DNA of 64,000 nucleotides from Candidatus Nanopelagicus hibericus. Lineage in GTDB: Bacteria; Actinomycetota; Actinomycetes; Nanopelagicales; Nanopelagicaceae. This document shows positions 1 to 64,000 of the stretch, one piece after another. Under the pieces are notes generated by a model, which saw only the letters and a list, made by a program, of their open reading frames with translations, had not been told where the DNA came from and searched no databases. The position numbers and the translations under genes are program-made. Location of the stretch: positions 248,001-312,000 of the forward strand of contig NZ_CP016771.1 of the NCBI RefSeq assembly GCF_002288005.1, in the 5' to 3' direction. Position 1 is the first letter of the stretch. Every line of letters begins with the position of its first letter.

Positions 1-500
1 GAATATCTCCATTTGATTCTCAATCACGTCGGCACACATCATTTGCTGGCGTGGAGGTAGTACCTGTGGTGGAGCAAAGTGATCATATTGAGATTGATGA
101 AAAAGATTTAAGGGTTGATGTCTATCGTTCATCAGGTCCTGGTGGCCAAGGTGTTAATACCACCGACTCTGCTGTGCGTATTACCCACACTCCATCTGGG
201 ATTGTGGTCTCCTGCCAAAATGAAAGATCTCAAATTCAAAATCGGGCAACTGCAATGGCGGTATTGCAATCAAAATTATTGGAGCGACGAAGGTTGGCAG
301 AACGGGCCAAGATGGATGCACTCAAAGGTGACAACACTGGCTCTTGGGGAAATCAAATGCGCTCTTATGTATTGGCGCCATACCAAATGGTAAAAGATTT
401 GCGCACAGATTATGAGGTTGGTAATCCATCAGCTGTGCTAGATGGTGATTTAGATGGATTTATTGAGGCGGGTATTAAATGGCGCAAGGGGCGGGAGTAA
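1..500 (+). CDS. prfB: Peptide chain release factor 2, C-terminal part (5' end outside window)
   Basis: Class I release factor that hydrolyses peptidyl-tRNA at UGA/UAA stop codons in the ribosomal A site. The reading frame is open from base 3 and enters the window inside domain 2 (translated [19 protein letters not shown]). It carries the catalytic GGQ loop ([20 protein letters not shown]) that contacts the peptidyl transferase centre. The GTG at 51 is internal to the family and is not the true start, so this is a 5'-truncated gene cut by the window edge, not a pseudogene. The order prfB-ftsE-ftsX-smpB-ssrA is common in actinobacteria and supports RF2 rather than RF1. The SPF tripeptide region and any programmed frameshift lie outside the window. 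Confidence 0.95.
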
Positions 501-620
501 TCTCACATATAAGCGTTGATTCTCAGTATTAATTGTGGAAAATTACCGCTAAATCACCAAAGATCTCTGATTACTTATCTAAACTAGGATCAGATTAGGT
601 TGATTTACTAATGAGAGGTT

Positions 621-1316
621 TTGATTTTGATTCGTTTTGAGAATGTAACCAAACTCTATCCCAAACAGGAAAAGCCAGCCTTAAATGCGGTAAACCTTGA
701 AATAAATAAGGGCGAGTTTGTTTTCTTGGTTGGTCTATCTGGCTCTGGAAAATCAACCTTTCTAAGATTAGTTTTGCGGGAGGAACGTCCAACAGCTGGG
801 GTAATTCATGTGGCTGGTAAGGAGTTAAACACTCTGGCCAACCATAAAGTGCCAGAGTTACGACGTCAGGTGGGAACTGTATTTCAAGATTTCAGGTTAC
901 TGCCAAATAAAACCGTTTCTGAAAATGTCGCTTTCACCTTGCATGTCCTTGGCTATCCAAATAAACAAATTAGCCGAGAGGTGCCAGAGGTATTGGAGTT
1001 GGTTGGGCTTGAGGAAAAAGGTGATCGCAAACCAAGTGAATTATCAGGTGGTGAGCAGCAACGAGTGGCGATTGCTAGGGCCTATGTTTCTCGGCCAACA
1101 ATTTTGATTGCAGATGAACCAACTGGAAATCTAGATCCTGCCACCTCGGTTGGGATTATGAAATTACTAGATCGGATCAACCGTGAGGGAACCACGGTAG
1201 TGATGGCAACCCATGATGCTGGAATTGTTGATCAAATGCGAAAGCGAGTAATTGAGTTGGAGGGTGGCTCGGTAATTCGAGACCAAGTCCGTGGTGTCTA
1301 TGGCTATACCGGTTAA
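621..1316 (+). CDS. ftsE: Cell division ATP-binding protein FtsE
   Basis: Cytoplasmic ATPase of the FtsEX complex, which couples ATP hydrolysis to activation of periplasmic peptidoglycan hydrolases at the septum. At 231 aa it is a standard FtsE length. Visible motifs are Walker A GLSGSGKS (38-45), Q-loop Q89, ABC signature LSGGEQQR (141-148), Walker B ending D165-E166, and H-loop H198. A TTG start at 621 is preceded by a GAGAGG-type ribosome site at about 612-617; a second TTG two codons later is possible. ftsX follows after 29 nt, so the two are very probably co-transcribed. Confidence 0.95.
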
Positions 1317-1345
1317 TTTCAAGATGGGAAAGATAGGGTTAGAAA

Positions 1346-2248
1346 ATGCGCGCTAAATTCGTAATGAGTGAGGTGGGCATTGGCCTGCGCCGAAATCTAA
1401 CTATGACCTTTGCAGTGGTAATTACGGTAGCAATCTCATTGTCATTACTTGGTGTTGGCTTACTTGCCAACTCGCAGGTACGGGTAATGAAGGATTACTG
1501 GTATGACAAGATAGAGGTTTCAATATTTCTATGTGGCTCACTCTCTGAAGGTTCATCTTGCGCCAAGGGAGTAATTACCCAAGAGCAAAAAATAGGAATT
1601 CAACGAGATCTCCAAGCACTTCCTGTCGTGCAAGAAGTTTTCTATGAATCACAATCTGAAGCATTTAAACGTTTTCAAGAGAGATTTGAAGGATCAGCGA
1701 TTGCGCAAAATGTCACACCTGATCAGCTACCAGAATCTTTTAGGGTAAAACTTAAAGATCCCACAAAGTTTGCGGTAATAGAAAGCGCCTTTGCCGGCCG
1801 TCCTGGTGTTGATATTGTGCAGGACCAACAAGCGATCTTAGAAAAATTCTTTAGATTACTTGGAGTACTAAGAAATGGTGCCTTGGCAATTGGCGCCGCA
1901 TCAGTACTTACCGCAGCTTTATTGATTAGTAACACCCTGCGCCTAGCCGCCTTTAACCGCAGAAGGGAGACTGGGGTAATGAAATTAGTAGGTGCCTCTA
2001 GTTTTTCTATCCAACTTCCATTTTTATTAGAGGGCGTATTTGCCGCCTTATTTGGTTGGGTATTTTCAGTTGGCGTATTAGCTGGCTTTAAAGCGGTGGT
2101 TGATTCTAGGGTGGCACCACTTTTGACATTTACCAATTACTTCACCTGGCAGGATGTTTGGGTGGCATCTGCTTGGTTGCTGCTTACTGGATTAGTAGTC
2201 TCATCAATTGCCTCAGTAATTACCCTTCGTAAATATTTAAAGGTGTAA
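1346..2248 (+). CDS. ftsX: Cell division protein FtsX (permease-like)
   Basis: Integral membrane partner of FtsE that carries the conformational signal to cell-wall hydrolases. The 300-aa protein has one N-terminal transmembrane helix (about 19-42), an extracellular domain with two cysteines (CGSLSEGSSC, about 63-72) as in actinobacterial FtsX, and three C-terminal helices in the FtsX/MacB permease fold (from about 175 on). The start is the ATG at 1346. It sits directly after ftsE and before smpB, the usual actinobacterial order. Confidence 0.95.
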   Translation: MRAKFVMSEVGIGLRRNLTMTFAVVITVAISLSLLGVGLLANSQVRVMKDYWYDKIEVSIFLCGSLSEGSSCAKGVITQEQKIGIQRDLQALPVVQEVFYESQSEAFKRFQERFEGSAIAQNVTPDQLPESFRVKLKDPTKFAVIESAFAGRPGVDIVQDQQAILEKFFRLLGVLRNGALAIGAASVLTAALLISNTLRLAAFNRRRETGVMKLVGASSFSIQLPFLLEGVFAALFGWVFSVGVLAGFKAVVDSRVAPLLTFTNYFTWQDVWVASAWLLLTGLVVSSIASVITLRKYLKV

Positions 2249-2282
2249 CACCAGCGCTTAAATAAGAATTGGGGGCTTACTT

Positions 2283-2801
2283 ATGGTCAAGGAGTTAGGC
2301 AGAAAAGTAATTGCCCAAAACAAAAGCGCTCGCCATGATTATTTTATTGAAGAGGTCTATGAGTGCGGGCTGGTATTAACTGGCACTGAGGTCAAATCTT
2401 TAAGAGCTGGCCGTGCCTCATTAACAGATGGTTATGCGATGGCTAGAGATGGCGAGATCTGGGTAAGTGGCATTCATATTCCTGAGTACAACCAAGGCTC
2501 TTGGACCAACCACACCCCACGTAGGGATCGAAAGCTGTTGCTTAATCGCCGGGAGATTGCGCAGATTATTGGCGTGATCAAACAAGGTGGATTGACATTG
2601 ATCCCACTCTCACTTTACTTCAAAGATGGCAAGGCAAAGGTTGAGATTGCAGTTGCTAAGGGTAAGAAGGCACATGACAAGCGAAATACATTGATGGAGC
2701 AACAGATGACCCGTGAGGTTAATCGAGAGTTATCACGGCGTAAATCTGGCAAAAGTACGGCTACAAGTAAGCGCAAAAAATCAGATGCTGATTACGATTA
2801 G
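2283..2801 (+). CDS. smpB: SsrA-binding protein SmpB
   Basis: Small RNA-binding protein that escorts tmRNA to stalled ribosomes for trans-translation. The 172-aa sequence shows the family signature [32 protein letters not shown] near the N-terminus and [11 protein letters not shown] before a basic C-terminal tail that occupies the decoding centre. The tail ([22 protein letters not shown]) is somewhat longer than in proteobacterial SmpB. The ATG start at 2283 has a GGGGGC-type site upstream. Its RNA partner ssrA begins 86 nt after the stop codon. Confidence 0.97.
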
Positions 2802-2887
2802 TAGCGCAATTAACAGTATTTAAAGATTGCCTGTAAAATAACTCCTTCAAACAACTAAATATAGAAATATAAATTCGCTTTAATCTT

Positions 2888-3259
2888 GGGGGTGAACGGT
2901 CTCGACTTTAGTCGTTACTTCAAGGCAAGCGGGCCGAGGAAGCCGTGATGATCTCGTTAACCACAAAAACATGGCAAATTATAAGCGCAAGTAAAACTGC
3001 CGCTGATTATCAACTAGCTGCCTAAGCTAGCTCTGTTATCCGTTACCCGAAGTTTGTTCTCGCCTTCGGATCTAACGTCGCTAGAGGACTTACCCCTAAC
3101 CGTGTTACGGAGGTTAATGGGGACATAAATCTGTAACTGAGTCCGCAAACTACTTGTGCATGTGAGAGTTTGGACTGAGAAAGCGTTAATTGCACTACGC
3201 CCGTAGAAACTTTGAAATAGTGCTAGAGGACCCGGGTTCGATTCCCGGCACCTCCACCA
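2888..3259 (+). ncRNA. ssrA: tmRNA (one-piece), with proteolysis tag
   Basis: Transfer-messenger RNA that rescues stalled ribosomes. The 5' arm GGGGGTG (2888-2894) pairs with CACCTCC (3249-3255) to form the acceptor stem, followed by a discriminator A and encoded CCA (3257-3259). A T-arm GGTTCGATTCC precedes it. The tag reading frame starts at the resume codon GCA (2987) and ends at TAA (3023-3025), giving ASKTAADYQLAA. The terminal LAA is the conserved degradation signal, although QLAA replaces the usual ALAA. The 372-nt length fits a one-piece tmRNA. It lies just downstream of smpB. Confidence 0.95.
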
Positions 3260-3260
3260 T

Positions 3261-3533
3261 TTATTTTTTTGGAATTACTTTTATTATTCGATAGATCGCA
3301 GTAGCAGCAGTAATGACTCCAAAGCTGCCCATGATTCTTGCACCAATTGAATTAACGCTAACAACTAGGGCAATTCCGAAAAATACTGCTATTAGTGCAA
3401 TTAAAAATGCAAGGACCTTAATTACGGCAAGTGGTAGCAATCTTTGTGGCAAAAAAGTAAGTGCCAATGAGATTGGCCCACCTAAAACAGTTAACGAGAT
3501 AATCAAAGTAGCAAGCAGTGCTAGTGATTCCAT
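3261..3533 (-). CDS. Small hydrophobic membrane protein, unknown function
   Basis: A 90-aa protein with about three predicted transmembrane segments (roughly 3-28, 31-53 and 60-84) ending in a short basic tail VIPKK. No recognised family. Its stop codon lies 2 nt beyond the tmRNA 3' end on the opposite strand, so the genes are convergent without a visible terminator between them. The ATG start is at 3533. It is separated from aceE by a hairpin terminator and probably has its own promoter. Existence as a gene is supported only by the coherent hydrophobic profile. Confidence 0.6.
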   Translation of the reverse strand: MESLALLATLIISLTVLGGPISLALTFLPQRLLPLAVIKVLAFLIALIAVFFGIALVVSVNSIGARIMGSFGVITAATAIYRIIKVIPKK

Positions 3534-3570
3534 GGATTAAGAGTATCTGATCTATATCTCTGCATAAATA

Positions 3571-3605
3571 GCAAAAGGGCCAAGAATTTCTCTTAGCCCT
3601 TTTGC
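3571..3605 (-). terminator. Intrinsic terminator downstream of aceE
   Basis: Inverted repeat GCAAAAGGGC (3571-3580) / GCCCTTTTGC (3596-3605), extended inward by AAGA/TCTT around a small loop, giving about 14 bp with one mismatch. Read on the minus strand the right arm ends in CCCTTTTGC then TATTT, a weak U-tract. It lies about 95 nt after the aceE stop and just before the start of the small membrane-protein gene. The symmetry could also let it work on the plus strand. Confidence 0.65.
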
Positions 3606-3700
3606 TTACCTAATCTGAGAATGACTAACTCGCTAAAAATATAGCACAGATGATTTTTTAATTTAAGATCTTAAAACTACCAACAGTAGTTATTTAGCTG

Positions 3701-6457
3701 TTACCCAGAACCTTCAGTATTTCCAGCCTCAGCTGCTGTGACATCATTAATCTGATACTTACTTATAGCTTTCTTCACCTTACGCTTACTTACCAATCCC
3801 TCTTTATGTAGTTGAGATAGCGCTGCAACTGCAATGGACTCAGCATCAACTTTAAAGTGACGACGAAGTGCGCCACGGGTATCGGATAAGCCAAAGCCAT
3901 CTGTGCCAAGTGAGTAGAAAGGTTGCTTAACCCATGGGGCTATTTGATCTTGAACCGATCTCATAAAATCACTGACTGCAATTACTGGGCCAGATTCCTT
4001 CTTTAATTTCTTAGTAATAAAGGCACTTACTTTCTTATCTGGATTTAATAGATTATGTCGATCAACTGCTAGCCCATCACGGCGCAGCTCATTCCAAGAG
4101 GTGACGGAGTAAATAGTTGCTGCAATCCCAAAATCATCATTTAGTAGTTTTTGTGCTTTGATCGCCCAATTAACCGCAACTCCAGAGGCAAGGAGTGCTA
4201 CCTTCTTACGTCGCCATCTAAGTGGTTTCTTAAGTAGATAAATACCTTTTAATAAACCCTCTACATCAAGATTATCTGGCTGGGCTGGCTGCACATACGG
4301 CTCGTTATAAACAGTTAGGTAGTAGTAAACATTCTCACTGTTTTCACCATACATTCTCTTTAGACCATCTTTAACAATATGGCCTAACTCATAACCAAAT
4401 GCTGGGTCATAGGAGATAACAGCTGGATTAGTTGAGGCCAGCAATATTGAATGACCATCCTCATGCTGTAAGCCCTCACCATTTAGTGTGGTTCGCCCTG
4501 CGGTTGCACCCAAGACAAAACCTCTTACTAATTGATCACTTGCCGCCCAAAATGAATCACCAGTGCGTTGGAAGCCAAACATGGAGTAGAAAATATAAAT
4601 CGGAATCATCGGTTCATTATGGGTTGAGTAGGAGGAGCCAACTGCAGTGAAGGAGGCAACTGAGCCCGCCTCATTAATTCCTTCATGCAAGATCACACCC
4701 TCTTTGGATTCTTTATAAGAGAGCATCAATTCACGATCAACCGCGGTGTATCCCTGACCTTGCGGTGAGTAAATTTTAAGTGTTGGAAATAAAGAATCCA
4801 TACCAAAGGTCCTTGCCTCATCTGGAATGATCGGCACAAATCGCTTACCGATTCCTGGATCTTTGAGTAAATCTTTTAATAATCTAACAAATGCCATAGT
4901 GGTGGCAACCTCTTGGGCGCCAGAGCCTCGTTTTACCGATTCATAACTTTCATCTTTTGGCTGTGGCAATGGTTTGGAAACTGATCTCCTAGCTGGCAAA
5001 AAGCCACCTAACTCTTTGCGCCGATCCATCATGTACTGGTACTCAGGTGAATCAATGCCTGGGTGACAGTAAGGCGGCAACTTGGCATCAATCTCTTCAT
5101 CCTTTAACGGTATAAATAAGCGATCTCTAAAGTTCTTTAAATCCTCCAACGTCATCTTCTTCATCTGGTGGGTGGAGTTTCTTGCCTCAAAATGTGAACC
5201 TAAAGTCCAGCCCTTAATAGTCTTTGCCAAAATTACGGTAGGCCTGCCATTGTGTTCAGTAGCTGCTTTATACGCAGCGTATAGTTTTTGATAATCATGG
5301 CCACCACGTTTTAGATTCCAAATCTCTTCATCACTCCAAGATGAGACCATCGCAGCAGTTCTTGGATCTCTACCAAAGAAATTCTCTCTTACAAATGCGC
5401 CATTCTCTGATTTAAAGGTTTGAAAATCCCCATCAGGGGTCTTGTTCATCAAATCAACTAGGGCGCCCTCGCGATCTGCAGTTAAGAGTGGATCCCACTC
5501 CCTGCCCCAAACAACTTTGATTACATTCCAACCTGCTCCACCAAATACAGATTCCAACTCTTGAATAATCTTGCCATTACCCCGGACCGGTCCATCTAAT
5601 CTTTGAAGATTACAATTAACTACAAAGGTTAAGTTATCTAAACCTTCTCGCGCAGCTAATGAGATAGCGCTTAATGTCTCTGGCTCATCAATCTCACCAT
5701 CTCCTAAAAATGCCCAAACATTTTGATCACTAGTATCTTTAAAGCCGCGGGCGTGTAAATAACGATTAAATCTTGCTTGATAAATTGCATTAATTGGACC
5801 AATACCCATGGAAACAGTTGGAAACTCCCAAAAATTTGGCATCAACCTTGGATGTGGATAGGAAGATAATCCGCCACCATCATGTGATAACTCTTGGCGG
5901 AAACCATCTAATTGCTTTTGGGTAAGGCGGCCTTCCATAAATGCTCTGGCATACATGCCAGGGGATGCATGTCCTTGGAAAAATATTTGATCCCCACCAC
6001 CTGCATGCTCTTTGCCACGGAAGAAGTGATTAAAACCAACCTCATATAAAGATGCACTAGATGCGTAGGTTGAAATATGTCCGCCAACACCAACACCAGG
6101 TCGTTGCGCACGATGCACCATCACCGCTGCGTTCCATCTAATAAATGCCCGGATGCGTCGCTCTAAATACTCATCCCCGGGAAAAGTTGGCTCAAGTGCT
6201 GGTGGAATTGTGTTTATGTAATCAGTGGTACGAAGTCCTGAGACACCAACATTTTTTTCATTTGCTCGTTGTAGTAATGAAAGCATCAAGTAACGAGCTC
6301 TGACAGGACCCGCGTTTTTTAAGACTGCATCAAAGGATTGTTGCCACTCGGCGCTCTCATTTGGATCGGTATCAACTAATTGGTCCACCAAGTGGTCTGG
6401 GGCCTTAAAGTTTTCACTCACTCCCTTATTCTCTCTCCTAAAGGGGGGTTTGGTCAT
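3701..6457 (-). CDS. aceE: Pyruvate dehydrogenase E1 component (homodimeric type)
   Basis: Thiamine-diphosphate enzyme that decarboxylates pyruvate and acetylates the lipoyl groups of E2 in the pyruvate dehydrogenase complex. At 918 aa it matches the long homodimeric AceE family. The ThDP/Mg motif is GDGEIDE (252-258) followed after about 23 residues by NCN (281-283). Conserved blocks include [24 protein letters not shown] (about 125-148) and HEDGHS in the C-terminal half. The ATG start is at 6457. It is divergent from the DUF3052 gene. The E2 and E3 genes are not in this window. The neighbourhood aceE / DUF3052 / AhpE matches the order known from mycobacteria. Confidence 0.97.
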
Positions 6458-6488
6458 ATTTAAATGGGTAGATAGGCGTGATCTGGCT

Positions 6489-6494
6489 TAATTT
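6489..6494 (+). promoter_or_regulatory. -10 box TAATTT, probable leaderless promoter
   Basis: TAATTT fits the actinobacterial TANNNT -10 consensus and lies 7 nt upstream of the ATG at 6502. That spacing would put the transcription start on or next to the start codon. There is no clear Shine-Dalgarno sequence, which agrees with leaderless translation. No convincing -35 box was seen. Confidence 0.45.
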
Positions 6495-6501
6495 TGGGTG
6501 A

Positions 6502-6990
6502 ATGAGCAATTACGAGTTGCACCTTGCGCCAAAGTTGGGTGGACTACTCCTAATGAACTCAGCACTGGCACCTGATGCCACCGTTGAACGGCTTGGCATA
6601 AAAGCAGATCAACTAATTCTTGAGGTTGGTTTTGACCAATCAGATTGTGATCAAACAATACGTGCTGCAATTAATGCAAAGAGTGGCAATCAATTTTTAG
6701 ATGCCACAGCGCAAGAGGTTGTCGATGCGGTAATTCTTTGGTGGCGAGATGGTGATGGTGATTTAGTAGATGAGTTAGTAGATGCCCTTACATATCTAAG
6801 TGAGGATGGTCCAATCTGGCTCTTCACACCAAAGGTTGGCAGGGCTGGGTATGTTGAAGCAAGTGATATTCAAGATGCCGCCCCCACCGCAGGACTTTCT
6901 CAAACCACCTCCTTTCCAGCTTGTGCAGATTGGTCTGCCACCAGATTAGTTGCTCGTCACGCTGGCAGCAATAAAAAGAAAAGTAAGTAA
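6502..6990 (+). CDS. DUF3052 family protein
   Basis: Actinobacterial protein of unknown function matching the DUF3052 pattern: VERLGIKADQLILEVGFD followed by an acidic stretch DGDGDLVDELVDAL and a hydrophobic GPIWLFTPKVGR segment. Length is 162 aa from the ATG at 6502. An alternative start is Met18 at 6553, which would match the usual family N-terminus better; the TANNNT box 7 nt before 6502 favours the longer form. Known mycobacterial order places this family between aceE and ahpE, exactly as here. A basic tail (SNKKKSK) ends the protein. Confidence 0.85.
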   Translation: MSNYELHLAPKLGGLLLMNSALAPDATVERLGIKADQLILEVGFDQSDCDQTIRAAINAKSGNQFLDATAQEVVDAVILWWRDGDGDLVDELVDALTYLSEDGPIWLFTPKVGRAGYVEASDIQDAAPTAGLSQTTSFPACADWSATRLVARHAGSNKKKSK

Positions 6991-7018
6991 GTACCCTACT
7001 AACGAAGGAGATAGATAG

Positions 7019-7477
7019 ATGGCGCTCGCAATAGGAAATGCTGCCCCAGATTTTGAATTAGTAAACCAACATGGTGAGAAGATCTCACTCTCATCCTTTA
7101 AGGGCAAGAAAAATGTAGTGCTAGTTTTTTATCCATTTGCCTTCTCCGGCATCTGCACAGGTGAGCTTTGCGCATTACGTGATGATCTATCAGCCTTTCA
7201 AAATGATAATGTTGAATTAATGGCGATCTCATGTGATCCGATGTATGCAAATAAAGTATTTGCTGAGCAAGAAGGATATAAATTCCAAGTACTCTCTGAT
7301 TTTTGGCCACATGGTGAAGCCACTAAGGCTTATGGCATATTTGAAGAGAGTAGAGGTTGTGCTAAACGCGGCACATATATCATCGGTAAAGATGGCAATT
7401 TAAAGTGGCAAATTGTTAATGGCCTTGGTGATGCTCGAAATCTTGTTGAATATAAGGCAGCACTTTCAGCCTTATAA
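7019..7477 (+). CDS. Peroxiredoxin, AhpE/BCP type
   Basis: Thiol peroxidase that reduces hydrogen peroxide or organic hydroperoxides. The 152-aa protein has the active-site block FYPFAFSGICTGELCALRDD, with peroxidatic C46 and a second cysteine C51 spaced as in two-cysteine BCP enzymes; a further Cys lies in ESRGCAKRG. A strong AAGGAG (7005-7010) precedes the ATG. It follows the DUF3052 gene by 28 nt and may share its transcript. Synteny suggests the orthologue of mycobacterial AhpE, but the C51 pairing is more BCP-like, so the exact subclass is uncertain. Confidence 0.9.
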   Translation: MALAIGNAAPDFELVNQHGEKISLSSFKGKKNVVLVFYPFAFSGICTGELCALRDDLSAFQNDNVELMAISCDPMYANKVFAEQEGYKFQVLSDFWPHGEATKAYGIFEESRGCAKRGTYIIGKDGNLKWQIVNGLGDARNLVEYKAALSAL

Positions 7478-7530
7478 GCAGAGATAATTGGGAGTAATAC
7501 TGATCTACTAGTAATATTCCCACTCTCACC

Positions 7531-7602
7531 GGGTGGTTAGCTCAGTGGTAGAGCGCCTCGTTTACACCGAGGATGTCGGGGGTTCGAAACCCTCACCGCC
7601 CA
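7531..7602 (+). tRNA. tRNA-Val (anticodon UAC)
   Basis: Cloverleaf with acceptor GGGTGGT (7531-7537) / ACCGCCC (7595-7601), discriminator A (7602), D-arm AGCTCAGTGGTAGAGC, anticodon stem CCTCG/CGAGG around loop TTTACAC, giving anticodon TAC (7563-7565), and T-arm GGGGGTTCGAAACCCTC. CCA is not encoded. Its last bases are repeated at 9048 and 10473, which marks it as an integration target. Confidence 0.97.
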
Positions 7603-7604
7603 CA
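7587..7604 (+). repeat. att-like direct repeat, copy 1 (3' end of tRNA-Val)
   Basis: AAACCCTCACCGCCCACA covers the T-arm 3' half, acceptor 3' strand, discriminator and two following bases. The same 18 bases recur at 9048-9065, and the last copy (10473-10492) matches 20 bases including the preceding CG. Duplicated tRNA 3' ends are the classic footprint of site-specific integration. Confidence 0.85.
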
Positions 7605-7613
7605 GTTAATAAA

Positions 7614-8903
7614 TTAAGATTTAGTTATTTCTACTGTATCTCCAGAGTCATCTGATTTAGTAACTTTAACCGTTATGCCCTCAGTGGTTACAGATTCACC
7701 GAGTGCTCTTGGTGCCTTTAAATAACGAGGATCACTGCTTACATCAGATGGAAATACCCTTACCGGACCTTGACCAGATTGAATTGACGAGTCAACTACA
7801 TAAACTAACGCTCCGGATTTTGCGATGTTTTTATCTATGCCGATTGCTCTTCTACTTTCAATTACAACAGCCTTAGTTCTAGAAATTGGAATAACAACCG
7901 CTTTAACTCCACCAGAAGTTTGAACTGGTGAGATTAATTCAGTCGATTTTGCATCCTTTAAACACTTAATTTGTGAGTCATTAATCCAGCCTAAATTCCA
8001 CCTTTCAAAAGCAAACAGACTTGGTGCATTACTTTCATAACTACTGAAACCCATATAACTAAACTCGCCAGTGTATCTAAAGCCATCGTAGCGATTAGCC
8101 GAGTTACTTTGAGTAAATGCGTATAGATCTACTAATCCTAAGGTGTGAGTGACCTCGTGGTTTAACCAGATAGATTTCCAATTGTTTAGATCATAGGCTG
8201 ATGTAGCACCATTAGAGATATATTTACCATCAAGAGTTATGCCATTTTTTCTAATTGCTGCAAACGCAGGTCCTGAATTTCCAATCCCAGTCGAATCTGG
8301 ATTCGCTAAAATAATTAGGCTATCGGTTTTACTGAAGTCGATATCAACATCAGCTAACTTTGCTGCCTCAGTGATGTACTCTCGATGTTTAATAAATGTC
8401 CAACCACCTGCAACGTAATCAGTTGACTTTTTACTCATGCGATACCACTTTAACTGTGGCTTGAATGTATAACTTAACTTTCCATAAGACATCTCATTAA
8501 ATACATCAGCAGATGGTGATATTCGAGCAAAGGCATCAGTAGGCGTCATACTTGCTGGTGAATCTGGAAAATCAACCATCACAACGGTGGATATCACACC
8601 TCCAGTTGATTTTAATCTTTCATCAATCCGTGGCCAGCCACCGATCGACACATCACCACGACCGTCAGCAACCGGCAATTTGCAGTCAGCTAATAAATCA
8701 ACTGCGACTACTGCGCTAACTCCCTTATCCCAAACTAACTTTTTTCCAGACTTTATGCAGGTAAATGTCTTTGCGCCAACTACAGATTTACTTCCCACCT
8801 TTGTGCACTTTGCACCGGCCTTAGCTACGGCATGAGAGGTGGAGAGTTGCGATGAAAGTAGAAGGGGTGTAATCACTAGTAAGGCAATAAGGCGGATCCC
8901 CAT
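7614..8903 (-). CDS. Secreted zinc metalloprotease, M6-like
   Basis: A 429-aa exported protein. Residues 1-26 form a signal peptide ending at AHA-type residues (STSHAVA). Residues 30-58 form a small Cys-containing module (KCTKVGSKSVV...FTCIKSGKKLVW) of a type I associate with exported actinobacterial proteins. A metallopeptidase domain follows, with the zinc motif H249-E250-xx-H253-xx-G256-xx-D259 (HEVTHTLGLVD), as in M6/immune-inhibitor-A-like enzymes. It is the only gene of the first islet bounded by tRNA-Val repeats and lies opposite the tRNA. The stop codon is about 10 bp from the first repeat. Substrate unknown. Confidence 0.75.
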   Translation of the reverse strand: MGIRLIALLVITPLLLSSQLSTSHAVAKAGAKCTKVGSKSVVGAKTFTCIKSGKKLVWDKGVSAVVAVDLLADCKLPVADGRGDVSIGGWPRIDERLKSTGGVISTVVMVDFPDSPASMTPTDAFARISPSADVFNEMSYGKLSYTFKPQLKWYRMSKKSTDYVAGGWTFIKHREYITEAAKLADVDIDFSKTDSLIILANPDSTGIGNSGPAFAAIRKNGITLDGKYISNGATSAYDLNNWKSIWLNHEVTHTLGLVDLYAFTQSNSANRYDGFRYTGEFSYMGFSSYESNAPSLFAFERWNLGWINDSQIKCLKDAKSTELISPVQTSGGVKAVVIPISRTKAVVIESRRAIGIDKNIAKSGALVYVVDSSIQSGQGPVRVFPSDVSSDPRYLKAPRALGESVTTEGITVKVTKSDDSGDTVEITKS

Positions 8904-9047
8904 GAATTAAGCCTAATTGAATCGAGCATTGTGAAATAGGGCTAGATATAAGAATTCACTCTTTCTTACTTCAGATTTCTCGTGTAAGTTAACTTATTAT
9001 GACCCGACAATCTAAAAGTCGGGGAAGTACCCGAAAAAAGCGGAGTA

Positions 9048-9065
9048 AAACCCTCACCGCCCACA
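9048..9065 (+). repeat. att-like direct repeat, copy 2
   Basis: Exact 18-bp copy of the tRNA-Val 3' end (AAACCCTCACCGCCCACA), 1,461 bp downstream of copy 1. No tRNA body precedes it. It lies in the intergenic region upstream of the metalloprotease gene and downstream of the next islet's genes, so it separates two cargo modules. Confidence 0.85.
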
Positions 9066-9161
9066 CAGCACGCATAGTCACTTACTTTGGTAATTAATTT
9101 CAGGATGTAAGTCAGCAAAAACCTTTAAGGAAATAACTCCTATTTCACTAGTTCTATCGGC

Positions 9162-9605
9162 CTAATTCTTTTTTGCTAACGAAGCGATGAACAACAACGC
9201 CAATAAGTAAAAAGATGCCCCGTTTAGTGCTTCACCAGGCGGTGTTCCCGTCGAAGTTACACTCATCATCTGCCCGGCAATAAAACGCATAACTGGATCA
9301 AGGGCAAGAGTTAACAAAATCAATGGAGTTAATCCTGGATAACGGAAAAACAATACAAATAGAAGCACTGCAAGAATAAGTTGTATTGCCCCCCATTGGT
9401 GAAATATCGCAATTATGTTATCTCCGCCTGCAACGGATGTATCAATGCCAGCAATACTCTGAGCACCGCCATCTGCTGCAAAGAGGTGAATGCAACTGCG
9501 CACCACCATTACTAACATATAGATGGCTGTGACTATACGAATTGCTCGAAAACCCTCAAAACTTGTGGGGTTGTTTGGAAGTAGTTTTTTGAAATCAAAC
9601 TTCAT
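9162..9605 (-). CDS. Small membrane protein, unknown function
   Basis: A 147-aa protein with about four predicted transmembrane segments (roughly 22-42, 62-88, 90-108 and 130-144) and a cytoplasmic-looking N-terminus MKFDFKKLLPNNP. Family not recognised. It follows the LmeA-like gene by 7 nt in the same direction, so the two are probably one operon. Both sit between repeat copies 2 and 3, as cargo of the second tRNA-Val islet. Confidence 0.65.
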   Translation of the reverse strand: MKFDFKKLLPNNPTSFEGFRAIRIVTAIYMLVMVVRSCIHLFAADGGAQSIAGIDTSVAGGDNIIAIFHQWGAIQLILAVLLFVLFFRYPGLTPLILLTLALDPVMRFIAGQMMSVTSTGTPPGEALNGASFYLLALLFIASLAKKN

Positions 9606-9612
9606 AAATTAA

Positions 9613-10275
9613 TTATAAACCTAAATTACCAAGTTGGACATTAGTGCCATACATTTTCACAGCTAGTCCTTTACTGCTTAGTGATACTGATTTTACTTTA
9701 AGCCCTTTAGGGGGCGTAAGGCTGCGTTGGCTCTTACTTTTGATCTGAGTCTGAAGATCTGCTGGCAATGATGAAGCGGGAATCTCATTACCGAAAAGTG
9801 AAACACTTTTAAGTTCAAAATAGAGTTGATTATTTGAGTACTTTGGAATCAGACTTGCTTTACCCATTCCACCAGCTCCGGCTGCAACCTGCAAGGTATT
9901 ACCCACAATCTGTGCATCACCGAACTCCGATGCCTTTGCAATAGTTGATACAGGAATTGTGGCAGTTATTTCTAAAGAGCCAATAAGTGTTGGCTTGGAC
10001 TTACTGATATTTCCTGCTGAAATTTTTATTGAAGAATCTGTATTGCTTTCCTTTAAAGGATATTTTTCTATATCGATATTAGCTAACTTGATTGAATCTG
10101 AAGTTATATTACTTGCTATATCAGTTAGTGGAATAGATGCGCTAACCCCAGAAGCATTTGGCATCTCTCGCTTTACGCCTGAAGCAATCTGAGATGAAAT
10201 GTATTTTTCAAGACCAAACACTCCAGCGAAAATGGATAAAACTAGTATTGATGTGGCGATTATTTTTATTTTCAT
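9613..10275 (-). CDS. LmeA-like (DUF2993) exported lipid-binding protein
   Basis: A 220-aa protein with an N-terminal signal anchor (about 3-24, IKIIATSILVLSIFAGVFGLE) followed by a beta-rich region. The ISSQIASGVKREMP segment and the alternating hydrophobic pattern fit the DUF2993 family, whose mycobacterial member LmeA binds phospholipid and matures mannan-type lipoglycans in the periplasm. That role is family knowledge, not shown here. First gene of a probable two-gene operon in the second islet. Confidence 0.65.
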   Translation of the reverse strand: MKIKIIATSILVLSIFAGVFGLEKYISSQIASGVKREMPNASGVSASIPLTDIASNITSDSIKLANIDIEKYPLKESNTDSSIKISAGNISKSKPTLIGSLEITATIPVSTIAKASEFGDAQIVGNTLQVAAGAGGMGKASLIPKYSNNQLYFELKSVSLFGNEIPASSLPADLQTQIKSKSQRSLTPPKGLKVKSVSLSSKGLAVKMYGTNVQLGNLGL

Positions 10276-10472
10276 CAGCGGAACTTAACAGTGCAAACTG
10301 ATAAATTTAATGGATTTGGTGTTAATAGCCTGTGAATTTGGATAGAAAATAATGTCGCCTATATCTGACCTATATCCGTTCAATATCTAGTAAATGTCAG
10401 ACCAATTGACTAATATGGGTGCTAAGTCAAGAAAAAGTAAATATATGAAATGGATGAATGAGGAAAATCAGA

Positions 10473-10492
10473 CGAAACCCTCACCGCCCACA
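10473..10492 (+). repeat. att-like direct repeat, copy 3 (20 bp)
   Basis: CGAAACCCTCACCGCCCACA repeats the last 18 bases of the tRNA plus the first two bases after it, 1,427 bp beyond copy 2. It closes the second islet and lies just upstream of the dioxygenase gene. Being the longest match to the tRNA, it is a good candidate for the original outer attachment site. Confidence 0.85.
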
Positions 10493-10514
10493 TAGAAAAA
10501 TAACAAGGAGCAAA

Positions 10515-11675
10515 ATGAAGCCAGCCAAGATCGCAGATTATGGAATAACTGAAGAGTTTGGTTATTTGCCATCTTATGAACCTGCCCAATCACTTTCTGC
10601 TGGCAATGAGGAGTGGGATCAGTTTGGTAAGGATCTTCCTAAGTTATTAATGAGCACAAACTTTAGAGCAAAGGTTAAAGCACTACCTAAATTTAATATT
10701 GACAAGTTAAAAGGTGATGCTGAGATTCAAAGAGCGATGCTGGTTTTAAGTTATATCGGACAGTCATATCAATGGAGTGAGAACACCCCAGCCACTGTAA
10801 TGCCAGCAAACTTAGCTCTTCCTTGGTATGAGGTTGGTAAGTTAGTAGGACGGCCACCGATTCTTTCTTATCAAAGTTATGCCTCAGATAATTGGCGCCG
10901 CTTTGATAAATCTGGCCCAATTGAGTGCGGCAATATTGGCTTGGCCCAATGTTTCTTAGGCGGGCAAGATGAAGAGTGGTTTATTTTAATTCACATCGAT
11001 ATTGAGAAAAAAGCTGGTAAATCACTTAAAGCAATTGAAGATGCACAGGCTGCTGTAGCTTCAAATGATGCTGATCAGTTAGAGGCATCACTTACAAAAC
11101 TACGTGATGCATTAGCTTCGATGTATCAAGTATTGGGCAGAATGCCAGAAAGATGTGATCCATATATTTACTTCCACCGAGTTCGTCCATATATCTTCGG
11201 TTGGCGCAATAACCCATCATTGCCAGATGGTGTGGTCTATGAAGGAGTGGATGAGTACAAAGGAGTAGGGCAAAAGTTTAGGGGAGAGACCGGAGCGCAG
11301 AGTGCGATTATTCCAGCGATGGATGGTGTCCTTGGAATTGAACATGAGCGAGATGAATTACGTGAGTATTTAATGGAGATGAGAACTTATATGCCACCAA
11401 AGCATGTGGCATTTATCCAAGCGGTAGAAGCTGGTCCATCTGTTCGCAACTTTGTCACAACTACTAAGCGCACATCTTTAACCTCAGTATTTAATGAGTG
11501 TGTTGAGTTAGTAGCTAGTTTTAGAGCAATGCATCTTGAGTATGCCGGCACATATATTCACGCTCAAGCACAAGCAACACCTGGTAATCCATCTGCAGTA
11601 GGAACTGGTGGCACACCATTTATGACCTACCTGCGCAAGCACAGAGATGAGACAAAGAAGCAAACCATCTCTTAA
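10515..11675 (+). CDS. Indoleamine 2,3-dioxygenase family haem protein
   Basis: Haem dioxygenase that in characterised relatives opens the indole ring of tryptophan to N-formylkynurenine. The 386-aa protein shows family blocks YGITEEFGYLP at the N-terminus, FRGETGAQSAIIPAMDGVLGIEH, YMPPKHVAFI and GTGGTPFM near the C-terminus. The proximal haem ligand aligns with H340 (SFRAMHLEY). Start chosen at the ATG at 10515, with AAGGAG 5 nt upstream; a longer in-frame extension to 10458 runs through the att repeat and is unlikely. A kynurenine pathway is not visible in the window. Bacterial members may use other indoles. Confidence 0.85.
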   Translation: MKPAKIADYGITEEFGYLPSYEPAQSLSAGNEEWDQFGKDLPKLLMSTNFRAKVKALPKFNIDKLKGDAEIQRAMLVLSYIGQSYQWSENTPATVMPANLALPWYEVGKLVGRPPILSYQSYASDNWRRFDKSGPIECGNIGLAQCFLGGQDEEWFILIHIDIEKKAGKSLKAIEDAQAAVASNDADQLEASLTKLRDALASMYQVLGRMPERCDPYIYFHRVRPYIFGWRNNPSLPDGVVYEGVDEYKGVGQKFRGETGAQSAIIPAMDGVLGIEHERDELREYLMEMRTYMPPKHVAFIQAVEAGPSVRNFVTTTKRTSLTSVFNECVELVASFRAMHLEYAGTYIHAQAQATPGNPSAVGTGGTPFMTYLRKHRDETKKQTIS

Positions 11676-11700
11676 ATCACCAAGCAGGTACGCTTTGTTA

Positions 11701-12663
11701 ATGCTCACTAGGTTTGCCAAAATCTTTTCTGCCAGCTCATCCCTTACTAAATTAAATGATATTTCAAAGGGTGAGCGGGTTGTAAAAAGTAAAACCCTTC
11801 AGTTCTACTCCGCTAATCGAAATATTGGTAATTATCTACCGGTGCTAGCAATTCATCAGATGTTAGATCAAGAGTTAGATACCTGGAATATCCATAAATC
11901 CCCAGTTGATTGGGAGTTTGTTCATAAAAACTATGATCAGGTAATTGTTGGTGGCGCAGGGTTATTGCACTCAGTCTTTGAAAAGTTTTGGGTTGATCTA
12001 GATAAGAACTGCAAGTTGCCAATCATTATCTGGGGAATTGGGGTGTGCCTACCTGATAATGATTCAGTTAAAGGTGTGCCAAAGGCAGTTGTGCAATCAG
12101 TATTTAATAGAACAACTTTTGCAAATGTAAGGGATGAGTTAACTCGGGATTTTTACGATCTAAAATCTGAGATCTCCATAACCGCCTGTCCCACCTTGGT
12201 CTATGTGGCCAATAAATTTAAGGTGGCACCAAAGAGTGATGTTGGAAAGAGGATCTTGCATAGCTCACATGTGGATTTAGAGCCAACTGGTGCAGCTGGT
12301 GAGATAGAGAGAGTAATCAAAGAGTCAGGTTTTGATTACAACTTTACGGATAATATCGAGAGCACAAAAAATCCATTGAAGAAGAACTTAAAGATGTATC
12401 AAGATTGCGATTATGTAGTTACCACCCGATTACATGGCGCCATCATCGCCTACGCCTTTAATCGACCATATATTGCAATCTCATTTGATCCAAAAATTGC
12501 AGCCTTTAATAAGTTATATCGCGGCGGGATATGTATTACTGAGCTCTCGCAATTACCAACGGCAATAAGAAGTGATCAATTTAAGGTATCTAGGGATTAC
12601 AAAGCCGAGCTTGCAAAGATTAAGCAGTTTGGTGCGCAGATTAAGGCTGCAATCACCAGGTAG
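11701..12663 (+). CDS. Polysaccharide pyruvyl transferase-like protein
   Basis: Resembles the polysaccharide pyruvyl transferase family (PF04230), which adds ketal pyruvate to surface glycans. Visible features are NRNIGNYLPVLAI near the N-terminus, the QVIVGGAGLLHS block, IIWGIGV, and the C-terminal TTRLHGAIIAYAFNRPYIAISFDPK segment typical of the second Rossmann half. From the ATG at 11701 it has 320 aa; the frame is open back to 11647, overlapping the dioxygenase, but no ribosome site supports that. No other glycan genes are adjacent, so acceptor and role are unknown. Confidence 0.75.
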   Translation: MLTRFAKIFSASSSLTKLNDISKGERVVKSKTLQFYSANRNIGNYLPVLAIHQMLDQELDTWNIHKSPVDWEFVHKNYDQVIVGGAGLLHSVFEKFWVDLDKNCKLPIIIWGIGVCLPDNDSVKGVPKAVVQSVFNRTTFANVRDELTRDFYDLKSEISITACPTLVYVANKFKVAPKSDVGKRILHSSHVDLEPTGAAGEIERVIKESGFDYNFTDNIESTKNPLKKNLKMYQDCDYVVTTRLHGAIIAYAFNRPYIAISFDPKIAAFNKLYRGGICITELSQLPTAIRSDQFKVSRDYKAELAKIKQFGAQIKAAITR

Positions 12664-12749
12664 AAAGGGTGGGCAAAGATCAGTAAACTCATCCTTTGTA
12701 ATACAACTAAAAAAGTAAAGATTTAAACAATTAAAACAGGGGGTGCATT

Positions 12750-13475
12750 GTGCAGGCATCTACCGAGCAGCAAGGCCTAATTTTAGAACTTCAGCTCCTA
12801 GATAATGAAATTATGCAGGCAAATACCAAACTTAAATCCTTACCTGAAATAGAACAATTACTTCATATTGAAAAAAGAGTTACCGCCGCCAATGATGAGC
12901 TATCAGTAGTAAAAACGGAATCTGATCAAATTGCACTTGAGCTTCGCCGTGGTGAGGTTGATGTTGAAACTGTTACAGATCGTATTAAAAAAGATGAGGC
13001 CAGATTATCCTCCGGCAATGCCACCCCAAAGGAGTTAGAGCAACTCCAACATGAGGTGGAAACCTTAAAAAAGCGCCAAGAGTCATTGGAGGAGATTGAG
13101 CTAGAGATCATGATTAGAAATGACGCAGTTATTGCTCGTACTAATACTTTAAGTACTGATCTAGCCTCTCTTCAAACCTTAAAGGATGAGATTTCAGGCC
13201 GATTACAAAGTGCAACCGATGAAATAAATAAGGTAATTGCAGATAAAAATACAGCACGTAATGCAGTTGCTGGCAAAATTGAAAAAGCATTGTTAGATCT
13301 TTATGAAAAGATTAGAGGAAATGGTGGTGGAGTTGGCGCTGCAGCCTTAGTTGGTAATAAATGCAACGGCTGTAATCTGGCAATTAACGCAGTTGAGATG
13401 GATCGAATTAAATCCTTAGCCAAAGATGAATTACTTAGATGTGAAGAGTGCCGGCGGATATTGGTAAGAATTTAA
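12750..13475 (+). CDS. C4-type zinc ribbon coiled-coil protein
   Basis: A 241-aa protein: an N-terminal antiparallel coiled coil (about 1-185, rich in E, K, L and Q heptads) followed by a zinc ribbon with two CxxC pairs (KCNGCN... and RCEECRR) at about 203-235. This is the DUF164/CT398-like family, of unclear function but thought to be nucleic-acid associated. A GTG start at 12750 is preceded by AGGGGG. It abuts the RNase HI gene with no gap, an arrangement also known in mycobacteria (Rv2229c-Rv2228c), implying a shared transcript. Confidence 0.9.
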   Translation: MQASTEQQGLILELQLLDNEIMQANTKLKSLPEIEQLLHIEKRVTAANDELSVVKTESDQIALELRRGEVDVETVTDRIKKDEARLSSGNATPKELEQLQHEVETLKKRQESLEEIELEIMIRNDAVIARTNTLSTDLASLQTLKDEISGRLQSATDEINKVIADKNTARNAVAGKIEKALLDLYEKIRGNGGGVGAAALVGNKCNGCNLAINAVEMDRIKSLAKDELLRCEECRRILVRI

Positions 13476-13880
13476 ATGCCAAGACATTTTATAATTACCG
13501 CAGATGGTGGCAGTAGAGGAAATCCAGGCAAAGCAGCCTATGGCGCAGTGGTTTATGAAAATGATCAAATCCTTAAAGAGGTTGGTGCATCAATTGGAAT
13601 TGCTTCAAATAATGTGGCTGAGTATGAAGGTTTAATTGCAGGACTTAAGGCGGCTAATGAGATTGATCCAGCAGCCACAATATTGGTGAAGATGGATTCA
13701 AAGTTAGTTGTTGAGCAGATGAGTGGAAGATGGAAGGTAAAGCATCCAAATATGCAAAAGCTGGCAAAACAAGCCTTTGCTACCCATGATCCAAAACTTG
13801 TCTCATATCAGTGGATTCCCCGCGAGGAGAACTCACATGCAGATTCAATACTTAATGATGTATTAGATAGCGGAATGTAA
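13476..13880 (+). CDS. Ribonuclease HI
   Basis: Degrades the RNA strand of RNA-DNA hybrids. The 134-aa protein keeps all four catalytic acids: D10 (TADGGSRGNPG), E49 (NVAEYEG), D74 (VKMDSKLV) and D123 (NSHADSIL). It is a single-domain form; the mycobacterial relative Rv2228c carries an extra C-terminal phosphatase domain, which is absent here. The ATG directly follows the zinc-ribbon gene's stop codon. rnpB starts 40 bp downstream. Confidence 0.93.
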   Translation: MPRHFIITADGGSRGNPGKAAYGAVVYENDQILKEVGASIGIASNNVAEYEGLIAGLKAANEIDPAATILVKMDSKLVVEQMSGRWKVKHPNMQKLAKQAFATHDPKLVSYQWIPREENSHADSILNDVLDSGM

Positions 13881-13907
13881 GCATTTCCTTCTTAAAAATA
13901 TCTTCGG

Positions 13908-13913
13908 TATCAT
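13908..13913 (+). promoter_or_regulatory. -10 box TATCAT of rnpB
   Basis: TATCAT matches TANNNT and ends 7 nt before the predicted rnpB 5' end at 13921, the correct distance for a transcription start there. No strong -35 box is evident. Confidence 0.5.
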
Positions 13914-13920
13914 TAGCACT

Positions 13921-14272
13921 GAAGAGTCGTCTGGATCATCGCGTTATGAAAATACCGAGGAAAGTCCGGACTCCAAAGAGTGAGGTGATGGCTAACGGCC
14001 ATCCAGGGAAACCTGCGGGATTAGTGCCACAGAAAATAAACCGCCATTAGCAATAATGGTAAGGATGAAACGGTGGTGTAAGAGACCACCAGCATTTACG
14101 GCAACGTATATGGCTAGGTAAACCCCACCTGGAGCAAGACCAGATTGTTGGCATTTGAGAGCTACTCGCTCGAGTCAACGGGTAGGTTGCTTGAATCTGT
14201 AAGCAATTACAGATCTAGATGGATGATGATCTCTCGCAAGAGAACAGGATCCGGCTTATAGGGCGACTCTTC
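13921..14272 (+). ncRNA. rnpB: RNase P RNA, class A
   Basis: Catalytic RNA that matures tRNA 5' ends. The 5' GAAGAGTCG (13921-13929) pairs with CGACTCTTC (14264-14272) as helix P1. Conserved elements are GAGGAAAGTCCGGACTCC (13958 on) in P3/P4, the GAAACCTGCGGG region, CCACAGAAAATAAACCGCC, GGTAAGGATGAAACGGTG, and the 3' element GGATCCGGCTTATAGG that closes P4. The size of about 352 nt fits an actinobacterial class A RNA. A terminator hairpin follows at 14281. Its 3' end is duplicated at 14940-14961. Confidence 0.95.
14250..14271 (+). repeat. Direct repeat, copy 1: 3' end of rnpB
   Basis: The 22 bp starting TCCGGCTTATAGG and ending CGACTCTT match 14940-14961 with one difference (G at 14263, C at 14953). 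This copy is part of the functional rnpB, where it forms P4/P1. Duplication of a stable RNA 3' end suggests insertion of the intervening 690 bp. Confidence 0.8.
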
Positions 14273-14280
14273 TTCCAATT

Positions 14281-14315
14281 AGGTGGGCGTAGGTTAAAAC
14301 TGCGCTCACCTTTCT
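14281..14315 (+). terminator. Intrinsic terminator after rnpB
   Basis: AGGTGGGCG (14281-14289) pairs with CGCTCACCT (14303-14311) over 9 bp including one G-U, with a 13-nt loop, followed by TTCTGC. It starts 9 nt after the mature rnpB 3' end. It lies inside the islet delimited by the rnpB 3'-end repeats, so the terminator itself may have come with the insertion. Confidence 0.65.
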
Positions 14316-14379
14316 GCATATTCGTTGTACAAGTTGTTACATAACCTGTCGCAGATTTAGATGTTTTTATGGGGAATCG

Positions 14380-14399
14380 ATGGGCAGATATGGGCAGAT
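14380..14399 (+). repeat. Two tandem 10-bp units ATGGGCAGAT
   Basis: ATGGGCAGAT occurs twice back to back in the region between the rnpB terminator and the SnoaL-like gene (14316-14467). It could be a regulator site or slippage. Nothing else was recognised in this gap. Confidence 0.4.
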
Positions 14400-14467
14400 T
14401 TTGACTACAAACCACTTCTTGGTGTTTAGTATTGTCGATGATAACTCCTTGAAAGGTACAAAAGCAC

Positions 14468-14929
14468 ATGCTTATTTACAGTTCAATCGTTGAGAAATTG
14501 GTACGTAAAACATTTCTTGCCGTCCAAAATCACAATTATGAAGAAGTGTTAAAGGGTGTGTCCTCTACCAACCTCACCCATCGTTTTGCAGGTCCTAACT
14601 CACTGGGTGGCATCCGACATGACAAAGAAGCTATGAGTCGATGGTTCAAGCGAGTAGGGACTGTGCTGCCAAATCTTAAGTTTGAGGTTACAAGTGTTTT
14701 AGTTCAAGGAGGGCCATGGAACACAACAGTTATTGCCCGATGGGTAGCAACCTGCAATCTTGAAAATGGAGAACCTTACGTAAATCCTGGAATCCATGTA
14801 ATCAAACTGCGCTGGGGCAAGGCATATGACTTCGATGTTTATGAAGATACTTTTGCGGTTACAGCAGGGCTAGAGAAACAAGCAAAGTCGGGTATTGCAG
14901 AAGCTAGTGCTCCCCAAATTGTGAGCTAA
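14468..14929 (+). CDS. SnoaL-like (NTF2 fold) protein
   Basis: A 153-aa single-domain protein with an N-terminal helix (VRKTFLAVQNHNYEEVL), an AMSRWFKRVGTVLPNLKFEV segment and C-terminal beta strands (VIARWVATCNLENG...GIHVIKLRWGK). This pattern fits the SnoaL-like / NTF2-like superfamily, which holds polyketide cyclases, isomerases and many uncharacterised small-molecule-binding proteins. No substrate can be assigned. It is the only gene inside the rnpB-repeat islet. The ATG at 14468 has a GAAAGG-type site upstream. Confidence 0.65.
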   Translation: MLIYSSIVEKLVRKTFLAVQNHNYEEVLKGVSSTNLTHRFAGPNSLGGIRHDKEAMSRWFKRVGTVLPNLKFEVTSVLVQGGPWNTTVIARWVATCNLENGEPYVNPGIHVIKLRWGKAYDFDVYEDTFAVTAGLEKQAKSGIAEASAPQIVS

Positions 14930-14939
14930 TCTGAACTTT

Positions 14940-14961
14940 TCCGGCTTATAGGCCGACTCTT
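14940..14961 (+). repeat. Direct repeat, copy 2: rnpB 3'-end remnant
   Basis: Carries CCGGCTTATAGG then CGACTCTT without the rest of rnpB, 690 bp after copy 1, with one mismatch. It is followed directly by TTACTACAATTAATTA and the YciI-like start codon, with no terminator. A plausible reading is that this is the old rnpB end left behind when the islet brought a replacement end. Confidence 0.8.
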
Positions 14962-14976
14962 TACTACAATTAATTA

Positions 14977-15303
14977 ATGAAATTCATTATCAACGTAATA
15001 GATGATCAATCAAACTCTGGCAGCCCAGCTGAAATGGCTGAGATAAATAAGTTTAATGATCAACTGCGAGTCAATGGTCAATTTATCTTTGCTGGCGGCC
15101 TTGCTGCTCCAGAGAGTGCTGATGTAATCGATAATCGAAATGATGCGAATTTGTCCACTGGGAAACCACTATTTGCTAACAAAGAGAACTTCTCTGGTTT
15201 TTGGTTGATCCAGGCAGAAAGTATTGAAGTGGCGAGAAAGTTAGCATTTGCTGGATCTAAGGCTTGTAATCGTAAGGTTGAGCTTAGGCCGCTTCTTGGT
15301 TAA
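14977..15303 (+). CDS. YciI-like protein
   Basis: A 108-aa protein of the YCII-related family (dimeric alpha+beta, ferredoxin-like fold). It shows MKFIINVIDDQ at the first strand, a helix AEMAEINKFNDQLRVNG, FAGGLAAPESADVI, and FSGFWLIQAESIEVARKLA before a conserved PLLG end. Actinobacterial relatives are often annotated as DGPF-domain proteins of unknown role. The start codon lies 15 nt after the rnpB remnant repeat. Followed closely by a DMT transporter gene (27 nt). Confidence 0.75.
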   Translation: MKFIINVIDDQSNSGSPAEMAEINKFNDQLRVNGQFIFAGGLAAPESADVIDNRNDANLSTGKPLFANKENFSGFWLIQAESIEVARKLAFAGSKACNRKVELRPLLG

Positions 15304-15330
15304 TGTAGACAAAGCCCTTACTATCTTGTA

Positions 15331-16221
15331 ATGGTTAGAGTAAAAACATTTGCACCACTCATATTTGTTTTACTCTGGAGCACAGGGTTTATCGGCGCTA
15401 AGTACATACTTCCATATGCGCAGCCCTTTGTTTTCTTAACTATTAGATACTTCTTCGCCACTCTTGTTTTGGTTTTAATTGCAAAAGCACTAAGAGAGCC
15501 GCTTCGTATTAGTAAGGCGGCAATAAAGCAATCAATGATTGTGGCGCTTTTCTTGCATGTTATTTATATCGGTGGGGTTTTCTATGCAATATTTATTGAT
15601 ATTCCAGCGGGAATTACTGCAGTAATTGTTAGCTTGCAACCAATTTTAGTTTCAGCACTCGCTATTCCGTTACTGGGGGAGAAGCTTTCATACCGCCAGG
15701 TATTTGGGTTAGCACTTGGTTTTATTGGTGTGCTCTTTTTGCTCTCACCAAAGTTATTTGAAGGAGATCTCTCCACCGGCTTTTCAACCTTTGGAATTAT
15801 CTGCTGTGTTCTAGCTCTCCTTGGAACAACTGCTGGTTACTTGCTGCAGAAAAAAGGGGGAGCAGATATTCCATTCTTAGCTGGAACCGCAGTGCAATTC
15901 GCTACCTCAACAGTTATTTTTGCAATTACATCTGTAATCTTTGAGCCACTTAAAGTAAATATCACTTTGGAGTTTGTCTTAGCCTTAAGTTGGATTGTGT
16001 TAGCTCTTTCAATTGGCTCTATATTTTTACTCTTTTACCTACTAAGGCATGACAGTGCCTCATCTGTTTCCAGCCTTTACTACCTGGTCCCACCCCTTGC
16101 TGCGGTGCAGGCCTACTACTTTTTTGATGAACGAATTAAGGGCATTGGTTTAATTGGTATGGCTCTAGCTGCTTTAGGTACTTTAATTGTTACTAAAAAT
16201 TCAAAAACAGCCGGGCATTAA
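15331..16221 (+). CDS. EamA/DMT-family transporter
   Basis: A 296-aa integral membrane protein with about ten predicted helices arranged as two EamA repeats (about 8-135 and 150-288). Typical features are FVLLWSTGFIGAKYILPYAQP at the start and TAVIVSLQPILVSALAIPLLGEKLSYRQVFGLALGFIGV at the end of repeat one. Members export or import metabolites such as amino acids or nucleotides; specificity cannot be read. Its stop codon directly abuts the stop of the opposing GNAT gene. Confidence 0.88.
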   Translation: MVRVKTFAPLIFVLLWSTGFIGAKYILPYAQPFVFLTIRYFFATLVLVLIAKALREPLRISKAAIKQSMIVALFLHVIYIGGVFYAIFIDIPAGITAVIVSLQPILVSALAIPLLGEKLSYRQVFGLALGFIGVLFLLSPKLFEGDLSTGFSTFGIICCVLALLGTTAGYLLQKKGGADIPFLAGTAVQFATSTVIFAITSVIFEPLKVNITLEFVLALSWIVLALSIGSIFLLFYLLRHDSASSVSSLYYLVPPLAAVQAYYFFDERIKGIGLIGMALAALGTLIVTKNSKTAGH

Positions 16222-16665
16222 TTACTGATTTAAGAAGATCTTGTATTGCACACGATCTGTAATGGCAACCTTGTCATAGAGTTTTCGAGCAGTTTCATTA
16301 TCTGGGGCAGTTGTCCAGTAAAGCCGCTTTGATCCTTTAGCAATTGCGATATCTTCAACAGCTTTTATTAGCGCCCTACCAACACCTTTACCCCTCACCT
16401 TTGGGTCGGTGTAGAGATCTTCTAAGTAACAAAAATCCTCAACCTCCCAGGTGTCTGGCCGCCAGATGTAGTGTGTAAAACCCACAACCTTGCCATCAAG
16501 TTCTGCCACGAGGCCATTAATATTAAAATCTGAATGAATACGCTGCCAGGTCAATTCAAACTGCTCATCTGACAATTTTGATTTGTAAAAAACTATGTAC
16601 TCTTTAAATAACTCGAGCCACCTTGTTTTATCAGATAATTCAATTGAACGTATATTAATGCTCAT
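16222..16665 (-). CDS. GNAT-family N-acetyltransferase
   Basis: Acetyl-CoA-dependent N-acetyltransferase of about 147 aa. The acyl-CoA-binding motif A is LEDLYTDPKVRGKGVGRALIKAVEDIA, followed by TAPDNETARKLYDKV (motif B). I chose the ATG at 16665 (MSINIRSIELSD), which matches family N-termini; a start at 16704 would add 13 residues without support. Substrate unknown. Divergent from the NhaA-like gene. Confidence 0.85.
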   Translation of the reverse strand: MSINIRSIELSDKTRWLELFKEYIVFYKSKLSDEQFELTWQRIHSDFNINGLVAELDGKVVGFTHYIWRPDTWEVEDFCYLEDLYTDPKVRGKGVGRALIKAVEDIAIAKGSKRLYWTTAPDNETARKLYDKVAITDRVQYKIFLNQ

Positions 16666-16743
16666 GTATAAATTGTATATCTGATTACAGTGGAACAACT
16701 GCACTTACAGCAGCCGACCAGCTGAATATGCTTAACTACTCTA

Positions 16744-17562
16744 ATGGAATTAGAGTTTTTTGCGCATAGTGAAATATTGGCGCCATTTTTCTTTTTAATT
16801 GGCATGCAACTAAGGAATGAGATCTCCCACCCAAAAGAGATTTTATTGCCAATCTTTGCTGCCTTAGGTGGGATGCTATTTCCAGCGCTAATTTTTATAG
16901 GGTTAAATTCTGATCCAGCAATAGCCTCTGGTTGGCCATTAGTTATGCCAACTGATATCGCACTTGTGATGTTGGTAGTCCTTGCCTTAGGCAAACGTGC
17001 GTCAGTTGCTTTAAAAACTTTTTTATTAGCCTTAGCTGTTGCTGATGATCTACTTTCAATTATTGTGCTGGGAGTTAAATACACCGGGGCGCTAAAGGCA
17101 ACTGAGGTTTTGGCAAGTATTGGTGCAGTATTGCTTGGAGTGTTAATTGGTAAAGCACCTCTTGAAAAATACTTTATAAAGTTTGTTAACTTTGCGATTT
17201 TGCCGATCTATGTCTTTGCAAATGTTTACCCAACTCTAACGGCTGATCTTGAACTGCAATCTGATCTTGGTAATTCAATTATTATCGCTAGAGTAGTTGG
17301 AAAAATTGTTGGCATCACACTCTTTGCATTAATTGGGGTTAAACTCTTTAAGAGTCAGTTGTTGATAGGTAAGTTGGAATTAATTGGTGGATCTGCCCTT
17401 GCTGGCATGGGACTTGCAGTATCAATCATGATTGCAAACTTGAGTTATACCGCTGATATTTTGCTTAATCAGGCTAAAGTTGGTTTATTAGTAGCTGCGC
17501 TCTTATCTGCAATTATTGGCAGTTTGATTTTGATTATTGGCTCCAGAAGAGTTAGGAATTAG
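16744..17562 (+). CDS. NhaA-family Na+/H+ antiporter, N-terminally short
   Basis: Resembles NhaA from its second transmembrane helix on. Key blocks are FFFLIGMQLRNEI, PTDIALVMLVVLALGKR (D133 region), AVADDLLSIIVLG (with the paired aspartates equivalent to D163/D164 of the E. coli protein) and GSALAGMGLAVSIMIANL. At 272 aa it is about 100 aa shorter than usual: TM1 and the long first extramembrane loop are missing. An in-frame stop at 16723 and the opposing GNAT gene exclude an upstream extension. Either a genuinely minimal antiporter or a 5'-deleted gene; the intact frame favours function. Confidence 0.75.
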   Translation: MELEFFAHSEILAPFFFLIGMQLRNEISHPKEILLPIFAALGGMLFPALIFIGLNSDPAIASGWPLVMPTDIALVMLVVLALGKRASVALKTFLLALAVADDLLSIIVLGVKYTGALKATEVLASIGAVLLGVLIGKAPLEKYFIKFVNFAILPIYVFANVYPTLTADLELQSDLGNSIIIARVVGKIVGITLFALIGVKLFKSQLLIGKLELIGGSALAGMGLAVSIMIANLSYTADILLNQAKVGLLVAALLSAIIGSLILIIGSRRVRN

Positions 17563-17564
17563 AT

Positions 17565-17729
17565 ATGTGTAGCAAAGTTATTTGCCGGCAGTGTAAGAAA
17601 CCAACCTGGTCTGGATGTGGCGAACATATTGAAGAGGCGTTGGCAGGTATTGCTAAAGCTGATCGTTGCCAAGGCCATGAAGGTCAGGTAAAAAAGTCGG
17701 GAATATTTAGCAAGTTATTTAGCAGGTAA
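17565..17729 (+). CDS. Conserved Cys-rich small protein (54 aa)
   Basis: A short gene with start ATG 17565 and stop TAA 17727-17729. It begins MCSKVICRQCKKPTWSGCG, then EHIEEALAGI and a CQGH motif, a pattern I recognise from small conserved bacterial proteins with CxxCgKpTWxGCGxH. The cysteines and histidines (C2, C7, C10, C18, H21, C35, H38) suggest metal binding. The tail KKSGIFSKLFSR is basic. It sits 2 nt after the NhaA-like stop and 4 nt before the next gene, so probably co-transcribed. Function unknown. Confidence 0.75.
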   Translation: MCSKVICRQCKKPTWSGCGEHIEEALAGIAKADRCQGHEGQVKKSGIFSKLFSR

Positions 17730-17733
17730 TTGC

Positions 17734-18216
17734 GTGGCAATTGAGGTTGTAACTGGCCAGGATCCTTCCCGGCTTAAATCGCTTCGACTTAGTGCATTAA
17801 AAGATGCCCCTGAGGCATTTGGAGCAAAGTATGAGGATGAATTATTAATTCAAGACTCTCAGTGGCAAGAGCGGATGGTAAATACCCAATGGTGTTTTGT
17901 GGTGGCAGATGGTGTTGATGTTGGATTACTAGCGGTAGATAGGGCTGATAAAGATCGCAATAGTGATTGCTGGTTATCTAGCTGGTGGATTAACGAGAAA
18001 TTTAGAGGCAAAAATATTGCACAATTAATGTTGGATTGGGTTATTAAATTGTCTAAAGAAAATACTTGGCAGGTGATTGGTTTGGGCGTGTGGCCAGAGA
18101 ATTTAAGGGCAAGGAGTGCTTATAAGAAGTTAGGATTTGTGGAGGCAGATAAGCCATTGCCATCTAGATCTAAACCAGGTCAGATGTATCTAGGAATGTA
18201 TAGGCAGGTGAAATAG
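17734..18216 (+). CDS. GNAT-family N-acetyltransferase
   Basis: A 160-aa acetyltransferase. The N-terminal half is EVVTGQDPSRLKSLRLSALKDAPEAFGA, typical of GNATs related to small-molecule or protein acetylases. The acetyl-CoA motif lies in SWWINEKFRGKNIAQLMLDWVIKLS, followed by LGVWPENLRARSAYKKLGF. The GTG start at 17734 follows the small Cys-rich gene by 4 nt. It is unrelated in detail to the GNAT at 16222. Substrate unknown. Confidence 0.87.
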   Translation: MAIEVVTGQDPSRLKSLRLSALKDAPEAFGAKYEDELLIQDSQWQERMVNTQWCFVVADGVDVGLLAVDRADKDRNSDCWLSSWWINEKFRGKNIAQLMLDWVIKLSKENTWQVIGLGVWPENLRARSAYKKLGFVEADKPLPSRSKPGQMYLGMYRQVK

Positions 18217-18217
18217 A

Positions 18218-18577
18218 TTGAGCAAGTTAGAGATTGATCAATATATTTCAGCTCAAAAAGAGCCTGAGAAAACCTTGCTTAAAAATATGCGCAAGATGAT
18301 TTTAGAGATAGAACCAGAGCTTAAGCAGGGGATCTCTTATGGAATTCCTGCCTTTAAATTAGGAAAAGATGTTGTTTGTGGAATTGCTGCCCGGCGTGCT
18401 GGTTGCTCTTTTTATCCATTTAGTGGCTCAGTACTTGCTGCCTTGAATAAAGATTTAGTCATTTATAAGCAAACTAAGAGTGCTTTGCACTTTGATGCAC
18501 CACTTCCTAAAACTTTGGTGAGAAAACTGATGACGCAGCGAATGGTGCAGATAATGGTCAAAAGAAAAGGTAGGTAA
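18218..18577 (+). CDS. DUF1801 family protein
   Basis: A 119-aa protein matching the DUF1801/YdhG pattern: IDQYISAQKEPEKTLLKNMRKMILEIEPELKQGISYGIPAFKLG, then GCSFYPFSGSVLAAL. The fold resembles frataxin-like or iron-chaperone annotations in some databases, but the function is not established. TTG start at 18218, one base after the GNAT stop. Part of a tightly packed run from the NhaA-like gene to the FUSC-like gene. Confidence 0.8.
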   Translation: MSKLEIDQYISAQKEPEKTLLKNMRKMILEIEPELKQGISYGIPAFKLGKDVVCGIAARRAGCSFYPFSGSVLAALNKDLVIYKQTKSALHFDAPLPKTLVRKLMTQRMVQIMVKRKGR

Positions 18578-18594
18578 AGTTGTAAGATCTGATC

Positions 18595-18858
18595 ATGGGA
18601 AACGTAGCTAAGCCAAAACAAGTAGTTGATATCCCTCAAGCAGAGCTAGATCGGTATGAGAAATTAGATCAAGAGTGGCGCGAATACAACATCGCAGCCC
18701 CAGCAAGGCGAGCACTAGTTGATGCCAAGTTATATAAGGTCTCAGACCTGCGAAAGATTTCACTGGCTGAATTAGAAGGCTTACATGGCATGGGTAAATC
18801 AGCTGTTGCAAGGCTTAAAGTATTAATGAATGCTAAAAAAATTAAGTTTCGCCCGTGA
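18595..18858 (+). CDS. Small helix-hairpin-helix protein
   Basis: An 87-aa protein ending in a helix-hairpin-helix segment (LAELEGLHGMGKSAVARLKVLM, about 59-80) similar to the HhH of DNA-binding proteins and of the RNA polymerase alpha C-terminal domain. The preceding NIAAPARRALVDAKLYKVSDLRKIS also matches that arrangement. Probably nucleic-acid binding; role unknown. The stop overlaps the next gene's start in GTGA. Confidence 0.65.
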   Translation: MGNVAKPKQVVDIPQAELDRYEKLDQEWREYNIAAPARRALVDAKLYKVSDLRKISLAELEGLHGMGKSAVARLKVLMNAKKIKFRP

Positions 18859-20048
18859 AGCGTTTTATAAGTTGGTTTATAAGGTTATTTACTGATCGAA
18901 GGATTTGGGTTCGCCAAATTACGGTGGCCGCTCTTGCATCTGCTACCGCCTGGGTAATAGGAGATTCCTTAGTTTTTAAAGGCGGCTTAGTAGCAGCAAT
19001 TGTTTGCGCTTTAAGCATTCGAATCTCACTCTATAAATCAGTAAGAGAAGGATTAGGTCAGATAGTTGGAACTGCAATTGGCGCAGGAGTTGCCCTGTTA
19101 ACAGTTCACTACTTTAGCTTTGGGGTAATTGCTATTGGCACTACCGTATTTTTATGCTCAGTTGTTGCACGTGGACTTCGCCTCGGTGAGGTGGCATCTG
19201 TCAACGTGCCAGTTACGGCATTAATTGTTATTGGTCCTGGTATCTCTGGCTCAACAGCAGAACACAGATTAGTTTCCACGTTAATTGGCGCAGCGGTTGC
19301 AATCATTTTTTCCTACTTCTCACATCCAAATACCCCAGCAGGTCGAACTGTTAATCAAATAACAAGGTTGGGTAAAAGAGGGGCAGAGTTAATTAGTGAT
19401 ATGGCAGAGGGAGTGGCCGGTGGCTTCACCCAAAAGCAGGCGGGTGCTTGGTTATCCAGAGCAAGATTATTAGTTGAGGAGATCCCAACTTTAAGAAGCC
19501 AAGCCATTGAGGCAAAACGTTATGCCAAATGGTCACCACTTGCCGAAGTTGATGAGGCTGAATCTTTATATATTCAAGGAGTAGCAATTGAACATATGGT
19601 GGTTCAAATAAGGGGAATGGCAAGAGCATTATTTGATTCAACCTCTGATCCAAATCGAAAAGATACTGTTGATCGCCAGATTGCTTACGCACTCTCTGCT
19701 ACCTCAACTGCAATTACTGAAAAGCTAGAGTTACTGCAATCCTCAAATCGAGAGCGAATCATTGACAATATCGCCAGAGATCTACGGCAAGCAGCTGATA
19801 ATTTAACTGAGGAGTTAATTGCAATGGCAGATAAGCTGCCTCGTAGCCAATTTGTTAGGTGCATTGCAATCGTCTCGCAGATGAAAATCATCGCTAACTC
19901 TTTAGATGAGAGCTCACCCGCCTTGCACTCAGTTATAACACCAGGGGAGCCAACTAGCGCCAAGGTAATTGGTCTATCCCCAGTTAAGCAGACAAGCAGG
20001 TTGTATCGAGGACTTCTTATGGCCCTTCGCACCTTCTTGCGCCGCTAG
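18855..20048 (+). CDS. FUSC-like / aromatic acid exporter-type membrane protein
   Basis: A 397-aa protein: about five or six predicted helices in residues 20-160 (VRQITVAALASATAWVIGDSLVFKG, then hydrophobic repeats), followed by a long soluble helical region (about 165-397). This layout fits FUSC/DUF939-type (aromatic acid exporter or YgaH-like) proteins; the ISLYKSVREGLGQIVGTAIGAGVA segment is typical. Transported compound unknown. The GTG start overlaps the previous stop by 4 nt, which indicates translational coupling. Confidence 0.72.
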   Translation: MKRFISWFIRLFTDRRIWVRQITVAALASATAWVIGDSLVFKGGLVAAIVCALSIRISLYKSVREGLGQIVGTAIGAGVALLTVHYFSFGVIAIGTTVFLCSVVARGLRLGEVASVNVPVTALIVIGPGISGSTAEHRLVSTLIGAAVAIIFSYFSHPNTPAGRTVNQITRLGKRGAELISDMAEGVAGGFTQKQAGAWLSRARLLVEEIPTLRSQAIEAKRYAKWSPLAEVDEAESLYIQGVAIEHMVVQIRGMARALFDSTSDPNRKDTVDRQIAYALSATSTAITEKLELLQSSNRERIIDNIARDLRQAADNLTEELIAMADKLPRSQFVRCIAIVSQMKIIANSLDESSPALHSVITPGEPTSAKVIGLSPVKQTSRLYRGLLMALRTFLRR

Positions 20049-20060
20049 TAGGATAAACAG

Positions 20061-20522
20061 ATGAGTAATTCTGAGATTGAAAAGTTAGCTGCTGAGTATG
20101 AAGCAGCAACAAATGTATTTCTTGAAGCCTTTAAAAAGGTAAACCTGGCTGATTTAGATAAGCCTAAAAAAGATGGCTGGAACGCCAGGCAGGTAATTCA
20201 TCATTTAGCAGATTCTGAATCCCAATCTTGCGCTCGATTAAAAAGATTAGTTGCAGAACCTGGCACAACAATCCAAGGTTATGATGAAAATATCTGGGCA
20301 CAAAACACCACCTTGGGTTACACCGTGCTACCAATTGAAAACTCTTTAGCTTTCTATAAAGCATCTAGGGCAGCAAGTCTTGAGATCATTAAAAGATTAG
20401 AGGTTGCTCAACTATCAAATGCTGGAGTCCATACTGAATCTGGTGCTTATGATCTTAAAAAGTGGTTTTCATCCTATATAAACCACCCAAGGGATCACGC
20501 AAATCAGTTGTTAGCCGATTAA
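20061..20522 (+). CDS. DinB-superfamily protein
   Basis: A 153-aa four-helix protein with the DinB/YfiT metal-binding pattern: WNARQVIHHLADSESQS, later YDLKKWFSSYINHPRDHANQL, with histidines suitable for a three-His metal site (H66/H67 region, H142, H146). Family members include thiol-dependent transferases such as mycothiol or bacillithiol S-transferases. Because actinobacteria make mycothiol, such a role is possible but unproven. The 3' end overlaps the convergent trhO gene by 12 nt. Confidence 0.75.
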   Translation: MSNSEIEKLAAEYEAATNVFLEAFKKVNLADLDKPKKDGWNARQVIHHLADSESQSCARLKRLVAEPGTTIQGYDENIWAQNTTLGYTVLPIENSLAFYKASRAASLEIIKRLEVAQLSNAGVHTESGAYDLKKWFSSYINHPRDHANQLLAD

Positions 20523-21419
20523 TTCAGCCTTAGAGTATTTTCGCTGTGGGTGTTTGCAGATCTCATCATTCAGTTTTTCAGCACAAGTGACACACAATAA
20601 ATTCAGAGAGTTACATGGCGGCTTTGGGCAATCATAAAAACGATTTGCGGGTGCAGCACACTTTTCACAGTTAGCTATTGATTTTGTCTTCTCACTAAAC
20701 TCGATCGACATCCTATTATCAAAGGTATAAAGAGCGCCCTCCCATAGGCCATCATCACCAATCTCTTTACCGTAGGTAACTATGCCACCATCAATTTGAT
20801 AAACCTCTTTAAATCCACGTGTCTTCATCACTGATGATAAAACCTCACATCTAATACCACCGGTGCAGTAAGTAACAATTGGCTTATCCTTTAGATGGTC
20901 ATACTTGCCACTTTCAATCTCTTGTACAAAATCTCTACTGGTTTCAACCTGTGGAACCACTGCATTTTTAAACCGGCCAACCTTTGCCTCATATGCGTTT
21001 CGGCCATCAAAGAAAACCACATCATCACCATGTTTTGCTACCAGCTCATCAACCTGGGCAGGCTTTAAATGTTTTCCACCACCAACTACTCCATTTTTAT
21101 CAACTTTAATCTCATTTGGATAGCCAAATGCCACCAACTCAGCTCGCACCTTCACACTTAACTTTGGAAAATCATTGCCAGTGCCTTGCGACCATTTAAA
21201 CTTCATTTTGGCAAAGCCTTCATATGATCTTGTTTGGCGAATATATTTTTTTAGGTCATTCATCTCACCACCCAAAGTGCCATTGATGCCATGGGGGGAG
21301 ATAATTATTCGTCCCTTTAAATTTAATGTTTGGCAAAGATTTTTTTGCCAAATCTTTATTGCAGCCGGATCAGATAATGGCGTGAAGATGTAGTAAAGAA
21401 TTACCTTGGGAAGATCCAT
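20511..21419 (-). CDS. trhO: tRNA uridine(34) hydroxylase (rhodanese-like)
   Basis: TrhO/YceA-type enzyme that forms 5-hydroxyuridine at tRNA position 34 with oxygen. The 302-aa protein has an N-terminal acylphosphatase-like domain (ILYYIFTPL...GRIIISPHGINGTLGG), a rhodanese domain with active-site C185 in TYCTGGIRCE, and a C-terminal Cys-rich stretch (CEKCAAPANRFYDCPKPPCN...LLCVTC) seen in many members. Start ATG at 21419. Divergent from the LuxR-type regulator, sharing a 56-bp upstream region. Confidence 0.9.
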   Translation of the reverse strand: MDLPKVILYYIFTPLSDPAAIKIWQKNLCQTLNLKGRIIISPHGINGTLGGEMNDLKKYIRQTRSYEGFAKMKFKWSQGTGNDFPKLSVKVRAELVAFGYPNEIKVDKNGVVGGGKHLKPAQVDELVAKHGDDVVFFDGRNAYEAKVGRFKNAVVPQVETSRDFVQEIESGKYDHLKDKPIVTYCTGGIRCEVLSSVMKTRGFKEVYQIDGGIVTYGKEIGDDGLWEGALYTFDNRMSIEFSEKTKSIANCEKCAAPANRFYDCPKPPCNSLNLLCVTCAEKLNDEICKHPQRKYSKAELIG

Positions 21420-21475
21420 AACTTGATTTTAACCGCCCTATGAAGGAGTGAGAATTTTGCGCTCAAATTGAGGAT

Positions 21476-23143
21476 TTGACCCAACGAGTCAGATTAAATC
21501 CCCCCGCTATTCACCCTAAGCCAGGGGTGAGGCCACTATCAAAATTCCGGCATTTGCCTCACCCTTACGCCATGTCTACTCAAGCTAATTCATCACCCTC
21601 AGTCAGAGGTTCAACTACCGCCGCCCTGGAAGCGGCTATTGAAAGAGGTGATGTTGATTTTATATATCAAATGTTTGCAAACACGGCGAGAGAGTTGGCT
21701 CAAACTGGACAAGGAAAACAATTAATAAATTTGTCTAAATATGCAGGCGATCAATCCATTGATGGAATGGCACTACAGAAAGCGTTTTCCTTGATGGGAT
21801 ATTTGGTGGAATTAGATTTTGTAGTGGCTCAAGCACTAGCGATGGAGCTTGAGATTGAAAAGTCTAAAACAAAAATAGGTGATTTCTTAGAAAAACTAAT
21901 TGCATACACTCGTGCCTTTATTTATTTTGCAAGTGGAGATTTGGCCAATGCTCGAGCACAAATTGACATCGCGCTAAATTCACAAGTAATCACAAATGAC
22001 TTGGGTGGTATGGATAAGCCAATTTTAATCAGAATGAGATCAGTAATTGACCACCTGTATTCAGATCTACCAGCTATGCAACAGGCACAAAATCAAGTAG
22101 AGAATTTGATGACTGAGTTTGGTGGAACCAATATCTCATATCACTTAATAGCGATCAAAACATTAATCTACTATGAAGAAGGTAATTTTATAAAGGCAAA
22201 TGAATATGCAAAAATGGGAGTCGCATCTGCTGAGGCAAATGGTTTCATAGGGGTTTCGGTACCTTTAGATTGCAAGTACATATTGGCTAGAACCTTATTC
22301 GAATTCTCTAAGTTAGATCAAGCTTTAATTGAGCTAGCTGAGTTGAAAATCGAGGCTAAGCGCTCTAAATCAACTCTCTTTTTTGTCCTTGCAGAAACTT
22401 TTGCAATCCGAATTTTGACAGCTCAATTTAAGCATTCTGAAGCATTGGAAAGATTAAAAAATCTTCATAACGAGGTTGATGTAGTTTCAAAGAACAACGA
22501 CTTAGCTTGGTTAATTGATGTTACCGAGCTATACATTAGATTTATTTTAGGCGACTTTACCAGAGCAAATCTTTTAGTTGCTCGCTGTCCTGACTTACCT
22601 TATGTCAGACATGTTAAAGCATCAATTGCGGAAAGTTCAGGCAGTAAGAGTCCTACTAGAGCGGAAGTTATTAAATTTCCAGAACAAACTTATAAAGAGC
22701 AGATATATAAATATTTGTTTTTATCTGAATTTAAGGCTGAGTTGGATGAAAATCCCAAATATTGGGTTAAGAAAGCATTAAAAATTGGAGAAATTACAGG
22801 TAGTCGTGAGTTCTTTATTAGACAAAACAGCTATCACATAAATTTAATTATTGAGATTGCTAAAGAGCAACCCTCAATTTATTTGGAGGAACTTGCTCGA
22901 GATTGTATTAACCGATTAAAAGAACGAAGTGAATCTAGCAAAGCTATTAGTGAGGGCCTGACCTCTCGCGAAATAGATGTTCTTAAACATCTGGCTACTG
23001 GTAAATCTATAGATGCGATTGGCAAGTCATTGCACATATCAAAAAACACCATGAAAACACACCTTAAAAACATTTATCGCAAATTAGAGGTTGCTGGACG
23101 AGCAGAAGCGGTCGATAAGGGTCAAAAACTTTTACTAATTTAA
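21476..23143 (+). CDS. LuxR-type transcriptional regulator with TPR-like sensor region
   Basis: A 555-aa protein whose C-terminus (about 490-550) is a GerE/LuxR helix-turn-helix: LTSREIDVLKHLATGKSIDAIGKSLHISKNTMKTHLKNIYRKLEVAGR. The preceding 400 residues are helical and TPR-like (repeated AEL, YAKMG-type helices), as in MalT-like regulators, but no ATPase motif is visible. The start is uncertain: TTG at 21476 gives the longest form; Met at 21572 is an alternative. It shares its stop TTAA (23140-23143) with the convergent oxidoreductase. Target genes unknown. Confidence 0.82.
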   Translation: MTQRVRLNPPAIHPKPGVRPLSKFRHLPHPYAMSTQANSSPSVRGSTTAALEAAIERGDVDFIYQMFANTARELAQTGQGKQLINLSKYAGDQSIDGMALQKAFSLMGYLVELDFVVAQALAMELEIEKSKTKIGDFLEKLIAYTRAFIYFASGDLANARAQIDIALNSQVITNDLGGMDKPILIRMRSVIDHLYSDLPAMQQAQNQVENLMTEFGGTNISYHLIAIKTLIYYEEGNFIKANEYAKMGVASAEANGFIGVSVPLDCKYILARTLFEFSKLDQALIELAELKIEAKRSKSTLFFVLAETFAIRILTAQFKHSEALERLKNLHNEVDVVSKNNDLAWLIDVTELYIRFILGDFTRANLLVARCPDLPYVRHVKASIAESSGSKSPTRAEVIKFPEQTYKEQIYKYLFLSEFKAELDENPKYWVKKALKIGEITGSREFFIRQNSYHINLIIEIAKEQPSIYLEELARDCINRLKERSESSKAISEGLTSREIDVLKHLATGKSIDAIGKSLHISKNTMKTHLKNIYRKLEVAGRAEAVDKGQKLLLI

Positions 23144-24150
23144 TGTTTAAAAATTGGCCGAAGCGGTAATCCCGCTGCAATATATGCTGCATCAATTAAT
23201 TGTGCTTGCAATAGTGCATCTTTTGCATCAGTCTTAATTGGTTTGCCTAAATCGACCGCATCGGCAAAGGCGAGTAATTGATAGGTGTAGGTAGAAATAG
23301 ATGGCAGGTGCTCAACACGTTTTTGACCAGCAAGATCAACAATCACTCTTGGATCCCAACCAGAAACCACAAAGTTAGGAAGGTGAACGCTTCCCTTAGA
23401 GCCGGTAACAGTTAAAGGTGCCTCCATAACTGGTGCTTCAAAATCACCCTTTGCTAAGCAGGCAACTCCATTTGGATACTTAAGTTGCATATATAACTTG
23501 GTATCAATTTTTCCATCAGCAGCATTTGCCTCTGCTTTAACAATTGTTGGCTCACCATCTGCAATAGCCTGACTAATCATGCGCTGGCTATGAAGTGCGT
23601 AGCAGCCAACATCCATCATTGAGCCACCAGCTAGATCAAATTGCAACCTTAAATCACTCTCATCAGGGCGTGGAATTAGAAGTGAGGATTCAACCTTTAT
23701 AACCTCACCAATCTCACCTGATTTAACTATCGCAAGTAATCTTTGAAAAACTGGGTGATAGTAGTAATGAAACCCCTCCATAAATACCTTGCCAGATTTA
23801 CTTACAGCTGCTGCAACCTCTTTCGCCTCAGCAGCATTAGAAGCAGAAGGCTTCTCACTTAAAACATGTTTACCAGCTGCTAATGCCTTGATATTCCAAG
23901 GTCCGTGGCCACCGTTGTGCAGGGCGTTATAGATGACATCAACATTTGGATCATCAAGCACCTCTTGGTAAGAACCATAAGCTTTTTCAATCTGATACTG
24001 CTTGGCAAACTCAGAAGCGCGTGCTTTATCTCTGGCGCCAACTGCAACTAAAAGATGTCCTGTTGCTTGGGCTGGAAAAATAATGGCACTCGGTGCAATT
24101 CGGGCTGCGCCTAATATTCCAATACGAAGAGGCTTGCGAGCGTCATTCAT
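23140..24150 (-). CDS. Gfo/Idh/MocA-family oxidoreductase
   Basis: NAD(P)-dependent sugar or cyclitol dehydrogenase of 336 aa. The Rossmann nucleotide-binding start is RIGILGAARIAPSAI (about 9-23). The family lysine motif is EKPSASNAAEAKE (about 98-110). The C-terminal alpha/beta domain carries GGSMMDVGCYALH, with the likely catalytic His (H187 region). Substrate not readable. It lies 20 nt downstream of tgt on the same strand and may be in its transcript. Confidence 0.87.
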   Translation of the reverse strand: MNDARKPLRIGILGAARIAPSAIIFPAQATGHLLVAVGARDKARASEFAKQYQIEKAYGSYQEVLDDPNVDVIYNALHNGGHGPWNIKALAAGKHVLSEKPSASNAAEAKEVAAAVSKSGKVFMEGFHYYYHPVFQRLLAIVKSGEIGEVIKVESSLLIPRPDESDLRLQFDLAGGSMMDVGCYALHSQRMISQAIADGEPTIVKAEANAADGKIDTKLYMQLKYPNGVACLAKGDFEAPVMEAPLTVTGSKGSVHLPNFVVSGWDPRVIVDLAGQKRVEHLPSISTYTYQLLAFADAVDLGKPIKTDAKDALLQAQLIDAAYIAAGLPLRPIFKH

Positions 24151-24170
24151 ATCTTTAATCTACCCTCAAA

Positions 24171-25388
24171 TTACTTTCCGTAGTACCTGGCCATAAATTG
24201 AGCCTTAAAATCAAAAAATGTGCCATCTTCAATGCTTAAGCGCATTTGATCTACTAAGCCAACAATAAAGTGCTGGTTATGAATTGTGGCCAAGGTGGCT
24301 GCCACCATCTCTTTGGCTCTAAATAAATGGCAAATATATGCTCGGGTGTAATTGCGGCAGGTGTAGCAAGTGCAATCTTTTTCAATGGGAAATAACTCAT
24401 TTTTATGCGGGGCATTTGAGATATTTAGGCGACCATCTTTGGTAAAGACTGAACTTGTTCGAGCTTGCCTTGAAGGGGCCACACAATCAAAGGTATCTGC
24501 GCCATTTTCAACCCCAACAAATAAATCATCTGGCTCACCAATTCCCAAAAAGTGCCTTGGCTTATCTTGCGGCAACTCCTCATTAACCCACTTCAAAATA
24601 TCACCCAGTGTTTGTTTATCTAGCGCCCCACCAATACCAAAGCCATCAAAGGAAACTCCATCAACATTCATCATTGCTAAATCTTTAGCAGCCTTGCGCC
24701 GCAGATCCTCATATTGCGCACCTTGCAGCACACCAAAGAGTGCTTGGTAGGGCTTGCCTGCTCGCTTTTTAGTTAGGCCATCATGTTCTTTCAAACATCT
24801 AATTGCCCAAAGCCGGGTTCGCTCTAATGCTTTTTCTTGATAACTCCTGGTGTTATGCAAAGTGGTGCACTCATCAAAGGCAAAGATAATATCTGCGCCA
24901 ATTTGATGTTGCACCTGCATGGAAACCTCTGGGGTAAAGCGGTGCAGTGAGCCATCTAAATGTGATTTAAATGTGACACCATCATCATCAACATGAGCTA
25001 AGCGTTCCTTATCATCAGCAATTACATCATCTGCTTGAAAGGTGTTTTCATCCATGGCAATAACTTTTTTAAAGCCAACACCTAGGGATAAAACTTGAAA
25101 GCCACCAGAGTCGGTAAAGCTTGGACCTTTCCAATTCATAAATTTTGCTAAGCCACCTGCTTGATCAACAACTTCCGGCCCTGGTTGTAGGTAAAGGTGG
25201 TATGCATTTGCCAGAACTGCTTGCGCGCCAAGATCAGATAAGGATTCAGGCAGTACTGATTTTAAGGTTGCTTTAGTACCAACTGGAATAAAAGCTGGAG
25301 TTTTAATCTGCCCATGCGGGGTTGAAATAAGACCACTTCGACCTAAGGCACCCTTTAAAGATTTTTCAACCTTAAAGGAGAAGGACAT
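24171..25388 (-). CDS. tgt: tRNA-guanine transglycosylase
   Basis: Exchanges G34 of GUN-anticodon tRNAs for preQ1 or queuine. The 405-aa protein has the general acid D93 (TDSGGFQVLS), the substrate-pocket GIGGALDK segment, nucleophile D301 (DCVAPSRQARTS) and the zinc site C339, C341, C344, H370. No preQ1 synthesis genes are in the window, so the base may be imported or made elsewhere. With trhO 2.8 kb away, two wobble-base modifiers lie close together, though not in one operon. Confidence 0.95.
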   Translation of the reverse strand: MSFSFKVEKSLKGALGRSGLISTPHGQIKTPAFIPVGTKATLKSVLPESLSDLGAQAVLANAYHLYLQPGPEVVDQAGGLAKFMNWKGPSFTDSGGFQVLSLGVGFKKVIAMDENTFQADDVIADDKERLAHVDDDGVTFKSHLDGSLHRFTPEVSMQVQHQIGADIIFAFDECTTLHNTRSYQEKALERTRLWAIRCLKEHDGLTKKRAGKPYQALFGVLQGAQYEDLRRKAAKDLAMMNVDGVSFDGFGIGGALDKQTLGDILKWVNEELPQDKPRHFLGIGEPDDLFVGVENGADTFDCVAPSRQARTSSVFTKDGRLNISNAPHKNELFPIEKDCTCYTCRNYTRAYICHLFRAKEMVAATLATIHNQHFIVGLVDQMRLSIEDGTFFDFKAQFMARYYGK

Positions 25389-25430
25389 ATTTAACCGGCA
25401 ATTACTACAACTAAGTTGAAAAAAACTTAG

Positions 25431-25964
25431 TTAAGCCAGTTTGCCAGTAACCTCAATAATTGCCACGCCCTCATTGGAAAGTACTAGGGAGAGATCCTCA
25501 CCAGCTTTTCCTTCACAAGATAGACCCCAGTTAAATGAGATTGATTTTCCAACCGCTAATGGATCTTGGGGAGCACCCTCCATGCCATTATCACCATCAA
25601 ATATATCTACGCACAAACCAGTGGCACTCTTACCAATGATGATCAGAGTAGTTAGATCTATTGCAGCAGTAGATCCATTTGTTATATCAACCTTAAATTG
25701 TTGATAGCGCTGACCAGGAAGTTGCCCGGCTGCAAACTTTCCAGGACGAAATGCAGATGGTTCAGATAATGTAAATGAAACCCCAGATGGGATTTTTACG
25801 GCAGTGTTAAAACCACCAGTTGCCTGCACCTCTTGCTCAGGCGGTGCTACTAACTCCTGGTTTGATTCAGTTGAAGCACTATCACTTCCCCCACCGCAGG
25901 CTGTTAAAAGCAACCCAGCTGCTACGGCTAAAACTGCTAATTTAAACTTTGAGTTGCTCTCCAT
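25431..25964 (-). CDS. Lipoprotein, unknown function
   Basis: A 177-aa secreted lipoprotein: signal peptide with lipobox LLTAC (C23 lipidation site), then a low-complexity linker GGGSDSASTESNQELVAPPEQE, then a beta-rich domain of about 125 residues (GVSFTLSEPSAFRPG...VDITNGSTAAIDL) resembling DUF4352-like immunoglobulin-type domains. Located upstream of tgt with a 42-nt gap. Function unknown. Confidence 0.72.
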   Translation of the reverse strand: MESNSKFKLAVLAVAAGLLLTACGGGSDSASTESNQELVAPPEQEVQATGGFNTAVKIPSGVSFTLSEPSAFRPGKFAAGQLPGQRYQQFKVDITNGSTAAIDLTTLIIIGKSATGLCVDIFDGDNGMEGAPQDPLAVGKSISFNWGLSCEGKAGEDLSLVLSNEGVAIIEVTGKLA

Positions 25965-26031
25965 TTTTACCTGACTCCATATCTTTATCTATCTAATACA
26001 CGGCCTCTAGGGGCAAATACTACTAAATTCT

Positions 26032-26124
26032 GATCAAGTTTAGCCCCTTAAATTACGGGCCCTTTTGATCACTCTTTTAAGATTCACCCCTCATAGGCTA
26101 CCTTTACGACTTGATCAAATTTAG
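26032..26124. promoter_or_regulatory. Possible operator: spaced GATCAA(G/A)TTTAG pair
   Basis: GATCAAGTTTAG (26032-26043) and GATCAAATTTAG (26113-26124) lie 81 bp apart in the 181-bp gap between the divergent lipoprotein and ABC-importer genes; a third GATCA core lies near 26069. The spacing is close to eight helical turns. The second copy is about 20 nt before the permease start. A regulator is not identified. Confidence 0.3.
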
Positions 26125-26145
26125 AAAATAGGAAGGGGCGTTTGA

Positions 26146-27117
26146 GTGGTCTCCAAGTTAAAGAGTGCTAATGCCAGCGCTGCTGGGCAGATAACTAGCC
26201 GTAGCCCACGTCAGATTGCTTGGCGTCGCTTTCGTCGAAATAAAGTTGGCATGGTTTCTGCTGGCATATCGATTGTGGTTTTAATGCTCTCACTCTTTGC
26301 GCCAGTGGTTTGTAAAATTCTTGGAATAAATCCAGATGAATTAAATCTTGATTTAATTGACAGCTCTGGCATTCCAACATTGCCAAATGGGGGTATCAGT
26401 TGGGAGCATCCATTAGGTCTTACTCCAGGAATTGGCCGAGACTTATTAGCCAATCTGCTCTATGGATCTCGAATCTCATTTTTGGTGGCTTTTCTTACCA
26501 CCGGGCTAGCAATTTTTATTGGATTAATCGTAGGAATCGTTGGTGGATACTTCCGCGGCCGAATAGATGATTACCTAGGACGATTTACCGACTTTTTGCT
26601 CGCCTTTCCAGCCTTTTTTATGATCGTCGCACTCTCCGAGCCGATGGTGGCAAGAATTCAAGAAACAGGTATCGCACAAGGAAATGGCGCACGTGTTATC
26701 TTTTTAATTTTCTTTCTTTCATTTTTTGGTTGGCCAGGATTTTCTAGGTTGGTAAGGTCACAAGTGCTTTCACTGCGTGAACGTGACTTTGTTACCGCCG
26801 CTCAAGCAATGGGTGCTTCTAGAAAGCGAATTATTTTTAAGGAGTTAATGCCAAATCTTTGGGCGCCAGTAATTGTGGTGGTCTCTTTATCTCTTCCAGG
26901 CTATCTGGCAGCTGAGGCAGTTTTTTCATTCTTAGGAATTGGGATTCAACCACCTGCTACTACCTGGGGAATTTTGTTAGATAACGCCAGACGATTTGTT
27001 ACGGTGTATCCAAACTTCTTCCTAATCACTGCTGGCTCATTAGTCTTGGTAGTACTTGCCTTTAACCTGGTGGGGGATGCACTGCGTGATGCGTTAGACC
27101 CAAGATCTGAACGCTAA
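26146..27117 (+). CDS. Oligopeptide-type ABC transporter permease (OppC/DppC family)
   Basis: Inner-membrane permease of 323 aa with six predicted helices. It has an N-terminal OppC-type leader (SPRQIAWRRFRRNKVGMVSAGI) and the cytoplasmic EAA loop (DFVTAAQAMGASRKRIIFKELMPNLWAPVI) that contacts the ATPases. GTG start at 26146, with GGAAGGGG upstream. It is the first gene of the operon, ahead of the binding protein; in most related operons the C-type permease follows the B-type one. Confidence 0.92.
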   Translation: MVSKLKSANASAAGQITSRSPRQIAWRRFRRNKVGMVSAGISIVVLMLSLFAPVVCKILGINPDELNLDLIDSSGIPTLPNGGISWEHPLGLTPGIGRDLLANLLYGSRISFLVAFLTTGLAIFIGLIVGIVGGYFRGRIDDYLGRFTDFLLAFPAFFMIVALSEPMVARIQETGIAQGNGARVIFLIFFLSFFGWPGFSRLVRSQVLSLRERDFVTAAQAMGASRKRIIFKELMPNLWAPVIVVVSLSLPGYLAAEAVFSFLGIGIQPPATTWGILLDNARRFVTVYPNFFLITAGSLVLVVLAFNLVGDALRDALDPRSER

Positions 27118-27270
27118 CAAATTTGTTATAACCGCTCCTAAATAGCCACATATTCACACTCAATCTCACCCTGGCTTGATGATGGGGGCTCTCTTTGGCT
27201 ACCCAAAACTGCTGGGAGGTGGCAAACTGCCTCACCGGGCAAAAGCCCACAAATCCCCTAGGAGGATTTA

Positions 27271-29049
27271 ATGCGTAAAAATGCAATTAGCACTCGCGTG
27301 CTAGCAGCATTATCTGCAGGTGCACTCGTCAGCACAGTAATTACTGTTGGCGCAACATCTACAGCAAATGCAGCAACACCAAAGGCAGGCGGAACGCTTT
27401 ATTTTCTAGAGCACACTCCTCGCCTTGATCACTATGACCCGTCCAGAATTTATACTGGCCGTGATCTAGCGTTCATGAACTCATTCCACACTCGCACATT
27501 GGTTGCTTACAATCCAGTTCCAGGTGAGAAGGGAACAACTCTTGTTCCAGATCTTGCTACCAACACTGGAGTCCCAAGCAATGAGGCAAAGACTTGGAAG
27601 TTTACTCTTCGCCCAGGCGGAACATTTGAAGATGGCAAAGCAATTACTTGTGAAGATGTTAAGTATGGTTCTTCCCGAGTATTTGCTACAGATGTAATCT
27701 CTGACGGACCTCAATACCTAGTTTCATGGCTAGATATCCCAAAGAACGCAGATGGAACTTCAATCTATACCGGTCCTTATAAGAACACACCAGCTGGTGT
27801 GGCTGCGTTTAACAAGGCAGTAACTTGTAAGGGAAGCACCATCACCTTTAATTTAAATAAGTCAATCGCTGACTTTAACTATCTTGCAACTTATGGAGTT
27901 ATTTCTCCAGTTCAGAAGAAGTTAGACACTGGCGATAAGTATGACCTTAATCCACAGGCAACTGGCCCATACAAGATTGTTGAAAATAGCGCCACTCAAC
28001 TTCGTTTGGTCCGAAATACCAAGTGGAAGAAGTCATCTGACTCCGTTCGCACACCATATCCAGATGAGGTAATTATCCAATTCGGTTTGGATGAGGAAGT
28101 AATCGATCAGATTATGTTGGAAGATACAATTCCAAACGCTGTTAACTTTGGTGGACCACTTCCAACCAACCGCGATAAGTTCTTCAAGGATGCAAAATTT
28201 GCAGACCGTCGTATGAATAACTCTGACCCTTATGCTCGCTACTTGGCATTTAACCTTGTCAAGATGCCTTGCATGGAGATCCGTCAGGCTATGTACTACG
28301 CACGTGATGCTAAGGCGCTACTTGATTACGCAGGCGGTCCTGATTATGCAGGTTCATATGCAACCGGTGTAATTAGCCCACTTCTGGCAACAGATTTTGC
28401 GCCAACTAAGGTTGTCGGACCATCTGATTACAAGAACACTGCTGATGTTTTAGATCCAACTACTGGATTTAAACCATCTGGTAACGTGGCTAAGGCTCAA
28501 GCTTTAATGGATACAGCAAAGACTAAGTGTCCTGCTGATTACAAGAAGGCTACTGAGGACGGAATTGTTATTGACGGTCGTCCATCTGCAAGTGATAACG
28601 ACACAATTCCAATCAACGTGGCAGCATTTGCACGAGTCGGAATTAAGATCAGTTATAACTTGATCAAGAGTGGTTACTACCCAACTGTTATGGATGCTAC
28701 AAAACAGAGTGATCTATCAACCTCTGGCTGGGGAGCTGACTGGGCAAATGCCTCAACAGTTATTCCAGAGCTATTCACAACAGCGGGTGGATTTAACCTA
28801 AGCCAAAACTCAAAGGATCCTGCATACAAGGCTTTTGAGGACAAGGTAAATCTTGCGATGAAGACAACTGATCGTAAGAAGCAAGCTGCACTTTGGAAGG
28901 AATTAGACAAAGAAGCGATGAAGAACTTCTGGGTTCTACCAACATTGTTTGGTAAGGCTCAAGAAATTTGGGGCTCAAAGGTCCAAAACGTCTTCTTCTG
29001 GGTTCCACAGGGCAACTTGGCCTACGGAAAGTTATGGATTAATCAATAA
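27271..29049 (+). CDS. ABC transporter substrate-binding protein, family 5
   Basis: Extracellular binding protein (592 aa) for peptides or other medium-size solutes. The signal peptide (about 1-34) ends STANAATP and contains no lipobox cysteine, so it looks secreted or surface-retained rather than lipidated. The family-5 hallmark regions are GGTLYFLEHTPRLDHYDPSRIYTGRDLAFMNSF and WKFTLRPGGTFEDGKAITCEDVKYG. Preceded by a strong AGGAGG and a 153-nt leader with small hairpins. A terminator after it (29071) probably makes it the most abundant product of the operon. Confidence 0.92.
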   Translation: MRKNAISTRVLAALSAGALVSTVITVGATSTANAATPKAGGTLYFLEHTPRLDHYDPSRIYTGRDLAFMNSFHTRTLVAYNPVPGEKGTTLVPDLATNTGVPSNEAKTWKFTLRPGGTFEDGKAITCEDVKYGSSRVFATDVISDGPQYLVSWLDIPKNADGTSIYTGPYKNTPAGVAAFNKAVTCKGSTITFNLNKSIADFNYLATYGVISPVQKKLDTGDKYDLNPQATGPYKIVENSATQLRLVRNTKWKKSSDSVRTPYPDEVIIQFGLDEEVIDQIMLEDTIPNAVNFGGPLPTNRDKFFKDAKFADRRMNNSDPYARYLAFNLVKMPCMEIRQAMYYARDAKALLDYAGGPDYAGSYATGVISPLLATDFAPTKVVGPSDYKNTADVLDPTTGFKPSGNVAKAQALMDTAKTKCPADYKKATEDGIVIDGRPSASDNDTIPINVAAFARVGIKISYNLIKSGYYPTVMDATKQSDLSTSGWGADWANASTVIPELFTTAGGFNLSQNSKDPAYKAFEDKVNLAMKTTDRKKQAALWKELDKEAMKNFWVLPTLFGKAQEIWGSKVQNVFFWVPQGNLAYGKLWINQ

Positions 29050-29070
29050 TCCACTGACAGTATAGATAAA

Positions 29071-29096
29071 TAGGACCCGCGTCACTGCGGGTCCTA
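29071..29096 (+). terminator. Internal terminator/attenuator after the binding protein
   Basis: TAGGACCCGC (29071-29080) pairs perfectly with GCGGGTCCTA (29087-29096) around loop GTCACT, followed by TTTACTTACT. It lies between the binding protein and the second permease. Such a partial terminator or 3'-end stabiliser is a known way to keep binding protein in excess of membrane parts. Confidence 0.8.
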
Positions 29097-29141
29097 TTTA
29101 CTTACTCTAGGCTTAAAAAATTAGTATTAAGGGGTAGCGAA

Positions 29142-30137
29142 TTGCCAAGATTTATATTACGCCGTGCTTACTTTGCAACTTTAACAATTTTATTAGTATC
29201 AATAGTTGTATACGGCGTATTTTCGATTTTGCCATTTGATCCAGCAGCCCTTACCTGTGGTCAAAAGTGCACACCAGCAATCGTTGAGGCAAATCGAGTC
29301 AAACTAGGCTTTGATAAACCGCTTTGGCAGCAGTACTGGTTATTTTTATCTGGGATATTTTTAGGTAGAACATATGGGGCAGGATCTGCTGAGTTCACTT
29401 GTCCAGCTCCAAGCTTTGGTTATTCATTTAATGAGAATATGTGTGTGACAGATATGTTGGCAGAGGCATTACCTGTGACTATCAATCTCGCTATTGGGGC
29501 ATTTGTAATTTGGATAACTGTCGGAGTGGGATTAGGACTTCTGGCAGCTAAATTTCGAGGGCGTTACCCAGACACCATAAGTTCAGTATTTGTCTTGCTA
29601 GGAACATCTCTACCAACATTTGTAACTGGATTATTTTTTCTAATTTATGTGACTATAAAGTGGAAAATAGTCCCGTTAAGTTTGGAAGGGTTTGTACCAA
29701 TTACTGAAAGTCCAGTGAAGTACTTCCAATACTTCATCTTGCCTTGGCTGACTTTGGCAATTTTATATGCCGCCTTTTACACCAGATTCACAAGAGCAAC
29801 AGTGCTTGAAACTTTAGGTGAGGATTACATTAGAACTGCTCGAGCTAAGGGATTAAGTGAGCGTGTGGTACTCCTTAAACACACTATGCGTGCCGCCCTT
29901 GCGCCAATTACCACCAGCGCCGGCCTAGATATTGCTGGCTTAATCGGGGGAGCCATTATCACTGAGTCAATATTTAATTTAGCTGGTCTTGGCCGCATGA
30001 CTTTGCAGGCTGTATATGAGTTTGATCTATCAGTGGTTGTTGCGACCACGATTTTGGCAGCAGGAGTTGTAATTACCATGAATTTAATTGTAGATATTGC
30101 TTATGGATATTTAGATCCAAGGGTGAGAATGAAGTGA
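29142..30137 (+). CDS. Oligopeptide-type ABC transporter permease (OppB/DppB family)
   Basis: A 331-aa permease with six predicted helices. The N-terminal RRAYFATLTILLVSIVVYGVFSILPFDPA is typical of the B-type subunit, followed by a long external loop with a Cys pair (TCGQKC), another Cys near 86, and the EAA loop (DYIRTARAKGLSERVVLLKHTMRAALAPI). TTG start at 29142, AAGGGG upstream. Overlaps the next ATPase gene by 4 nt (GTGA), so it is translationally coupled to it. Confidence 0.92.
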   Translation: MPRFILRRAYFATLTILLVSIVVYGVFSILPFDPAALTCGQKCTPAIVEANRVKLGFDKPLWQQYWLFLSGIFLGRTYGAGSAEFTCPAPSFGYSFNENMCVTDMLAEALPVTINLAIGAFVIWITVGVGLGLLAAKFRGRYPDTISSVFVLLGTSLPTFVTGLFFLIYVTIKWKIVPLSLEGFVPITESPVKYFQYFILPWLTLAILYAAFYTRFTRATVLETLGEDYIRTARAKGLSERVVLLKHTMRAALAPITTSAGLDIAGLIGGAIITESIFNLAGLGRMTLQAVYEFDLSVVVATTILAAGVVITMNLIVDIAYGYLDPRVRMK

Positions 30138-31171
30138 AAAATTTACTTGAGATCAAAGATTTAAAGGTTACTTTCCCTACCGATGATGGTTTTGTCCAGG
30201 CGGCAGATGGAGTTTCAATCTCAGTTGCCCCAGGTGAGACGGTAGCAATTGTTGGTGAATCTGGCTCTGGTAAAACTGTTACATCTTTATCGGTAATTGG
30301 TCTGCACAACCGAAAAGTAACTCAGATCACCGGCTCGATTTTAGTCAAGGATAAGGATGAAAGTTTAGATATTGTTTCAGCCCCACTAGATAAAATTCGA
30401 AGCTATCGTGGTCGGGTAGTTTCAATGATCTTTCAAGATCCTATGTCTTCACTTCACCCTTACTACAAGATTGGCTCACAATTAGCGGAGGCATATTTAG
30501 TTCATCACCCTGGTAAAAAAGAGGAGGCAAACAAAAAAGCACTTGAAATGCTTTCTTTAGTTGGAATTCCTGAGCCACAAGTAAGGGCTAAGGAGTATCC
30601 ACATCAGTTCTCTGGCGGTATGCGCCAGCGGGTAATGATTGCAATGGCGCTGATGAATGATCCAGCAGTATTAATCGCTGATGAACCCACTACCGCACTT
30701 GATGTAACGGTGCAGGCCCAGATCTTGCAATTACTAAAAGATCTACAAAAGAATCTTAATATGGGAATTTTATTAATCACCCATGATCTTGGTGTAGTAG
30801 CACAGGTGGCAGATCGAGTACATGTTATGTATGCCGGAAGAATTGTGGAGCAAGGAAATGTGGATGATATTTTCTACTCACCACACGCTCCATATACCTT
30901 GGGATTATTAAAATCAGTACCTCGCATTGGCAGTAGAGGCTCAGAGAGATTAAAGGCAATCCCAGGTCAGCCGCCATCACTGATTAATTTACCAATTGGC
31001 TGCGCCTTTGCCCCAAGATGTGAGTACATATCTCTAGCTGGTGAAAATAGCTGTGAAAATCTTCGACCCCAACTTCTTGGAAACTCTGACTCTCATAAAT
31101 CAAGGTGTCATGTGCCGGAGGAGAAACGGAATAAATTATTTACCGCTGAGATAAAGGGGGCTCGCACCTAA
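30134..31171 (+). CDS. Oligopeptide-type ABC transporter ATPase (OppD/DppD family)
   Basis: A 345-aa cytoplasmic ATPase. Walker A GESGSGKT (about 40-47), Q-loop [12 protein letters not shown], signature FSGGMRQR, Walker [13 protein letters not shown] and H-loop THD are all intact. The C-terminal oligopeptide-transporter extension has a four-Cys pattern (CAFAPRCEY...C...C) that in related proteins binds an iron-sulfur cluster. Pairs with the next gene product to power the permeases. Confidence 0.93.
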
Positions 31172-32145
31172 TGAGTTCTCCATTACTTAGTGTTAGAAAT
31201 TTACAGAAATACTTTCCAACCTCTAGAAATGTTGGCTTTAGAAAAGAAAAGCTGCAGGTAAAAGCTGTTGATGGCATCTCTTTTGATTTAATGAAGGGGG
31301 AAACGCTTGGGTTAGTTGGTGAATCCGGGTGTGGCAAAACGACAGCTGGTAGAACTATTCTAAAGTTAATTGAACCAACCGCTGGTGAGATAGTTTTTGA
31401 AGGTCAAGATATAACCAAACTTCGTCCAGGCTTAATGACTCCTCTGCGAGCACAGATGCAGATTATTTTTCAAGATCCATTCTCCGCCCTTAATCCACGT
31501 CAGACTGTTGGAAAAATAATCGCTGCCCCATTTGAGATTCAAAAAGTGACACCGGAAGGTGGAGTTAAAAAAGAGGTTGCAGCCCTAATGGAGCGGGTGG
31601 GCCTAAACCCTGAGCATTACAACCGATATCCGCATGAGTTCTCAGGTGGGCAACGTCAGCGAATTGGAATTGCCAGAGCTATTGCTTTAAAACCAAAACT
31701 AATTGTGGCTGATGAGCCAGTATCTGCCCTTGATGTCTCCATTCAAGCCCAGGTAATTAACCTAATTGATGATCTGCAAAAGGCCGATGGCATCTCAATC
31801 GTCTTTATTGCCCATGATCTATCTGTGGTTCAACATATCTCTGATCGAGTAGCGGTTATGTACTTGGGCAAGATTATGGAGCTAGCTAAGACTGAGGATT
31901 TATTCACCGCCCCACACCATCCGTACACCACGGCGTTGTTATCAGCTGTTCCCCAACCAGATCCACGTGGTGAGCGAAATCGGGAGCGAATAATCCTTAA
32001 AGGAGATCTGCCTTCACCAATTAATCCACCTGCTGGCTGTGTATTTAATACTAGGTGTTGGAAAGTACAAGAGGTATGCCGCAGCAAGACCCCTGAGTTA
32101 TTAACTGTTGGAAAATCCCAGGTTGCCTGTCACTTCCCGGAGTAA
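31171..32145 (+). CDS. Oligopeptide-type ABC transporter ATPase (OppF/DppF family)
   Basis: A 324-aa ATPase, second nucleotide-binding subunit of the importer. Motifs are Walker [10 protein letters not shown]-loop [12 protein letters not shown], signature FSGGQRQR, Walker [13 protein letters not shown] and the C-terminal CVFNTRCW...[10 protein letters not shown]...CHFPE extension. The ATG overlaps the previous stop in TAATG, so the two ATPases are probably made in equal amounts. Its stop codon abuts that of the convergent M13 peptidase gene. Confidence 0.93.
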
Positions 32146-34104
32146 TTACCAGATCCTTACCCGCTCATCAGCTGGCATAAAGTGTTTGTCATTGTTAGCA
32201 ACTGAAAAGGCCTCATAAAACTCATCTAAATTTGTCACAATCTGGTTGCATCTAAACTCATCTGGAGAGTGGGGATCAGTTGCAACCCGCCGCTTAACCT
32301 CTTCACTTCGATACTTACCCCGCCATGATTGCGCCCAACCCATGAAAAATCGCTGCGTACCGGTGTAGCCATCAATTACTGGTGGTTGCTTTCCTGCCAA
32401 GGCGATTAAGTAAGCCTTGTAAGCAATTGTTAGGCCACCAAGATCGCCAATATTCTCACCCACAGTAAGTGCGCCATTGACCTTCACCTCTGGTGCATCG
32501 GTTGGTGATAGTTGGTTGTATTGATCAATTAATTTATTGGTCCGCTTTTCAAACTCCACTCGATCGGCATCACTCCACCAATTAACTAGGTTGCCATCAC
32601 CATCATATTTAGAGCCCTGGTCATCAAAGCCATGGCCAATCTCATGTCCAATTACTGCGCCGATGCCGCCGTAATTTGCAGCATCATCCTCGGCCAAAAC
32701 ATCGAAAAATGGTGGCTGCAATATTCCGGCTGGGAAGACAATCTCATTCATTCCAGGGTTGTAATAAGCATTAACTGTTTGTGGGGTCATATGCCACTCA
32801 GTTTTATCAACTGGTTTGCCAAGCTTTGCGTACTCATAATCGGCGGAGAATTTTGCGATCTGCTCAAGATTGCCGATTAGATCACCGGGAGTAATACTGA
32901 GTTTTGAGTAATCTCGCCACTTATCTGGATAGCCAATCTTGGGGGTGAACTTTTCTAACTTAACAAATGCCTTTTCCTTTGTCTGCTGGCTCATCCAATC
33001 TAAAGATTGGATGCTGTTGCGGTATGCCTGGATTAGATTTTTTACTAAATCAACCATTCGCTCCTTGGCAGCTGCGCCAAAGTGTCGGTCCACATAGATC
33101 TCACCCACCGCCTCACCAAGTGCGCCTTCAACTAAGCCCACACCGCGCTTCCACCGCTCTTTGAGCTTAGGTATGCCAGACAAGGTAGTGCCATAAAATG
33201 CAAAGTTTTCATTGACAAAGGCAGAGCTTAAGTAAGGGCTCGCGCCAGATAGTAAATGCCAGGTGAGCCAGGTACGCCACTTTTCTAGATCAAAATCTGC
33301 CAATAACTTATCCAACCCAGCCAGGTAGGAGGGTTGGCGGACAATTAACTCTGCTAATGCCGCAGGTGGAGTTTGTGATCTTTCAATCCAGAGTTGCCAA
33401 TTAAATGCTGGTGTAATTTGGCTGAGTTGCTCAAAGCTCATCTTGTTGTAGGTAAGGATCGCATCTCGATCCTTCACCTGGTCCCAATGATGGGATGCGA
33501 TCTGGGTTTCAAGTGCCAGCAGATCATCCGCTCGTTGTTGCGCCCGATCAATCCCGGCAAGCTCAAACATCTTTTTTACATGTGCGATAAAAGCTGCCCT
33601 GATATCTACATACTGCTCTTCGCGGTAGTAGCTCTCATCCGGCAGTGATAGGCCCGATTGGCCAAGATATAAAATGTTTCTAGCAGAGTCCTTGTCATCA
33701 GTTGATACATAGGAGTAGAAGAGAGTAGATAACCCCTCCAACTCAAATTTACCCAGCAACTCAAAAAATTCAGTTGCAGATTCAAAGGATTGCGCAGCTG
33801 CTAAATCCTTAGCAATGGGGGTGAGGTGATCCTTTTCAATCTTCGCCTCATCCATATAGCTGTTATATAAATCGCCAATTTTTTGGGCAATACTGCCATT
33901 AGGAGCTTTGCTATTTGCTTGGTCAAGAATTATCTGCTTAACCTGTTTTTCAGCCGCTTCAAAAAGCTTATAAAAAGCACCATCACTAGCCCGGTCCTCT
34001 GGAATCACCGATTCCTTTAACCACTTGCCATTCATAAACCTAAACAGGTCATCTTGGGGGCGGGTGTTTTTATCGATGTGGGTTAGATCTAGGCCGCTTC
34101 GCAT
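32146..34104 (-). CDS. M13-family (neprilysin-like) zinc endopeptidase
   Basis: A 652-aa metallopeptidase cleaving small peptides. The zinc motif is HEIGH in VIGHEIGHGFDDQGSKYDGDG; the third ligand and support lie in GENIGDLGG. The conserved C-terminal block CNQIVTNLDEFYEAFSV and terminal tryptophan fit the family. No signal peptide is visible (starts MRSGLDLTHIDKNTRPQDDLFRF), so it is probably cytoplasmic. Convergent with the peptide-type importer, it may degrade imported peptides; that link is inference. Confidence 0.93.
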   Translation of the reverse strand: MRSGLDLTHIDKNTRPQDDLFRFMNGKWLKESVIPEDRASDGAFYKLFEAAEKQVKQIILDQANSKAPNGSIAQKIGDLYNSYMDEAKIEKDHLTPIAKDLAAAQSFESATEFFELLGKFELEGLSTLFYSYVSTDDKDSARNILYLGQSGLSLPDESYYREEQYVDIRAAFIAHVKKMFELAGIDRAQQRADDLLALETQIASHHWDQVKDRDAILTYNKMSFEQLSQITPAFNWQLWIERSQTPPAALAELIVRQPSYLAGLDKLLADFDLEKWRTWLTWHLLSGASPYLSSAFVNENFAFYGTTLSGIPKLKERWKRGVGLVEGALGEAVGEIYVDRHFGAAAKERMVDLVKNLIQAYRNSIQSLDWMSQQTKEKAFVKLEKFTPKIGYPDKWRDYSKLSITPGDLIGNLEQIAKFSADYEYAKLGKPVDKTEWHMTPQTVNAYYNPGMNEIVFPAGILQPPFFDVLAEDDAANYGGIGAVIGHEIGHGFDDQGSKYDGDGNLVNWWSDADRVEFEKRTNKLIDQYNQLSPTDAPEVKVNGALTVGENIGDLGGLTIAYKAYLIALAGKQPPVIDGYTGTQRFFMGWAQSWRGKYRSEEVKRRVATDPHSPDEFRCNQIVTNLDEFYEAFSVANNDKHFMPADERVRIW

Positions 34105-34149
34105 CAGGGGGCAACCTTATCTAACAGTGATATGAAATTTAAACCATAA

Positions 34150-34181
34150 AAAAACCCCGCCATTTTACTGGCGGGGTTTTT
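34150..34181 (-). terminator. Strong intrinsic terminator (bidirectional)
   Basis: AAAAACCCCGCC (34150-34161) and GGCGGGGTTTTT (34170-34181) form a perfect 12-bp stem with an 8-nt loop, with U-tracts possible on either strand. It lies 16 nt downstream of the stop of the basic repeat-protein gene, on the minus strand, and insulates the M13 gene. Confidence 0.92.
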
Positions 34182-34196
34182 AAGTTATTAAATAAC

Positions 34197-34379
34197 TTAA
34201 GCCTTCTTACGACGACGACGCTTTGGGGCAGACTTAGCTGCCTTCTTGCGACGACGACGCTTTGGAGCAGCCTTAGCTGCCTTCTTACGACGACGACGCT
34301 TTGGAGCAGCCTTAGCTGCCTTCTTGCGACGACGACGCTTTGGTGCAGCTTTTGCTGCTTTCTTACGGCGTTTAGCCAC
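34197..34379 (-). CDS. 60-aa Lys/Arg/Ala repeat protein, histone H1/protamine-like
   Basis: From a GTG at 34379 with AGGAG 7 nt upstream, the product is 60 aa made of VAKR followed by tandem 13-residue units of the form KKAAKAAPKRRRR (four full copies with minor changes) and ending RRRRKKA. It is over half Lys+Arg with no acidic residue. Such tails occur on actinobacterial HU (HupB) and on histone H1-like proteins, but here there is no folded domain at all. Likely binds DNA or RNA non-specifically. A longer frame to 34493 exists, but its N-terminus looks random and lacks a ribosome site. Strong terminator downstream and a leader hairpin upstream point to an independent, well-expressed gene. 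Confidence 0.72.
   Translation of the reverse strand: MAKRRKKAAKAAPKRRRRKKAAKAAPKRRRRKKAAKAAPKRRRRKKAAKSAPKRRRRKKA
34201..34370 (-). repeat. Tandem 39-bp repeats encoding the KKAAKAAPKRRRR units
   Basis: About four copies of a 39-bp unit, with cores such as CTTCTTGCGACGACGACG, differing at a few third positions and one Ala/Ser codon. Units stay in frame. High identity suggests recent expansion or conversion; copy number may vary between strains. Confidence 0.85.
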
Positions 34380-34397
34380 GTGGTCTCCTATCAAAGT

Positions 34398-34418
34398 GGT
34401 TCGATCCGTCACCGAACC
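34398..34418 (-). promoter_or_regulatory. Leader hairpin upstream of the basic repeat protein
   Basis: GGTTCG (34398-34403) and CGAACC (34413-34418) form a 6-bp stem with a 9-nt loop in the 5' leader of the minus-strand gene, just upstream of its AGGAG. It could affect mRNA stability or translation. The rest of 34380-34576 is AT-rich, with nothing else recognised. Confidence 0.35.
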
Positions 34419-34576
34419 TGTTTCAGGGATAAGCGTGGCACTAAATGGGAAAAGAATCCACTCATTTGGCAAAAAATATGGAGCGTGTCGCAACTTTATT
34501 TAATTGGAATTTTATGCCGTTTTTTTAAAAATTTATCGATTTTATTGGTGTTAATTTAATAAAAACTACTGACGAG

Positions 34577-35848
34577 TTAATTATTTGGTGCAGTTTTACG
34601 TTTTTTTGCCTCTGAAATTGCAAATTTATTACTTTTGCTGTCATATTTTCGAAAATCTGGCAGCAATGCGGTGAAAAAGCAGACAAAACCGATGCAAAGT
34701 AAGCCACCTGAGACAACTGAGGTGCGAAGTGAGGTGCGCTCGGCGGTGAAGCCGGCGCGAGTTTGCCCACCTAATGGCCCAACTGAGTAGGAGATAAGTT
34801 CTACACCAGCTAATCTGCCACGAAACTCATCTGGAATAGATTGATTCCAAAGCACTGATCGAAATAGCGCCGAGACCATATCGGAGGCACCAGCCAAGAT
34901 TAGAAATAGCAAAATCAATGCCAGGTTATTTACCAATCCAGCCAAGGTAATTGCTACCCCCCAGCCAAGGGCTGCTAAAAATATTGCCCGACCATGTTTG
35001 GTATAGCTTTTAACCCAACCACTGGTCACCGTAACTAGTAATGAACCAATAGTGCCGGCGGCGTAAAAGAAACCTAGCGCCCAAGGTGCATTTACCTGAT
35101 CTGCCCAAAACGGATACAGCGCAGTTGGCATTGCAAAAAACATCGCCGAAAGATCTACTAGATAAGTACCCATTAAATCCTTGCGGCTGGTGGCGTACTT
35201 AACCCCTGCCACCAAACTAGAAAATGCTGGTTTTTCATTGACCTCAATTGGCGGCACACTTCTAACTCGGATCAATATTGTTAAGGATAAAAAGTAGGTA
35301 AGGATGTCCAAGATGTACCCGGCAGGAACTCCGGCTACGGAGATTAAAACTCCAGCTAATGCTGGCCCAGCCACCATGCCAATCTGCCAGCGCAAACTCA
35401 TTAACGCACTTGCTGCGGGCAGATCTTTGTGTTCAACTAATCTGGGCAAAATCGCATCTGCGCTAGGTCGTTGTAATCCATCAACTGCTGAAAAGAGTGC
35501 GGCCACAATATAGATCAGGGCTAATTTTGGCTCTGGCAGCAGCGCGTTGATTAATAGTATTGCTGATAAAAATAATGCGGCGAACTCAGTTGCCCAGATC
35601 ATTTTTTTGCGATCCATATGATCTGCCAGCACCCCGCCGTAGAGACCAAAGACCACCAGCGGAATAATCTCTACCAAGCCAATTAAGCCAACTGCTAGAA
35701 AAGAGTTAGTTAACTCCTTCACCTGAAAGGGCAGTGCGACATAGGTGAACATGGAGCCAAAGTAGGAAATTAATCCAGAGAGCCATAGCCGGCGAAAATC
35801 TGGATACCGCTTCAGAGGTGAAAAATCTATCGCCAGATTTGCTTTCAA
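34577..35848 (-). CDS. MFS transporter (MFS_3/EntS-like)
   Basis: A 423-aa major-facilitator protein with about 12 predicted helices. The N-terminal FRRLWLSGLISYFGSMFTYVALPFQVKELTNS and the loop motif GVLADHMDRKKMIW (about 71-84) match the exporter subgroup that includes EntS. Substrate unknown; relatives export siderophores or drugs. TTG start at 35848 after a GGGGGG stretch, 18 nt downstream of panB on the same strand. Confidence 0.88.
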   Translation of the reverse strand: MKANLAIDFSPLKRYPDFRRLWLSGLISYFGSMFTYVALPFQVKELTNSFLAVGLIGLVEIIPLVVFGLYGGVLADHMDRKKMIWATEFAALFLSAILLINALLPEPKLALIYIVAALFSAVDGLQRPSADAILPRLVEHKDLPAASALMSLRWQIGMVAGPALAGVLISVAGVPAGYILDILTYFLSLTILIRVRSVPPIEVNEKPAFSSLVAGVKYATSRKDLMGTYLVDLSAMFFAMPTALYPFWADQVNAPWALGFFYAAGTIGSLLVTVTSGWVKSYTKHGRAIFLAALGWGVAITLAGLVNNLALILLFLILAGASDMVSALFRSVLWNQSIPDEFRGRLAGVELISYSVGPLGGQTRAGFTAERTSLRTSVVSGGLLCIGFVCFFTALLPDFRKYDSKSNKFAISEAKKRKTAPNN

Positions 35849-35866
35849 AAGCCCCCCAGCAGAGGA

Positions 35867-36676
35867 TTAATTAAAGCTTTGCTCTGCAGTCGGAAATCTA
35901 CCCGCTGCTACATCTTGGGCAAACTCACTCACCGCATCGCTCATCTCTTTACGCATATTTCGGTACGCCTTTGCAAGCTTTGGTATTTTCGCGGTTAATC
36001 CCATCAGATCAGTCCAAACTAAAACTTGGCCATCACAATCAACCCCAGCACCAATGCCAATTGTGGGAACTGAGATGGCGCTGGTTATCTGCTTTGCCAG
36101 TTGCGCAGGGACCGCCTCCAAGACGATGGCAAAAACCCCAGCCGCAACCAAAGCTTTGGCATCATTAATGATCACCTGAGCATCATCACCACGTCCTTGC
36201 ACCTTAAAGCCACCCAGGGTGTGAACAGATTGTGGGGTTAGACCAAGGTGTCCCATCACTGGAATACCAGAAGCAACAAGTTTTTGAATCTGTGGCACTA
36301 CTTTGACTCCACCCTCTAGTTTTACTGCGCCCACCTTTGCTTCTTTAAAAAATCTAATTGAGGTAATTAACGCCTGCTCTGGGGAGCTCTCATATGAGCC
36401 AAATGGCAGATCTGCCACCACCATCGCTTTGCTACTTGAATTAACCACCGCCCGAGCCATGGGAATCAACTCATCAACTGTTACTGGGATAGTGTTTTCA
36501 AAGCCGAGGAAATTATTACCAGCAGAGTCGCCCACCAATAAAACTGGAATATTTGCGGAGTCAAAAATTTCTGCGGTGATCTGTTCGTAGCAGGTCAGCA
36601 TCGCAAATCTTTCACCCGCCCGCTTTTTGGCAGCTAAATCCGCAACTGAGATCCGCACACTTTGAGCATTGCTCAT
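35867..36676 (-). CDS. panB: 3-methyl-2-oxobutanoate hydroxymethyltransferase
   Basis: Makes ketopantoate from 2-oxoisovalerate and methylene-tetrahydrofolate, the first step to pantothenate and CoA. The 269-aa protein keeps MLTCYEQITAEIFDSANIPVLLVGDS (metal-binding D), DLPFGSYESSPEQA, VKLEGG, GHLGLTPQS and IGIGAGVDCDGQVLVWTDLMGL. Start ATG at 36676 with AAAAGGAG upstream. No panC or panD is adjacent. Divergent from nadE. Confidence 0.96.
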   Translation of the reverse strand: MSNAQSVRISVADLAAKKRAGERFAMLTCYEQITAEIFDSANIPVLLVGDSAGNNFLGFENTIPVTVDELIPMARAVVNSSSKAMVVADLPFGSYESSPEQALITSIRFFKEAKVGAVKLEGGVKVVPQIQKLVASGIPVMGHLGLTPQSVHTLGGFKVQGRGDDAQVIINDAKALVAAGVFAIVLEAVPAQLAKQITSAISVPTIGIGAGVDCDGQVLVWTDLMGLTAKIPKLAKAYRNMRKEMSDAVSEFAQDVAAGRFPTAEQSFN

Positions 36677-36772
36677 ACTTACTCCTTTTAGATCAAGGCC
36701 TATAAATAAGGTCCCTGTCTTTGCTAGGTAGGGATGAGTTTAACTTAACTGCCAAGATCACACCACCTGAGG

Positions 36773-36778
36773 TACTCT
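36773..36778 (+). promoter_or_regulatory. -10 box TACTCT, probable leaderless promoter of nadE
   Basis: TACTCT fits TANNNT and ends 6 nt before the GTG start at 36785. No Shine-Dalgarno is visible, so the transcript probably begins at the start codon. Confidence 0.45.
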
Positions 36779-36784
36779 TGAAAA

Positions 36785-38479
36785 GTGAGCCAGACCGGAC
36801 AGATCAGAATCGCACTTGCCCAGATCAACCCAACTGTTGGTGATCTAAGTAAGAACGCTGATCTAATATCTAAGTACGCCTTTGATGCCGCCAACGCAGG
36901 CGCCGTGGTTGTGGTCTATCCGGAGATGGTTTTAACCGGTTATCCAGTAGAGGATTTAGCAAACCGACCATCATTTAGAGCAGCCTCAATTGCGGCGATC
37001 ACAAAGCTTGCAGCCCGGATTAATAATGAGGGCAATGGTGATTTAACTTTGCTAGTTGGCTATCTGGGAGAAAGTGATGCTGCCCGGCCACAAAACTGTG
37101 TTGCAGTTATTTATCGGGGCGAAATAGTTGCCACCTATATCAAGCACCATCTGCCAAATTATGGCGTTTTTGATGAGTATCGAAACTTCACCCCCGGCAA
37201 TCACTCATTGGTAATTCGAGTTTGTGGGGTGGATATTGGGATTGCTATTTGTGAGGATATTTGGCAAAGCGGTGGCCCAGTTGCGGAGTTAACTAAACGC
37301 AATATCGGCTTATTACTGGTGCCAAATGGCTCACCCTATGAGATCAATAAAGATGATGCCAGATTAGCTTTGGTGCAAAAGCGGGCGATTGAGGTTGGCG
37401 CCCCACTTGCCTATGTCAATATGACAGGTGGTCAAGATGATTTAGTTTTTGATGGCGACACAATTGTGGTTGGCCCAACTGGTGAGGTAATTGCCAGAGC
37501 CCCACAATTTGAGGATGGATTAGCTGTAATTGATCTTGATGTCAGATTAGCCTCATCTGATCCTGATTTAATTATCTCTAATCCGCCAATATTAAAGTAT
37601 AAAAAGCTGCAATCTGGTGTGGCCAGAAGGTTGGGAGATCTAGAGGAGATCTGGCAAGGCTTAGTAATTGGTCTTCGTGATTATGTGGAGAAAAATAATT
37701 TTAAATCTGTAATTCTCGGCTTATCTGGCGGAATTGATTCTGCATTAACTGCAGCCTTAGCAGCTGATGCCCTTGGTAGTAATCGAGTTTTTGGCGTAGC
37801 AATGCCAAGCAAGTACTCATCGCAGCACTCACTAGCTGATGCAAAGGAGCTTGCGATAAATACCGGTTTAAATTATCGAATCATTGAAATAACTCCGATG
37901 GTGGCAAACTTAATTGAAAATCTACATCTGGCAGGAGTTGCAGAGGAGAATCTGCAAGCACGGGTGCGGGGTATTACCTTGATGGGATTATCCAATCAAG
38001 AGGGGCATCTGGTTCTGGCCACCGGCAATAAATCTGAGTTAGCAGTTGGCTACTCCACCTTGTATGGCGATGCAGTTGGCGGATTTGCGCCAATAAAAGA
38101 TTTATATAAAACCCAGGTTTGGCAGTTGGCAAAGTGGCGCAATGAGTTGGCAATCTTGCAAGGGCAAACTCCACCTATTCCAGTTAACTCAATTGAAAAA
38201 GAGCCAAGTGCGGAGCTGGCACCTGATCAAAAGGATTCTGATTCTCTGCCCCCTTACGGAACACTTGATCAGATCTTGGCTATATATATAGATCAAGATG
38301 GTGGCCGGCCAGCTGCGATCGCTGCCGGTTTTGATCCTGCTCTGGTGGACAAGGTAGTTAGGTTGGTAGATCGGGCTGAGTACAAACGGCGGCAGTATCC
38401 ACCAGGCACAAAGATCTCAAGTAGGGCATTTGGTAAGGATCGCAGATTGCCTATTACCTCACATTGGAATGAATCTTAA
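36785..38479 (+). CDS. nadE: Glutamine-dependent NAD+ synthetase
   Basis: Last step of NAD synthesis: amidation of deamido-NAD using ammonia from glutamine. The 564-aa protein has an N-terminal nitrilase-type amidase with catalytic E47, K120 and C156 (AICEDIW), and a C-terminal synthetase with the P-loop LGLSGGIDSALTAALA (about 313-328). GTG start at 36785. Compared with the mycobacterial ~680-aa enzyme, it is the shorter form common in other bacteria. Confidence 0.95.
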   Translation: MSQTGQIRIALAQINPTVGDLSKNADLISKYAFDAANAGAVVVVYPEMVLTGYPVEDLANRPSFRAASIAAITKLAARINNEGNGDLTLLVGYLGESDAARPQNCVAVIYRGEIVATYIKHHLPNYGVFDEYRNFTPGNHSLVIRVCGVDIGIAICEDIWQSGGPVAELTKRNIGLLLVPNGSPYEINKDDARLALVQKRAIEVGAPLAYVNMTGGQDDLVFDGDTIVVGPTGEVIARAPQFEDGLAVIDLDVRLASSDPDLIISNPPILKYKKLQSGVARRLGDLEEIWQGLVIGLRDYVEKNNFKSVILGLSGGIDSALTAALAADALGSNRVFGVAMPSKYSSQHSLADAKELAINTGLNYRIIEITPMVANLIENLHLAGVAEENLQARVRGITLMGLSNQEGHLVLATGNKSELAVGYSTLYGDAVGGFAPIKDLYKTQVWQLAKWRNELAILQGQTPPIPVNSIEKEPSAELAPDQKDSDSLPPYGTLDQILAIYIDQDGGRPAAIAAGFDPALVDKVVRLVDRAEYKRRQYPPGTKISSRAFGKDRRLPITSHWNES

Positions 38480-38544
38480 GAATTTTTACGCATAGATTAG
38501 AACACGCAAAGCATTTGCAATTAGGTAATAAATAAGTAATTTCC

Positions 38545-38550
38545 TACAAT
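38545..38550 (+). promoter_or_regulatory. -10 box TACAAT of the Cys leader/cysK transcript
   Basis: TACAAT matches the -10 consensus well and lies 6 nt before the ATG of the leader peptide, which implies a leaderless leader-peptide mRNA. No clear -35 box at standard spacing. Confidence 0.55.
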
Positions 38551-38556
38551 TTCACA

Positions 38557-38655
38557 ATGGGAAAATCAGCAAGGAATCTGACTCAAACTAAGCATTGGTT
38601 CTTCACCCGTCGCCGGGTGGTTGATTTTGGCCGCATCGCATCAACTAGTTGCTAA
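38557..38655 (+). CDS. Cysteine-type attenuator leader peptide (32 aa)
   Basis: A 32-residue frame ending FTRRRVVDFGRIASTSC just before TAA. The RRxVDxxRxAS..C pattern is the one I recognise from actinobacterial leader peptides annotated upstream of sulfur and cysteine genes. The only Cys codon (TGC, 38650-38652) is the last sense codon. Downstream are a possible stem GTTGAT (38620-38625)/ATCAAC (38640-38645) and a terminator at 38672, then cysK. Likely Cys-tRNA-sensing control of cysK-cysE; the mechanism is inferred. Confidence 0.65.
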   Translation: MGKSARNLTQTKHWFFTRRRVVDFGRIASTSC

Positions 38656-38671
38656 TTTAAAAATATTTCAA

Positions 38672-38692
38672 TTGGGCTTTGCCCAACTTTTT
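38672..38692 (+). terminator. Attenuator terminator before cysK
   Basis: TTGGGC (38672-38677), loop TTT, GCCCAA (38681-38686), then CTTTTT. It lies 16 nt after the leader-peptide stop and 53 nt before cysK, the expected place for an attenuation terminator. An additional ACCCG/CGGGT hairpin (38605-38618) lies within the leader coding part. Confidence 0.65.
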
Positions 38693-38744
38693 GCTTGCAT
38701 AAAATCAATTTAATCCTAAAAACAAATAATATAAGGAGATAAAA

Positions 38745-39671
38745 GTGAAGATCTACAACAATATAACTGAGGTTTTTGGAAATACCCCGTTGGTGAAGCT
38801 AAATAAGATGATGACCAACTCAACCGCTACCGTGCTGGCAAAGCTTGAGTTTTATAACCCCACCTCAACGGTGAAGGATCGGCTGGCAATTGCGATGGTG
38901 GATGCGGCGGAAAAATCTGGTGAGCTAAAACCAGGTGGCACAATTGTGGAGGCGACTAGTGGCAATACCGGCATCGCACTTGCAATGGTGGGAGCAGCCC
39001 GTGGATATAAAACTATTTTGACTATGCCAGAGTCGATGTCTAGTGAGCGCAAAGCATTACTGCGAGCCTTTGGCGCCGAGTTAATTCTTACCCCAGCTGC
39101 GGAAGGAATGAAGGGCGCGGTTGCAAAGGCGGAATCCTTAAAGGATTCTGGTGGAGTTTTAGTTCGCCAATTTGAAAACCAAGCTGGACCAGATATTCAT
39201 CGCCGAACAACTGGGGAGGAGATCTGGCGTGATACCGACGGCACAGTGGATGCGGTTATCTCTGGCATTGGCACCGGTGGCACAATTACTGGAGTCGGTC
39301 AATCATTAAAATCTAAAAATCCAGCGATAAAAATATTTGGTGTGGAACCTGCTGCATCGCCAATATTAAATGGTGGTGAGCCTGGCAAGCACCCGCTGCA
39401 AGGAATCGGAGCAAACTTTGTGCCGCCAGTTTTAGATAGAAAAATCTATGATGAAATTTTTGATGCCTCAGCTGATGATTCAGTTAAGTATGCTCGTGAG
39501 GCTGGCACCAAAGAGGGAATTTTAGCTGGGCTTTCATCCGGGGCGGCTCTTTGGGCAGCGCATCAAGTAGCGCAGCGCAATGAGTTTGCTGGCAAAACCA
39601 TTGTGGTGATAATTCCATCCTTTGGTGAGCGGTATATATCAACAATTCTCTTTCAAGATTTAATTGGCTAA
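38745..39671 (+). CDS. cysK: Cysteine synthase (O-acetylserine sulfhydrylase)
   Basis: PLP enzyme that makes cysteine from O-acetylserine and sulfide. The 308-aa protein has the PLP lysine K44 (NPTSTVKDR), the substrate loop TSGNTGIALA, and the phosphate-binding GTGGTITG. The C-terminal half is of standard length, so it is a plain cysteine synthase rather than cystathionine beta-synthase. GTG start with AAGGAG upstream. First structural gene after the leader; cysE follows with no gap. Confidence 0.96.
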   Translation: MKIYNNITEVFGNTPLVKLNKMMTNSTATVLAKLEFYNPTSTVKDRLAIAMVDAAEKSGELKPGGTIVEATSGNTGIALAMVGAARGYKTILTMPESMSSERKALLRAFGAELILTPAAEGMKGAVAKAESLKDSGGVLVRQFENQAGPDIHRRTTGEEIWRDTDGTVDAVISGIGTGGTITGVGQSLKSKNPAIKIFGVEPAASPILNGGEPGKHPLQGIGANFVPPVLDRKIYDEIFDASADDSVKYAREAGTKEGILAGLSSGAALWAAHQVAQRNEFAGKTIVVIIPSFGERYISTILFQDLIG

Positions 39672-40178
39672 ATGTTTCAATTTATTAAAGAGGATATCAG
39701 CGCTGCGCTCCGGCAAGATCCGGCAGCGCGTAATTGGTTGGAGGTGCTACTTACCTATCCAGGTGTGCACGCAGTTTGGGGGTATCGAATTTCGCATTTT
39801 TTGTGGAGAGTAAAACTCAAACTTCTTGCGCGGATTTACTCAAATTGGGTGAGAGCTGTAACTGGAATTGAAATACACCCAGCCGCCAAGATTGGTCGTA
39901 GGTTTTTTATTGACCATGGCATGGGGGTGGTAATAGGTGCAACAGCAGTAGTTGGTGAAGATGTAATGATTTATCATGATGTAACTCTCGGCGCTCGCAC
40001 AGGTGGTAGCGGCAAGCGACATCCAACTATTGGAAATAATGTAGTAATTGGTGCGGGGGCTAGAGTTTTAGGAGATATCAGCATTGGTGATGGGGTAAAA
40101 ATTAATGCCAATGTGGTGGTCACTAAGAGCGTTCCGGCTAGGACCATGGTGGATTCATCCGAGTTTTTTGCTATCTAA
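39672..40178 (+). CDS. cysE: Serine O-acetyltransferase
   Basis: Makes O-acetylserine for CysK. The 168-aa protein is the short CysE form: a brief N-terminal helical part ([39 protein letters not shown]) and a left-handed beta-helix of hexapeptide repeats ([33 protein letters not shown]) with catalytic H (HPAAKIG, DHGMG region). It lacks the long Ile-ending tail of enteric CysE, so complex formation with CysK may differ. The ATG directly follows the cysK stop. Confidence 0.94.
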
Positions 40179-40245
40179 CCCCTACTAATGCGCTTAAATC
40201 TTTGTAGTTAACACAGCCGTAATCATTGTTGGCTTTAATACAGCC

Positions 40246-41556
40246 ATGAGTTCCCCAAATGATTTAGCAAAACAACAAGCTTTTGTGCAGCGCACCTTAG
40301 AGGAGCGCAACATTAGATTTGTTCGACTTTGGTTTACCGATGTATTAGGTTTTTTAAAATCAGTCGCAATCGCACCAGCTGAGTTAGAGAGCGCCTTCGC
40401 AGAAGGTATTGGTTTTGATGGTTCGGCGATTGAAGGGTTTGCCAGAGTTACCGAGGCGGATATGTTGGCAAAACCAGATCCAGCAAGTTTTTCAATTCTG
40501 CCATGGCGCACGGAATCACCAGGCGCAGCGCGAATGTTTTGTGATATCACCCTGCCAGATGGCAGCGCTGCATCAGTTGATCCCAGAAGAGTTTTGCGTC
40601 AAACATTAGAAAAGGTAGCAAAGCTTGGCTACACCTGTTACACCCACCCTGAGATTGAGTTTTTCTTATTTAAAGAGGAGCCAAAGCCGGGAGATCAACC
40701 AATACCAGTTGATTCCGCCGGATACTTTGATCACACACCAGCTGTGGTGGGACATGATTTTAGAAGGCAAGCAATTACGATTTTAGAGGCGATGGGAATC
40801 TCAGTTGAGTTCTCCCACCATGAAGGAGGTCCTGGCCAACAAGAGATTGACCTTCGCTACGCCGATGCGTTAGCCACCGCCGATAACATCATGACCTTTA
40901 GACATGTAATCAAAGAGGTGGCGTTAGATCAAGGTTTTTATGCCTCCTTTATGCCCAAACCATTTACTAATCACCCTGGCTCTGCCATGCATACACATTT
41001 TTCATTATTTGATGGTGAAAAAAATGCTTTTTATGAAGAGGGTGCGCCAATGCAATTATCAAAAATTGGCAGATCCTTTACCGCGGGAATTATCAAACAT
41101 GCAGCTGAAATAACTGCAATTACAAATCAATGGGTTAACTCTTATAAAAGATTAAGTGGGGGAGGAGAGGCACCTGCCTACGCCACTTGGGCGCAAGCAG
41201 ATCGCAATGCGATGGTTCGAATTCCAACCTATAAACCAAAAAAAGAGGCATCAACTCGAATTGAGGTCAGATCTCCTGACTCAGCTTGTAATCCTTACTT
41301 GGCTTATGCGGTAATTATTGCTGCTGGTATTGCTGGGGTAGAAGGAAAGTATGAGTTAAAGGAAAACACAAATCCCACACCACTACCAACTGATTTGGCA
41401 GAGGCGATTAGCGCAATGGAGAAAAGTGAGTTGGTAAAGAAAACATTAGGTAATGATGTATTTGAATATGTGCTTAGAAATAAACGTAGTGAGTGGGATG
41501 AGTATAGAAAACAGGTAAGTGCCTATGAATTAGGCAGGTATTTGCCAGTACTTTAG
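40246..41556 (+). CDS. Glutamine synthetase, GlnA2-like
   Basis: ATP-dependent amidation of glutamate. The 436-aa protein begins ERNIRFVRLWFTDVLGFLKSVAIAPAELESAF and has FDGSAIEGFARV, EIEFFLF, HHEGGPGQQEIDLRY, PGSAMHTHFSLF and RIEVRSPD, all active-site blocks of type I synthetase, closest in my memory to mycobacterial GlnA2. The C-terminal loop that carries the adenylylation tyrosine (NLY motif) in GlnA1 is absent (reads ENTNPTPLPTDLAEAI), so adenylylation control is unlikely. Start ATG at 40246. Confidence 0.93.
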   Translation: MSSPNDLAKQQAFVQRTLEERNIRFVRLWFTDVLGFLKSVAIAPAELESAFAEGIGFDGSAIEGFARVTEADMLAKPDPASFSILPWRTESPGAARMFCDITLPDGSAASVDPRRVLRQTLEKVAKLGYTCYTHPEIEFFLFKEEPKPGDQPIPVDSAGYFDHTPAVVGHDFRRQAITILEAMGISVEFSHHEGGPGQQEIDLRYADALATADNIMTFRHVIKEVALDQGFYASFMPKPFTNHPGSAMHTHFSLFDGEKNAFYEEGAPMQLSKIGRSFTAGIIKHAAEITAITNQWVNSYKRLSGGGEAPAYATWAQADRNAMVRIPTYKPKKEASTRIEVRSPDSACNPYLAYAVIIAAGIAGVEGKYELKENTNPTPLPTDLAEAISAMEKSELVKKTLGNDVFEYVLRNKRSEWDEYRKQVSAYELGRYLPVL

Positions 41557-41569
41557 ATATGCTCTATCC

Positions 41570-42163
41570 ATGAGCAACCAAATTATTACTGAAATAAGTG
41601 TTGATTTAGATAATCGCGATAAGAACACCGCATTGTTTAGGATTTTTCTAGCTGTTCCGGTGCTGATATTTTTATCCAGTTTCGCTGCCTTTGCCGATGA
41701 TGCTATGGGTTGGATAGGTGGCTTTTTAGTATTGCCGGTTGTGCTCTCATTGCTTTTTAGAAATGTTTATCCATCCTATGTATTGGCTTTTAATAAAGCT
41801 TTTTTAGAGTTAGATAATCGAGTTACAGCTTATTTATTGGTATTAACCGATGATTATCCGTCAATTGAGGCAAATCAAAAAGTCAGGCTTACCTACCCTG
41901 AGATTGATGGTGGAAGAAAATTATCACCTTGGATGCCGCTGGTTAAATGGTTTTTAGCGATTCCATTATTTTTGCTTGGTCTAATTTATGCCATATATCT
42001 ACTTGCACTAACACTGATCGCTTGGTTTACCGTGGTTACCAAGGGTTACTACCCTGCTGATAAGGCGGAGGAGGTAGTGAAGGTGATTGCTTATTGGAAT
42101 CGCTTATATGGATATGCCGTACTTTTAATAACTGATGAGTATCCATCTTTCTCACTTAGTTAA
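41570..42163 (+). CDS. DUF4389 membrane protein
   Basis: A 197-aa protein with about four predicted helices (roughly 24-40, 44-64, 122-146 and 145-160) and the DUF4389 pattern RNVYPSYVLAFNKAFLELDNRVTAYLLVLTDDYPSI...YPE and a second copy WFTVVTKGYYPADKAEEVVKVIAYWNRLYGYAVLLITDEYP. Function unknown. Follows the glutamine synthetase gene by 13 nt. Shares the TTAA double stop (42160-42163) with the P450 gene. Confidence 0.8.
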   Translation: MSNQIITEISVDLDNRDKNTALFRIFLAVPVLIFLSSFAAFADDAMGWIGGFLVLPVVLSLLFRNVYPSYVLAFNKAFLELDNRVTAYLLVLTDDYPSIEANQKVRLTYPEIDGGRKLSPWMPLVKWFLAIPLFLLGLIYAIYLLALTLIAWFTVVTKGYYPADKAEEVVKVIAYWNRLYGYAVLLITDEYPSFSLS

Positions 42164-43575
42164 CGAACTTCCACCTTATTCTTAACCTCACCCTTTGGTC
42201 GATAGGTTGCTCTGGGTTGGGCCTTGGGAAAATCTCCACTTAATCTGAAGTTTTTTGCCACCATTAGTAAAATTAATCTTGCCTCGGCAATCGCAAAGTA
42301 CTCGCCCAAACACTTTCGACTGCCGCCACCAAATGGAAAGTAAGAACCATTTGGAAGCGACTTTTCAAATCCCACATCGAGCCAACGTTCTGGCTGCCAT
42401 TTTTCTGGCTCAGGAAAATACCTGGGATTTCTATGGGTTACATACTGACTTACTAAAACATGGGCTCCTTTTGGAATCTTTACGCCATCTATTTCACAAT
42501 CAGTTGTAGCAATTCTTGGTGCCACCCAAACTGGTGGTGCCAGGCGCATCGTCTCTTGCAAAATGGCAGATGCCACTTTTGAGCTATCTTCCAACTCTTG
42601 GTAGGTGGGGATGCGATTTTCTTTAATCCAGGCAGCACCTTCTGCCTCATCCTCTAATTGTTTTCTTACCTCTGGATTTTTGGAAAGATAAGAAAAAGCC
42701 CAACTCATTACATTTGCAGTAGTTTCATGACCACTTAAAATTAATGTTAGAACCTCATCACGTATGTGATCGGTAGAAATCTGATCTCGCATTTGTAGCA
42801 AGATCCCCAGCAGATCATCATCCTTCGTTTGCCCACCCTCAATTCGCTTATTGATAATTGCCTCAGCAATATCTACTAATCGATCAGATGCTACTTCAAA
42901 CTCTTTAAAGTACTTGATCCCTGATTTATCAAAACGATCAAGCCCAGGCAACATAGTTCGCTCAATTCGATCAATTGCTACCTCCATCGAATCGGCAATC
43001 GCTTTGGTGTATTGGGCAGAATCTAAGCCAAATAAACAGCGACTTACGATCTCCAGGGTAAGTGCCATCATCTCTGGTGCTAACTCGATACTTGATTTAT
43101 CTCGCCACTTATTTGTGTGCTCATTTACCAAGTTATACATAATTGCAACATAACCATCTAAATTTCCATGGTGAAATGGTGGTTGCATCATTCGTCTGTG
43201 AGCTAGGTGGATTGGTTCTTCATTTGTTAATAAGCCCTCACCAAGTACTTTGCGCATTCTGGCAAAGCCAACGCCTTTTACAAATTTGTGTTGCTGGGCA
43301 ACAGTTACTTGATGGACAGCATTAGGAGAGAAGAGTCCAATAAATAATCTTCGAGATAAAAAGAAAGAACAAGTATCACCATATTTGTGTTGCATTTTAA
43401 GTAAAAACTTTGGGGTATCAATCATGAAGGTGGCGGTAAGTAGATCTGAAAAAATTGGATTAGGACCCGGAATATTTGGATCACCTAGCCAGCTCTTTCG
43501 CAGAATAGGCGCTGGGATTGGCGTGTACTCATTTGGTCTTGGGGCTGAATAAGGCTTTGATGTAGCAATGCTCAT
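42160..43575 (-). CDS. Cytochrome P450
   Basis: Haem-thiolate monooxygenase, 471 aa. The haem loop FGGGSRKCLGEYFA gives ligand C422; the I-helix oxygen motif is SGHETTAN; the ExxR motif is ETMRLAP. No signal or membrane anchor is visible. The size and ETMR/AQHKFVKGVGFARMRKVLG region suggest a class related to fatty-acid or terpene hydroxylases, but substrate cannot be read. No ferredoxin gene is adjacent. Confidence 0.93.
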   Translation of the reverse strand: MSIATSKPYSAPRPNEYTPIPAPILRKSWLGDPNIPGPNPIFSDLLTATFMIDTPKFLLKMQHKYGDTCSFFLSRRLFIGLFSPNAVHQVTVAQQHKFVKGVGFARMRKVLGEGLLTNEEPIHLAHRRMMQPPFHHGNLDGYVAIMYNLVNEHTNKWRDKSSIELAPEMMALTLEIVSRCLFGLDSAQYTKAIADSMEVAIDRIERTMLPGLDRFDKSGIKYFKEFEVASDRLVDIAEAIINKRIEGGQTKDDDLLGILLQMRDQISTDHIRDEVLTLILSGHETTANVMSWAFSYLSKNPEVRKQLEDEAEGAAWIKENRIPTYQELEDSSKVASAILQETMRLAPPVWVAPRIATTDCEIDGVKIPKGAHVLVSQYVTHRNPRYFPEPEKWQPERWLDVGFEKSLPNGSYFPFGGGSRKCLGEYFAIAEARLILLMVAKNFRLSGDFPKAQPRATYRPKGEVKNKVEVR

Positions 43576-43652
43576 GGCTCAACGATAAGCAGATTTACAC
43601 TTAAATAGAATGGCTTTAAGTAAGTTATTTGGTGAATTTGTTTAGATTGAGT

Positions 43653-43658
43653 TAGCCT
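43653..43658 (+). promoter_or_regulatory. -10 box TAGCCT of the leuA leader
   Basis: TAGCCT lies 6 nt before the leader-peptide ATG, with a fair -35 TTGGTG at 43629-43634 (18-bp spacing). The transcript would begin at the leader start codon. Confidence 0.5.
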
Positions 43659-43664
43659 TGAGCC

Positions 43665-43751
43665 ATGTTAGCGACAGGTGAAAGCTCATTACTTATCCCT
43701 TCATTACGCCTGTCAACTCTGCTTCTTCTTCGCCGCGGCGGGGCCAAGTAA
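43665..43751 (+). CDS. Leucine attenuator leader peptide (28 aa)
   Basis: A 28-aa frame from ATG 43665 to TAA 43749-43751 with nine leucines, including the run CTG CTT CTT CTT (LLLL) followed by RRGGAK, a form typical of actinobacterial leuA leaders. Downstream RNA can fold in competing ways: GGGGCC (43740-43745)/GGCTCC (43754-43759), CCTCGTCG (43759-43766)/CGACGAGG (43801-43808) which covers the leuA ribosome site GAGGAG, and TGGTC/GACCA (43774-43792). Leu-tRNA shortage should shift the balance. Confidence 0.75.
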   Translation: MLATGESSLLIPSLRLSTLLLLRRGGAK

Positions 43752-43799
43752 CCGGCTCCCTCGTCGCGGAGGTTGGTCGTACCGGTAGACCAGATTTAA

Positions 43800-45557
<1,758 letters not shown>

Positions 45558-45592
45558 CAAACTCTGTCTTACACCTCTAGTAACTTAGGGGG

Positions 45593-46333
45593 ATGCCGTT
45601 ATACCGCGACCAGGCGATTGTGCTTCGCACCCACAAACTAGGGGAAGCGGATCGAATTATCACCTTGTTTACCAAAGAACATGGCCGGATTAAAGCGGTT
45701 GCAAAAGGAGTGCGCAGAACTAAATCAAGATTTGGCGCACGATTAGAACCCGCAAGTTATGTTGATCTGCAGTTATATACCGGGCGAACCTTTGACACCG
45801 TCACACAGGTAGTCAGTATTGAAAATTACGGTGATATTTTATCTAGTGATTATCAAAGCTGGACGATTGCAAATGCTATCTTGGAAGCAGCTGAGCGCTT
45901 TACCCAAGCAGAGCATGAACCAGCGCTGCAGCAGTACTTATTAGTTGTTGGTTCATTAAAGGTGCTTGCTGATAAGAAATATGACCCTTCTTTAATATTA
46001 GATGCCTACCTTTTAAGATCCTTATCAGTTGCAGGATATGCACCATCCTTAACAATCTGCTCCAGATGTGATGCACCAGGGCCACATAAGTTTTTCTCAT
46101 TGCAAGGTGGTGGTTGTGTTTGTCTAGTTTGTAAGCCATCAGCAAGTGCTACTCCTGCGCAAGCCACTCTAGATCTAATGGCTCATTTATTGACTGGGGA
46201 TTGGGAGCAAGCGGTTAAGAGTGAGAGTAGAAATCGCAATGAAGCCTCTGGCTTGATCGCCGCTTATTTGCAGTGGCATTTAGAGCGGGGCTTACGATCC
46301 CTGCCATTAGTTGAGAGAATTAGTCGTGGTTAA
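45593..46333 (+). CDS. recO: DNA repair protein RecO
   Basis: Recombination mediator of the RecFOR pathway that loads RecA on SSB-coated DNA. The 246-aa protein has an N-terminal OB-fold (YRDQAIVLRTHKLGEADRIITLFTKEHG), the KGVRRTKSRFG basic stretch, and a zinc-binding four-Cys region (CSRCDAPGPHKFFSLQGGGCVCLVC, about 156-180). ATG at 45593 with AGGGGG upstream. Overlaps uppS, the usual actinobacterial order. Confidence 0.95.
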   Translation: MPLYRDQAIVLRTHKLGEADRIITLFTKEHGRIKAVAKGVRRTKSRFGARLEPASYVDLQLYTGRTFDTVTQVVSIENYGDILSSDYQSWTIANAILEAAERFTQAEHEPALQQYLLVVGSLKVLADKKYDPSLILDAYLLRSLSVAGYAPSLTICSRCDAPGPHKFFSLQGGGCVCLVCKPSASATPAQATLDLMAHLLTGDWEQAVKSESRNRNEASGLIAAYLQWHLERGLRSLPLVERISRG

Positions 46334-47117
46334 AAAGAAGAGCAAGGTAAGCCAGCGAAAAAAAGTTACACCGCCAACCCCGCATCGCAGCGGTGTTACC
46401 CCACCAAAGTTAGATCCAAAACAAATTCCTAATCATGTGGCGCTAGTAATGGATGGCAACGGTAGGTGGGCAAAACAAAAAGGATTACCAAGAACTGCTG
46501 GCCATGAGGCGGGTGAGGCTACGTTACTAGATATAGTCCATGGCGCTATTGAAATTGGTGTTAAAGAGTTAAGTGCTTACGCATTTTCAACTGAGAATTG
46601 GAAAAGATCACCGGATGAGGTTCGTTTTCTGATGGAGTTTAATCGTCAAGTCTTGCGAAAACGTCGTGATGAAATGAATGCGATGGGTGTAAAGATTCGT
46701 TGGGTAGGTAGAGAAAAGCGGTTATGGACCGGAGTATTAAAGGATTTGAAAGAGGCACAAGAGTTAACCAAAAACAATAAAGTATTAACTTTAAATATGT
46801 GTGTTAATTATGGTGGCAGAGCTGAGATGCTAGATGCAGCGGTTGCTATTGCAAAGGATGCTCTTCGCAAGAAAGTTAAGCCAGATTCATTATCTGAAAA
46901 ATCACTCAAAAAGTATCTTTATTCACCTCAAATGAGTGATGTGGATTTGTTTTTAAGATCATCGGGGGAGCAACGCACTAGTAATTTTTTAATGTGGCAA
47001 TCGGCCTATGCGGAGATGGTATTCCTAGATGTGCTCTGGCCAGATGCAGACCGGCGCACACTTTGGAAGGCGATTGAGATTTATGCTGAGCGTGAGAGAA
47101 GGTTTGGTAAGGCGTAA
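46326..47117 (+). CDS. uppS: Isoprenyl (undecaprenyl-type) diphosphate synthase
   Basis: Cis-prenyltransferase that makes the polyprenyl carrier for cell-wall precursors. The conserved start VALVMDGNGRWAKQKGLPRTAGHEAG and later ELSAYAFSTENWKRSPDEV, LFLRSSGEQRTSNFLMWQSAYAEMVFLDVLWPD define the family. I chose the GTG at 46326, with GAGAGAA 8 nt upstream, giving 263 aa with a basic N-terminal tail (VVKKKSKVSQRKKV); a TTG at 46311 is possible. Overlaps recO by 8 nt. Confidence 0.95.
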   Translation: MVKKKSKVSQRKKVTPPTPHRSGVTPPKLDPKQIPNHVALVMDGNGRWAKQKGLPRTAGHEAGEATLLDIVHGAIEIGVKELSAYAFSTENWKRSPDEVRFLMEFNRQVLRKRRDEMNAMGVKIRWVGREKRLWTGVLKDLKEAQELTKNNKVLTLNMCVNYGGRAEMLDAAVAIAKDALRKKVKPDSLSEKSLKKYLYSPQMSDVDLFLRSSGEQRTSNFLMWQSAYAEMVFLDVLWPDADRRTLWKAIEIYAERERRFGKA

Positions 47118-47852
47118 TTAAAGATTAGCTATCACTACCCACATTATTGCCACACCACTTAGTGTTGAAATCATAGTGATCTTGGATGGATGTCGAGAGT
47201 GAGCCTCTGGCAAGATATGTGCAGTAGCGAGGTAAATAACAATTCCAGAAAATATTGCTAGATAAATTGCAAGATTGCTATCACTTATTGTCAGAGAAGA
47301 ACCAACTGCAGCACCACCTATGCGGGCGACTGCATCAACTGCTAAGAGAAACTTTCCACGCTTTTTCCAACTTCCAGTTTTAATAAGTAAGGCAACAGTA
47401 TTTAAGCCGTCACTAAATGCATGAACAAGCATTGCAATGAAAACTGCAAAGCCAAGCTCATTACTTACTTTAAATGCTAAGGCAAGAGCCACACCATCTA
47501 AAAATATATGTCCAGCCATGGCAATTGCGCCCACTGTGCCAGCGATCTCAAATGTATGGGAGTGCTCATGACCATAATCAGACTCTGCTGGTTCATGAGA
47601 ACCAGCAAACTGTTCGATGAAGTGCAGTGCGAGAAATCCAGCAATCAATGCAACCGATACAGTTTTAACCCCAATTAAATCTTGAGAATTCATTTCAAAT
47701 ATTTCTGGAAGTAGATCAAAGCCCACCAATCCAAGTAAGAGTCCAGCTGACAGACCCAGGACCAAATGAAAGCGATCTTTGGCGCGAAGGGCTAGTAAAC
47801 CGCCAAAAAATGTTGCTATTACTGTGGTAGTTGCAAGTGCGATAACTAACAT
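47118..47852 (-). CDS. ZIP-family divalent metal transporter
   Basis: Membrane protein of 244 aa with about eight predicted helices. TM4 carries GHIFLDGVALALAF and TM5 carries LVHAFSDGLNT, the His/Asp-rich metal path of ZIP proteins; a His-rich cytosolic loop (HEPAESDYGHEHSHTFE) lies between. Probably imports zinc, iron or manganese. Convergent with uppS (adjacent stops) and divergent from glyS. Confidence 0.88.
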   Translation of the reverse strand: MLVIALATTTVIATFFGGLLALRAKDRFHLVLGLSAGLLLGLVGFDLLPEIFEMNSQDLIGVKTVSVALIAGFLALHFIEQFAGSHEPAESDYGHEHSHTFEIAGTVGAIAMAGHIFLDGVALALAFKVSNELGFAVFIAMLVHAFSDGLNTVALLIKTGSWKKRGKFLLAVDAVARIGGAAVGSSLTISDSNLAIYLAIFSGIVIYLATAHILPEAHSRHPSKITMISTLSGVAIMWVVIANL

Positions 47853-47919
47853 TTGCGTAATCTAGCGTAAGGTAGTGCAGTAAGAGCAAGCCGCCGACAG
47901 CCAGCCGGATGGAGATTAA

Positions 47920-49299
47920 ATGGCGCAAGATCGATTAGAAACAATTGTTTCACTCGCTAAGAGGCGTGGTTTTGTTTACCCCTCATCTGAAATTTATGGC
48001 GGACTTCGTGCCTCCTGGGATTACGGTCCTTTAGGAGTTGAGTTAAAAAATAATATTAAGCGCCAGTGGTGGAGATCCATGGTGCAGGGCCGCGATGATG
48101 TGGTCGGTTTAGATTCTTGTGTAATTTTAGCTCGCGAGGTTTGGCAAGCCTCCGGTCATGTTGAAACCTTCTCTGATCCATTAACTGAGTGCACAAGTTG
48201 TCATAAACGCTACCGTGCAGATCATTTAGAGGAGGCTTATGAAAATAAGCATAAGAAAAAAGCCGCCGCACTTACTGAAATAAATTGTCCAAACTGTGGC
48301 ACCAAGGGCAAGTTCACCTCCCCAAAACAATTTTCTGGACTCCTTAAAACTTATTTAGGACCAGTTGAGGATGAATCAGGCTTGGCGTATTTAAGGCCAG
48401 AGACTGCGCAAGGAATATTTATTAACTTTGATAATGTGGCATCAACCTCACGCAAAAAGCCACCATTTGGTATTGGCCAAATAGGTAAATCATTTAGAAA
48501 TGAAATTACTCCTGGAAACTTTATCTTTAGAACTCGCGAATTTGAGCAGATGGAGATGGAATTCTTTGTTGTTCCAGGAACAGATGAAGAGTGGCATCAA
48601 TACTGGATTGATACCAGATTAGCTTGGTATAAAGATTTAGGAATTAATCCAGACCGGCTTCGAGTCTTTGAACATCCCAAAGAAAAGCTCTCTCATTACT
48701 CAAAGCGGACTGCAGATATTGAGTATAAGTTTGAGTTCACTGGTACTGAGTGGGGTGAGTTAGAGGGAATTGCAAACCGAACTGATTTTGATTTGAAATC
48801 ACACTCCAGGGCATCTGGTGAGAATTTAACTTGGTTTGATCAAGAAAAAAATGAGCGATGGACGCCTTATGTAATTGAACCAGCAGCTGGAGTTGATCGC
48901 TGCGCGCTGACATTTATGTTAGATGCCTATACCGAAGATGAGGCGCCAAACTCAAAGGGTGAGATGGAAAAGCGGGCGTTAATGAAATTAGATTACCGAT
49001 TAGCACCAGTAAAGATTGGTGTGCTGCCATTATCTAGAAATGCAGATCTATCGCCGAAAGCAAAGGATTTAGCTGATTCTCTGCGTAAGCATTGGAATGT
49101 GGATTTTGATGATGCTGGTGCGATCGGCAGACGCTACCGTCGCCAAGATGAGATTGGTACACCGTTTTGTATCACCATTGATTTTGAAAGTTTAGAGGAT
49201 CAAGCAGTCACAATTCGAGAGCGTGACAGCATGGCCCAATCTCGTATTGCAATTGATCAAGTTCAAAATTATCTTGCCACAAAATTATTAGGTTGCTAA
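47920..49299 (+). CDS. glyS: Glycyl-tRNA synthetase (alpha2 type)
   Basis: Charges tRNA-Gly. The 459-aa class II enzyme starts [41 protein letters not shown] and has motif 2 [25 protein letters not shown] and motif 3 [14 protein letters not shown], plus the C-terminal anticodon-binding domain (from about 345). A zinc-type CTSCHKRY...CPNCG insert (about 87-128) is present. Homodimeric form common to Gram-positives. ATG at 47920. Confidence 0.96.
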
Positions 49300-50466
49300 T
49301 TGCTCACCAAAGTTAAGCCACTTCATCTGCCAATTTCTAATGGCAGATTTGAAAATAATGAGGTAGTACTAGCCACCCCGGTTGTGCTTGCCCCAATGGC
49401 AGGCATAACTAATGCAGCATTTAGAAGATTATGTCGGGAGCAAGGGGCTGGTTTATTTGTTTCTGAGATGGTTACCGCACGTGCCTTAATTGAACGGCGG
49501 GAAGAAACCTTTAGATTAATTAAGCCAGGAGTTGGGGAAACACCTAGATCAATTCAACTCTACGCTGTTGATCCAGATGTAATCGGAAAAGCAGCAGATC
49601 TACTTGGTAGTGAGGATTTAGCAGATCACATTGATTTAAATTTTGGTTGTCCAGTTCCTAAAGTTACTCGCCGGGGTGGGGGAGCAGCCTTGCCATTTAA
49701 ACGTAAATTATTTTCGGCAATTGTTGAGTCAGCAGTCAAGGCTGCAAGTAGATATGGAATTCCAGTAACGGTAAAGATGCGAGTTGGTATTAACTCTGAT
49801 CATCAAACCTTTTTAGAGTCAGCAAAATCAGCAGCAGATCTAGGTGTTACTTGGGTGGCACTGCATGCTAGAACTGCGGCGCAGTTATATGAGGGCAGAT
49901 CTGATTGGAAAAAAATTACTGAGTTAGTTGAACATTTATCAGATACTGATGTGCCAGTGCTTGGAAATGGTGATATCTGGTCAGGTGCGGATGCAGTAAA
50001 TATGATGCAGCAAACTGGTTGCGCAGGTGTAGTAGTTGGTAGGGGATGTTTAGGTAGACCTTGGTTATTTGCTGATTTAGTTAGCTCAATAAATGGTGAA
50101 AATAAGCGGGTTAATCCAAATCTATTTGAGGTACGAAAAATAATGCTTCGCCATGGTCAATTATTAGTTGAGTACTTTGAAAATGAAGATAGAGCGATGC
50201 GAGATATTAGAAAGCATATGGCTTGGTATTTGAAAGGTTTCTCAGTGCCAAGAGAGATTAGATCATCCCTTGGCATGGTTTCATCACTAGTTGAAATGGA
50301 GCAATTGTTATCAGGATTGCAGGATCAGCCATACCCACAAGAGGTGGGTGATGGACCAAGGGGGCGTACTAGTCAAGGTCGTGAGGTGAAATTACCAGCA
50401 GGTTGGCTTGATGATCCAGATGAGTTAGCCACCATCACAATTGATGATGCAATAAGTGGTGGATAA
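49300..50466 (+). CDS. tRNA-dihydrouridine synthase (DusB-type)
   Basis: FMN enzyme that reduces uridines in the tRNA D-loop. The 388-aa TIM-barrel protein has VVLAPMAGITNAAFRRLCRE (about 26-45), the active-site Cys in DHIDLNFGCPVPKVTRRGGGAAL, HARTAAQLYEG and GNGDIWSGADAV. TTG start directly follows the glyS stop, so the two are co-transcribed. DusB assignment is by overall pattern; Dus subtype is not certain. Confidence 0.92.
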   Translation: MLTKVKPLHLPISNGRFENNEVVLATPVVLAPMAGITNAAFRRLCREQGAGLFVSEMVTARALIERREETFRLIKPGVGETPRSIQLYAVDPDVIGKAADLLGSEDLADHIDLNFGCPVPKVTRRGGGAALPFKRKLFSAIVESAVKAASRYGIPVTVKMRVGINSDHQTFLESAKSAADLGVTWVALHARTAAQLYEGRSDWKKITELVEHLSDTDVPVLGNGDIWSGADAVNMMQQTGCAGVVVGRGCLGRPWLFADLVSSINGENKRVNPNLFEVRKIMLRHGQLLVEYFENEDRAMRDIRKHMAWYLKGFSVPREIRSSLGMVSSLVEMEQLLSGLQDQPYPQEVGDGPRGRTSQGREVKLPAGWLDDPDELATITIDDAISGG

Positions 50467-50470
50467 GTAA

Positions 50471-51091
50471 TTGTTCTTATTTAAATTTATTAGAAGAGTT
50501 ATTTCATTTATTTTATTATTAATAATCGTAATTCCATTATATTTGGCTGGCAGTATTTGGTATGCAGCCAGGAACTCAGAGCCAGTTAAATCTGAGGTGA
50601 TTTTAGTAATGGGAGCTGCGCAATTTGATGGTCGGCCCAGTGAAGTATTGCAATCTAGGTTGGATGAGAGTTTAAAGATTTATAAAGCAGGGCTGGCACC
50701 AAGGATTTATACCGTCGGCTCAGGAGCACCTGGGGATCGAACCACTGAGGCGGCGGCTAGTAAAAACTGGCTAATTAAAAATGGAGTAAAGCGGATAAAT
50801 ATTTTATCGATTACAGAAGGTAGAGATACCTTAGGAAGTACTCAGGCATATGCTGATGTGATGAAAAAAGCAAAGCTTATTTCAGTGGTAATTGTTACTG
50901 ATCCTTATCATTGTTTTCGATCATTAAAAATGGCAAATGATCAAGGGTTATCGGCAAGTTGTGCAGCAGTTGAAACTGGGCCAGCTGCAGTTGCAAACTC
51001 TGGTTATAAGTATTTGGCAAGAGAAACTGGGGCATATCTTGCTTATATAACTCTCGGTAGGCTGGGTATAAAGTTAAGTGATCGCACTTAA
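50471..51091 (+). CDS. YdcF-like (DUF218) membrane-anchored protein
   Basis: A 206-aa protein with an N-terminal membrane anchor (about 2-28) and a DUF218 domain: VILVMGAAQFDGRPSEVLQSRLDESLKIYKAGLAPRIYTVGSGAPGD, followed by EGRDTLGSTQAYADVM and VIVTDPYHCFRSLKMA. Related proteins include ElyC/SanA, linked to cell-envelope integrity. Start TTG at 50471, 4 nt after dusB stop; part of the glyS-dusB transcript. Confidence 0.88.
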   Translation: MFLFKFIRRVISFILLLIIVIPLYLAGSIWYAARNSEPVKSEVILVMGAAQFDGRPSEVLQSRLDESLKIYKAGLAPRIYTVGSGAPGDRTTEAAASKNWLIKNGVKRINILSITEGRDTLGSTQAYADVMKKAKLISVVIVTDPYHCFRSLKMANDQGLSASCAAVETGPAAVANSGYKYLARETGAYLAYITLGRLGIKLSDRT

Positions 51092-51116
51092 TTTTGTTGG
51101 CAGATAGGATTACCAA

Positions 51117-52361
51117 ATGGTAATCAGACCAGCGAATGAACACCCCGGATACTCTGATTTTGACCGTGCAAGATTTTTAGATGAGCCAGCAAAACGTGGT
51201 GGTCGAACTGAGTTTGCAAGAGATCGCGCCAGAATTATTCACTCCTTCGCACTTCGAAGACTTGCTGCTAAAACTCAAGTAGCTGTTCCATGGGCAACTG
51301 ATTTTCCAAGAACACGACTTTCACATTCACTTGAGTGTGCACAGGTTGGCCGCGAACTTGGCGCCGCTTTAGGAGCGGATCCAGATTTAATGGAAGGGGC
51401 ATGTCTTGCCCATGACATTGGTCATCCACCATTTGGTCACAATGGCGAGGAGGCGTTGAATCAAATCGCTAACTCATGTGGCGGCTTTGAGGGCAATGCC
51501 CAAAGTATTAGATTATTAATAAGACTTGAAGCAAAAACAGTTTTGCCTGATGGGAAATCAATTGGATTAAATCTAACCAGGGCATCATTAGATGCAGCGA
51601 CAAAGTATCCCTGGAGCAGAGCGGTCAATGCTAAAAAATTTGGTATTTACGAAGATGATCTTGAGATCTTTAATTGGTATCGCAGCGGTGTTGATTCTGG
51701 CAAGACCTCTATGGAGGCGCAGATTATGGATTGGTCTGATGATATTGCCTACAGCGTTCATGATTTAGAGGATTCATTAGTTTCTGGTCAAGTTAAATTA
51801 GATCAATTAAGTAATGATTTGCCTAAGCTATATAAAGTTGCCCAGGAGATGTATTTAGCTGATATCACCGAAGTTGAGATGCAATCAGCATTAGATGCCT
51901 TGCAGAAACTATCTTGTTGGCCACGTTATTACGATGGCACACATCGCTCCTTAGCAAGATTAAAGGATTTGGCTAGTCAATTAATTGGCAGATTCGCACA
52001 GGCCGCAGAGATTGCAACCCAAGAAAAGTATGGGGATGGTGATCTAACAAGGTATGGCGCAAATTTAGTTGTGCCTAGGGCGCAGCGGGTTGAGGTGGCA
52101 TTGCTTAAATCAATGGCTGGCCATTATGTAATTAACGCTAGTGACTCCCAGATTAGATACGGTGAGCAGCAAAAACTACTAACTGAGTTGGTTGCAGCAA
52201 TCCTTGAAAGTGCACCCACAACCTTAGAAAGTTTTTTCCTGCAAGATTGGCAGCGGGCCCAAACTGATCAAGCTCGCCTGCGAGTAGTGATTGATCAGGT
52301 GGCATCGCTAACTGATCCTGGCGCAGTTGCACTGCATAATCGGCTTATTAACAGGGGATAA
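51117..52361 (+). CDS. dgt: dGTP triphosphohydrolase-like HD-domain protein
   Basis: Hydrolyses deoxynucleoside triphosphates, mainly dGTP in the family. The 414-aa protein has the HD motif HDIGHPPFGHNGEEALN with upstream H (SHSLECAQVGRELG) and downstream D (DWSDDIAYSVHDLEDSL), which bind the metals. Precedes dnaG by 35 nt, an order also known in mycobacteria and many actinobacteria. Confidence 0.92.
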   Translation: MVIRPANEHPGYSDFDRARFLDEPAKRGGRTEFARDRARIIHSFALRRLAAKTQVAVPWATDFPRTRLSHSLECAQVGRELGAALGADPDLMEGACLAHDIGHPPFGHNGEEALNQIANSCGGFEGNAQSIRLLIRLEAKTVLPDGKSIGLNLTRASLDAATKYPWSRAVNAKKFGIYEDDLEIFNWYRSGVDSGKTSMEAQIMDWSDDIAYSVHDLEDSLVSGQVKLDQLSNDLPKLYKVAQEMYLADITEVEMQSALDALQKLSCWPRYYDGTHRSLARLKDLASQLIGRFAQAAEIATQEKYGDGDLTRYGANLVVPRAQRVEVALLKSMAGHYVINASDSQIRYGEQQKLLTELVAAILESAPTTLESFFLQDWQRAQTDQARLRVVIDQVASLTDPGAVALHNRLINRG

Positions 52362-52396
52362 TTTAGGTTGTCTAATTTGAAACTAGGATAGGAAGC

Positions 52397-54205
52397 ATGG
52401 CGGGAAGAATTAAGGCAGAAGATGTCACATATGTGCGCGAGCACAGTGCACTTGATGATGTAGTTAGTGATTATGTGCAACTAAAAAATGCTGGCGGTGG
52501 ACAGAAAAAAGGTCTTTGTCCATTTCATGATGAAAAATCTCCCTCCTTTCATGTAACGCCAAGTAAAGGTTTTTTTCACTGCTTTGGTTGCCAGGCAGGT
52601 GGTGATGTAATTGCATTTATTATGAAATTAGAGCATTTAACCTTCACAGAAACAGTGGAGCGATTAGCTGAACGAATTGGCTACACCCTGAAGTATGAAA
52701 GCTCTGGTGTTAGCACCGGCCCATCAATTAATCGCTCACGGTTGGTTGCTGCAAATACAGCTGCCTCCATTTTTTATCAAGAGCAATTGCAACTACCAGC
52801 TGCCCAACATGGTCGAGATTTCTTAACTAAACGAGGCTTTGATCGTGATGCGGCAAAGAACTTTAATGTCGGCTACGCCCCAGATGAGTGGGATGGTTTA
52901 TACAAAAACCTCAAAGGCAAAGGTTTTACCGATGAAGAGTTGAATTTGGCAGGGTTAGTCAAAGAGGCAAGTAAGGGCATGATTGATCGATATCGCAATC
53001 GATTAATCTGGCCAGTAAAAGACATCTCTGGTGATGTTGTTGGCTTTGGAGCCAGAAAATTAGCAAGTGATGAGGTTGATACTGGTCCAAAGTATTTAAA
53101 TTCACCTGAAACTCCTGTTTATAAAAAGAATCAGATTTTATACGGCTTAGATATGGCTAAAAAAGAGATTGCAAAAAATCGCCAAGTTGTAATTGTTGAG
53201 GGTTATACCGATGTAATGGCGGCTCATCTATCAGGTGTTACTACCGCAGTTGCCACTTGTGGTACCGCTTTTGGTGATGAACATATAAGAATTATTAGAA
53301 GATTACTGATGGATGCTGATGCATTTCGGGGTGAGGTTATCTTCACCTTTGATGGGGATGCAGCTGGTCAAAAGGCGGCACTTCGTGCATTTGAAGATGA
53401 TCAAAAATTTGTGGCACAAACTTTTGTGGCGGTTGAACCAAATGGCATGGATCCATGTGAGTTGCGCCAAGCTCATGGTGATGATGCAGTGCGCAATTTA
53501 GTTGCTAGAAGAGTTCCGTTATTTGAGTTTGCAATCAAATCTGTAATTGCTAATTATGATATTACTGCTGCTGAAGGAAGAGTAAATGCACTAAACCAAG
53601 TAGCGCCATTAATCGGCAAGATTAGGGATGCATCCTTAAGGCCAGAGTATGTGAGATTACTTGCTGGTTGGTTGGGTATGGAGGTTGATATTGTTTCAAC
53701 AGCTGTGAAGAAAAGTGGTAAATCTGAGCAACCTCAAAGTGATAAGCGAATTAATCTGACTGATCCAATTTTGATATTAGAGCGTGAGGTTTTAAAGGTT
53801 AAGCTGCAAATACCTGAGCTAGCTCATAGTTGGGTGGATTTAGAGCCTACTGCTTTCTCATTTCCGCTTTACAACGACCTACGTAAATTAATTGATGCGC
53901 AAGCAGAGTTTAATGTTCAACAATTACTAGAGGTTTGCGATCGAGATGAGTTGAAGTCTTTGATTACCGAGTTAATTGTGGAGCCAATTCGAACAGATGG
54001 TGAGGTTTCAGATCGTTACATCATCAGTATTTTTGCAAGATTACGTGAGGTGGCATTAAGTCGCTCAATAGCAGAGATTAAATCCACCCTGCAGCGATTA
54101 AATCCAGTTGAAAATGATGCGCAGTACCAAGAGATTTTTGGGCAGCTAGTTGGTATGGAGGCAGCACGACGGGTGCAAAAAGAGTTGGCATTAGGAGAGA
54201 GTTAA
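52397..54205 (+). CDS. dnaG: DNA primase
   Basis: Makes RNA primers for replication. The 602-aa protein has the CHC2 zinc finger C41, H44, C62, C65 (CPFHDEKSPSF...FHCFGCQ), the RNA polymerase core GYAPDEWDGLY, and a Toprim domain with VVIVEGYTDVMAAHLSG and FTFDGDAAGQKAA. The C-terminal helicase-binding domain (from about 440) is divergent, as expected. ATG at 52397 with AGGA upstream. Confidence 0.96.
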   Translation: MAGRIKAEDVTYVREHSALDDVVSDYVQLKNAGGGQKKGLCPFHDEKSPSFHVTPSKGFFHCFGCQAGGDVIAFIMKLEHLTFTETVERLAERIGYTLKYESSGVSTGPSINRSRLVAANTAASIFYQEQLQLPAAQHGRDFLTKRGFDRDAAKNFNVGYAPDEWDGLYKNLKGKGFTDEELNLAGLVKEASKGMIDRYRNRLIWPVKDISGDVVGFGARKLASDEVDTGPKYLNSPETPVYKKNQILYGLDMAKKEIAKNRQVVIVEGYTDVMAAHLSGVTTAVATCGTAFGDEHIRIIRRLLMDADAFRGEVIFTFDGDAAGQKAALRAFEDDQKFVAQTFVAVEPNGMDPCELRQAHGDDAVRNLVARRVPLFEFAIKSVIANYDITAAEGRVNALNQVAPLIGKIRDASLRPEYVRLLAGWLGMEVDIVSTAVKKSGKSEQPQSDKRINLTDPILILEREVLKVKLQIPELAHSWVDLEPTAFSFPLYNDLRKLIDAQAEFNVQQLLEVCDRDELKSLITELIVEPIRTDGEVSDRYIISIFARLREVALSRSIAEIKSTLQRLNPVENDAQYQEIFGQLVGMEAARRVQKELALGES

Positions 54206-54285
54206 ACCTAATATATGGCTAGGTTTGAGAGAGTTTAGATATTCGCTACTATTTGCCTCACTAATCTGTAATTAGATTGGTGTAA

Positions 54286-54358
54286 TCCCTGATAGCTCAA
54301 TTGGCAGAGCAGCCGGCTGTTAACCGGCAGGTTCTTGGTTCGAGTCCAAGTCAGGGAG
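54286..54358 (+). tRNA. tRNA-Asn (anticodon GUU)
   Basis: Acceptor TCCCTGA (54286-54292) pairs with TCAGGGA (54351-54357), discriminator G (54358). D-arm TAGCTCAATTGGCAGAGCA, anticodon stem GCCGG/CCGGC around loop CTGTTAA (anticodon GTT at 54319-54321), T-arm CTTGGTTCGAGTCCAAG. CCA not encoded. The next start codon is 2 nt downstream. Confidence 0.97.
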
Positions 54359-54359
54359 C

Positions 54360-54599
54360 ATGGGGTTATATCGATTGCAAGTTGCACTACCAGATCGCCC
54401 GGGTTCATTAGGTGCGGTCGCATCCGCTATTGGCTTCGCTGGCGGAGATATTCGTGGCTTAGTTGTGCTGCGAAGTGAGGATGGTCGAGGCATTGATGAC
54501 ATCACAATTGCAGTGCCAGGCAGTGACCCAACTGATCTAGTAAATGTCTTAACCGCTATTGGTGGGGTTGAGGTTCTATCAGTAACCCCAGTTAATTAA
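54360..54599 (+). CDS. Small ACT-domain protein
   Basis: A 79-aa protein that is a single ACT domain: YRLQVALPDRPGSLGAVASAIGFAGGDIRGLVVL..., a regulatory fold that binds amino acids in metabolic enzymes. No catalytic partner is fused. The ATG at 54360 lies 2 nt past the tRNA-Asn end, so RNase processing of a common transcript would leave an almost leaderless mRNA. Shares a TTAA double stop with galT. Confidence 0.78.
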   Translation: MGLYRLQVALPDRPGSLGAVASAIGFAGGDIRGLVVLRSEDGRGIDDITIAVPGSDPTDLVNVLTAIGGVEVLSVTPVN

Positions 54600-55702
54600 T
54601 ATTTAACCGCTTTTAATTGTTCAGCAGACTGCTCTGGCTCTAAATCCATAATAAAAGCTCCCATGGCAGATTCTGAGCCAGATAAATACTTTAATTTTCC
54701 AGGCTGGCGCCGAACTGAAACTATTTGCCAGTGCAGCCGCATGCTATCTCGACCAATATTTACTGGAGCCTGATACCAAGCGGCGATATAAGCCATTTCG
54801 ATTCCAAATACCCCATCTAATCTACTTAATGACTCCTTTGCCACAGCTGCAAATTGCTCTGATTGTGATTGATCCAAATCTTGCAAAGCTGGCACCGATC
54901 GTTTTGGCGCAATATGTATTTCAAATGGGTATCTGGCAGCGTATGGCACGTAGGCAATCCACTCAGTGTTTTGGCAAATAATTCGCTTTTTATCCTTAAT
55001 CTCGCGAGCGATTACATCATCTAGTAATACTTTGCCCGTTTTTTTCAGGTGAGCATCTGCTGCCTGCAGCATTTTTTCAACCCGTGGGGGCACAAATGAG
55101 TAGGCATAGATCTGACCATGTGGGTGGGAGATGGTTACGCCCACCTCTTCACCTCTATTTTCAAATGGAAAGACATACTCAATATAATTTAATCTCGAAA
55201 GTGCCGCATCTCGATCCTTCCAAGCCTCTAACACAGTTCTAATTTGTTTTTCAGTTAATTTCGCAAAGCTAGAGTCATGATTAGATGTGTAACAAACGAC
55301 CTCGCAAGCACCAGCTGCATCTGCATTTGGAGTATCAATTCCATTTATCTGTGGCAGCTGCCAATTACTACTTGGCGCAGTAAGTGCAGGTGATTTATTT
55401 CCAAAAACCACTACTTCATAATCACTATCTGGAATTTCCGTTAACTTATCACCCTTACTCGCACAGAGTGGGCAGAGATTTTTTGGTGGTAGAAAAACTC
55501 GATGCTGACGATGAGATGCAACAGAGATCCATTCATTTACAAGCGGGTCAAGACGAAGGTGACCAATACCAGGTTGCGCTTTCTCATCTCTGGTATCAAC
55601 AGCACTTCGCTTTATCTCAGCACCGTCGTAGTAAGAGATGGTTCTACCATCAGCAAGCTTTAGATCACTTCTAAATACCCCACCAGATATTTTCTGACTC
55701 AT
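54596..55702 (-). CDS. galT: Galactose-1-phosphate uridylyltransferase
   Basis: Leloir-pathway transfer of UMP from UDP-glucose to galactose-1-phosphate. The 368-aa protein has the active-site HPHGQIYAY (nucleophile His in HxHxQ), zinc-type cysteines CPLC, and the C-terminal FEIHIAPKRSVP and HWQIVSV blocks. TACCCT lies 8 nt upstream of the ATG at 55702 and may be a leaderless -10 box. No galK, galE or galM is nearby, so the pathway is split. Confidence 0.93.
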   Translation of the reverse strand: MSQKISGGVFRSDLKLADGRTISYYDGAEIKRSAVDTRDEKAQPGIGHLRLDPLVNEWISVASHRQHRVFLPPKNLCPLCASKGDKLTEIPDSDYEVVVFGNKSPALTAPSSNWQLPQINGIDTPNADAAGACEVVCYTSNHDSSFAKLTEKQIRTVLEAWKDRDAALSRLNYIEYVFPFENRGEEVGVTISHPHGQIYAYSFVPPRVEKMLQAADAHLKKTGKVLLDDVIAREIKDKKRIICQNTEWIAYVPYAARYPFEIHIAPKRSVPALQDLDQSQSEQFAAVAKESLSRLDGVFGIEMAYIAAWYQAPVNIGRDSMRLHWQIVSVRRQPGKLKYLSGSESAMGAFIMDLEPEQSAEQLKAVKY

Positions 55703-55726
55703 GATGGCTAAGGGTAGTCGAAAATT

Positions 55727-57349
55727 TCAGTGCTTTATTTGTTTAGCGCAGCTATCGGTTGGTTTCTTAGTGGCAGTTGGCTTAGGGGTTGGAGTTGGCG
55801 CTGGAAGTTCTGGCCCTTGCATTAAATTAATTGAAAGTGGCAGCAGATTATCAGCATGAGTTTTTGAGATATCAACATAATTTAAAGTTCCTTCAGTTAT
55901 ACCTGCTGGCAGACCCTCGAGTTTTAACTCCCATCTGCCACTGGCAGATCGCTCAGGAGTTTGTTTTTTGACTTTAATTTTTGGATCAAGTGGTCTAAAT
56001 ACCACTGTGCCAGTCACAACTGGCGTCCCAATACTCCTAAATACCTCCACATTTATTATGACTGGCTTATTGGTATCAGTTGCGGCCACTGAAATTAAAT
56101 TAATAGATGTTGCCTCATTTATCGGCATTAAATCCACCGCTTCTGGCTGCCATTTGCCCTTGATGAGCGAAAGGAAAACTTCCGGAGTTCCGCGGAAAGC
56201 ATTTAGATCAAGCCTTGAACTTGGCACACCATATTTTTTACCAATTCCACAGGATGAGTACTGCCAAATCTGCCACTGCGATGCACAGTTTGCCGTGCTC
56301 CAAGAGTGCACAAAGCAACCAATTTTCTCTCTCTGTCCTGGCTTGGCGATTGGATCTGCAGGATTAATTCCATAGTGGGCAAGCCAAAGTGGATATTGGC
56401 GAAGAGTTTCACTTCGCTCCATCGCCATCTCTAAGAATTGTGCGTAAGAGTAAAGAAATGGTTTTCTACCAGTTTTTTCTTCAACTGTGGAAAGCCAAGT
56501 CTCTGCCCATAAAGTTACTAAACTTCTAGGCAAGGTTTTAATGCAAACTCCAGAGCTACTTTTCTTTACGCAGTTATTTTCTAAATCAAGTGCGATTGGC
56601 AGATCACGTTCGTTATATCCACCAAGGGATGCAAGCCGCCAAATAACTTTTTGTGCCTGCGCTTTTGCATCTCTAATTACATAAGCTTCATCAGTACTGT
56701 TTGGCATATAAGCAAAGTGATACATACCGGTGTATAGGCCAGCTGCTTGGGCAGCATTTCGATCGCCAATCAACCACTTCATGGTCTCAATATCTGCTTT
56801 TTCTTGCGCGTCTGAGCCCTTTATTAAGACAAACCTCATACCAGCATCAAACATCTGCTTAAAATCAATTGGTTGATCATTTGGGTGCTGCCACCTACTT
56901 ATATCTGCACCTTGAATTCGACCACCAGTTAATTTACTTGTCTCGGGGGTAATAAATAAGGCATTTGTATCGGCAAAAGTTTTGGAGTTATCAACGATGA
57001 AATCTGCAGTTTTTGAAGTCGCCTTCTTTTTACCAACTACAACCTTGGCGCGGTACTTGCCCTGGGCTTTAATGGCGGTTGCAACAGTCTTTATTTGCCA
57101 AGCACCACTTGCGCTGGCGGTGGTCTTTAACGGGGTTACCTTCCAAACATCACCATCAAAGCTTTCAATACTTACATTGCCCTTTGCGGCGGGTTTTATT
57201 TGTCCATAAAAAGTGACTAGAGATTCACCAGCATTAGGCGTGCTCTCAACATTGAATGAAATTATAGTTTTTGTAGTCGCCGCATTTGCAGCAGGAACAA
57301 GAGAAGTAGATAGCAGTGCTACTACTAAGAAAATAACTCCCTTTTTCAC
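55727..57349 (-). CDS. Secreted GH25 lysozyme-type muramidase
   Basis: Cell-wall hydrolase cleaving between N-acetylmuramic acid and N-acetylglucosamine. The 540-aa protein has a signal peptide (about 1-23, ending ANA), an Ig-like domain (about 27-118), then GH25: IQGADISRWQHPN (D) and LPIALDLENNC (D, E), then a second beta-rich region and a PTPTPKPTATKKPT tail. GTG start overlaps the upstream small gene's stop by 4 nt. Could act in cell division or against other cells. Confidence 0.88.
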   Translation of the reverse strand: MKKGVIFLVVALLSTSLVPAANAATTKTIISFNVESTPNAGESLVTFYGQIKPAAKGNVSIESFDGDVWKVTPLKTTASASGAWQIKTVATAIKAQGKYRAKVVVGKKKATSKTADFIVDNSKTFADTNALFITPETSKLTGGRIQGADISRWQHPNDQPIDFKQMFDAGMRFVLIKGSDAQEKADIETMKWLIGDRNAAQAAGLYTGMYHFAYMPNSTDEAYVIRDAKAQAQKVIWRLASLGGYNERDLPIALDLENNCVKKSSSGVCIKTLPRSLVTLWAETWLSTVEEKTGRKPFLYSYAQFLEMAMERSETLRQYPLWLAHYGINPADPIAKPGQREKIGCFVHSWSTANCASQWQIWQYSSCGIGKKYGVPSSRLDLNAFRGTPEVFLSLIKGKWQPEAVDLMPINEATSINLISVAATDTNKPVIINVEVFRSIGTPVVTGTVVFRPLDPKIKVKKQTPERSASGRWELKLEGLPAGITEGTLNYVDISKTHADNLLPLSINLMQGPELPAPTPTPKPTATKKPTDSCAKQIKH

Positions 57350-57606
57350 CGCTCTATTATGGTAGGTGAGATGCCAAATATTGCTGTAATTGCATCGATT
57401 AAAGCCTGAGTGTGTGCTGGATTACGACTGGCTTTGAAATCATGAGGATTTGCAAACTTCTGGCTATCAGCAAAATCTAAGGTTAATTGATTATTTTCAA
57501 ATGAAACCAATCTGGCGTCAAAAAAAGCTAGCCAAATGATGCGATTATTTTCCAGCAGAAGGTCTAGGACCTCATTCCATCTTGATTTTATTTGATCTAA
57601 ATCCAT
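57346..57606 (-). CDS. Small protein resembling a DNA polymerase III gamma/tau C-terminal module
   Basis: An 86-aa protein reading IKSRWNEVLDLLLENNRIIWLAFFDARLVSFENNQLTLDF. The WxEVL...NRxxWxxFxxARxxxxxxNxLTLxF pattern resembles the tau-type C-terminal module of actinobacterial DnaX, but here it is free-standing. No other family is recognised; the similarity is by eye and may be only a shared small alpha/beta fold. ATG at 57606 chosen over TTG at 57609. In operon with the lysozyme. Confidence 0.55.
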   Translation of the reverse strand: MDLDQIKSRWNEVLDLLLENNRIIWLAFFDARLVSFENNQLTLDFADSQKFANPHDFKASRNPAHTQALIDAITAIFGISPTIIER

Positions 57607-57610
57607 CAAC

Positions 57611-57856
57611 TTAAATTAGGAAGCCATAGATAATGGATGCTACTAATCCCAAAATTCCCACCACTTTACTAAATTTTGATAGCAGCAGATTTTTAACTCC
57701 CGGAATAAAAGTAATTAAAAGCACCAGCGAGCCAAGTAATATTAAAGCCGAGCTTTTGGGCAAATTTGCTTCACTGCCTGTTTGATATCGCAAATTTATG
57801 AGCCCCATAGCAAGTATGGCGTATGCGCCAAAGCGGAAATAATTAAGGGGATTCAT
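57611..57856 (-). CDS. Small membrane protein, unknown function
   Basis: An 81-aa protein with two or three hydrophobic segments (about 8-24, 35-51 and 60-80). No family recognised. ATG at 57856 overlaps the SDR gene's stop by one base; 4 nt separate its stop from the next gene, so it is in the same operon as the SDR and the lysozyme. Confidence 0.6.
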   Translation of the reverse strand: MNPLNYFRFGAYAILAMGLINLRYQTGSEANLPKSSALILLGSLVLLITFIPGVKNLLLSKFSKVVGILGLVASIIYGFLI

Positions 57857-58605
57857 TACTTTGGAATTCTAAGTGAGTGCATACCACCGTCAATACTAAT
57901 AGTGGTGCCGGTAACCGAACTCTGCAATGGACTTGCTAAGAATATGATTGCACTGGCAATTTCAGCAGGTGATACCAAGCGTCCCATTGGTTGCCTTGCC
58001 TCTAGCGCTGATCTTGCAGCTTTAGCATCTGGTGATTGATCCAGTAAACGTTTAACCCAAGGAGTATCGGTGGTTGCTGGGTTTACTGCATTGACTCTAA
58101 TGCCATCGACTAGGTGATCAGTTGCCATGGCAAGTGTTAATGCCAACACCGCACCTTTTGATGCGCTGTATGCAGCGCGATTTGGGACCCCATCTGTGCC
58201 AGCAATTGAGGCAGTGTTTACAATCGCAGCAGATTTACTTTCCCGTAAAAGTGGAATTGCAGAGCGTGAAACTCTGGCTGTGCCAACCACATTTACATTT
58301 AAGACTTTATGCCAATTTTCATCACTTTCTTTCTCAACAGTGGTCAGTGATCCAATGCCAGCATTGTTAATTAAAATATCCAATTTATTGCTAGCTTTTT
58401 TAAACTCAGCAAAAGCTGATTCAACTGATGCTGCATCTGCAATATCGCACTTAATAAAGGTGGCAAATGGCGCCATCTCACCTTGATTTATATCAAAGCC
58501 AAATACAGTTGCCCCGCGCTCCTTTAATCCTTTAGCAACCGCTAAGCCAATGCCAGAGCCGCCACCAGTAATAATTGCGGTAAGGCCTGCAAACTCTTTA
58601 TCCAT
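57856..58605 (-). CDS. Short-chain dehydrogenase/reductase
   Basis: NAD(P)-dependent oxidoreductase of about 249 aa. The cofactor motif is TAIITGGGSGIGLAVAKGL; NNAG, catalytic S (NTASIAG), Y-x-x-x-K (YSASKGA) and the C-terminal INGG-type DGGMHSL are present. Start ATG 58605 chosen; TTG 58614 and GTG 58611 are possible. Substrate unknown. First gene of a four-gene operon that ends in the lysozyme; divergent from the FAH-family gene. Confidence 0.88.
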   Translation of the reverse strand: MDKEFAGLTAIITGGGSGIGLAVAKGLKERGATVFGFDINQGEMAPFATFIKCDIADAASVESAFAEFKKASNKLDILINNAGIGSLTTVEKESDENWHKVLNVNVVGTARVSRSAIPLLRESKSAAIVNTASIAGTDGVPNRAAYSASKGAVLALTLAMATDHLVDGIRVNAVNPATTDTPWVKRLLDQSPDAKAARSALEARQPMGRLVSPAEIASAIIFLASPLQSSVTGTTISIDGGMHSLRIPK

Positions 58606-58717
58606 GTTCACCAATTCCGATCTACTATCTCAATATCCGAAGCGTATTCACTAAATCAACACGCTCCTATACTATTAGCAGAATGTTCATATTGCACACT
58701 ACTACTAGATTTTCCTT

Positions 58718-59584
58718 ATGAGCCATATAGCAGTTATTGAAACCGCATCTGAGCCATATCGGTTAGTCAAAGAGATTAATGGCAAGTACTTTGAAATTGA
58801 AGGCGTTAAAGACTTATCCGAAGCTCTCGTACTGCGTTCACCTATCTTTCGAAAAGCTTATGAGGCTTCTGGAAATAAAGAGATAAAGGGTGAGTTAACT
58901 GCGCCAGTTGCAGTAGATACAGAAGTTTGGGGAGCGGGTGTTACCTATCAACGCTCACGGGATGCTAGAAAAGAAGAGAGTGATATCCCAGATGTCTACC
59001 AATTAGTTTATGAAGCAGATCGACCAGAGTTATTTTTTAAAGCCACCGCACGTAGGACAGTTGGCCATTTAGCAGAGGTGGGAATTAGAGCTGATGCATT
59101 GACCTCAGTGCCCGAGCCTGAGGTTGCAATTGTGATGAATAAGTTTGGTGAACTAATTGGAATGAGCATTTGTAATGATATGACCTCAAGAAATATTGAA
59201 GGGGAAAATCCCTTATATCTATCACAAGCGAAGATTTACTATGGATCTAATGCATTAGGTCCAATGATTCGCCCAATTTGGGAGATCGTTGACCAAGACA
59301 AATTAGATATCTACGCAAAGATTGAAAGAGCTGGTTCAGTTGTTTGGCAGGCAGAGACCTCACTTAAATCATTGAATCGTTCCTTTGATGACCTAATTGA
59401 GTATCTATTTCGCTGCCAGCATTTTCCAGTTGGGGTAATTCTCTCTACTGGTACTGGAATTGTGCCCCCCCTTGAAATTTCACTTATAGCAGGGGATTTA
59501 GTAACCATAACCGTTGATCAAATTGGGACATTAGTAAATAAAGTGGCAGTAACGCCAGAGGATATTAATGAGCGGATTAAATAA
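58718..59584 (+). CDS. Fumarylacetoacetate hydrolase-superfamily enzyme
   Basis: A 288-aa metal-dependent enzyme. Conserved parts are [32 protein letters not shown], the metal-binding [31 protein letters not shown] and [11 protein letters not shown]. The WGAGVTY...RSRDAR pattern recalls 2-keto-3-deoxy-pentonate dehydratase-type members rather than true fumarylacetoacetase; this is inference. Start ATG at 58718. Overlaps the next gene in TAATG. Confidence 0.85.
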
Positions 59585-60489
59585 TGAGTGAACATGTAGT
59601 TTGGACTCAATGGGATGACTTAAATGTTCCAAGTAAATTCAAGCGCTTATCACCGGCAACTACCCCTACTGAGGCTGGAGATTTTTCTGAGGTAACTTTT
59701 TATGTGCCAACATATCTGGGTGGACGCCCCGCACTTGAGTTAACTAAAAAAATGCCCAACTTAAAAGTTTTGCAGGTTCCAAACGCAGGCTATGACGATG
59801 CTCTTGAATTTTTACGTCCAGGAATTGCTTTGTGTAATGGCCGAGGAATTCATGATGATTCAACCGCTGAGTTAGCAGTTGGATTAACAATTGCCTCCCT
59901 ACGTGGCTTTGCTACCTTTGTAAGAGATCAAGATAAGGGTGAGTGGGTAAATAAGAATTACGAATCAATAAATGATCGAAAGATCGGAATTGTCGGTTTT
60001 GGCTCAATTGGCTCCACAATCGCCAGAATGCTCTCCGGTTTTTCAGTTGAGATAGTGGCTTTTACTCAATCCGGCCGAGATAACACAAATGCAATTACTG
60101 ATTTAGATAAACACCTACCAACTCTTGATGTAGTAATTTTAATTTTGCCGCTGACTAAAGAGAGTAAACACCTTTTCGATGCTCGTCGTCTTGCACTTAT
60201 GAAGGATGGCGCGCTATTGGTAAATGTTGCCCGCGGTCCAATTGTGGATACTCAAGCTCTAATTAAAGAGCTTAACTCTGGCCGAATTACCGCGGGACTT
60301 GATGTCACTGATCCTGAGCCGCTGCCAAAAGATCACCCTTTATGGAAAGCAAAAGGAGTTTTGATCTCACCACATGTGGGAGGTAATTCATCAGCATTTG
60401 AAAAGCGTGCTCGAAAATTAATCGAATCTCAATTAAATTTATTAGTGCAAGGTAAGCCGCTTAATAATGTTATCGTGGCTGGTAATTAG
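59584..60489 (+). CDS. D-isomer-specific 2-hydroxyacid dehydrogenase
   Basis: A 301-aa NAD(P)-dependent dehydrogenase. The Rossmann motif is GIVGFGSIGSTIARML (about 134-149); the catalytic Arg/Glu/His set lies in NVARGPIVD, DVTDPEPLP and ISPHVGGNS. Substrate likely a 2-oxoacid or 2-hydroxyacid from the adjacent pathway, e.g. hydroxypyruvate or glyoxylate type. Overlaps the preceding gene by one base and the convergent isomerase gene by 20 nt. Confidence 0.9.
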   Translation: MSEHVVWTQWDDLNVPSKFKRLSPATTPTEAGDFSEVTFYVPTYLGGRPALELTKKMPNLKVLQVPNAGYDDALEFLRPGIALCNGRGIHDDSTAELAVGLTIASLRGFATFVRDQDKGEWVNKNYESINDRKIGIVGFGSIGSTIARMLSGFSVEIVAFTQSGRDNTNAITDLDKHLPTLDVVILILPLTKESKHLFDARRLALMKDGALLVNVARGPIVDTQALIKELNSGRITAGLDVTDPEPLPKDHPLWKAKGVLISPHVGGNSSAFEKRARKLIESQLNLLVQGKPLNNVIVAGN

Positions 60490-61366
60490 GCCAATACTTT
60501 TTAATTTTGTCCCTTAAGAAATCTGCGCTCTGGTGCATCTGTTCCATGCCATCTACGCCATCTTCAATTGATATCCAACTATCAAAGCCAACATCTTTTA
60601 ATGTCTTAAATATTGCGTCGTAATCATTAAGTCCTTTTCCTATTACGCCATGTTTGAAAAACGAAACGTATCCAGCACTCCCGCCCTCTGCCCTGCGTAG
60701 ATCTTCAATAGTGCCGTTGGCAAGATAGCGATCAGAGGCGTGCATGGTTAAGACTTTATGTTTCACCTTCTCTAGTAGTTCCAACGGCTCTTCCCCCGCC
60801 GCAATTGCATTCGATGGATCAAAATTAACTCCAAAGTAGGGTGAATCAATTCGGCTGACTAGATCCACAAATACATCCATCATCTGAGCAAACTCAGGCT
60901 CAGTCCAAAAATCATCTTTATAGTGATTTTCGATAATTAAAATTACTCCTGCATCTTTTGCAACCGGAATACATTGATTGATGGAATCAACCACATAATT
61001 CATACCCTCCTCCCGTGTAATATCTTTTCGCCTTTGACCAGATAACACTCGACAGTATTTAGCACCCAGGGCTGCACTCATTTTTATTGCTTGAATCTCC
61101 TTCTCAATCTCTTTTTGGCGAAGTGATGGATCTGGAATGGTGAAATCAGGGGAGGCACACATCATAGGAATTACCATGCCAGTTTCCTCAACTGCAGATT
61201 TAATCTTTGGCCAATTACTTGGGTCTTTTAGATCAGCAAAGTTGTTATAAAATTCAAGGCCATCAACATTTAATTCATCAGCTAATTTAATCCACTCATA
61301 AATACTCATCTGTCCTGAAACTAATTGCTTAATAAATCCTTTGGGAAAGGCGGCTAACTTAGGCAT
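60470..61366 (-). CDS. Sugar-phosphate isomerase/epimerase-family TIM barrel
   Basis: A 298-aa AP-endonuclease-2-type barrel. Metal-binding regions are IIENHYKDD, FGVNFDPSNAIAAG (Asp), KHKVLTMHASDR (His) and WISIEDGVDG (Glu). Starts FPKGFIKQLVSGQMSIYEW, close to sugar isomerase/epimerase proteins of sugar catabolic loci. Last gene of the minus-strand operon; its ATG overlaps the SDR stop by one base. Confidence 0.85.
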   Translation of the reverse strand: MPKLAAFPKGFIKQLVSGQMSIYEWIKLADELNVDGLEFYNNFADLKDPSNWPKIKSAVEETGMVIPMMCASPDFTIPDPSLRQKEIEKEIQAIKMSAALGAKYCRVLSGQRRKDITREEGMNYVVDSINQCIPVAKDAGVILIIENHYKDDFWTEPEFAQMMDVFVDLVSRIDSPYFGVNFDPSNAIAAGEEPLELLEKVKHKVLTMHASDRYLANGTIEDLRRAEGGSAGYVSFFKHGVIGKGLNDYDAIFKTLKDVGFDSWISIEDGVDGMEQMHQSADFLRDKIKKYWPNYQPR

Positions 61367-62133
61367 TACTTTTCAGGATTTCTACCAATTATTGAGAACT
61401 GTTCCAACTCAACCACCGCTCCAGTAAATGGTTTGGATTCATCTCCTAGCCAGTAAATACAGGCAACAGCTAACTGTTCTGGCGTGCTCATAACACCAAA
61501 TGGAATATTTTCTTTACCTAGTTTTTCTGGCCAGCCCACTGGCATACCTTTTTTAACCTGATCTACATACTCACGTTCAGTAAGTATCCAACCCGGATTA
61601 ATTAAATTAAATCTCACCTTATCCACCCCATGGGCGTTTGCTAAGTTTCTAGTCATAGTTTGTAATCCAGCCTTGCCGATGCTGTAAGCAAGCAGAGATG
61701 ATTCCCCACTGTAGGCATTAATTGAGCCAATATTTAAAACAGATCCTTGGCTTTTTTTCAGATATGGAAAAGCTGCTTGAATTAAAAATAGAGCTGATTG
61801 CAAATTAACCGTGATGGTTTTAGCAAATGCCTCTGGGGTTAATTGTGAAAGATTATTTCGCTCAATGATTGCTGCGTTATTAACCAAGCCGTCAACTTGA
61901 CCAAAGGCTGAGATTGCATCATCAACAATTTTTTTTGGAGTATTTTTATCTGCGAGGTCTGCAATGCAAAGTGATGCACTTTTTCCCAATTGATCAACTA
62001 CTTCCTGACCGCCACTCTTATCAATCCCATGAATTAATACCTTTGCCCCCTCAGCAACTGCTTTGATTGCAATAGCTTTTCCAATTCCAGAGGTGGCACC
62101 GGTAATGATTATTACCTTATCTTTTAAGCGCAT
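61366..62133 (-). CDS. Short-chain dehydrogenase/reductase (sugar or polyol type)
   Basis: A 255-aa SDR with cofactor motif IITGATSGIGKAIAIKA, NNAA (91), catalytic S/Y/K (NIGSINAYSGESSLLAYSIGKAG) and C-terminal GAVVELEQFS. Lies between a zinc dehydrogenase and an isomerase-like gene with 2-nt and -1-nt spacings, so it shares their transcript and pathway. Possibly a sugar or sugar-acid dehydrogenase. Confidence 0.88.
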   Translation of the reverse strand: MRLKDKVIIITGATSGIGKAIAIKAVAEGAKVLIHGIDKSGGQEVVDQLGKSASLCIADLADKNTPKKIVDDAISAFGQVDGLVNNAAIIERNNLSQLTPEAFAKTITVNLQSALFLIQAAFPYLKKSQGSVLNIGSINAYSGESSLLAYSIGKAGLQTMTRNLANAHGVDKVRFNLINPGWILTEREYVDQVKKGMPVGWPEKLGKENIPFGVMSTPEQLAVACIYWLGDESKPFTGAVVELEQFSIIGRNPEK

Positions 62134-62135
62134 GA

Positions 62136-63170
62136 TTACTCCGGCCTAATTACTGATTTTAAAATCTCACCAGATTGCATCTTTTCAAATGCAGTTTTCC
62201 AATCTTTTATTGGAAATACTCCACCTAACACTGGCTTTAGATCTAACGAACCACTCTCCAGCAATCGAAGCACCCGCTCCCACATTGGCCAGTTATGTGA
62301 AAAACTTCCACGCAATGTCACATTTTTTGCAACCAAAGGATCCATTGAGAAATCAAGTGGCTGTGGCCCCCAGCCAACCTTTGAAATCCATCCATTTGGG
62401 CGGATTACTTCAAGAGCATTTTTTAAGGAAGCACTTACACCGGCGGCATCAACCACACCATCTGCACCCAAACCATCTGCCGCCATTGCCCATTCTTTGG
62501 CGTCACCAATAATTACCTCACAACCATAAGTTTTTGCAATATTTAATCGATTCCGATCCTTTTCTAAACCAACCAACGCCACCTCAGCGCCGGCAAGCCG
62601 CGCCATTGCAACACAGAGAACTCCAATTGGTCCCGGGCCATAAACCACAATTCGATCCCCTGGTCTAACAAAACCGGGCGCAATAGTTGCGCTGTACGCC
62701 ACCGCACATGGCTCAGTCATAGCAGCGTATTCAAATGAGATATTTTCTGGAATCTTATGAAGTAATCGGGATGCAACCTTGGCATATCTAGTCATACCGC
62801 CGTTTACGCCATAACCAAAGCCTTTTCGTGTGGGATCTAAGTTGTACTTTCCCTCTCTACTAAGCGGTGATTCAGTATCAATTACCGCAGCAGTCTCAGT
62901 TACTACGCGATCACCAACCCTCCACTTACCTACTGATTTAACATTTTTCCCTAACTCTTTTATAACTCCACAAAACTCATGTCCTAAGACAACTGGGTAA
63001 TTTACTGCCCAAGAATTAGTGCCATGCCACTGATGTAAATCGGAGCCACAAACACTTACCGCCTCTACCTGCATAATCACATCATCATCACCAAAGCTTG
63101 GGTAATCAATCTCTTGCAGCTCAACACTGCCTGGCTTGGAGGAGAAATTAACAACTCCGATTGATTTCAT
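62136..63170 (-). CDS. Zinc-dependent medium-chain dehydrogenase (threonine/sorbitol dehydrogenase type)
   Basis: A 344-aa MDR enzyme. Catalytic zinc ligands C and H lie in VSVCGSDLHQWHG and GHEFCGV; the structural four-Cys zinc lobe is absent, the region reading TESPLSREGKYNLDPTRKGFG. NAD-binding Rossmann GPGPIGVLCVAMARLAG (about 182-198). Probably oxidises a polyol or sugar acid. Follows the HUMPS gene by 2 nt. Confidence 0.88.
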   Translation of the reverse strand: MKSIGVVNFSSKPGSVELQEIDYPSFGDDDVIMQVEAVSVCGSDLHQWHGTNSWAVNYPVVLGHEFCGVIKELGKNVKSVGKWRVGDRVVTETAAVIDTESPLSREGKYNLDPTRKGFGYGVNGGMTRYAKVASRLLHKIPENISFEYAAMTEPCAVAYSATIAPGFVRPGDRIVVYGPGPIGVLCVAMARLAGAEVALVGLEKDRNRLNIAKTYGCEVIIGDAKEWAMAADGLGADGVVDAAGVSASLKNALEVIRPNGWISKVGWGPQPLDFSMDPLVAKNVTLRGSFSHNWPMWERVLRLLESGSLDLKPVLGGVFPIKDWKTAFEKMQSGEILKSVIRPE

Positions 63171-63172
63171 TT

Positions 63173-63886
63173 TTACCTCACTCTTGGTGTAATTGGGATA
63201 TCACCATATGCATGAACCTTTTCACAAATTTTTCTAAGAACCTCTTCCACATTTCCAGCACCCCTTGAAAAAGAGTCAGCATCAATGGCAAGTGGTGCGC
63301 CAATTACTACCAATGGGGCGCCATATGAAGGGCAAGCAATTGCTTGTTCAAGTGATAAGCCACCAACTGCTTGCACTGGAATACCAACCGCATCGACTAC
63401 GGCTTTTAATTGATCAAGTGGATTTGGTGCAACCTTGCCACTTGCAGCAATGCCGCGTCGCTCGTCATATCCAATATGGTGAATGATCATCTGGCAACCT
63501 AAATCTTCAAGTTGTCTTGCACCTGCAACCATATCGTCACAACCTAAGTTATCGCCCATCACAGTAATTCCGTAATCCGCGCCCGCTTTAACAACAACTT
63601 TAATTGTTTCAGGATGCGCTCTTGCCATAACCACAACATGAGTAGCGCCAGCCTTTGCCATCATTTCCGCCTCCAGATAGCCACCATCCATAGTTTTTAA
63701 ATCCGCTACCACTGGGATATTTGGAAACTCTTTTCTAAGTGCGCGTACACCATGTAATCCTTCCGCCAATATAAATGGCGTGCCTGCTTCTAACCAATCA
63801 ACACCAGCGCGCATCGCAGTGTGCGCCATCTCCATCGCCTCTTTGATATCGATTAAATCAAGTGAGACCTGCACAATTGGTTTCAC
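63173..63886 (-). CDS. Orotidine-monophosphate-decarboxylase-superfamily (HUMPS-type) enzyme
   Basis: A 237-aa barrel starting KPIVQVSLDLIDIKEAMEMAHTAMRAGVDWLEAGTP. The DxKxxD-type metal/phosphate motif is VVADLKTMDGGYLE (about 59-72). This suprafamily contains 3-hexulose-6-phosphate synthase and 3-keto-L-gulonate-6-phosphate decarboxylase; which reaction applies here is open. No partner phosphohexuloisomerase (SIS domain) is seen in the window. GTG start at 63886. Confidence 0.85.
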   Translation of the reverse strand: MKPIVQVSLDLIDIKEAMEMAHTAMRAGVDWLEAGTPFILAEGLHGVRALRKEFPNIPVVADLKTMDGGYLEAEMMAKAGATHVVVMARAHPETIKVVVKAGADYGITVMGDNLGCDDMVAGARQLEDLGCQMIIHHIGYDERRGIAASGKVAPNPLDQLKAVVDAVGIPVQAVGGLSLEQAIACPSYGAPLVVIGAPLAIDADSFSRGAGNVEEVLRKICEKVHAYGDIPITPRVR

Positions 63887-64000
63887 CTACAACACTCCAT
63901 ACTTAGCAAAGGCCTCACTAGGTGGCATTCCTTCTTTGACAGCTTTTCTAAATAAACTCTCCCCAGAGTTTTTCTCCTCCACTCTGGCAATCACCTCATC
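63887..64000 (-). CDS. 3' end of a gene cut by the window, possibly RraA-family
   Basis: The last 37 codons are open on the minus strand, ending SEAFAKYGVL then TAG at 63887-63889, directly before the HUMPS start. The GMPPSEAFAKYGVL ending resembles C-termini of RraA-like/aldolase-type proteins often paired with sugar-acid enzymes. This is a weak, by-eye resemblance; the rest lies outside the window. Confidence 0.4.
   Translation of the reverse strand, partial: DEVIARVEEKNSGESLFRKAVKEGMPPSEAFAKYGVL

Follow-up and report, generated by a model that had tools for sequence, protein, structure and literature searches.

In the genome of the tiny freshwater bacterium Candidatus Nanopelagicus hibericus, two short segments lie directly downstream of tRNA-Val(TAC). 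We interpret them, with a probability of roughly 70%, as non-autonomous cassettes that were integrated site-specifically, the 3′ end of tRNA-Val serving as attB and an integrase family acting in trans. The window, that is, the whole stretch of DNA analysed here, comprises 64,000 nucleotides (positions 248001-312000) of a genome assembled as one contig of 1,223,088 bp. According to this interpretation, one or two cargo genes would be enclosed in each unit by a left arm, which is clear in cassette 2, and a right arm followed by a core repeat. Recombination between this core and the tRNA-Val(TAC) 3′ end, carried out by a tyrosine integrase, would restore the tRNA, and the 18-20 bp at its terminus would be duplicated at the opposite end of the insert. 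Units arriving later would insert beside the tRNA, so that the newest unit would lie nearest to it and cassette 1 would be younger than cassette 2. The integrase, which is absent from the window genome, would be supplied by integrase-bearing elements of other Nanopelagicales that target the same tRNA and bear related arms.

The 3′ end of tRNA-Val(TAC) is repeated downstream

The putative integration target, tRNA-Val(TAC), was located at 7531-7602 on the + strand using ARAGORN and the covariance model RF00005, with the presumed attB at its 3′ end. The core repeat, which extends 2 nt beyond the mature tRNA 3′ end, has its proximal copy within this end (7585-7604), a second copy at 9048-9065 and a third one at 10473-10492, all on the + strand. 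Exact matches to AAACCCTCACCGCCCACA were found at 7587-7604, 9048-9065 and 10475-10492, also on the + strand; when the 20-nt version of the repeat was compared with the tRNA, the third copy was 100% and the second 90% identical. The preliminary description had reported exact copies at 9048 and 10473, spaced 1,461 and 1,427 bp. Both positions were right, apart from the 90% identity of the second copy at 20 nt, and the same distances were measured from start to start. It had also judged the repeats to exceed chance, and a chance origin could indeed be rejected: 100 dinucleotide shuffles gave an expectation of 0 AAACCCTCACCGCCCACA matches against the 3 found, and a whole-genome scan allowing one mismatch returned these three copies only. 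A copy of the tRNA end is present at the far side of the inserts, as in tRNA-targeted additive cassette islands. The distal flank carries an indoleamine 2,3-dioxygenase gene (10515-11675, + strand; PF01231, 326 bits).

We found 38 tRNA genes in the window genome, and the stretches examined downstream of them contained a 3′-end copy only in the case of Val(TAC), Arg(ACG) and Val(GAC). The exact copy of the tRNA-Arg(ACG) end was located 1,962 bp downstream and enclosed a 512-aa secreted protein, while that of tRNA-Val(GAC) was 535 bp downstream and enclosed a 122-aa membrane protein. Thus, three out of 38 tRNAs carry integrase-less inserts.

The cassettes encode cargo but no recombinase

Including its distal core repeat, cassette 1 spans 7605-9065 and its coding content is a single secreted 429-aa protein, a metalloprotease of M6 type (7614-8903, - strand); the preliminary description had proposed a secreted metalloprotease. 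This protein matched TIGR03296 with 103.9 bits, below the curated cut-off of 110.8, and had no match in Pfam. Cassette 2 spans 9066-10492, again with its distal core repeat, and carries two genes on the - strand. The first is an open reading frame for a 147-aa membrane protein (9162-9605) with no match in Pfam, PHROGs or NCBIfam. The second encodes a 220-aa exported protein (9613-10275) whose similarity to LmeA (PF11209) is weak, 18.1 bits for a cut-off of 27.3. Hence, of the LmeA-like and membrane proteins previously assigned to this segment, the membrane protein stood, while the LmeA assignment stays below threshold.

Both segments had been described as lacking an integrase, which agrees with our results, as no recombinase was detected within either cassette by inspection of ORFs or by Pfam and PHROGs searches. 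The only tyrosine recombinases in the window genome are two, one XerC-like and one XerD-like. Moreover, the cargo of neither cassette had a PHROGs match, so that phage genes that would point to a prophage or satellite were not found.

The content of the site varies among related genomes

The repeat pattern was scanned throughout the family in 296 genomes, and the locus was aligned between relatives as the preliminary description had proposed. Genes on the upstream side of the tRNA are conserved in the genus, and the downstream content differs in nearly every genome, the variability among close relatives at one site that characterises additive islands. In genome G007, tRNA-Val is directly followed by the distal flank, with the indoleamine 2,3-dioxygenase gene adjoining and no cassette in between. 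The 400 bp past its tRNA repeat matched the distal flanks of G008 (381/399), of the window genome, G000 (375/399), and of G005 (368/399), and had no match to the proximal sequence of these three genomes. This empty site stands on a poor assembly, since G007 has a completeness of 63% and fragmented downstream genes. In G002, cassette 2 lies directly at the tRNA, cassette 1 is missing at the same junction and the distal flank is 94.9% identical to that of the window; G002 and the window genome thus form a before/after pair for cassette 1. Other cargo was found between the same repeats in G004, G005 and G008. The cargo of G008 resembles an enolase-superfamily member, that of G005 consists of two other genes (named by eye), and G004 has four repeats and three cassettes.

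The scan of 296 genomes revealed further clustered copies of the repeat in G034, G063, G071, G075, G082, G090, G223, G282 and G283, and clustered repeats in other genomes usually follow the tRNA variant of their own genus. In addition, six draft contigs (G015, G016, G023, G070, G085 and G206) end or begin within 2 bp of a repeat, as expected if varied sequences follow the repeat in the population. The same genes in all relatives, without empty sites and with a vertical pattern, had been named as the outcome that would speak against mobility; the relatives do not show it, and the content of the site follows no vertical pattern among them.

Conserved arms flank unrelated cargo

Cassette 2 ends with a right arm designated type 1 (10355-10474). 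The right arm that the cassettes share measures about 137 bp, it is 84-96% identical across unrelated cargo in near relatives, and the similarity ends at the arm edge. A cluster of 17 type 1 right arms spans several genera, and the arm is 95.6% identical to that of G034, from another genus, where core genes show 71.8%. Cassette 1 ends with a different right arm, type 2 (8997-9045), which contains the stem CCCGAC (9003-9008)/GTCGGG (9018-9023) with compensatory changes and is present in seven out of 296 genomes, including the window genome. A unit of G033 located at tRNA-Ser(GGA) has the type 2 arm in front of an exact copy of the end of this tRNA, and in G054 the arm precedes a tRNA-Lys-like core, indicating that the arms combine with different tRNAs in a modular way. 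The earlier suggestion of a common carrier for both segments therefore holds only loosely, because their right-arm types differ and each type accompanies several unrelated cargoes.

The left arm of cassette 2 (9066-9119; outer stem ACTTAC, 9080-9085, and GTAAGT, 9107-9112) recurs with other cargo in G005, where this end is 88.9% identical over 72 bp including the core, and clusters with the left arms of integrase-bearing elements. In cassette 1, no left arm was recognised. In the left arms of integrase-bearing elements, and also in those of two cassettes lacking an integrase, a two-tier stem was observed whose distance from the core is similar. The outer stems vary in sequence with complementarity preserved (TAGTTA/TAACTA, TGTGAA/TTCACA, GATGAAC/GTTCATC with a bulge, GTGGA/TCCAC, GAACT/AGTTC and ACTTAC/GTAAGT); as the stems were chosen by hand, this is no blind test. 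Strong left-arm hairpins gave folding z-scores of about -4 to -6. The left arm of the window keeps the outer stem with no significant fold (z 0.3), and the integrase-bearing elements of G093 and G190 fold weakly or not at all in this arm. The hairpin may function in recombination or in tRNA 3′ processing.

Two other readings of the arms were discarded. That the right arm encodes a small conserved protein (MSDQLTNMGAKSRKSKYMKWMNEEN) was unsupported, since visual inspection showed a truncated frame or none in G295, G191 and one arm of G071. The DNA motif of the right arm persists in these three genomes where the MSDQLTNMGAKSRKSKYMKWMNEEN frame breaks. A role as cargo promoter was rejected because the arm lies 5′ of some cargo genes and 3′ of others (G008 and G005).

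Integrase-bearing elements share the core and related arms

In G295, an element of 5.1 kb between the tRNA and a type 1 arm codes for a tyrosine integrase of 283 aa (PF00589, 62 bits), an HNH protein and an acetyltransferase, as well as a restriction-modification pair made up of an EcoRV-type restriction enzyme and a methyltransferase. Relatives of this integrase were identified in 13 out of 296 genomes. The integrase gene adjoins tRNA-Val(TAC) in G295, G191 and G034, tRNA-Lys(CTT) in G154 and G093, and tRNA-Val(GAC) in G162, G190 and G144; the full elements at tRNA-Val(TAC) measure 5-7.5 kb. The right arm of cassette 2 is related to the right arms of the elements in G295 (82% over 66 bp), G191 (79% over 43 bp) and G154 (80% over 55 bp), the G191 match being short and the G154 element being the one at tRNA-Lys. 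The left arm of the G034 element is 95% identical to that of an integrase-less cassette in G021 and 89% identical to that in G004. G034 combines an integrase-bearing element at tRNA-Val with two type 1 arms on a separate contig. Among the 296 genomes, no integrase-bearing member with a type 2 arm has been found so far. The phage integrase nearest to the partner enzyme, at 32%, is that of Streptomyces phage Mulchroom, which has been described as a satellite in the part of the literature cited here (PMC10690885).

The existence of integrase-bearing elements with the same att core and related arms favours mobilisation in trans, one of the two possibilities raised in the preliminary description. 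As their ends are common to both, the cassettes look like interchangeable units that borrow the enzyme of a partner. From these sequences we infer that the partner integrase would act on the window cassettes in trans, that the arms would be its binding sites and that a circle would be the intermediate. Against mobilisation in trans stands the distribution of the integrase family, found in only 13 of the 296 genomes and in none of the searched members of the genus of the window. The missing left arm of cassette 1 and the lack so far of an integrase-bearing member with a type 2 arm also count against it. A viral carrier was also considered and rejected: the core is present in 11 IMG/VR contigs, none of them seen with arms, and no IMG/VR contig bearing the arm or an integrase relative was found.

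The second possibility raised, eroded tandem integrations, assumes that full elements arrived, lost their integrase after insertion and left an immobile remainder. Full integrase-bearing elements do occur at the same tRNA, and some cassettes are fused with loss of the middle repeat, as seen in G005, with an internal type 1 arm lacking the core, and in G002, where the distal repeat of cassette 2 is missing. However, compact integrase-less units with intact ends and differing cargo recur in several genera, and the enolase cassette of G008 and a stretch of 1,376 bp in G027, a genome of another genus, are 90.8% identical, for a core identity of 71.4% (core DNA between these genera is about 72% identical). 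Furthermore, the ORFs and the Pfam and PHROGs matches of the window cassettes included no remnant of an integrase. The window cassettes share with CIMEs the flanking att repeats without an integrase; as regards an origin of CIMEs by deletion, related arms exist on integrase-bearing elements and the window units contain no other mobility-gene remnant. Altogether, we consider erosion an unlikely origin. An apparent ectopic insertion in G027, a core-like sequence before the enolase gene, was dropped since the match lies in the frame of the upstream gene and no distal core remains.

Cassette 1 has a mosaic structure, being 87% identical to G004 along 1,081 bp of the protease and, in its last 349 bp, 83% identical to G063, from another genus, so homologous recombination probably shuffles cargo too. 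It could be argued that RecA does all the work, acting on the arms, on core genes or on the N-terminal domain that the secreted proteins have in common, and that the site-specific origin is remote. The mosaic would fit, and the length of the arms is sufficient for homologous pairing. Nevertheless, the boundaries fall exactly at the tRNA 3′ end, integrase-bearing elements with the same core exist, and the empty site and the pair formed by G002 and the window genome differ by whole units. This explanation seems to us very improbable, and homologous recombination is likely a contributor rather than the main route. Finally, we give hardly any credence to recombination of the repeats by the host XerC and XerD: these are the sole tyrosine recombinases found in the genome, but the elements that bear related arms have an integrase of their own, and the core, being a tRNA end, is in our view not a dif-like site.

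Comparison with known systems

In the open-access literature we found no earlier description of this Nanopelagicales system, and one may exist elsewhere. Additive tRNA-targeted cassettes have been reported in Ca. Actinomarinales (PMC7771536), which belong to a different order and habitat from Nanopelagicales. As far as the sections cited here go, those cassettes are likewise small, use several tRNAs of a streamlined aquatic actinobacterium, carry a partial tRNA copy at the insert end and are exchanged between genera (PMC7771536). The same sections name no conserved arms, and the term integrase is absent from the text; both arms and integrase are defined here. The additive island fGI-2 of Ca. 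Methylopumilus, at tRNA-Lys, also shows recurring 20-bp copies of the tRNA end around variable cargo in a streamlined freshwater host (PMC10872708). In contrast to the window cassettes, it ranges from 330 bp to 42 kb and is proteobacterial, and no arms or partner integrase are named in the part of that work considered here.

The ssrA-specific genomic islands of Dehalococcoides, 15 out of 31 of which lack an integration module, were suggested to be cis-mobilizable elements in the portion of the study cited here (PMC3146451). They resemble the present cassettes in being tandem, bounded by 20-bp copies of an RNA-gene end, often integrase-less and marked by a conserved motif by the repeat. They differ in using a serine recombinase and a tmRNA target and in their larger size, whereas the Nanopelagicales units have a tyrosine integrase, tRNA targets, sizes of 1.3-2.6 kb and two longer arms. 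Tycheposons, as summarised in the cited part of PMC10872708, are similarly tRNA-associated, rely on a tyrosine recombinase and bring cargo into streamlined hosts. However, they measure 4-200 kb and encode their own recombinase, while the window units are about 1.4 kb (1,461 and 1,427 bp) with none inside.

CALIN integron arrays offer another parallel, as the extract cited describes single-gene units without a recombinase of their own that are thought to move in trans (PMC11389934). Integrons use IntI and attC sites; here, the core is a tRNA end and the partner integrase is not of IntI type, scoring 27.3 bits with the IntI model for a cut-off of 265, and both host recombinases also fell below this cut-off. 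We put forward tentatively, as a possibility rather than an expectation, that Nanopelagicales share a dispersed, integron-like exchange system without an integron. Integrase-less single-gene cassettes would then form a class that is stable and maintained by selection. Their modular attachment site would have two arms, like arms being combined with a core fitted to Val, Ser or Lys tRNAs, and rare integrase-bearing elements would serve the cassettes in trans. If this were true, the recombination signal would include the conserved arm hairpins, and the trade of secreted and surface functions by a 1.2 Mb genome would be explained by fixed tRNA ports, minimal units and an integrase used in common. 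Such trade would need almost no mobility genes in the host genome. Because core, arms and candidate integrase are defined by sequence, the process can be tested in complete and single-cell genomes and in metagenome bins.

Altogether, stacked units bounded by tRNA or tmRNA ends are already known from Actinomarinales, Methylopumilus and Dehalococcoides. What appears to be new is that two conserved arms and a partner integrase family could be defined, that a single arm type is used with several tRNAs and that the Nanopelagicales units are small.

Type-1 right arms and the tRNA-Val(TAC) site

Within the type-1 right arm, the conserved stretch that precedes the core repeat, the window carried a short open frame (MSDQLTNMGAKSRKSKYMKWMNEEN..., 10395-10495) that continued into the repeat; this frame was retained in some type-1 arms, not in all. 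At locus L136 of the related genome G078 (contig C4, reverse strand, about 8541), a type-1 arm with its core lay between ribosomal L1-like and L10-like genes, and tRNA-Val was absent beside it. This may represent an ectopic insertion or, since the contamination of G078 was 6%, a mixed bin. At L056 of genome G005 (contig C11, 7811-7940), an internal type-1 arm lacked the core repeat, which suggests that two cassettes became fused when the middle repeat was lost.

Several genomes of the genus had an indoleamine 2,3-dioxygenase family gene (window 10515-11675; PF01231, 326 bits) as the distal neighbour of the tRNA-Val(TAC) site, whereas others, such as G020, lacked it.

Inserts at other tRNAs and related cargo

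Exact 3′-end copies also occurred downstream of two other tRNAs of the window genome, G000. The copy of tRNA-Arg(ACG) (L206, G000:C1:1164500-1180400, reverse strand 1699-3679) lay 1,962 bp downstream, reached into the anticodon arm and enclosed a 512-aa secreted protein, while that of tRNA-Val(GAC) (L208, G000:C1:516500-532300, reverse strand 1837-2390) lay at 535 bp and enclosed a 122-aa membrane protein. In G162, G190 and G144, tRNA-Val(GAC) adjoined integrases of the same family as the partner integrase, the tyrosine integrase proposed to act in trans.

Arrays of secreted proteins sharing an N-terminal region with the window protease of cassette 1 were present in G002 (C1:397000-400000) and G003 (L054, contig C52, reverse strand 10559-16194), the latter following tRNA-Val and having no internal repeats. 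Finally, two integrase-bearing elements, at L182 (G093:C21, 10024-12266) and L141 (reverse strand 11281-13150), carried differing type II restriction-modification pairs and may therefore constitute small mobile defence islands.

Follow-up and report, generated by a model that had tools for sequence, protein, structure and literature searches.

A basic repeat gene with a conserved leader hairpin at the panB locus of Nanopelagicaceae, a candidate free-standing H1-like tail

RESULTS AND DISCUSSION

The basic repeat gene and its locus

The window, by which we mean the whole 64-kb stretch of DNA that was analysed, carries on its minus strand (34379-34197) an open reading frame for a 60-aa protein, VAKRRKKAAKAAPKRRRR...KKA, which starts with GTG and stops with TAA. 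The initial annotation had described an all-basic protein without acidic residues, built of four 13-residue units encoded by 39-bp repeats, and both descriptions hold. The protein consists of 19 Lys, 18 Arg, 17 Ala, 4 Pro, one Ser and one Val, with no Asp or Glu; its translation gives four 13-aa units (KKAAKAAPKRRRR three times and KKAAKSAPKRRRR once), and Tandem Repeats Finder returned a 39-bp period with 4.3 copies and 92% matches, the sole array in the 64-kb window. The density of Lys plus Arg reaches 25 per 40 aa in this frame versus 14 in the runner-up frame of the window. The features of the locus are listed below.

32146..34104, minus strand: M13 peptidase, PepO-like, downstream neighbour (syntenic)
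34150..34181, minus strand: intrinsic terminator, stem of 13 pairs, 7 of them G-C; the stem sequence differs between relatives
34197..34379, minus strand: basic repeat protein gene, 60 aa (open reading frame; relatives in the family)
34201..34367, minus strand: four 39-bp / 13-aa tandem units KKAAKAAPKRRRR (repeat finding)
34385..34389, minus strand: Shine-Dalgarno (SD) sequence AGGAG (sequence; SD-like sequence also in leader alignments of relatives)
34398..34418, minus strand: leader hairpin GGUUCGGU-GACGG-AUCGAACC (8-bp fold, covariation, family-wide matches)
34427..34441, minus strand: conserved upstream block GTGCCACGCTTATCC, consensus TGnCACGCTTATCC, promoter or start of leader (alignments; also in the f27 leader match)
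34483..34493, minus strand: candidate promoter box TTGCGACACGC, containing GACAC, about 112 nt upstream of the start (motif conservation)
34577..35848, minus strand: MFS transporter, upstream neighbour (syntenic)
35867..36676, minus strand: PanB, ketopantoate hydroxymethyltransferase, PF02548 (syntenic)
36785..38479, plus strand: presumably NadE, NAD synthetase, named from its sequence (syntenic)

An AGGAG and a leader hairpin had both been proposed beforehand and are indeed there, at 34389-34385 and, as an 8-bp fold, at 34418-34398, as is the terminator at 34181-34150, although its stem has 13 pairs rather than the 12 bp first given. The strand opposite to the repeat is likewise open (34246-34503, plus strand, with RRRRFGAALAAFL units), as in many relatives, which is a by-product of the codon pattern. 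The window also holds genes for RNase P RNA (13923-14274), tmRNA (2888-3259, tag ASKTAADYQLAA), tRNA-Val (7531-7603) and tRNA-Asn (54286-54359).

The order NadE, PanB, MFS transporter, leader with basic gene, MarR and PepO recurs across genera in stretches of 10 kb and 4 kb. In most genera a convergent MarR gene lies downstream, between the basic gene and PepO (for instance L091:4398-4910); the genomes examined from the window's genus lack it (in the window, the gap 34104-34197). Database searches with the window protein matched no Pfam family, neither of the NCBIfam models Hc2 (NF038052) and H1-like (NF038053), and not the HU fold (PF00216); a PDB search gave nothing useful, its single match, to NLRP5, having an E value of 0.05.

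The leader hairpin

A hairpin with a GACGG loop is shared by 44 distinct upstream regions, 31 of which were used to build a covariance model; the alignment excludes L015, which carries an insertion. Pairing holds in 99.1% of cells across 53 distinct rows, and four pairs change on both sides, in an alignment that was fitted to the covariance model and so favours the structure. None of 500 shuffles scored as high on either measure (cells paired or two-sided changes), and sliding the partner destroyed the pairing. Similar results were obtained with a MAFFT alignment (99.2% of cells paired, two pairs with two-sided changes), and RNAalifold proposed the identical helix unprompted. The stem covaries around an invariant GACGGAU, which is kept even in L152 and L023, where the stem is largely rewritten. 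The leader is a structured element whose pairing covaries, and it is better conserved than the protein that it precedes. An RNA-family scan of the window found no known family at gathering threshold for the leader, and under permissive settings 44 matches appeared, none of which reached gathering; they lay at the terminator and the repeat, and the hairpin had none.

Masking of the SD sequence by a conserved TTATCC/TTCTCC tract looked attractive by eye but did not rise above shuffles: the mean unpaired value of the SD was 0.27 against 0.30 with the 5' tract shuffled, being lower in 19 of 33 cases, and the small SD helix showed no double changes. In other families pentaloop hairpins could be drawn in several cases, with none of seven folds significant.

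Upstream box and terminator

The motif CGACACG is present in the 160 nt upstream of 42 of the 44 family genes (0.38 expected), and in 37 of the 44 it takes the form GCGACAC, then lying 111-120 nt from the start. GCGACAC is also found upstream of 10 of 18 basic genes outside the family (0.86 expected), the four f9 genes being without it. A scan with promoter consensus sequences gave nothing useful. GACAC is given as the WhiA motif in the available text of PMC3781837, and whiA as well as whiB-type genes were present in 8/8 genomes tried; that the gene could be a WhiA/WhiB target is, however, offered as a lead only, since a five-base motif is weak evidence. At the other end of the unit a terminator-like site follows 34 of 40 genes versus 0 of 800 shuffles, and inspection by eye reveals a stem in five of the six genes without a scored terminator, the remaining one being masked sequence. 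Taken together, the conserved hairpin and the promoter element suggest that production of the protein is controlled, and the leader would regulate translation or mRNA stability.

Distribution in the family

Searching with the protein, we obtained a match at E<=1 in 36 of the first 60 genomes (18 of 25 in the genus, own genome included) and at E<=0.1 in 77 of 151 family genomes, and a protein search of named genomes returned one locus only. Low complexity hampers such searches and the RNA model finds far more: the covariance model of the leader matched 128 of 151 family genomes and 78 of 83 good ones. Low complexity, together with assemblies that break in the repeat, probably explains part of the misses of the protein search; many leader matches sit at contig ends. 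In a sample of the order, which overlaps the family sample, 134 of 151 genomes matched, and in a sample of the class 16 of 197, all in the family, with none outside it at E<=1e-3. The 21-mer of the leader was absent from the viral contigs searched (0 matches). The own genome has a single leader match at E<=0.01, which is also unique in the window. Two matches per genome were seen in G010, G072, G078, G110, G185, G200 and G201, several of them at contig ends; these are probably duplicated contig ends at the repeat and no true second copies.

In 84 of 86 distinct contexts in which a six-pair stem encloses GACGGAT, the sequence downstream opens into a basic ORF, the two exceptions being L163, which ends at a contig end, and L254, an unrelated place. 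The ORFs behind these 84 hairpins hold two acidic residues in 7568 and are 50% Lys plus Arg, and loop and start codon lie 31-37 nt apart, with a distance of 32 or 33 nt in 78 of the 84. The basic repeat gene is not an oddity of one strain but a family-wide one.

Repeat number and upstream frame among relatives

Counted by motif, 41 family genes have 3 to 12 units, with three of these genes running past the end of their contig; one further gene, L020, is cut by a contig end and counts one unit. The initial annotation had expected the number of 39-bp units to vary between strains, and the variation found here is between species. Very short versions occur in the draft genomes L122 (24 aa) and L020 (27 aa, stopping at the contig end), and a collapsed repeat may explain that of L122. 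Among relatives both the number and the sequence of the units drift widely; long Arg runs are a trait of the genus of the window and its near kin, the relatives being rich in Lys, Ala and Pro.

In all 20 other family ORFs of one comparison the upstream frame closes four codons or fewer before the start, and in the window and a few relatives (L088, L091, L092, L106, L108) it stays open for about 24-45 codons, across the leader hairpin. The upstream frames, where short, do not resemble one another, and the others run across the leader, so within the family there is no N-terminal domain concealed upstream. A longer folded N-terminal domain in all homologues had been named beforehand as the finding that would speak against a free-standing basic protein; inside the family there is none, while two loci of other families do carry such a domain, DUF1508.

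Relatives outside the family

Of 69 genomes of the class, 64 have PanB. Outside the family a strongly basic frame lies near panB at 18 of 60 loci, in ten families (f5, f25, f34, f2, f12, f14, f9, f31, f22 and f27), which should not be read as a true rate because we set the basic-frame rule ourselves and some stretches end early at contig ends; at the other 42 of 60 loci no such basic gene is seen. Among eleven outside proteins scanned, those of f14, f2, f12, f22 and one of two f9 members exceed the Pfam HC2 cut-off, which two f5 members, one of f25 and the other f9 member do not pass, f27 and f31 likewise staying below it.

A DUF1508 domain over cut-off precedes the tail in f22 and f27, and f31 scores below (18.4 of 22 bits). 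The f22 and f27 genes sit at the panB locus, and their VPAK/VAAK start is similar to that of the window protein. The leader model gives a weak match at the f27 gene (20.2 bits, E 0.031 in 155.6 kb) that ends one base before the GTG, and a faint one at f21 (12.5 bits, E 0.3) that ends three bases short of the GTG. The MFS neighbour of the f27 gene is 48% identical to that of the window, and this, combined with the leader match, links the f27 gene with that of the window. Short Lys/Ala/Pro tails also occur on DUF1508 proteins of f11 and f21 (L276, L280, L281, L284), encoded away from the panB stretches examined. DUF1508 had no match in the 11 family genomes listed, the own genome included. In a two-gene tree with weak forks the tail accompanies DUF1508 in three separate places, so that the domain may have been lost in the window's family or gained elsewhere. 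Within one bacterial class the H1-like tail can here be traced both alone and joined to a folded partner domain.

Possible function and alternative explanations

We favour the view, at a probability of roughly 60%, that the gene encodes a free-standing H1-like tail of an actinobacterial protein which helps to compact the nucleoid, its dose being set by its own transcription unit. The 60-aa protein is predicted to be disordered, to bind DNA and to compact it. Such a polycation would bind the nucleoid non-specifically through its Lys/Arg clusters and would help to compact or charge-neutralise the DNA, working beside the cell's ordinary tailed HU, while its dose would be set by a dedicated monocistronic unit with the CGACACG box, the GACGG-loop hairpin just upstream of the ribosome-binding site and its own terminator. 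Its proposed origin is an actinobacterial protein of the panB locus, of which it would be the C-terminal tail and which in some families bears an N-terminal DUF1508. The product may also feed back on its own leader. An invariant hairpin loop next to a gene for an Arg-rich product makes such feedback on the mRNA worth testing; more speculatively, the Arg-run units would bind their own GACGG hairpin as well, so that saturation of the nucleoid frees protein which shuts off its own translation, a self-titrating dosage circuit for DNA packing that we regard as rather unlikely.

Polycations bind RNA and polyphosphate too, and other roles can be argued. The protein might act chiefly on RNA, coating ribosomal or messenger RNA or seeding RNA condensates, with the leader hairpin as its own specific target for feedback; its Arg-rich units, an invariant-loop leader better conserved than the protein and a nearly constant distance to the start codon (32-33 nt in 78 of 84) are in keeping with this, but relatives in other families are rich in Lys, Ala and Pro like DNA-binding H1 tails and the Pfam and NCBIfam scans matched no RNA-binding family, so we consider it improbable, about on a par with the dosage circuit. 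We are more doubtful still of a role in tying polyphosphate or other granules to the nucleoid and spacing them, after the manner of the AlgP/PhaF tails: AlgP, an H1-like protein with KPAA repeats, associates with polyP granules and spaces them, but it has a further N-terminal domain (both as given in the accessible text of PMC9239181), which the window protein lacks.

The gene could also be a decaying remnant of a DUF1508 fusion, with selection acting on the leader RNA or promoter only. DUF1508 does stand before the tail in f22 and f27, and unit number and sequence drift widely, but a relic would commonly show stops and frameshifts, and across 84 contexts the frame is basic, all but free of acidic residues and starts at a near-fixed distance, which makes decay very unlikely. 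We find it scarcely credible that the minus-strand frame arises as an artefact from a GC-rich repeat and that any real product comes from 34246-34503 on the plus strand: the opposite strand is open with its RRRRFGAALAAFL repeats, but the minus strand is the one with a matching SD, start, leader, upstream box and terminator, all of which recur in relatives, and most differences between the four units fall at third codon positions of the minus-strand frame.

In genome size and gene content the family of the window resembles the acI actinobacteria, a streamlined freshwater group, and to our knowledge little is known about DNA packing in such small cells. In the open-licence papers searched, a coverage that is no proof of absence, we found no description of the gene, its leader or its locus, and the available portion of an acI transcriptome paper (PMC5574706) names no such gene. 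A single-copy candidate at a fixed locus, with a putative regulatory RNA built in, makes the DNA-packing idea directly testable.

Comparison with known systems

An Arg-rich peptide and a pentaloop hairpin form the pair of lambda N and boxB; the gene described here likewise has an Arg-rich product and a pentaloop, but GACGG is not a boxB loop and the likeness is by analogy only. DUF1508 (YegP) proteins with basic tails share the locus in f22 and f27, with a leader match in f27, whereas the window's family lacks the domain. AlgP and PhaF of Pseudomonas are comparable in their disordered H1-like repeat tail, and AlgP differs in its N-terminal domain and granule role (PMC9239181, available text).

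Among DNA-binding proteins, the actinobacterial HU proteins HupB and HupS, with their H1-like tails, have a similar PAKK/KAAK-type tail chemistry, and in HupB these tails are required for nucleoid association (PMC5676037, in the part accessible), but the window protein has no HU fold. We ruled out a HupB split into head and tail, because the genome keeps, as a separate gene (G000:C1:775321-775587), a normal 131-aa HU that retains its own tail. The initial annotation had likened the protein to a HupB/H1 tail or a protamine; the H1/HupB-like tail is the best reading, and protamine fits less, the relatives being Lys/Ala/Pro-rich and long Arg runs being a trait of the genus and near kin.

Chlamydial Hc2 (HctB) and Bordetella BpH1 are Lys/Ala-rich H1-like repeat proteins whose length varies with repeat number (PMC2848022, as far as its available text goes). 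The variation in repeat number is similar, and an orthologue with the window's leader (G028, P0003) matches Pfam HC2 (PF07382) at 50.6 bits against a cut-off of 40, which same-locus genes elsewhere also pass, although HC2 matches rest on biased composition. This orthologue is the one of three scanned with the same leader that passes, P0002 and P0004 giving no match, and the highest scores of relatives are 48.5 bits against NF038052 (cut-off 135) and 45.9 bits against NF038053 (cut-off 80). Unlike Hc2 and BpH1, the window protein fails HC2 and is therefore not filed there, has 13-aa units with Arg runs, belongs to another phylum and has its own locus and leader RNA. The resemblance may be convergent, and the best reading, on sequence grounds, is that the protein would work like an H1 tail or an Hc2-type protein.
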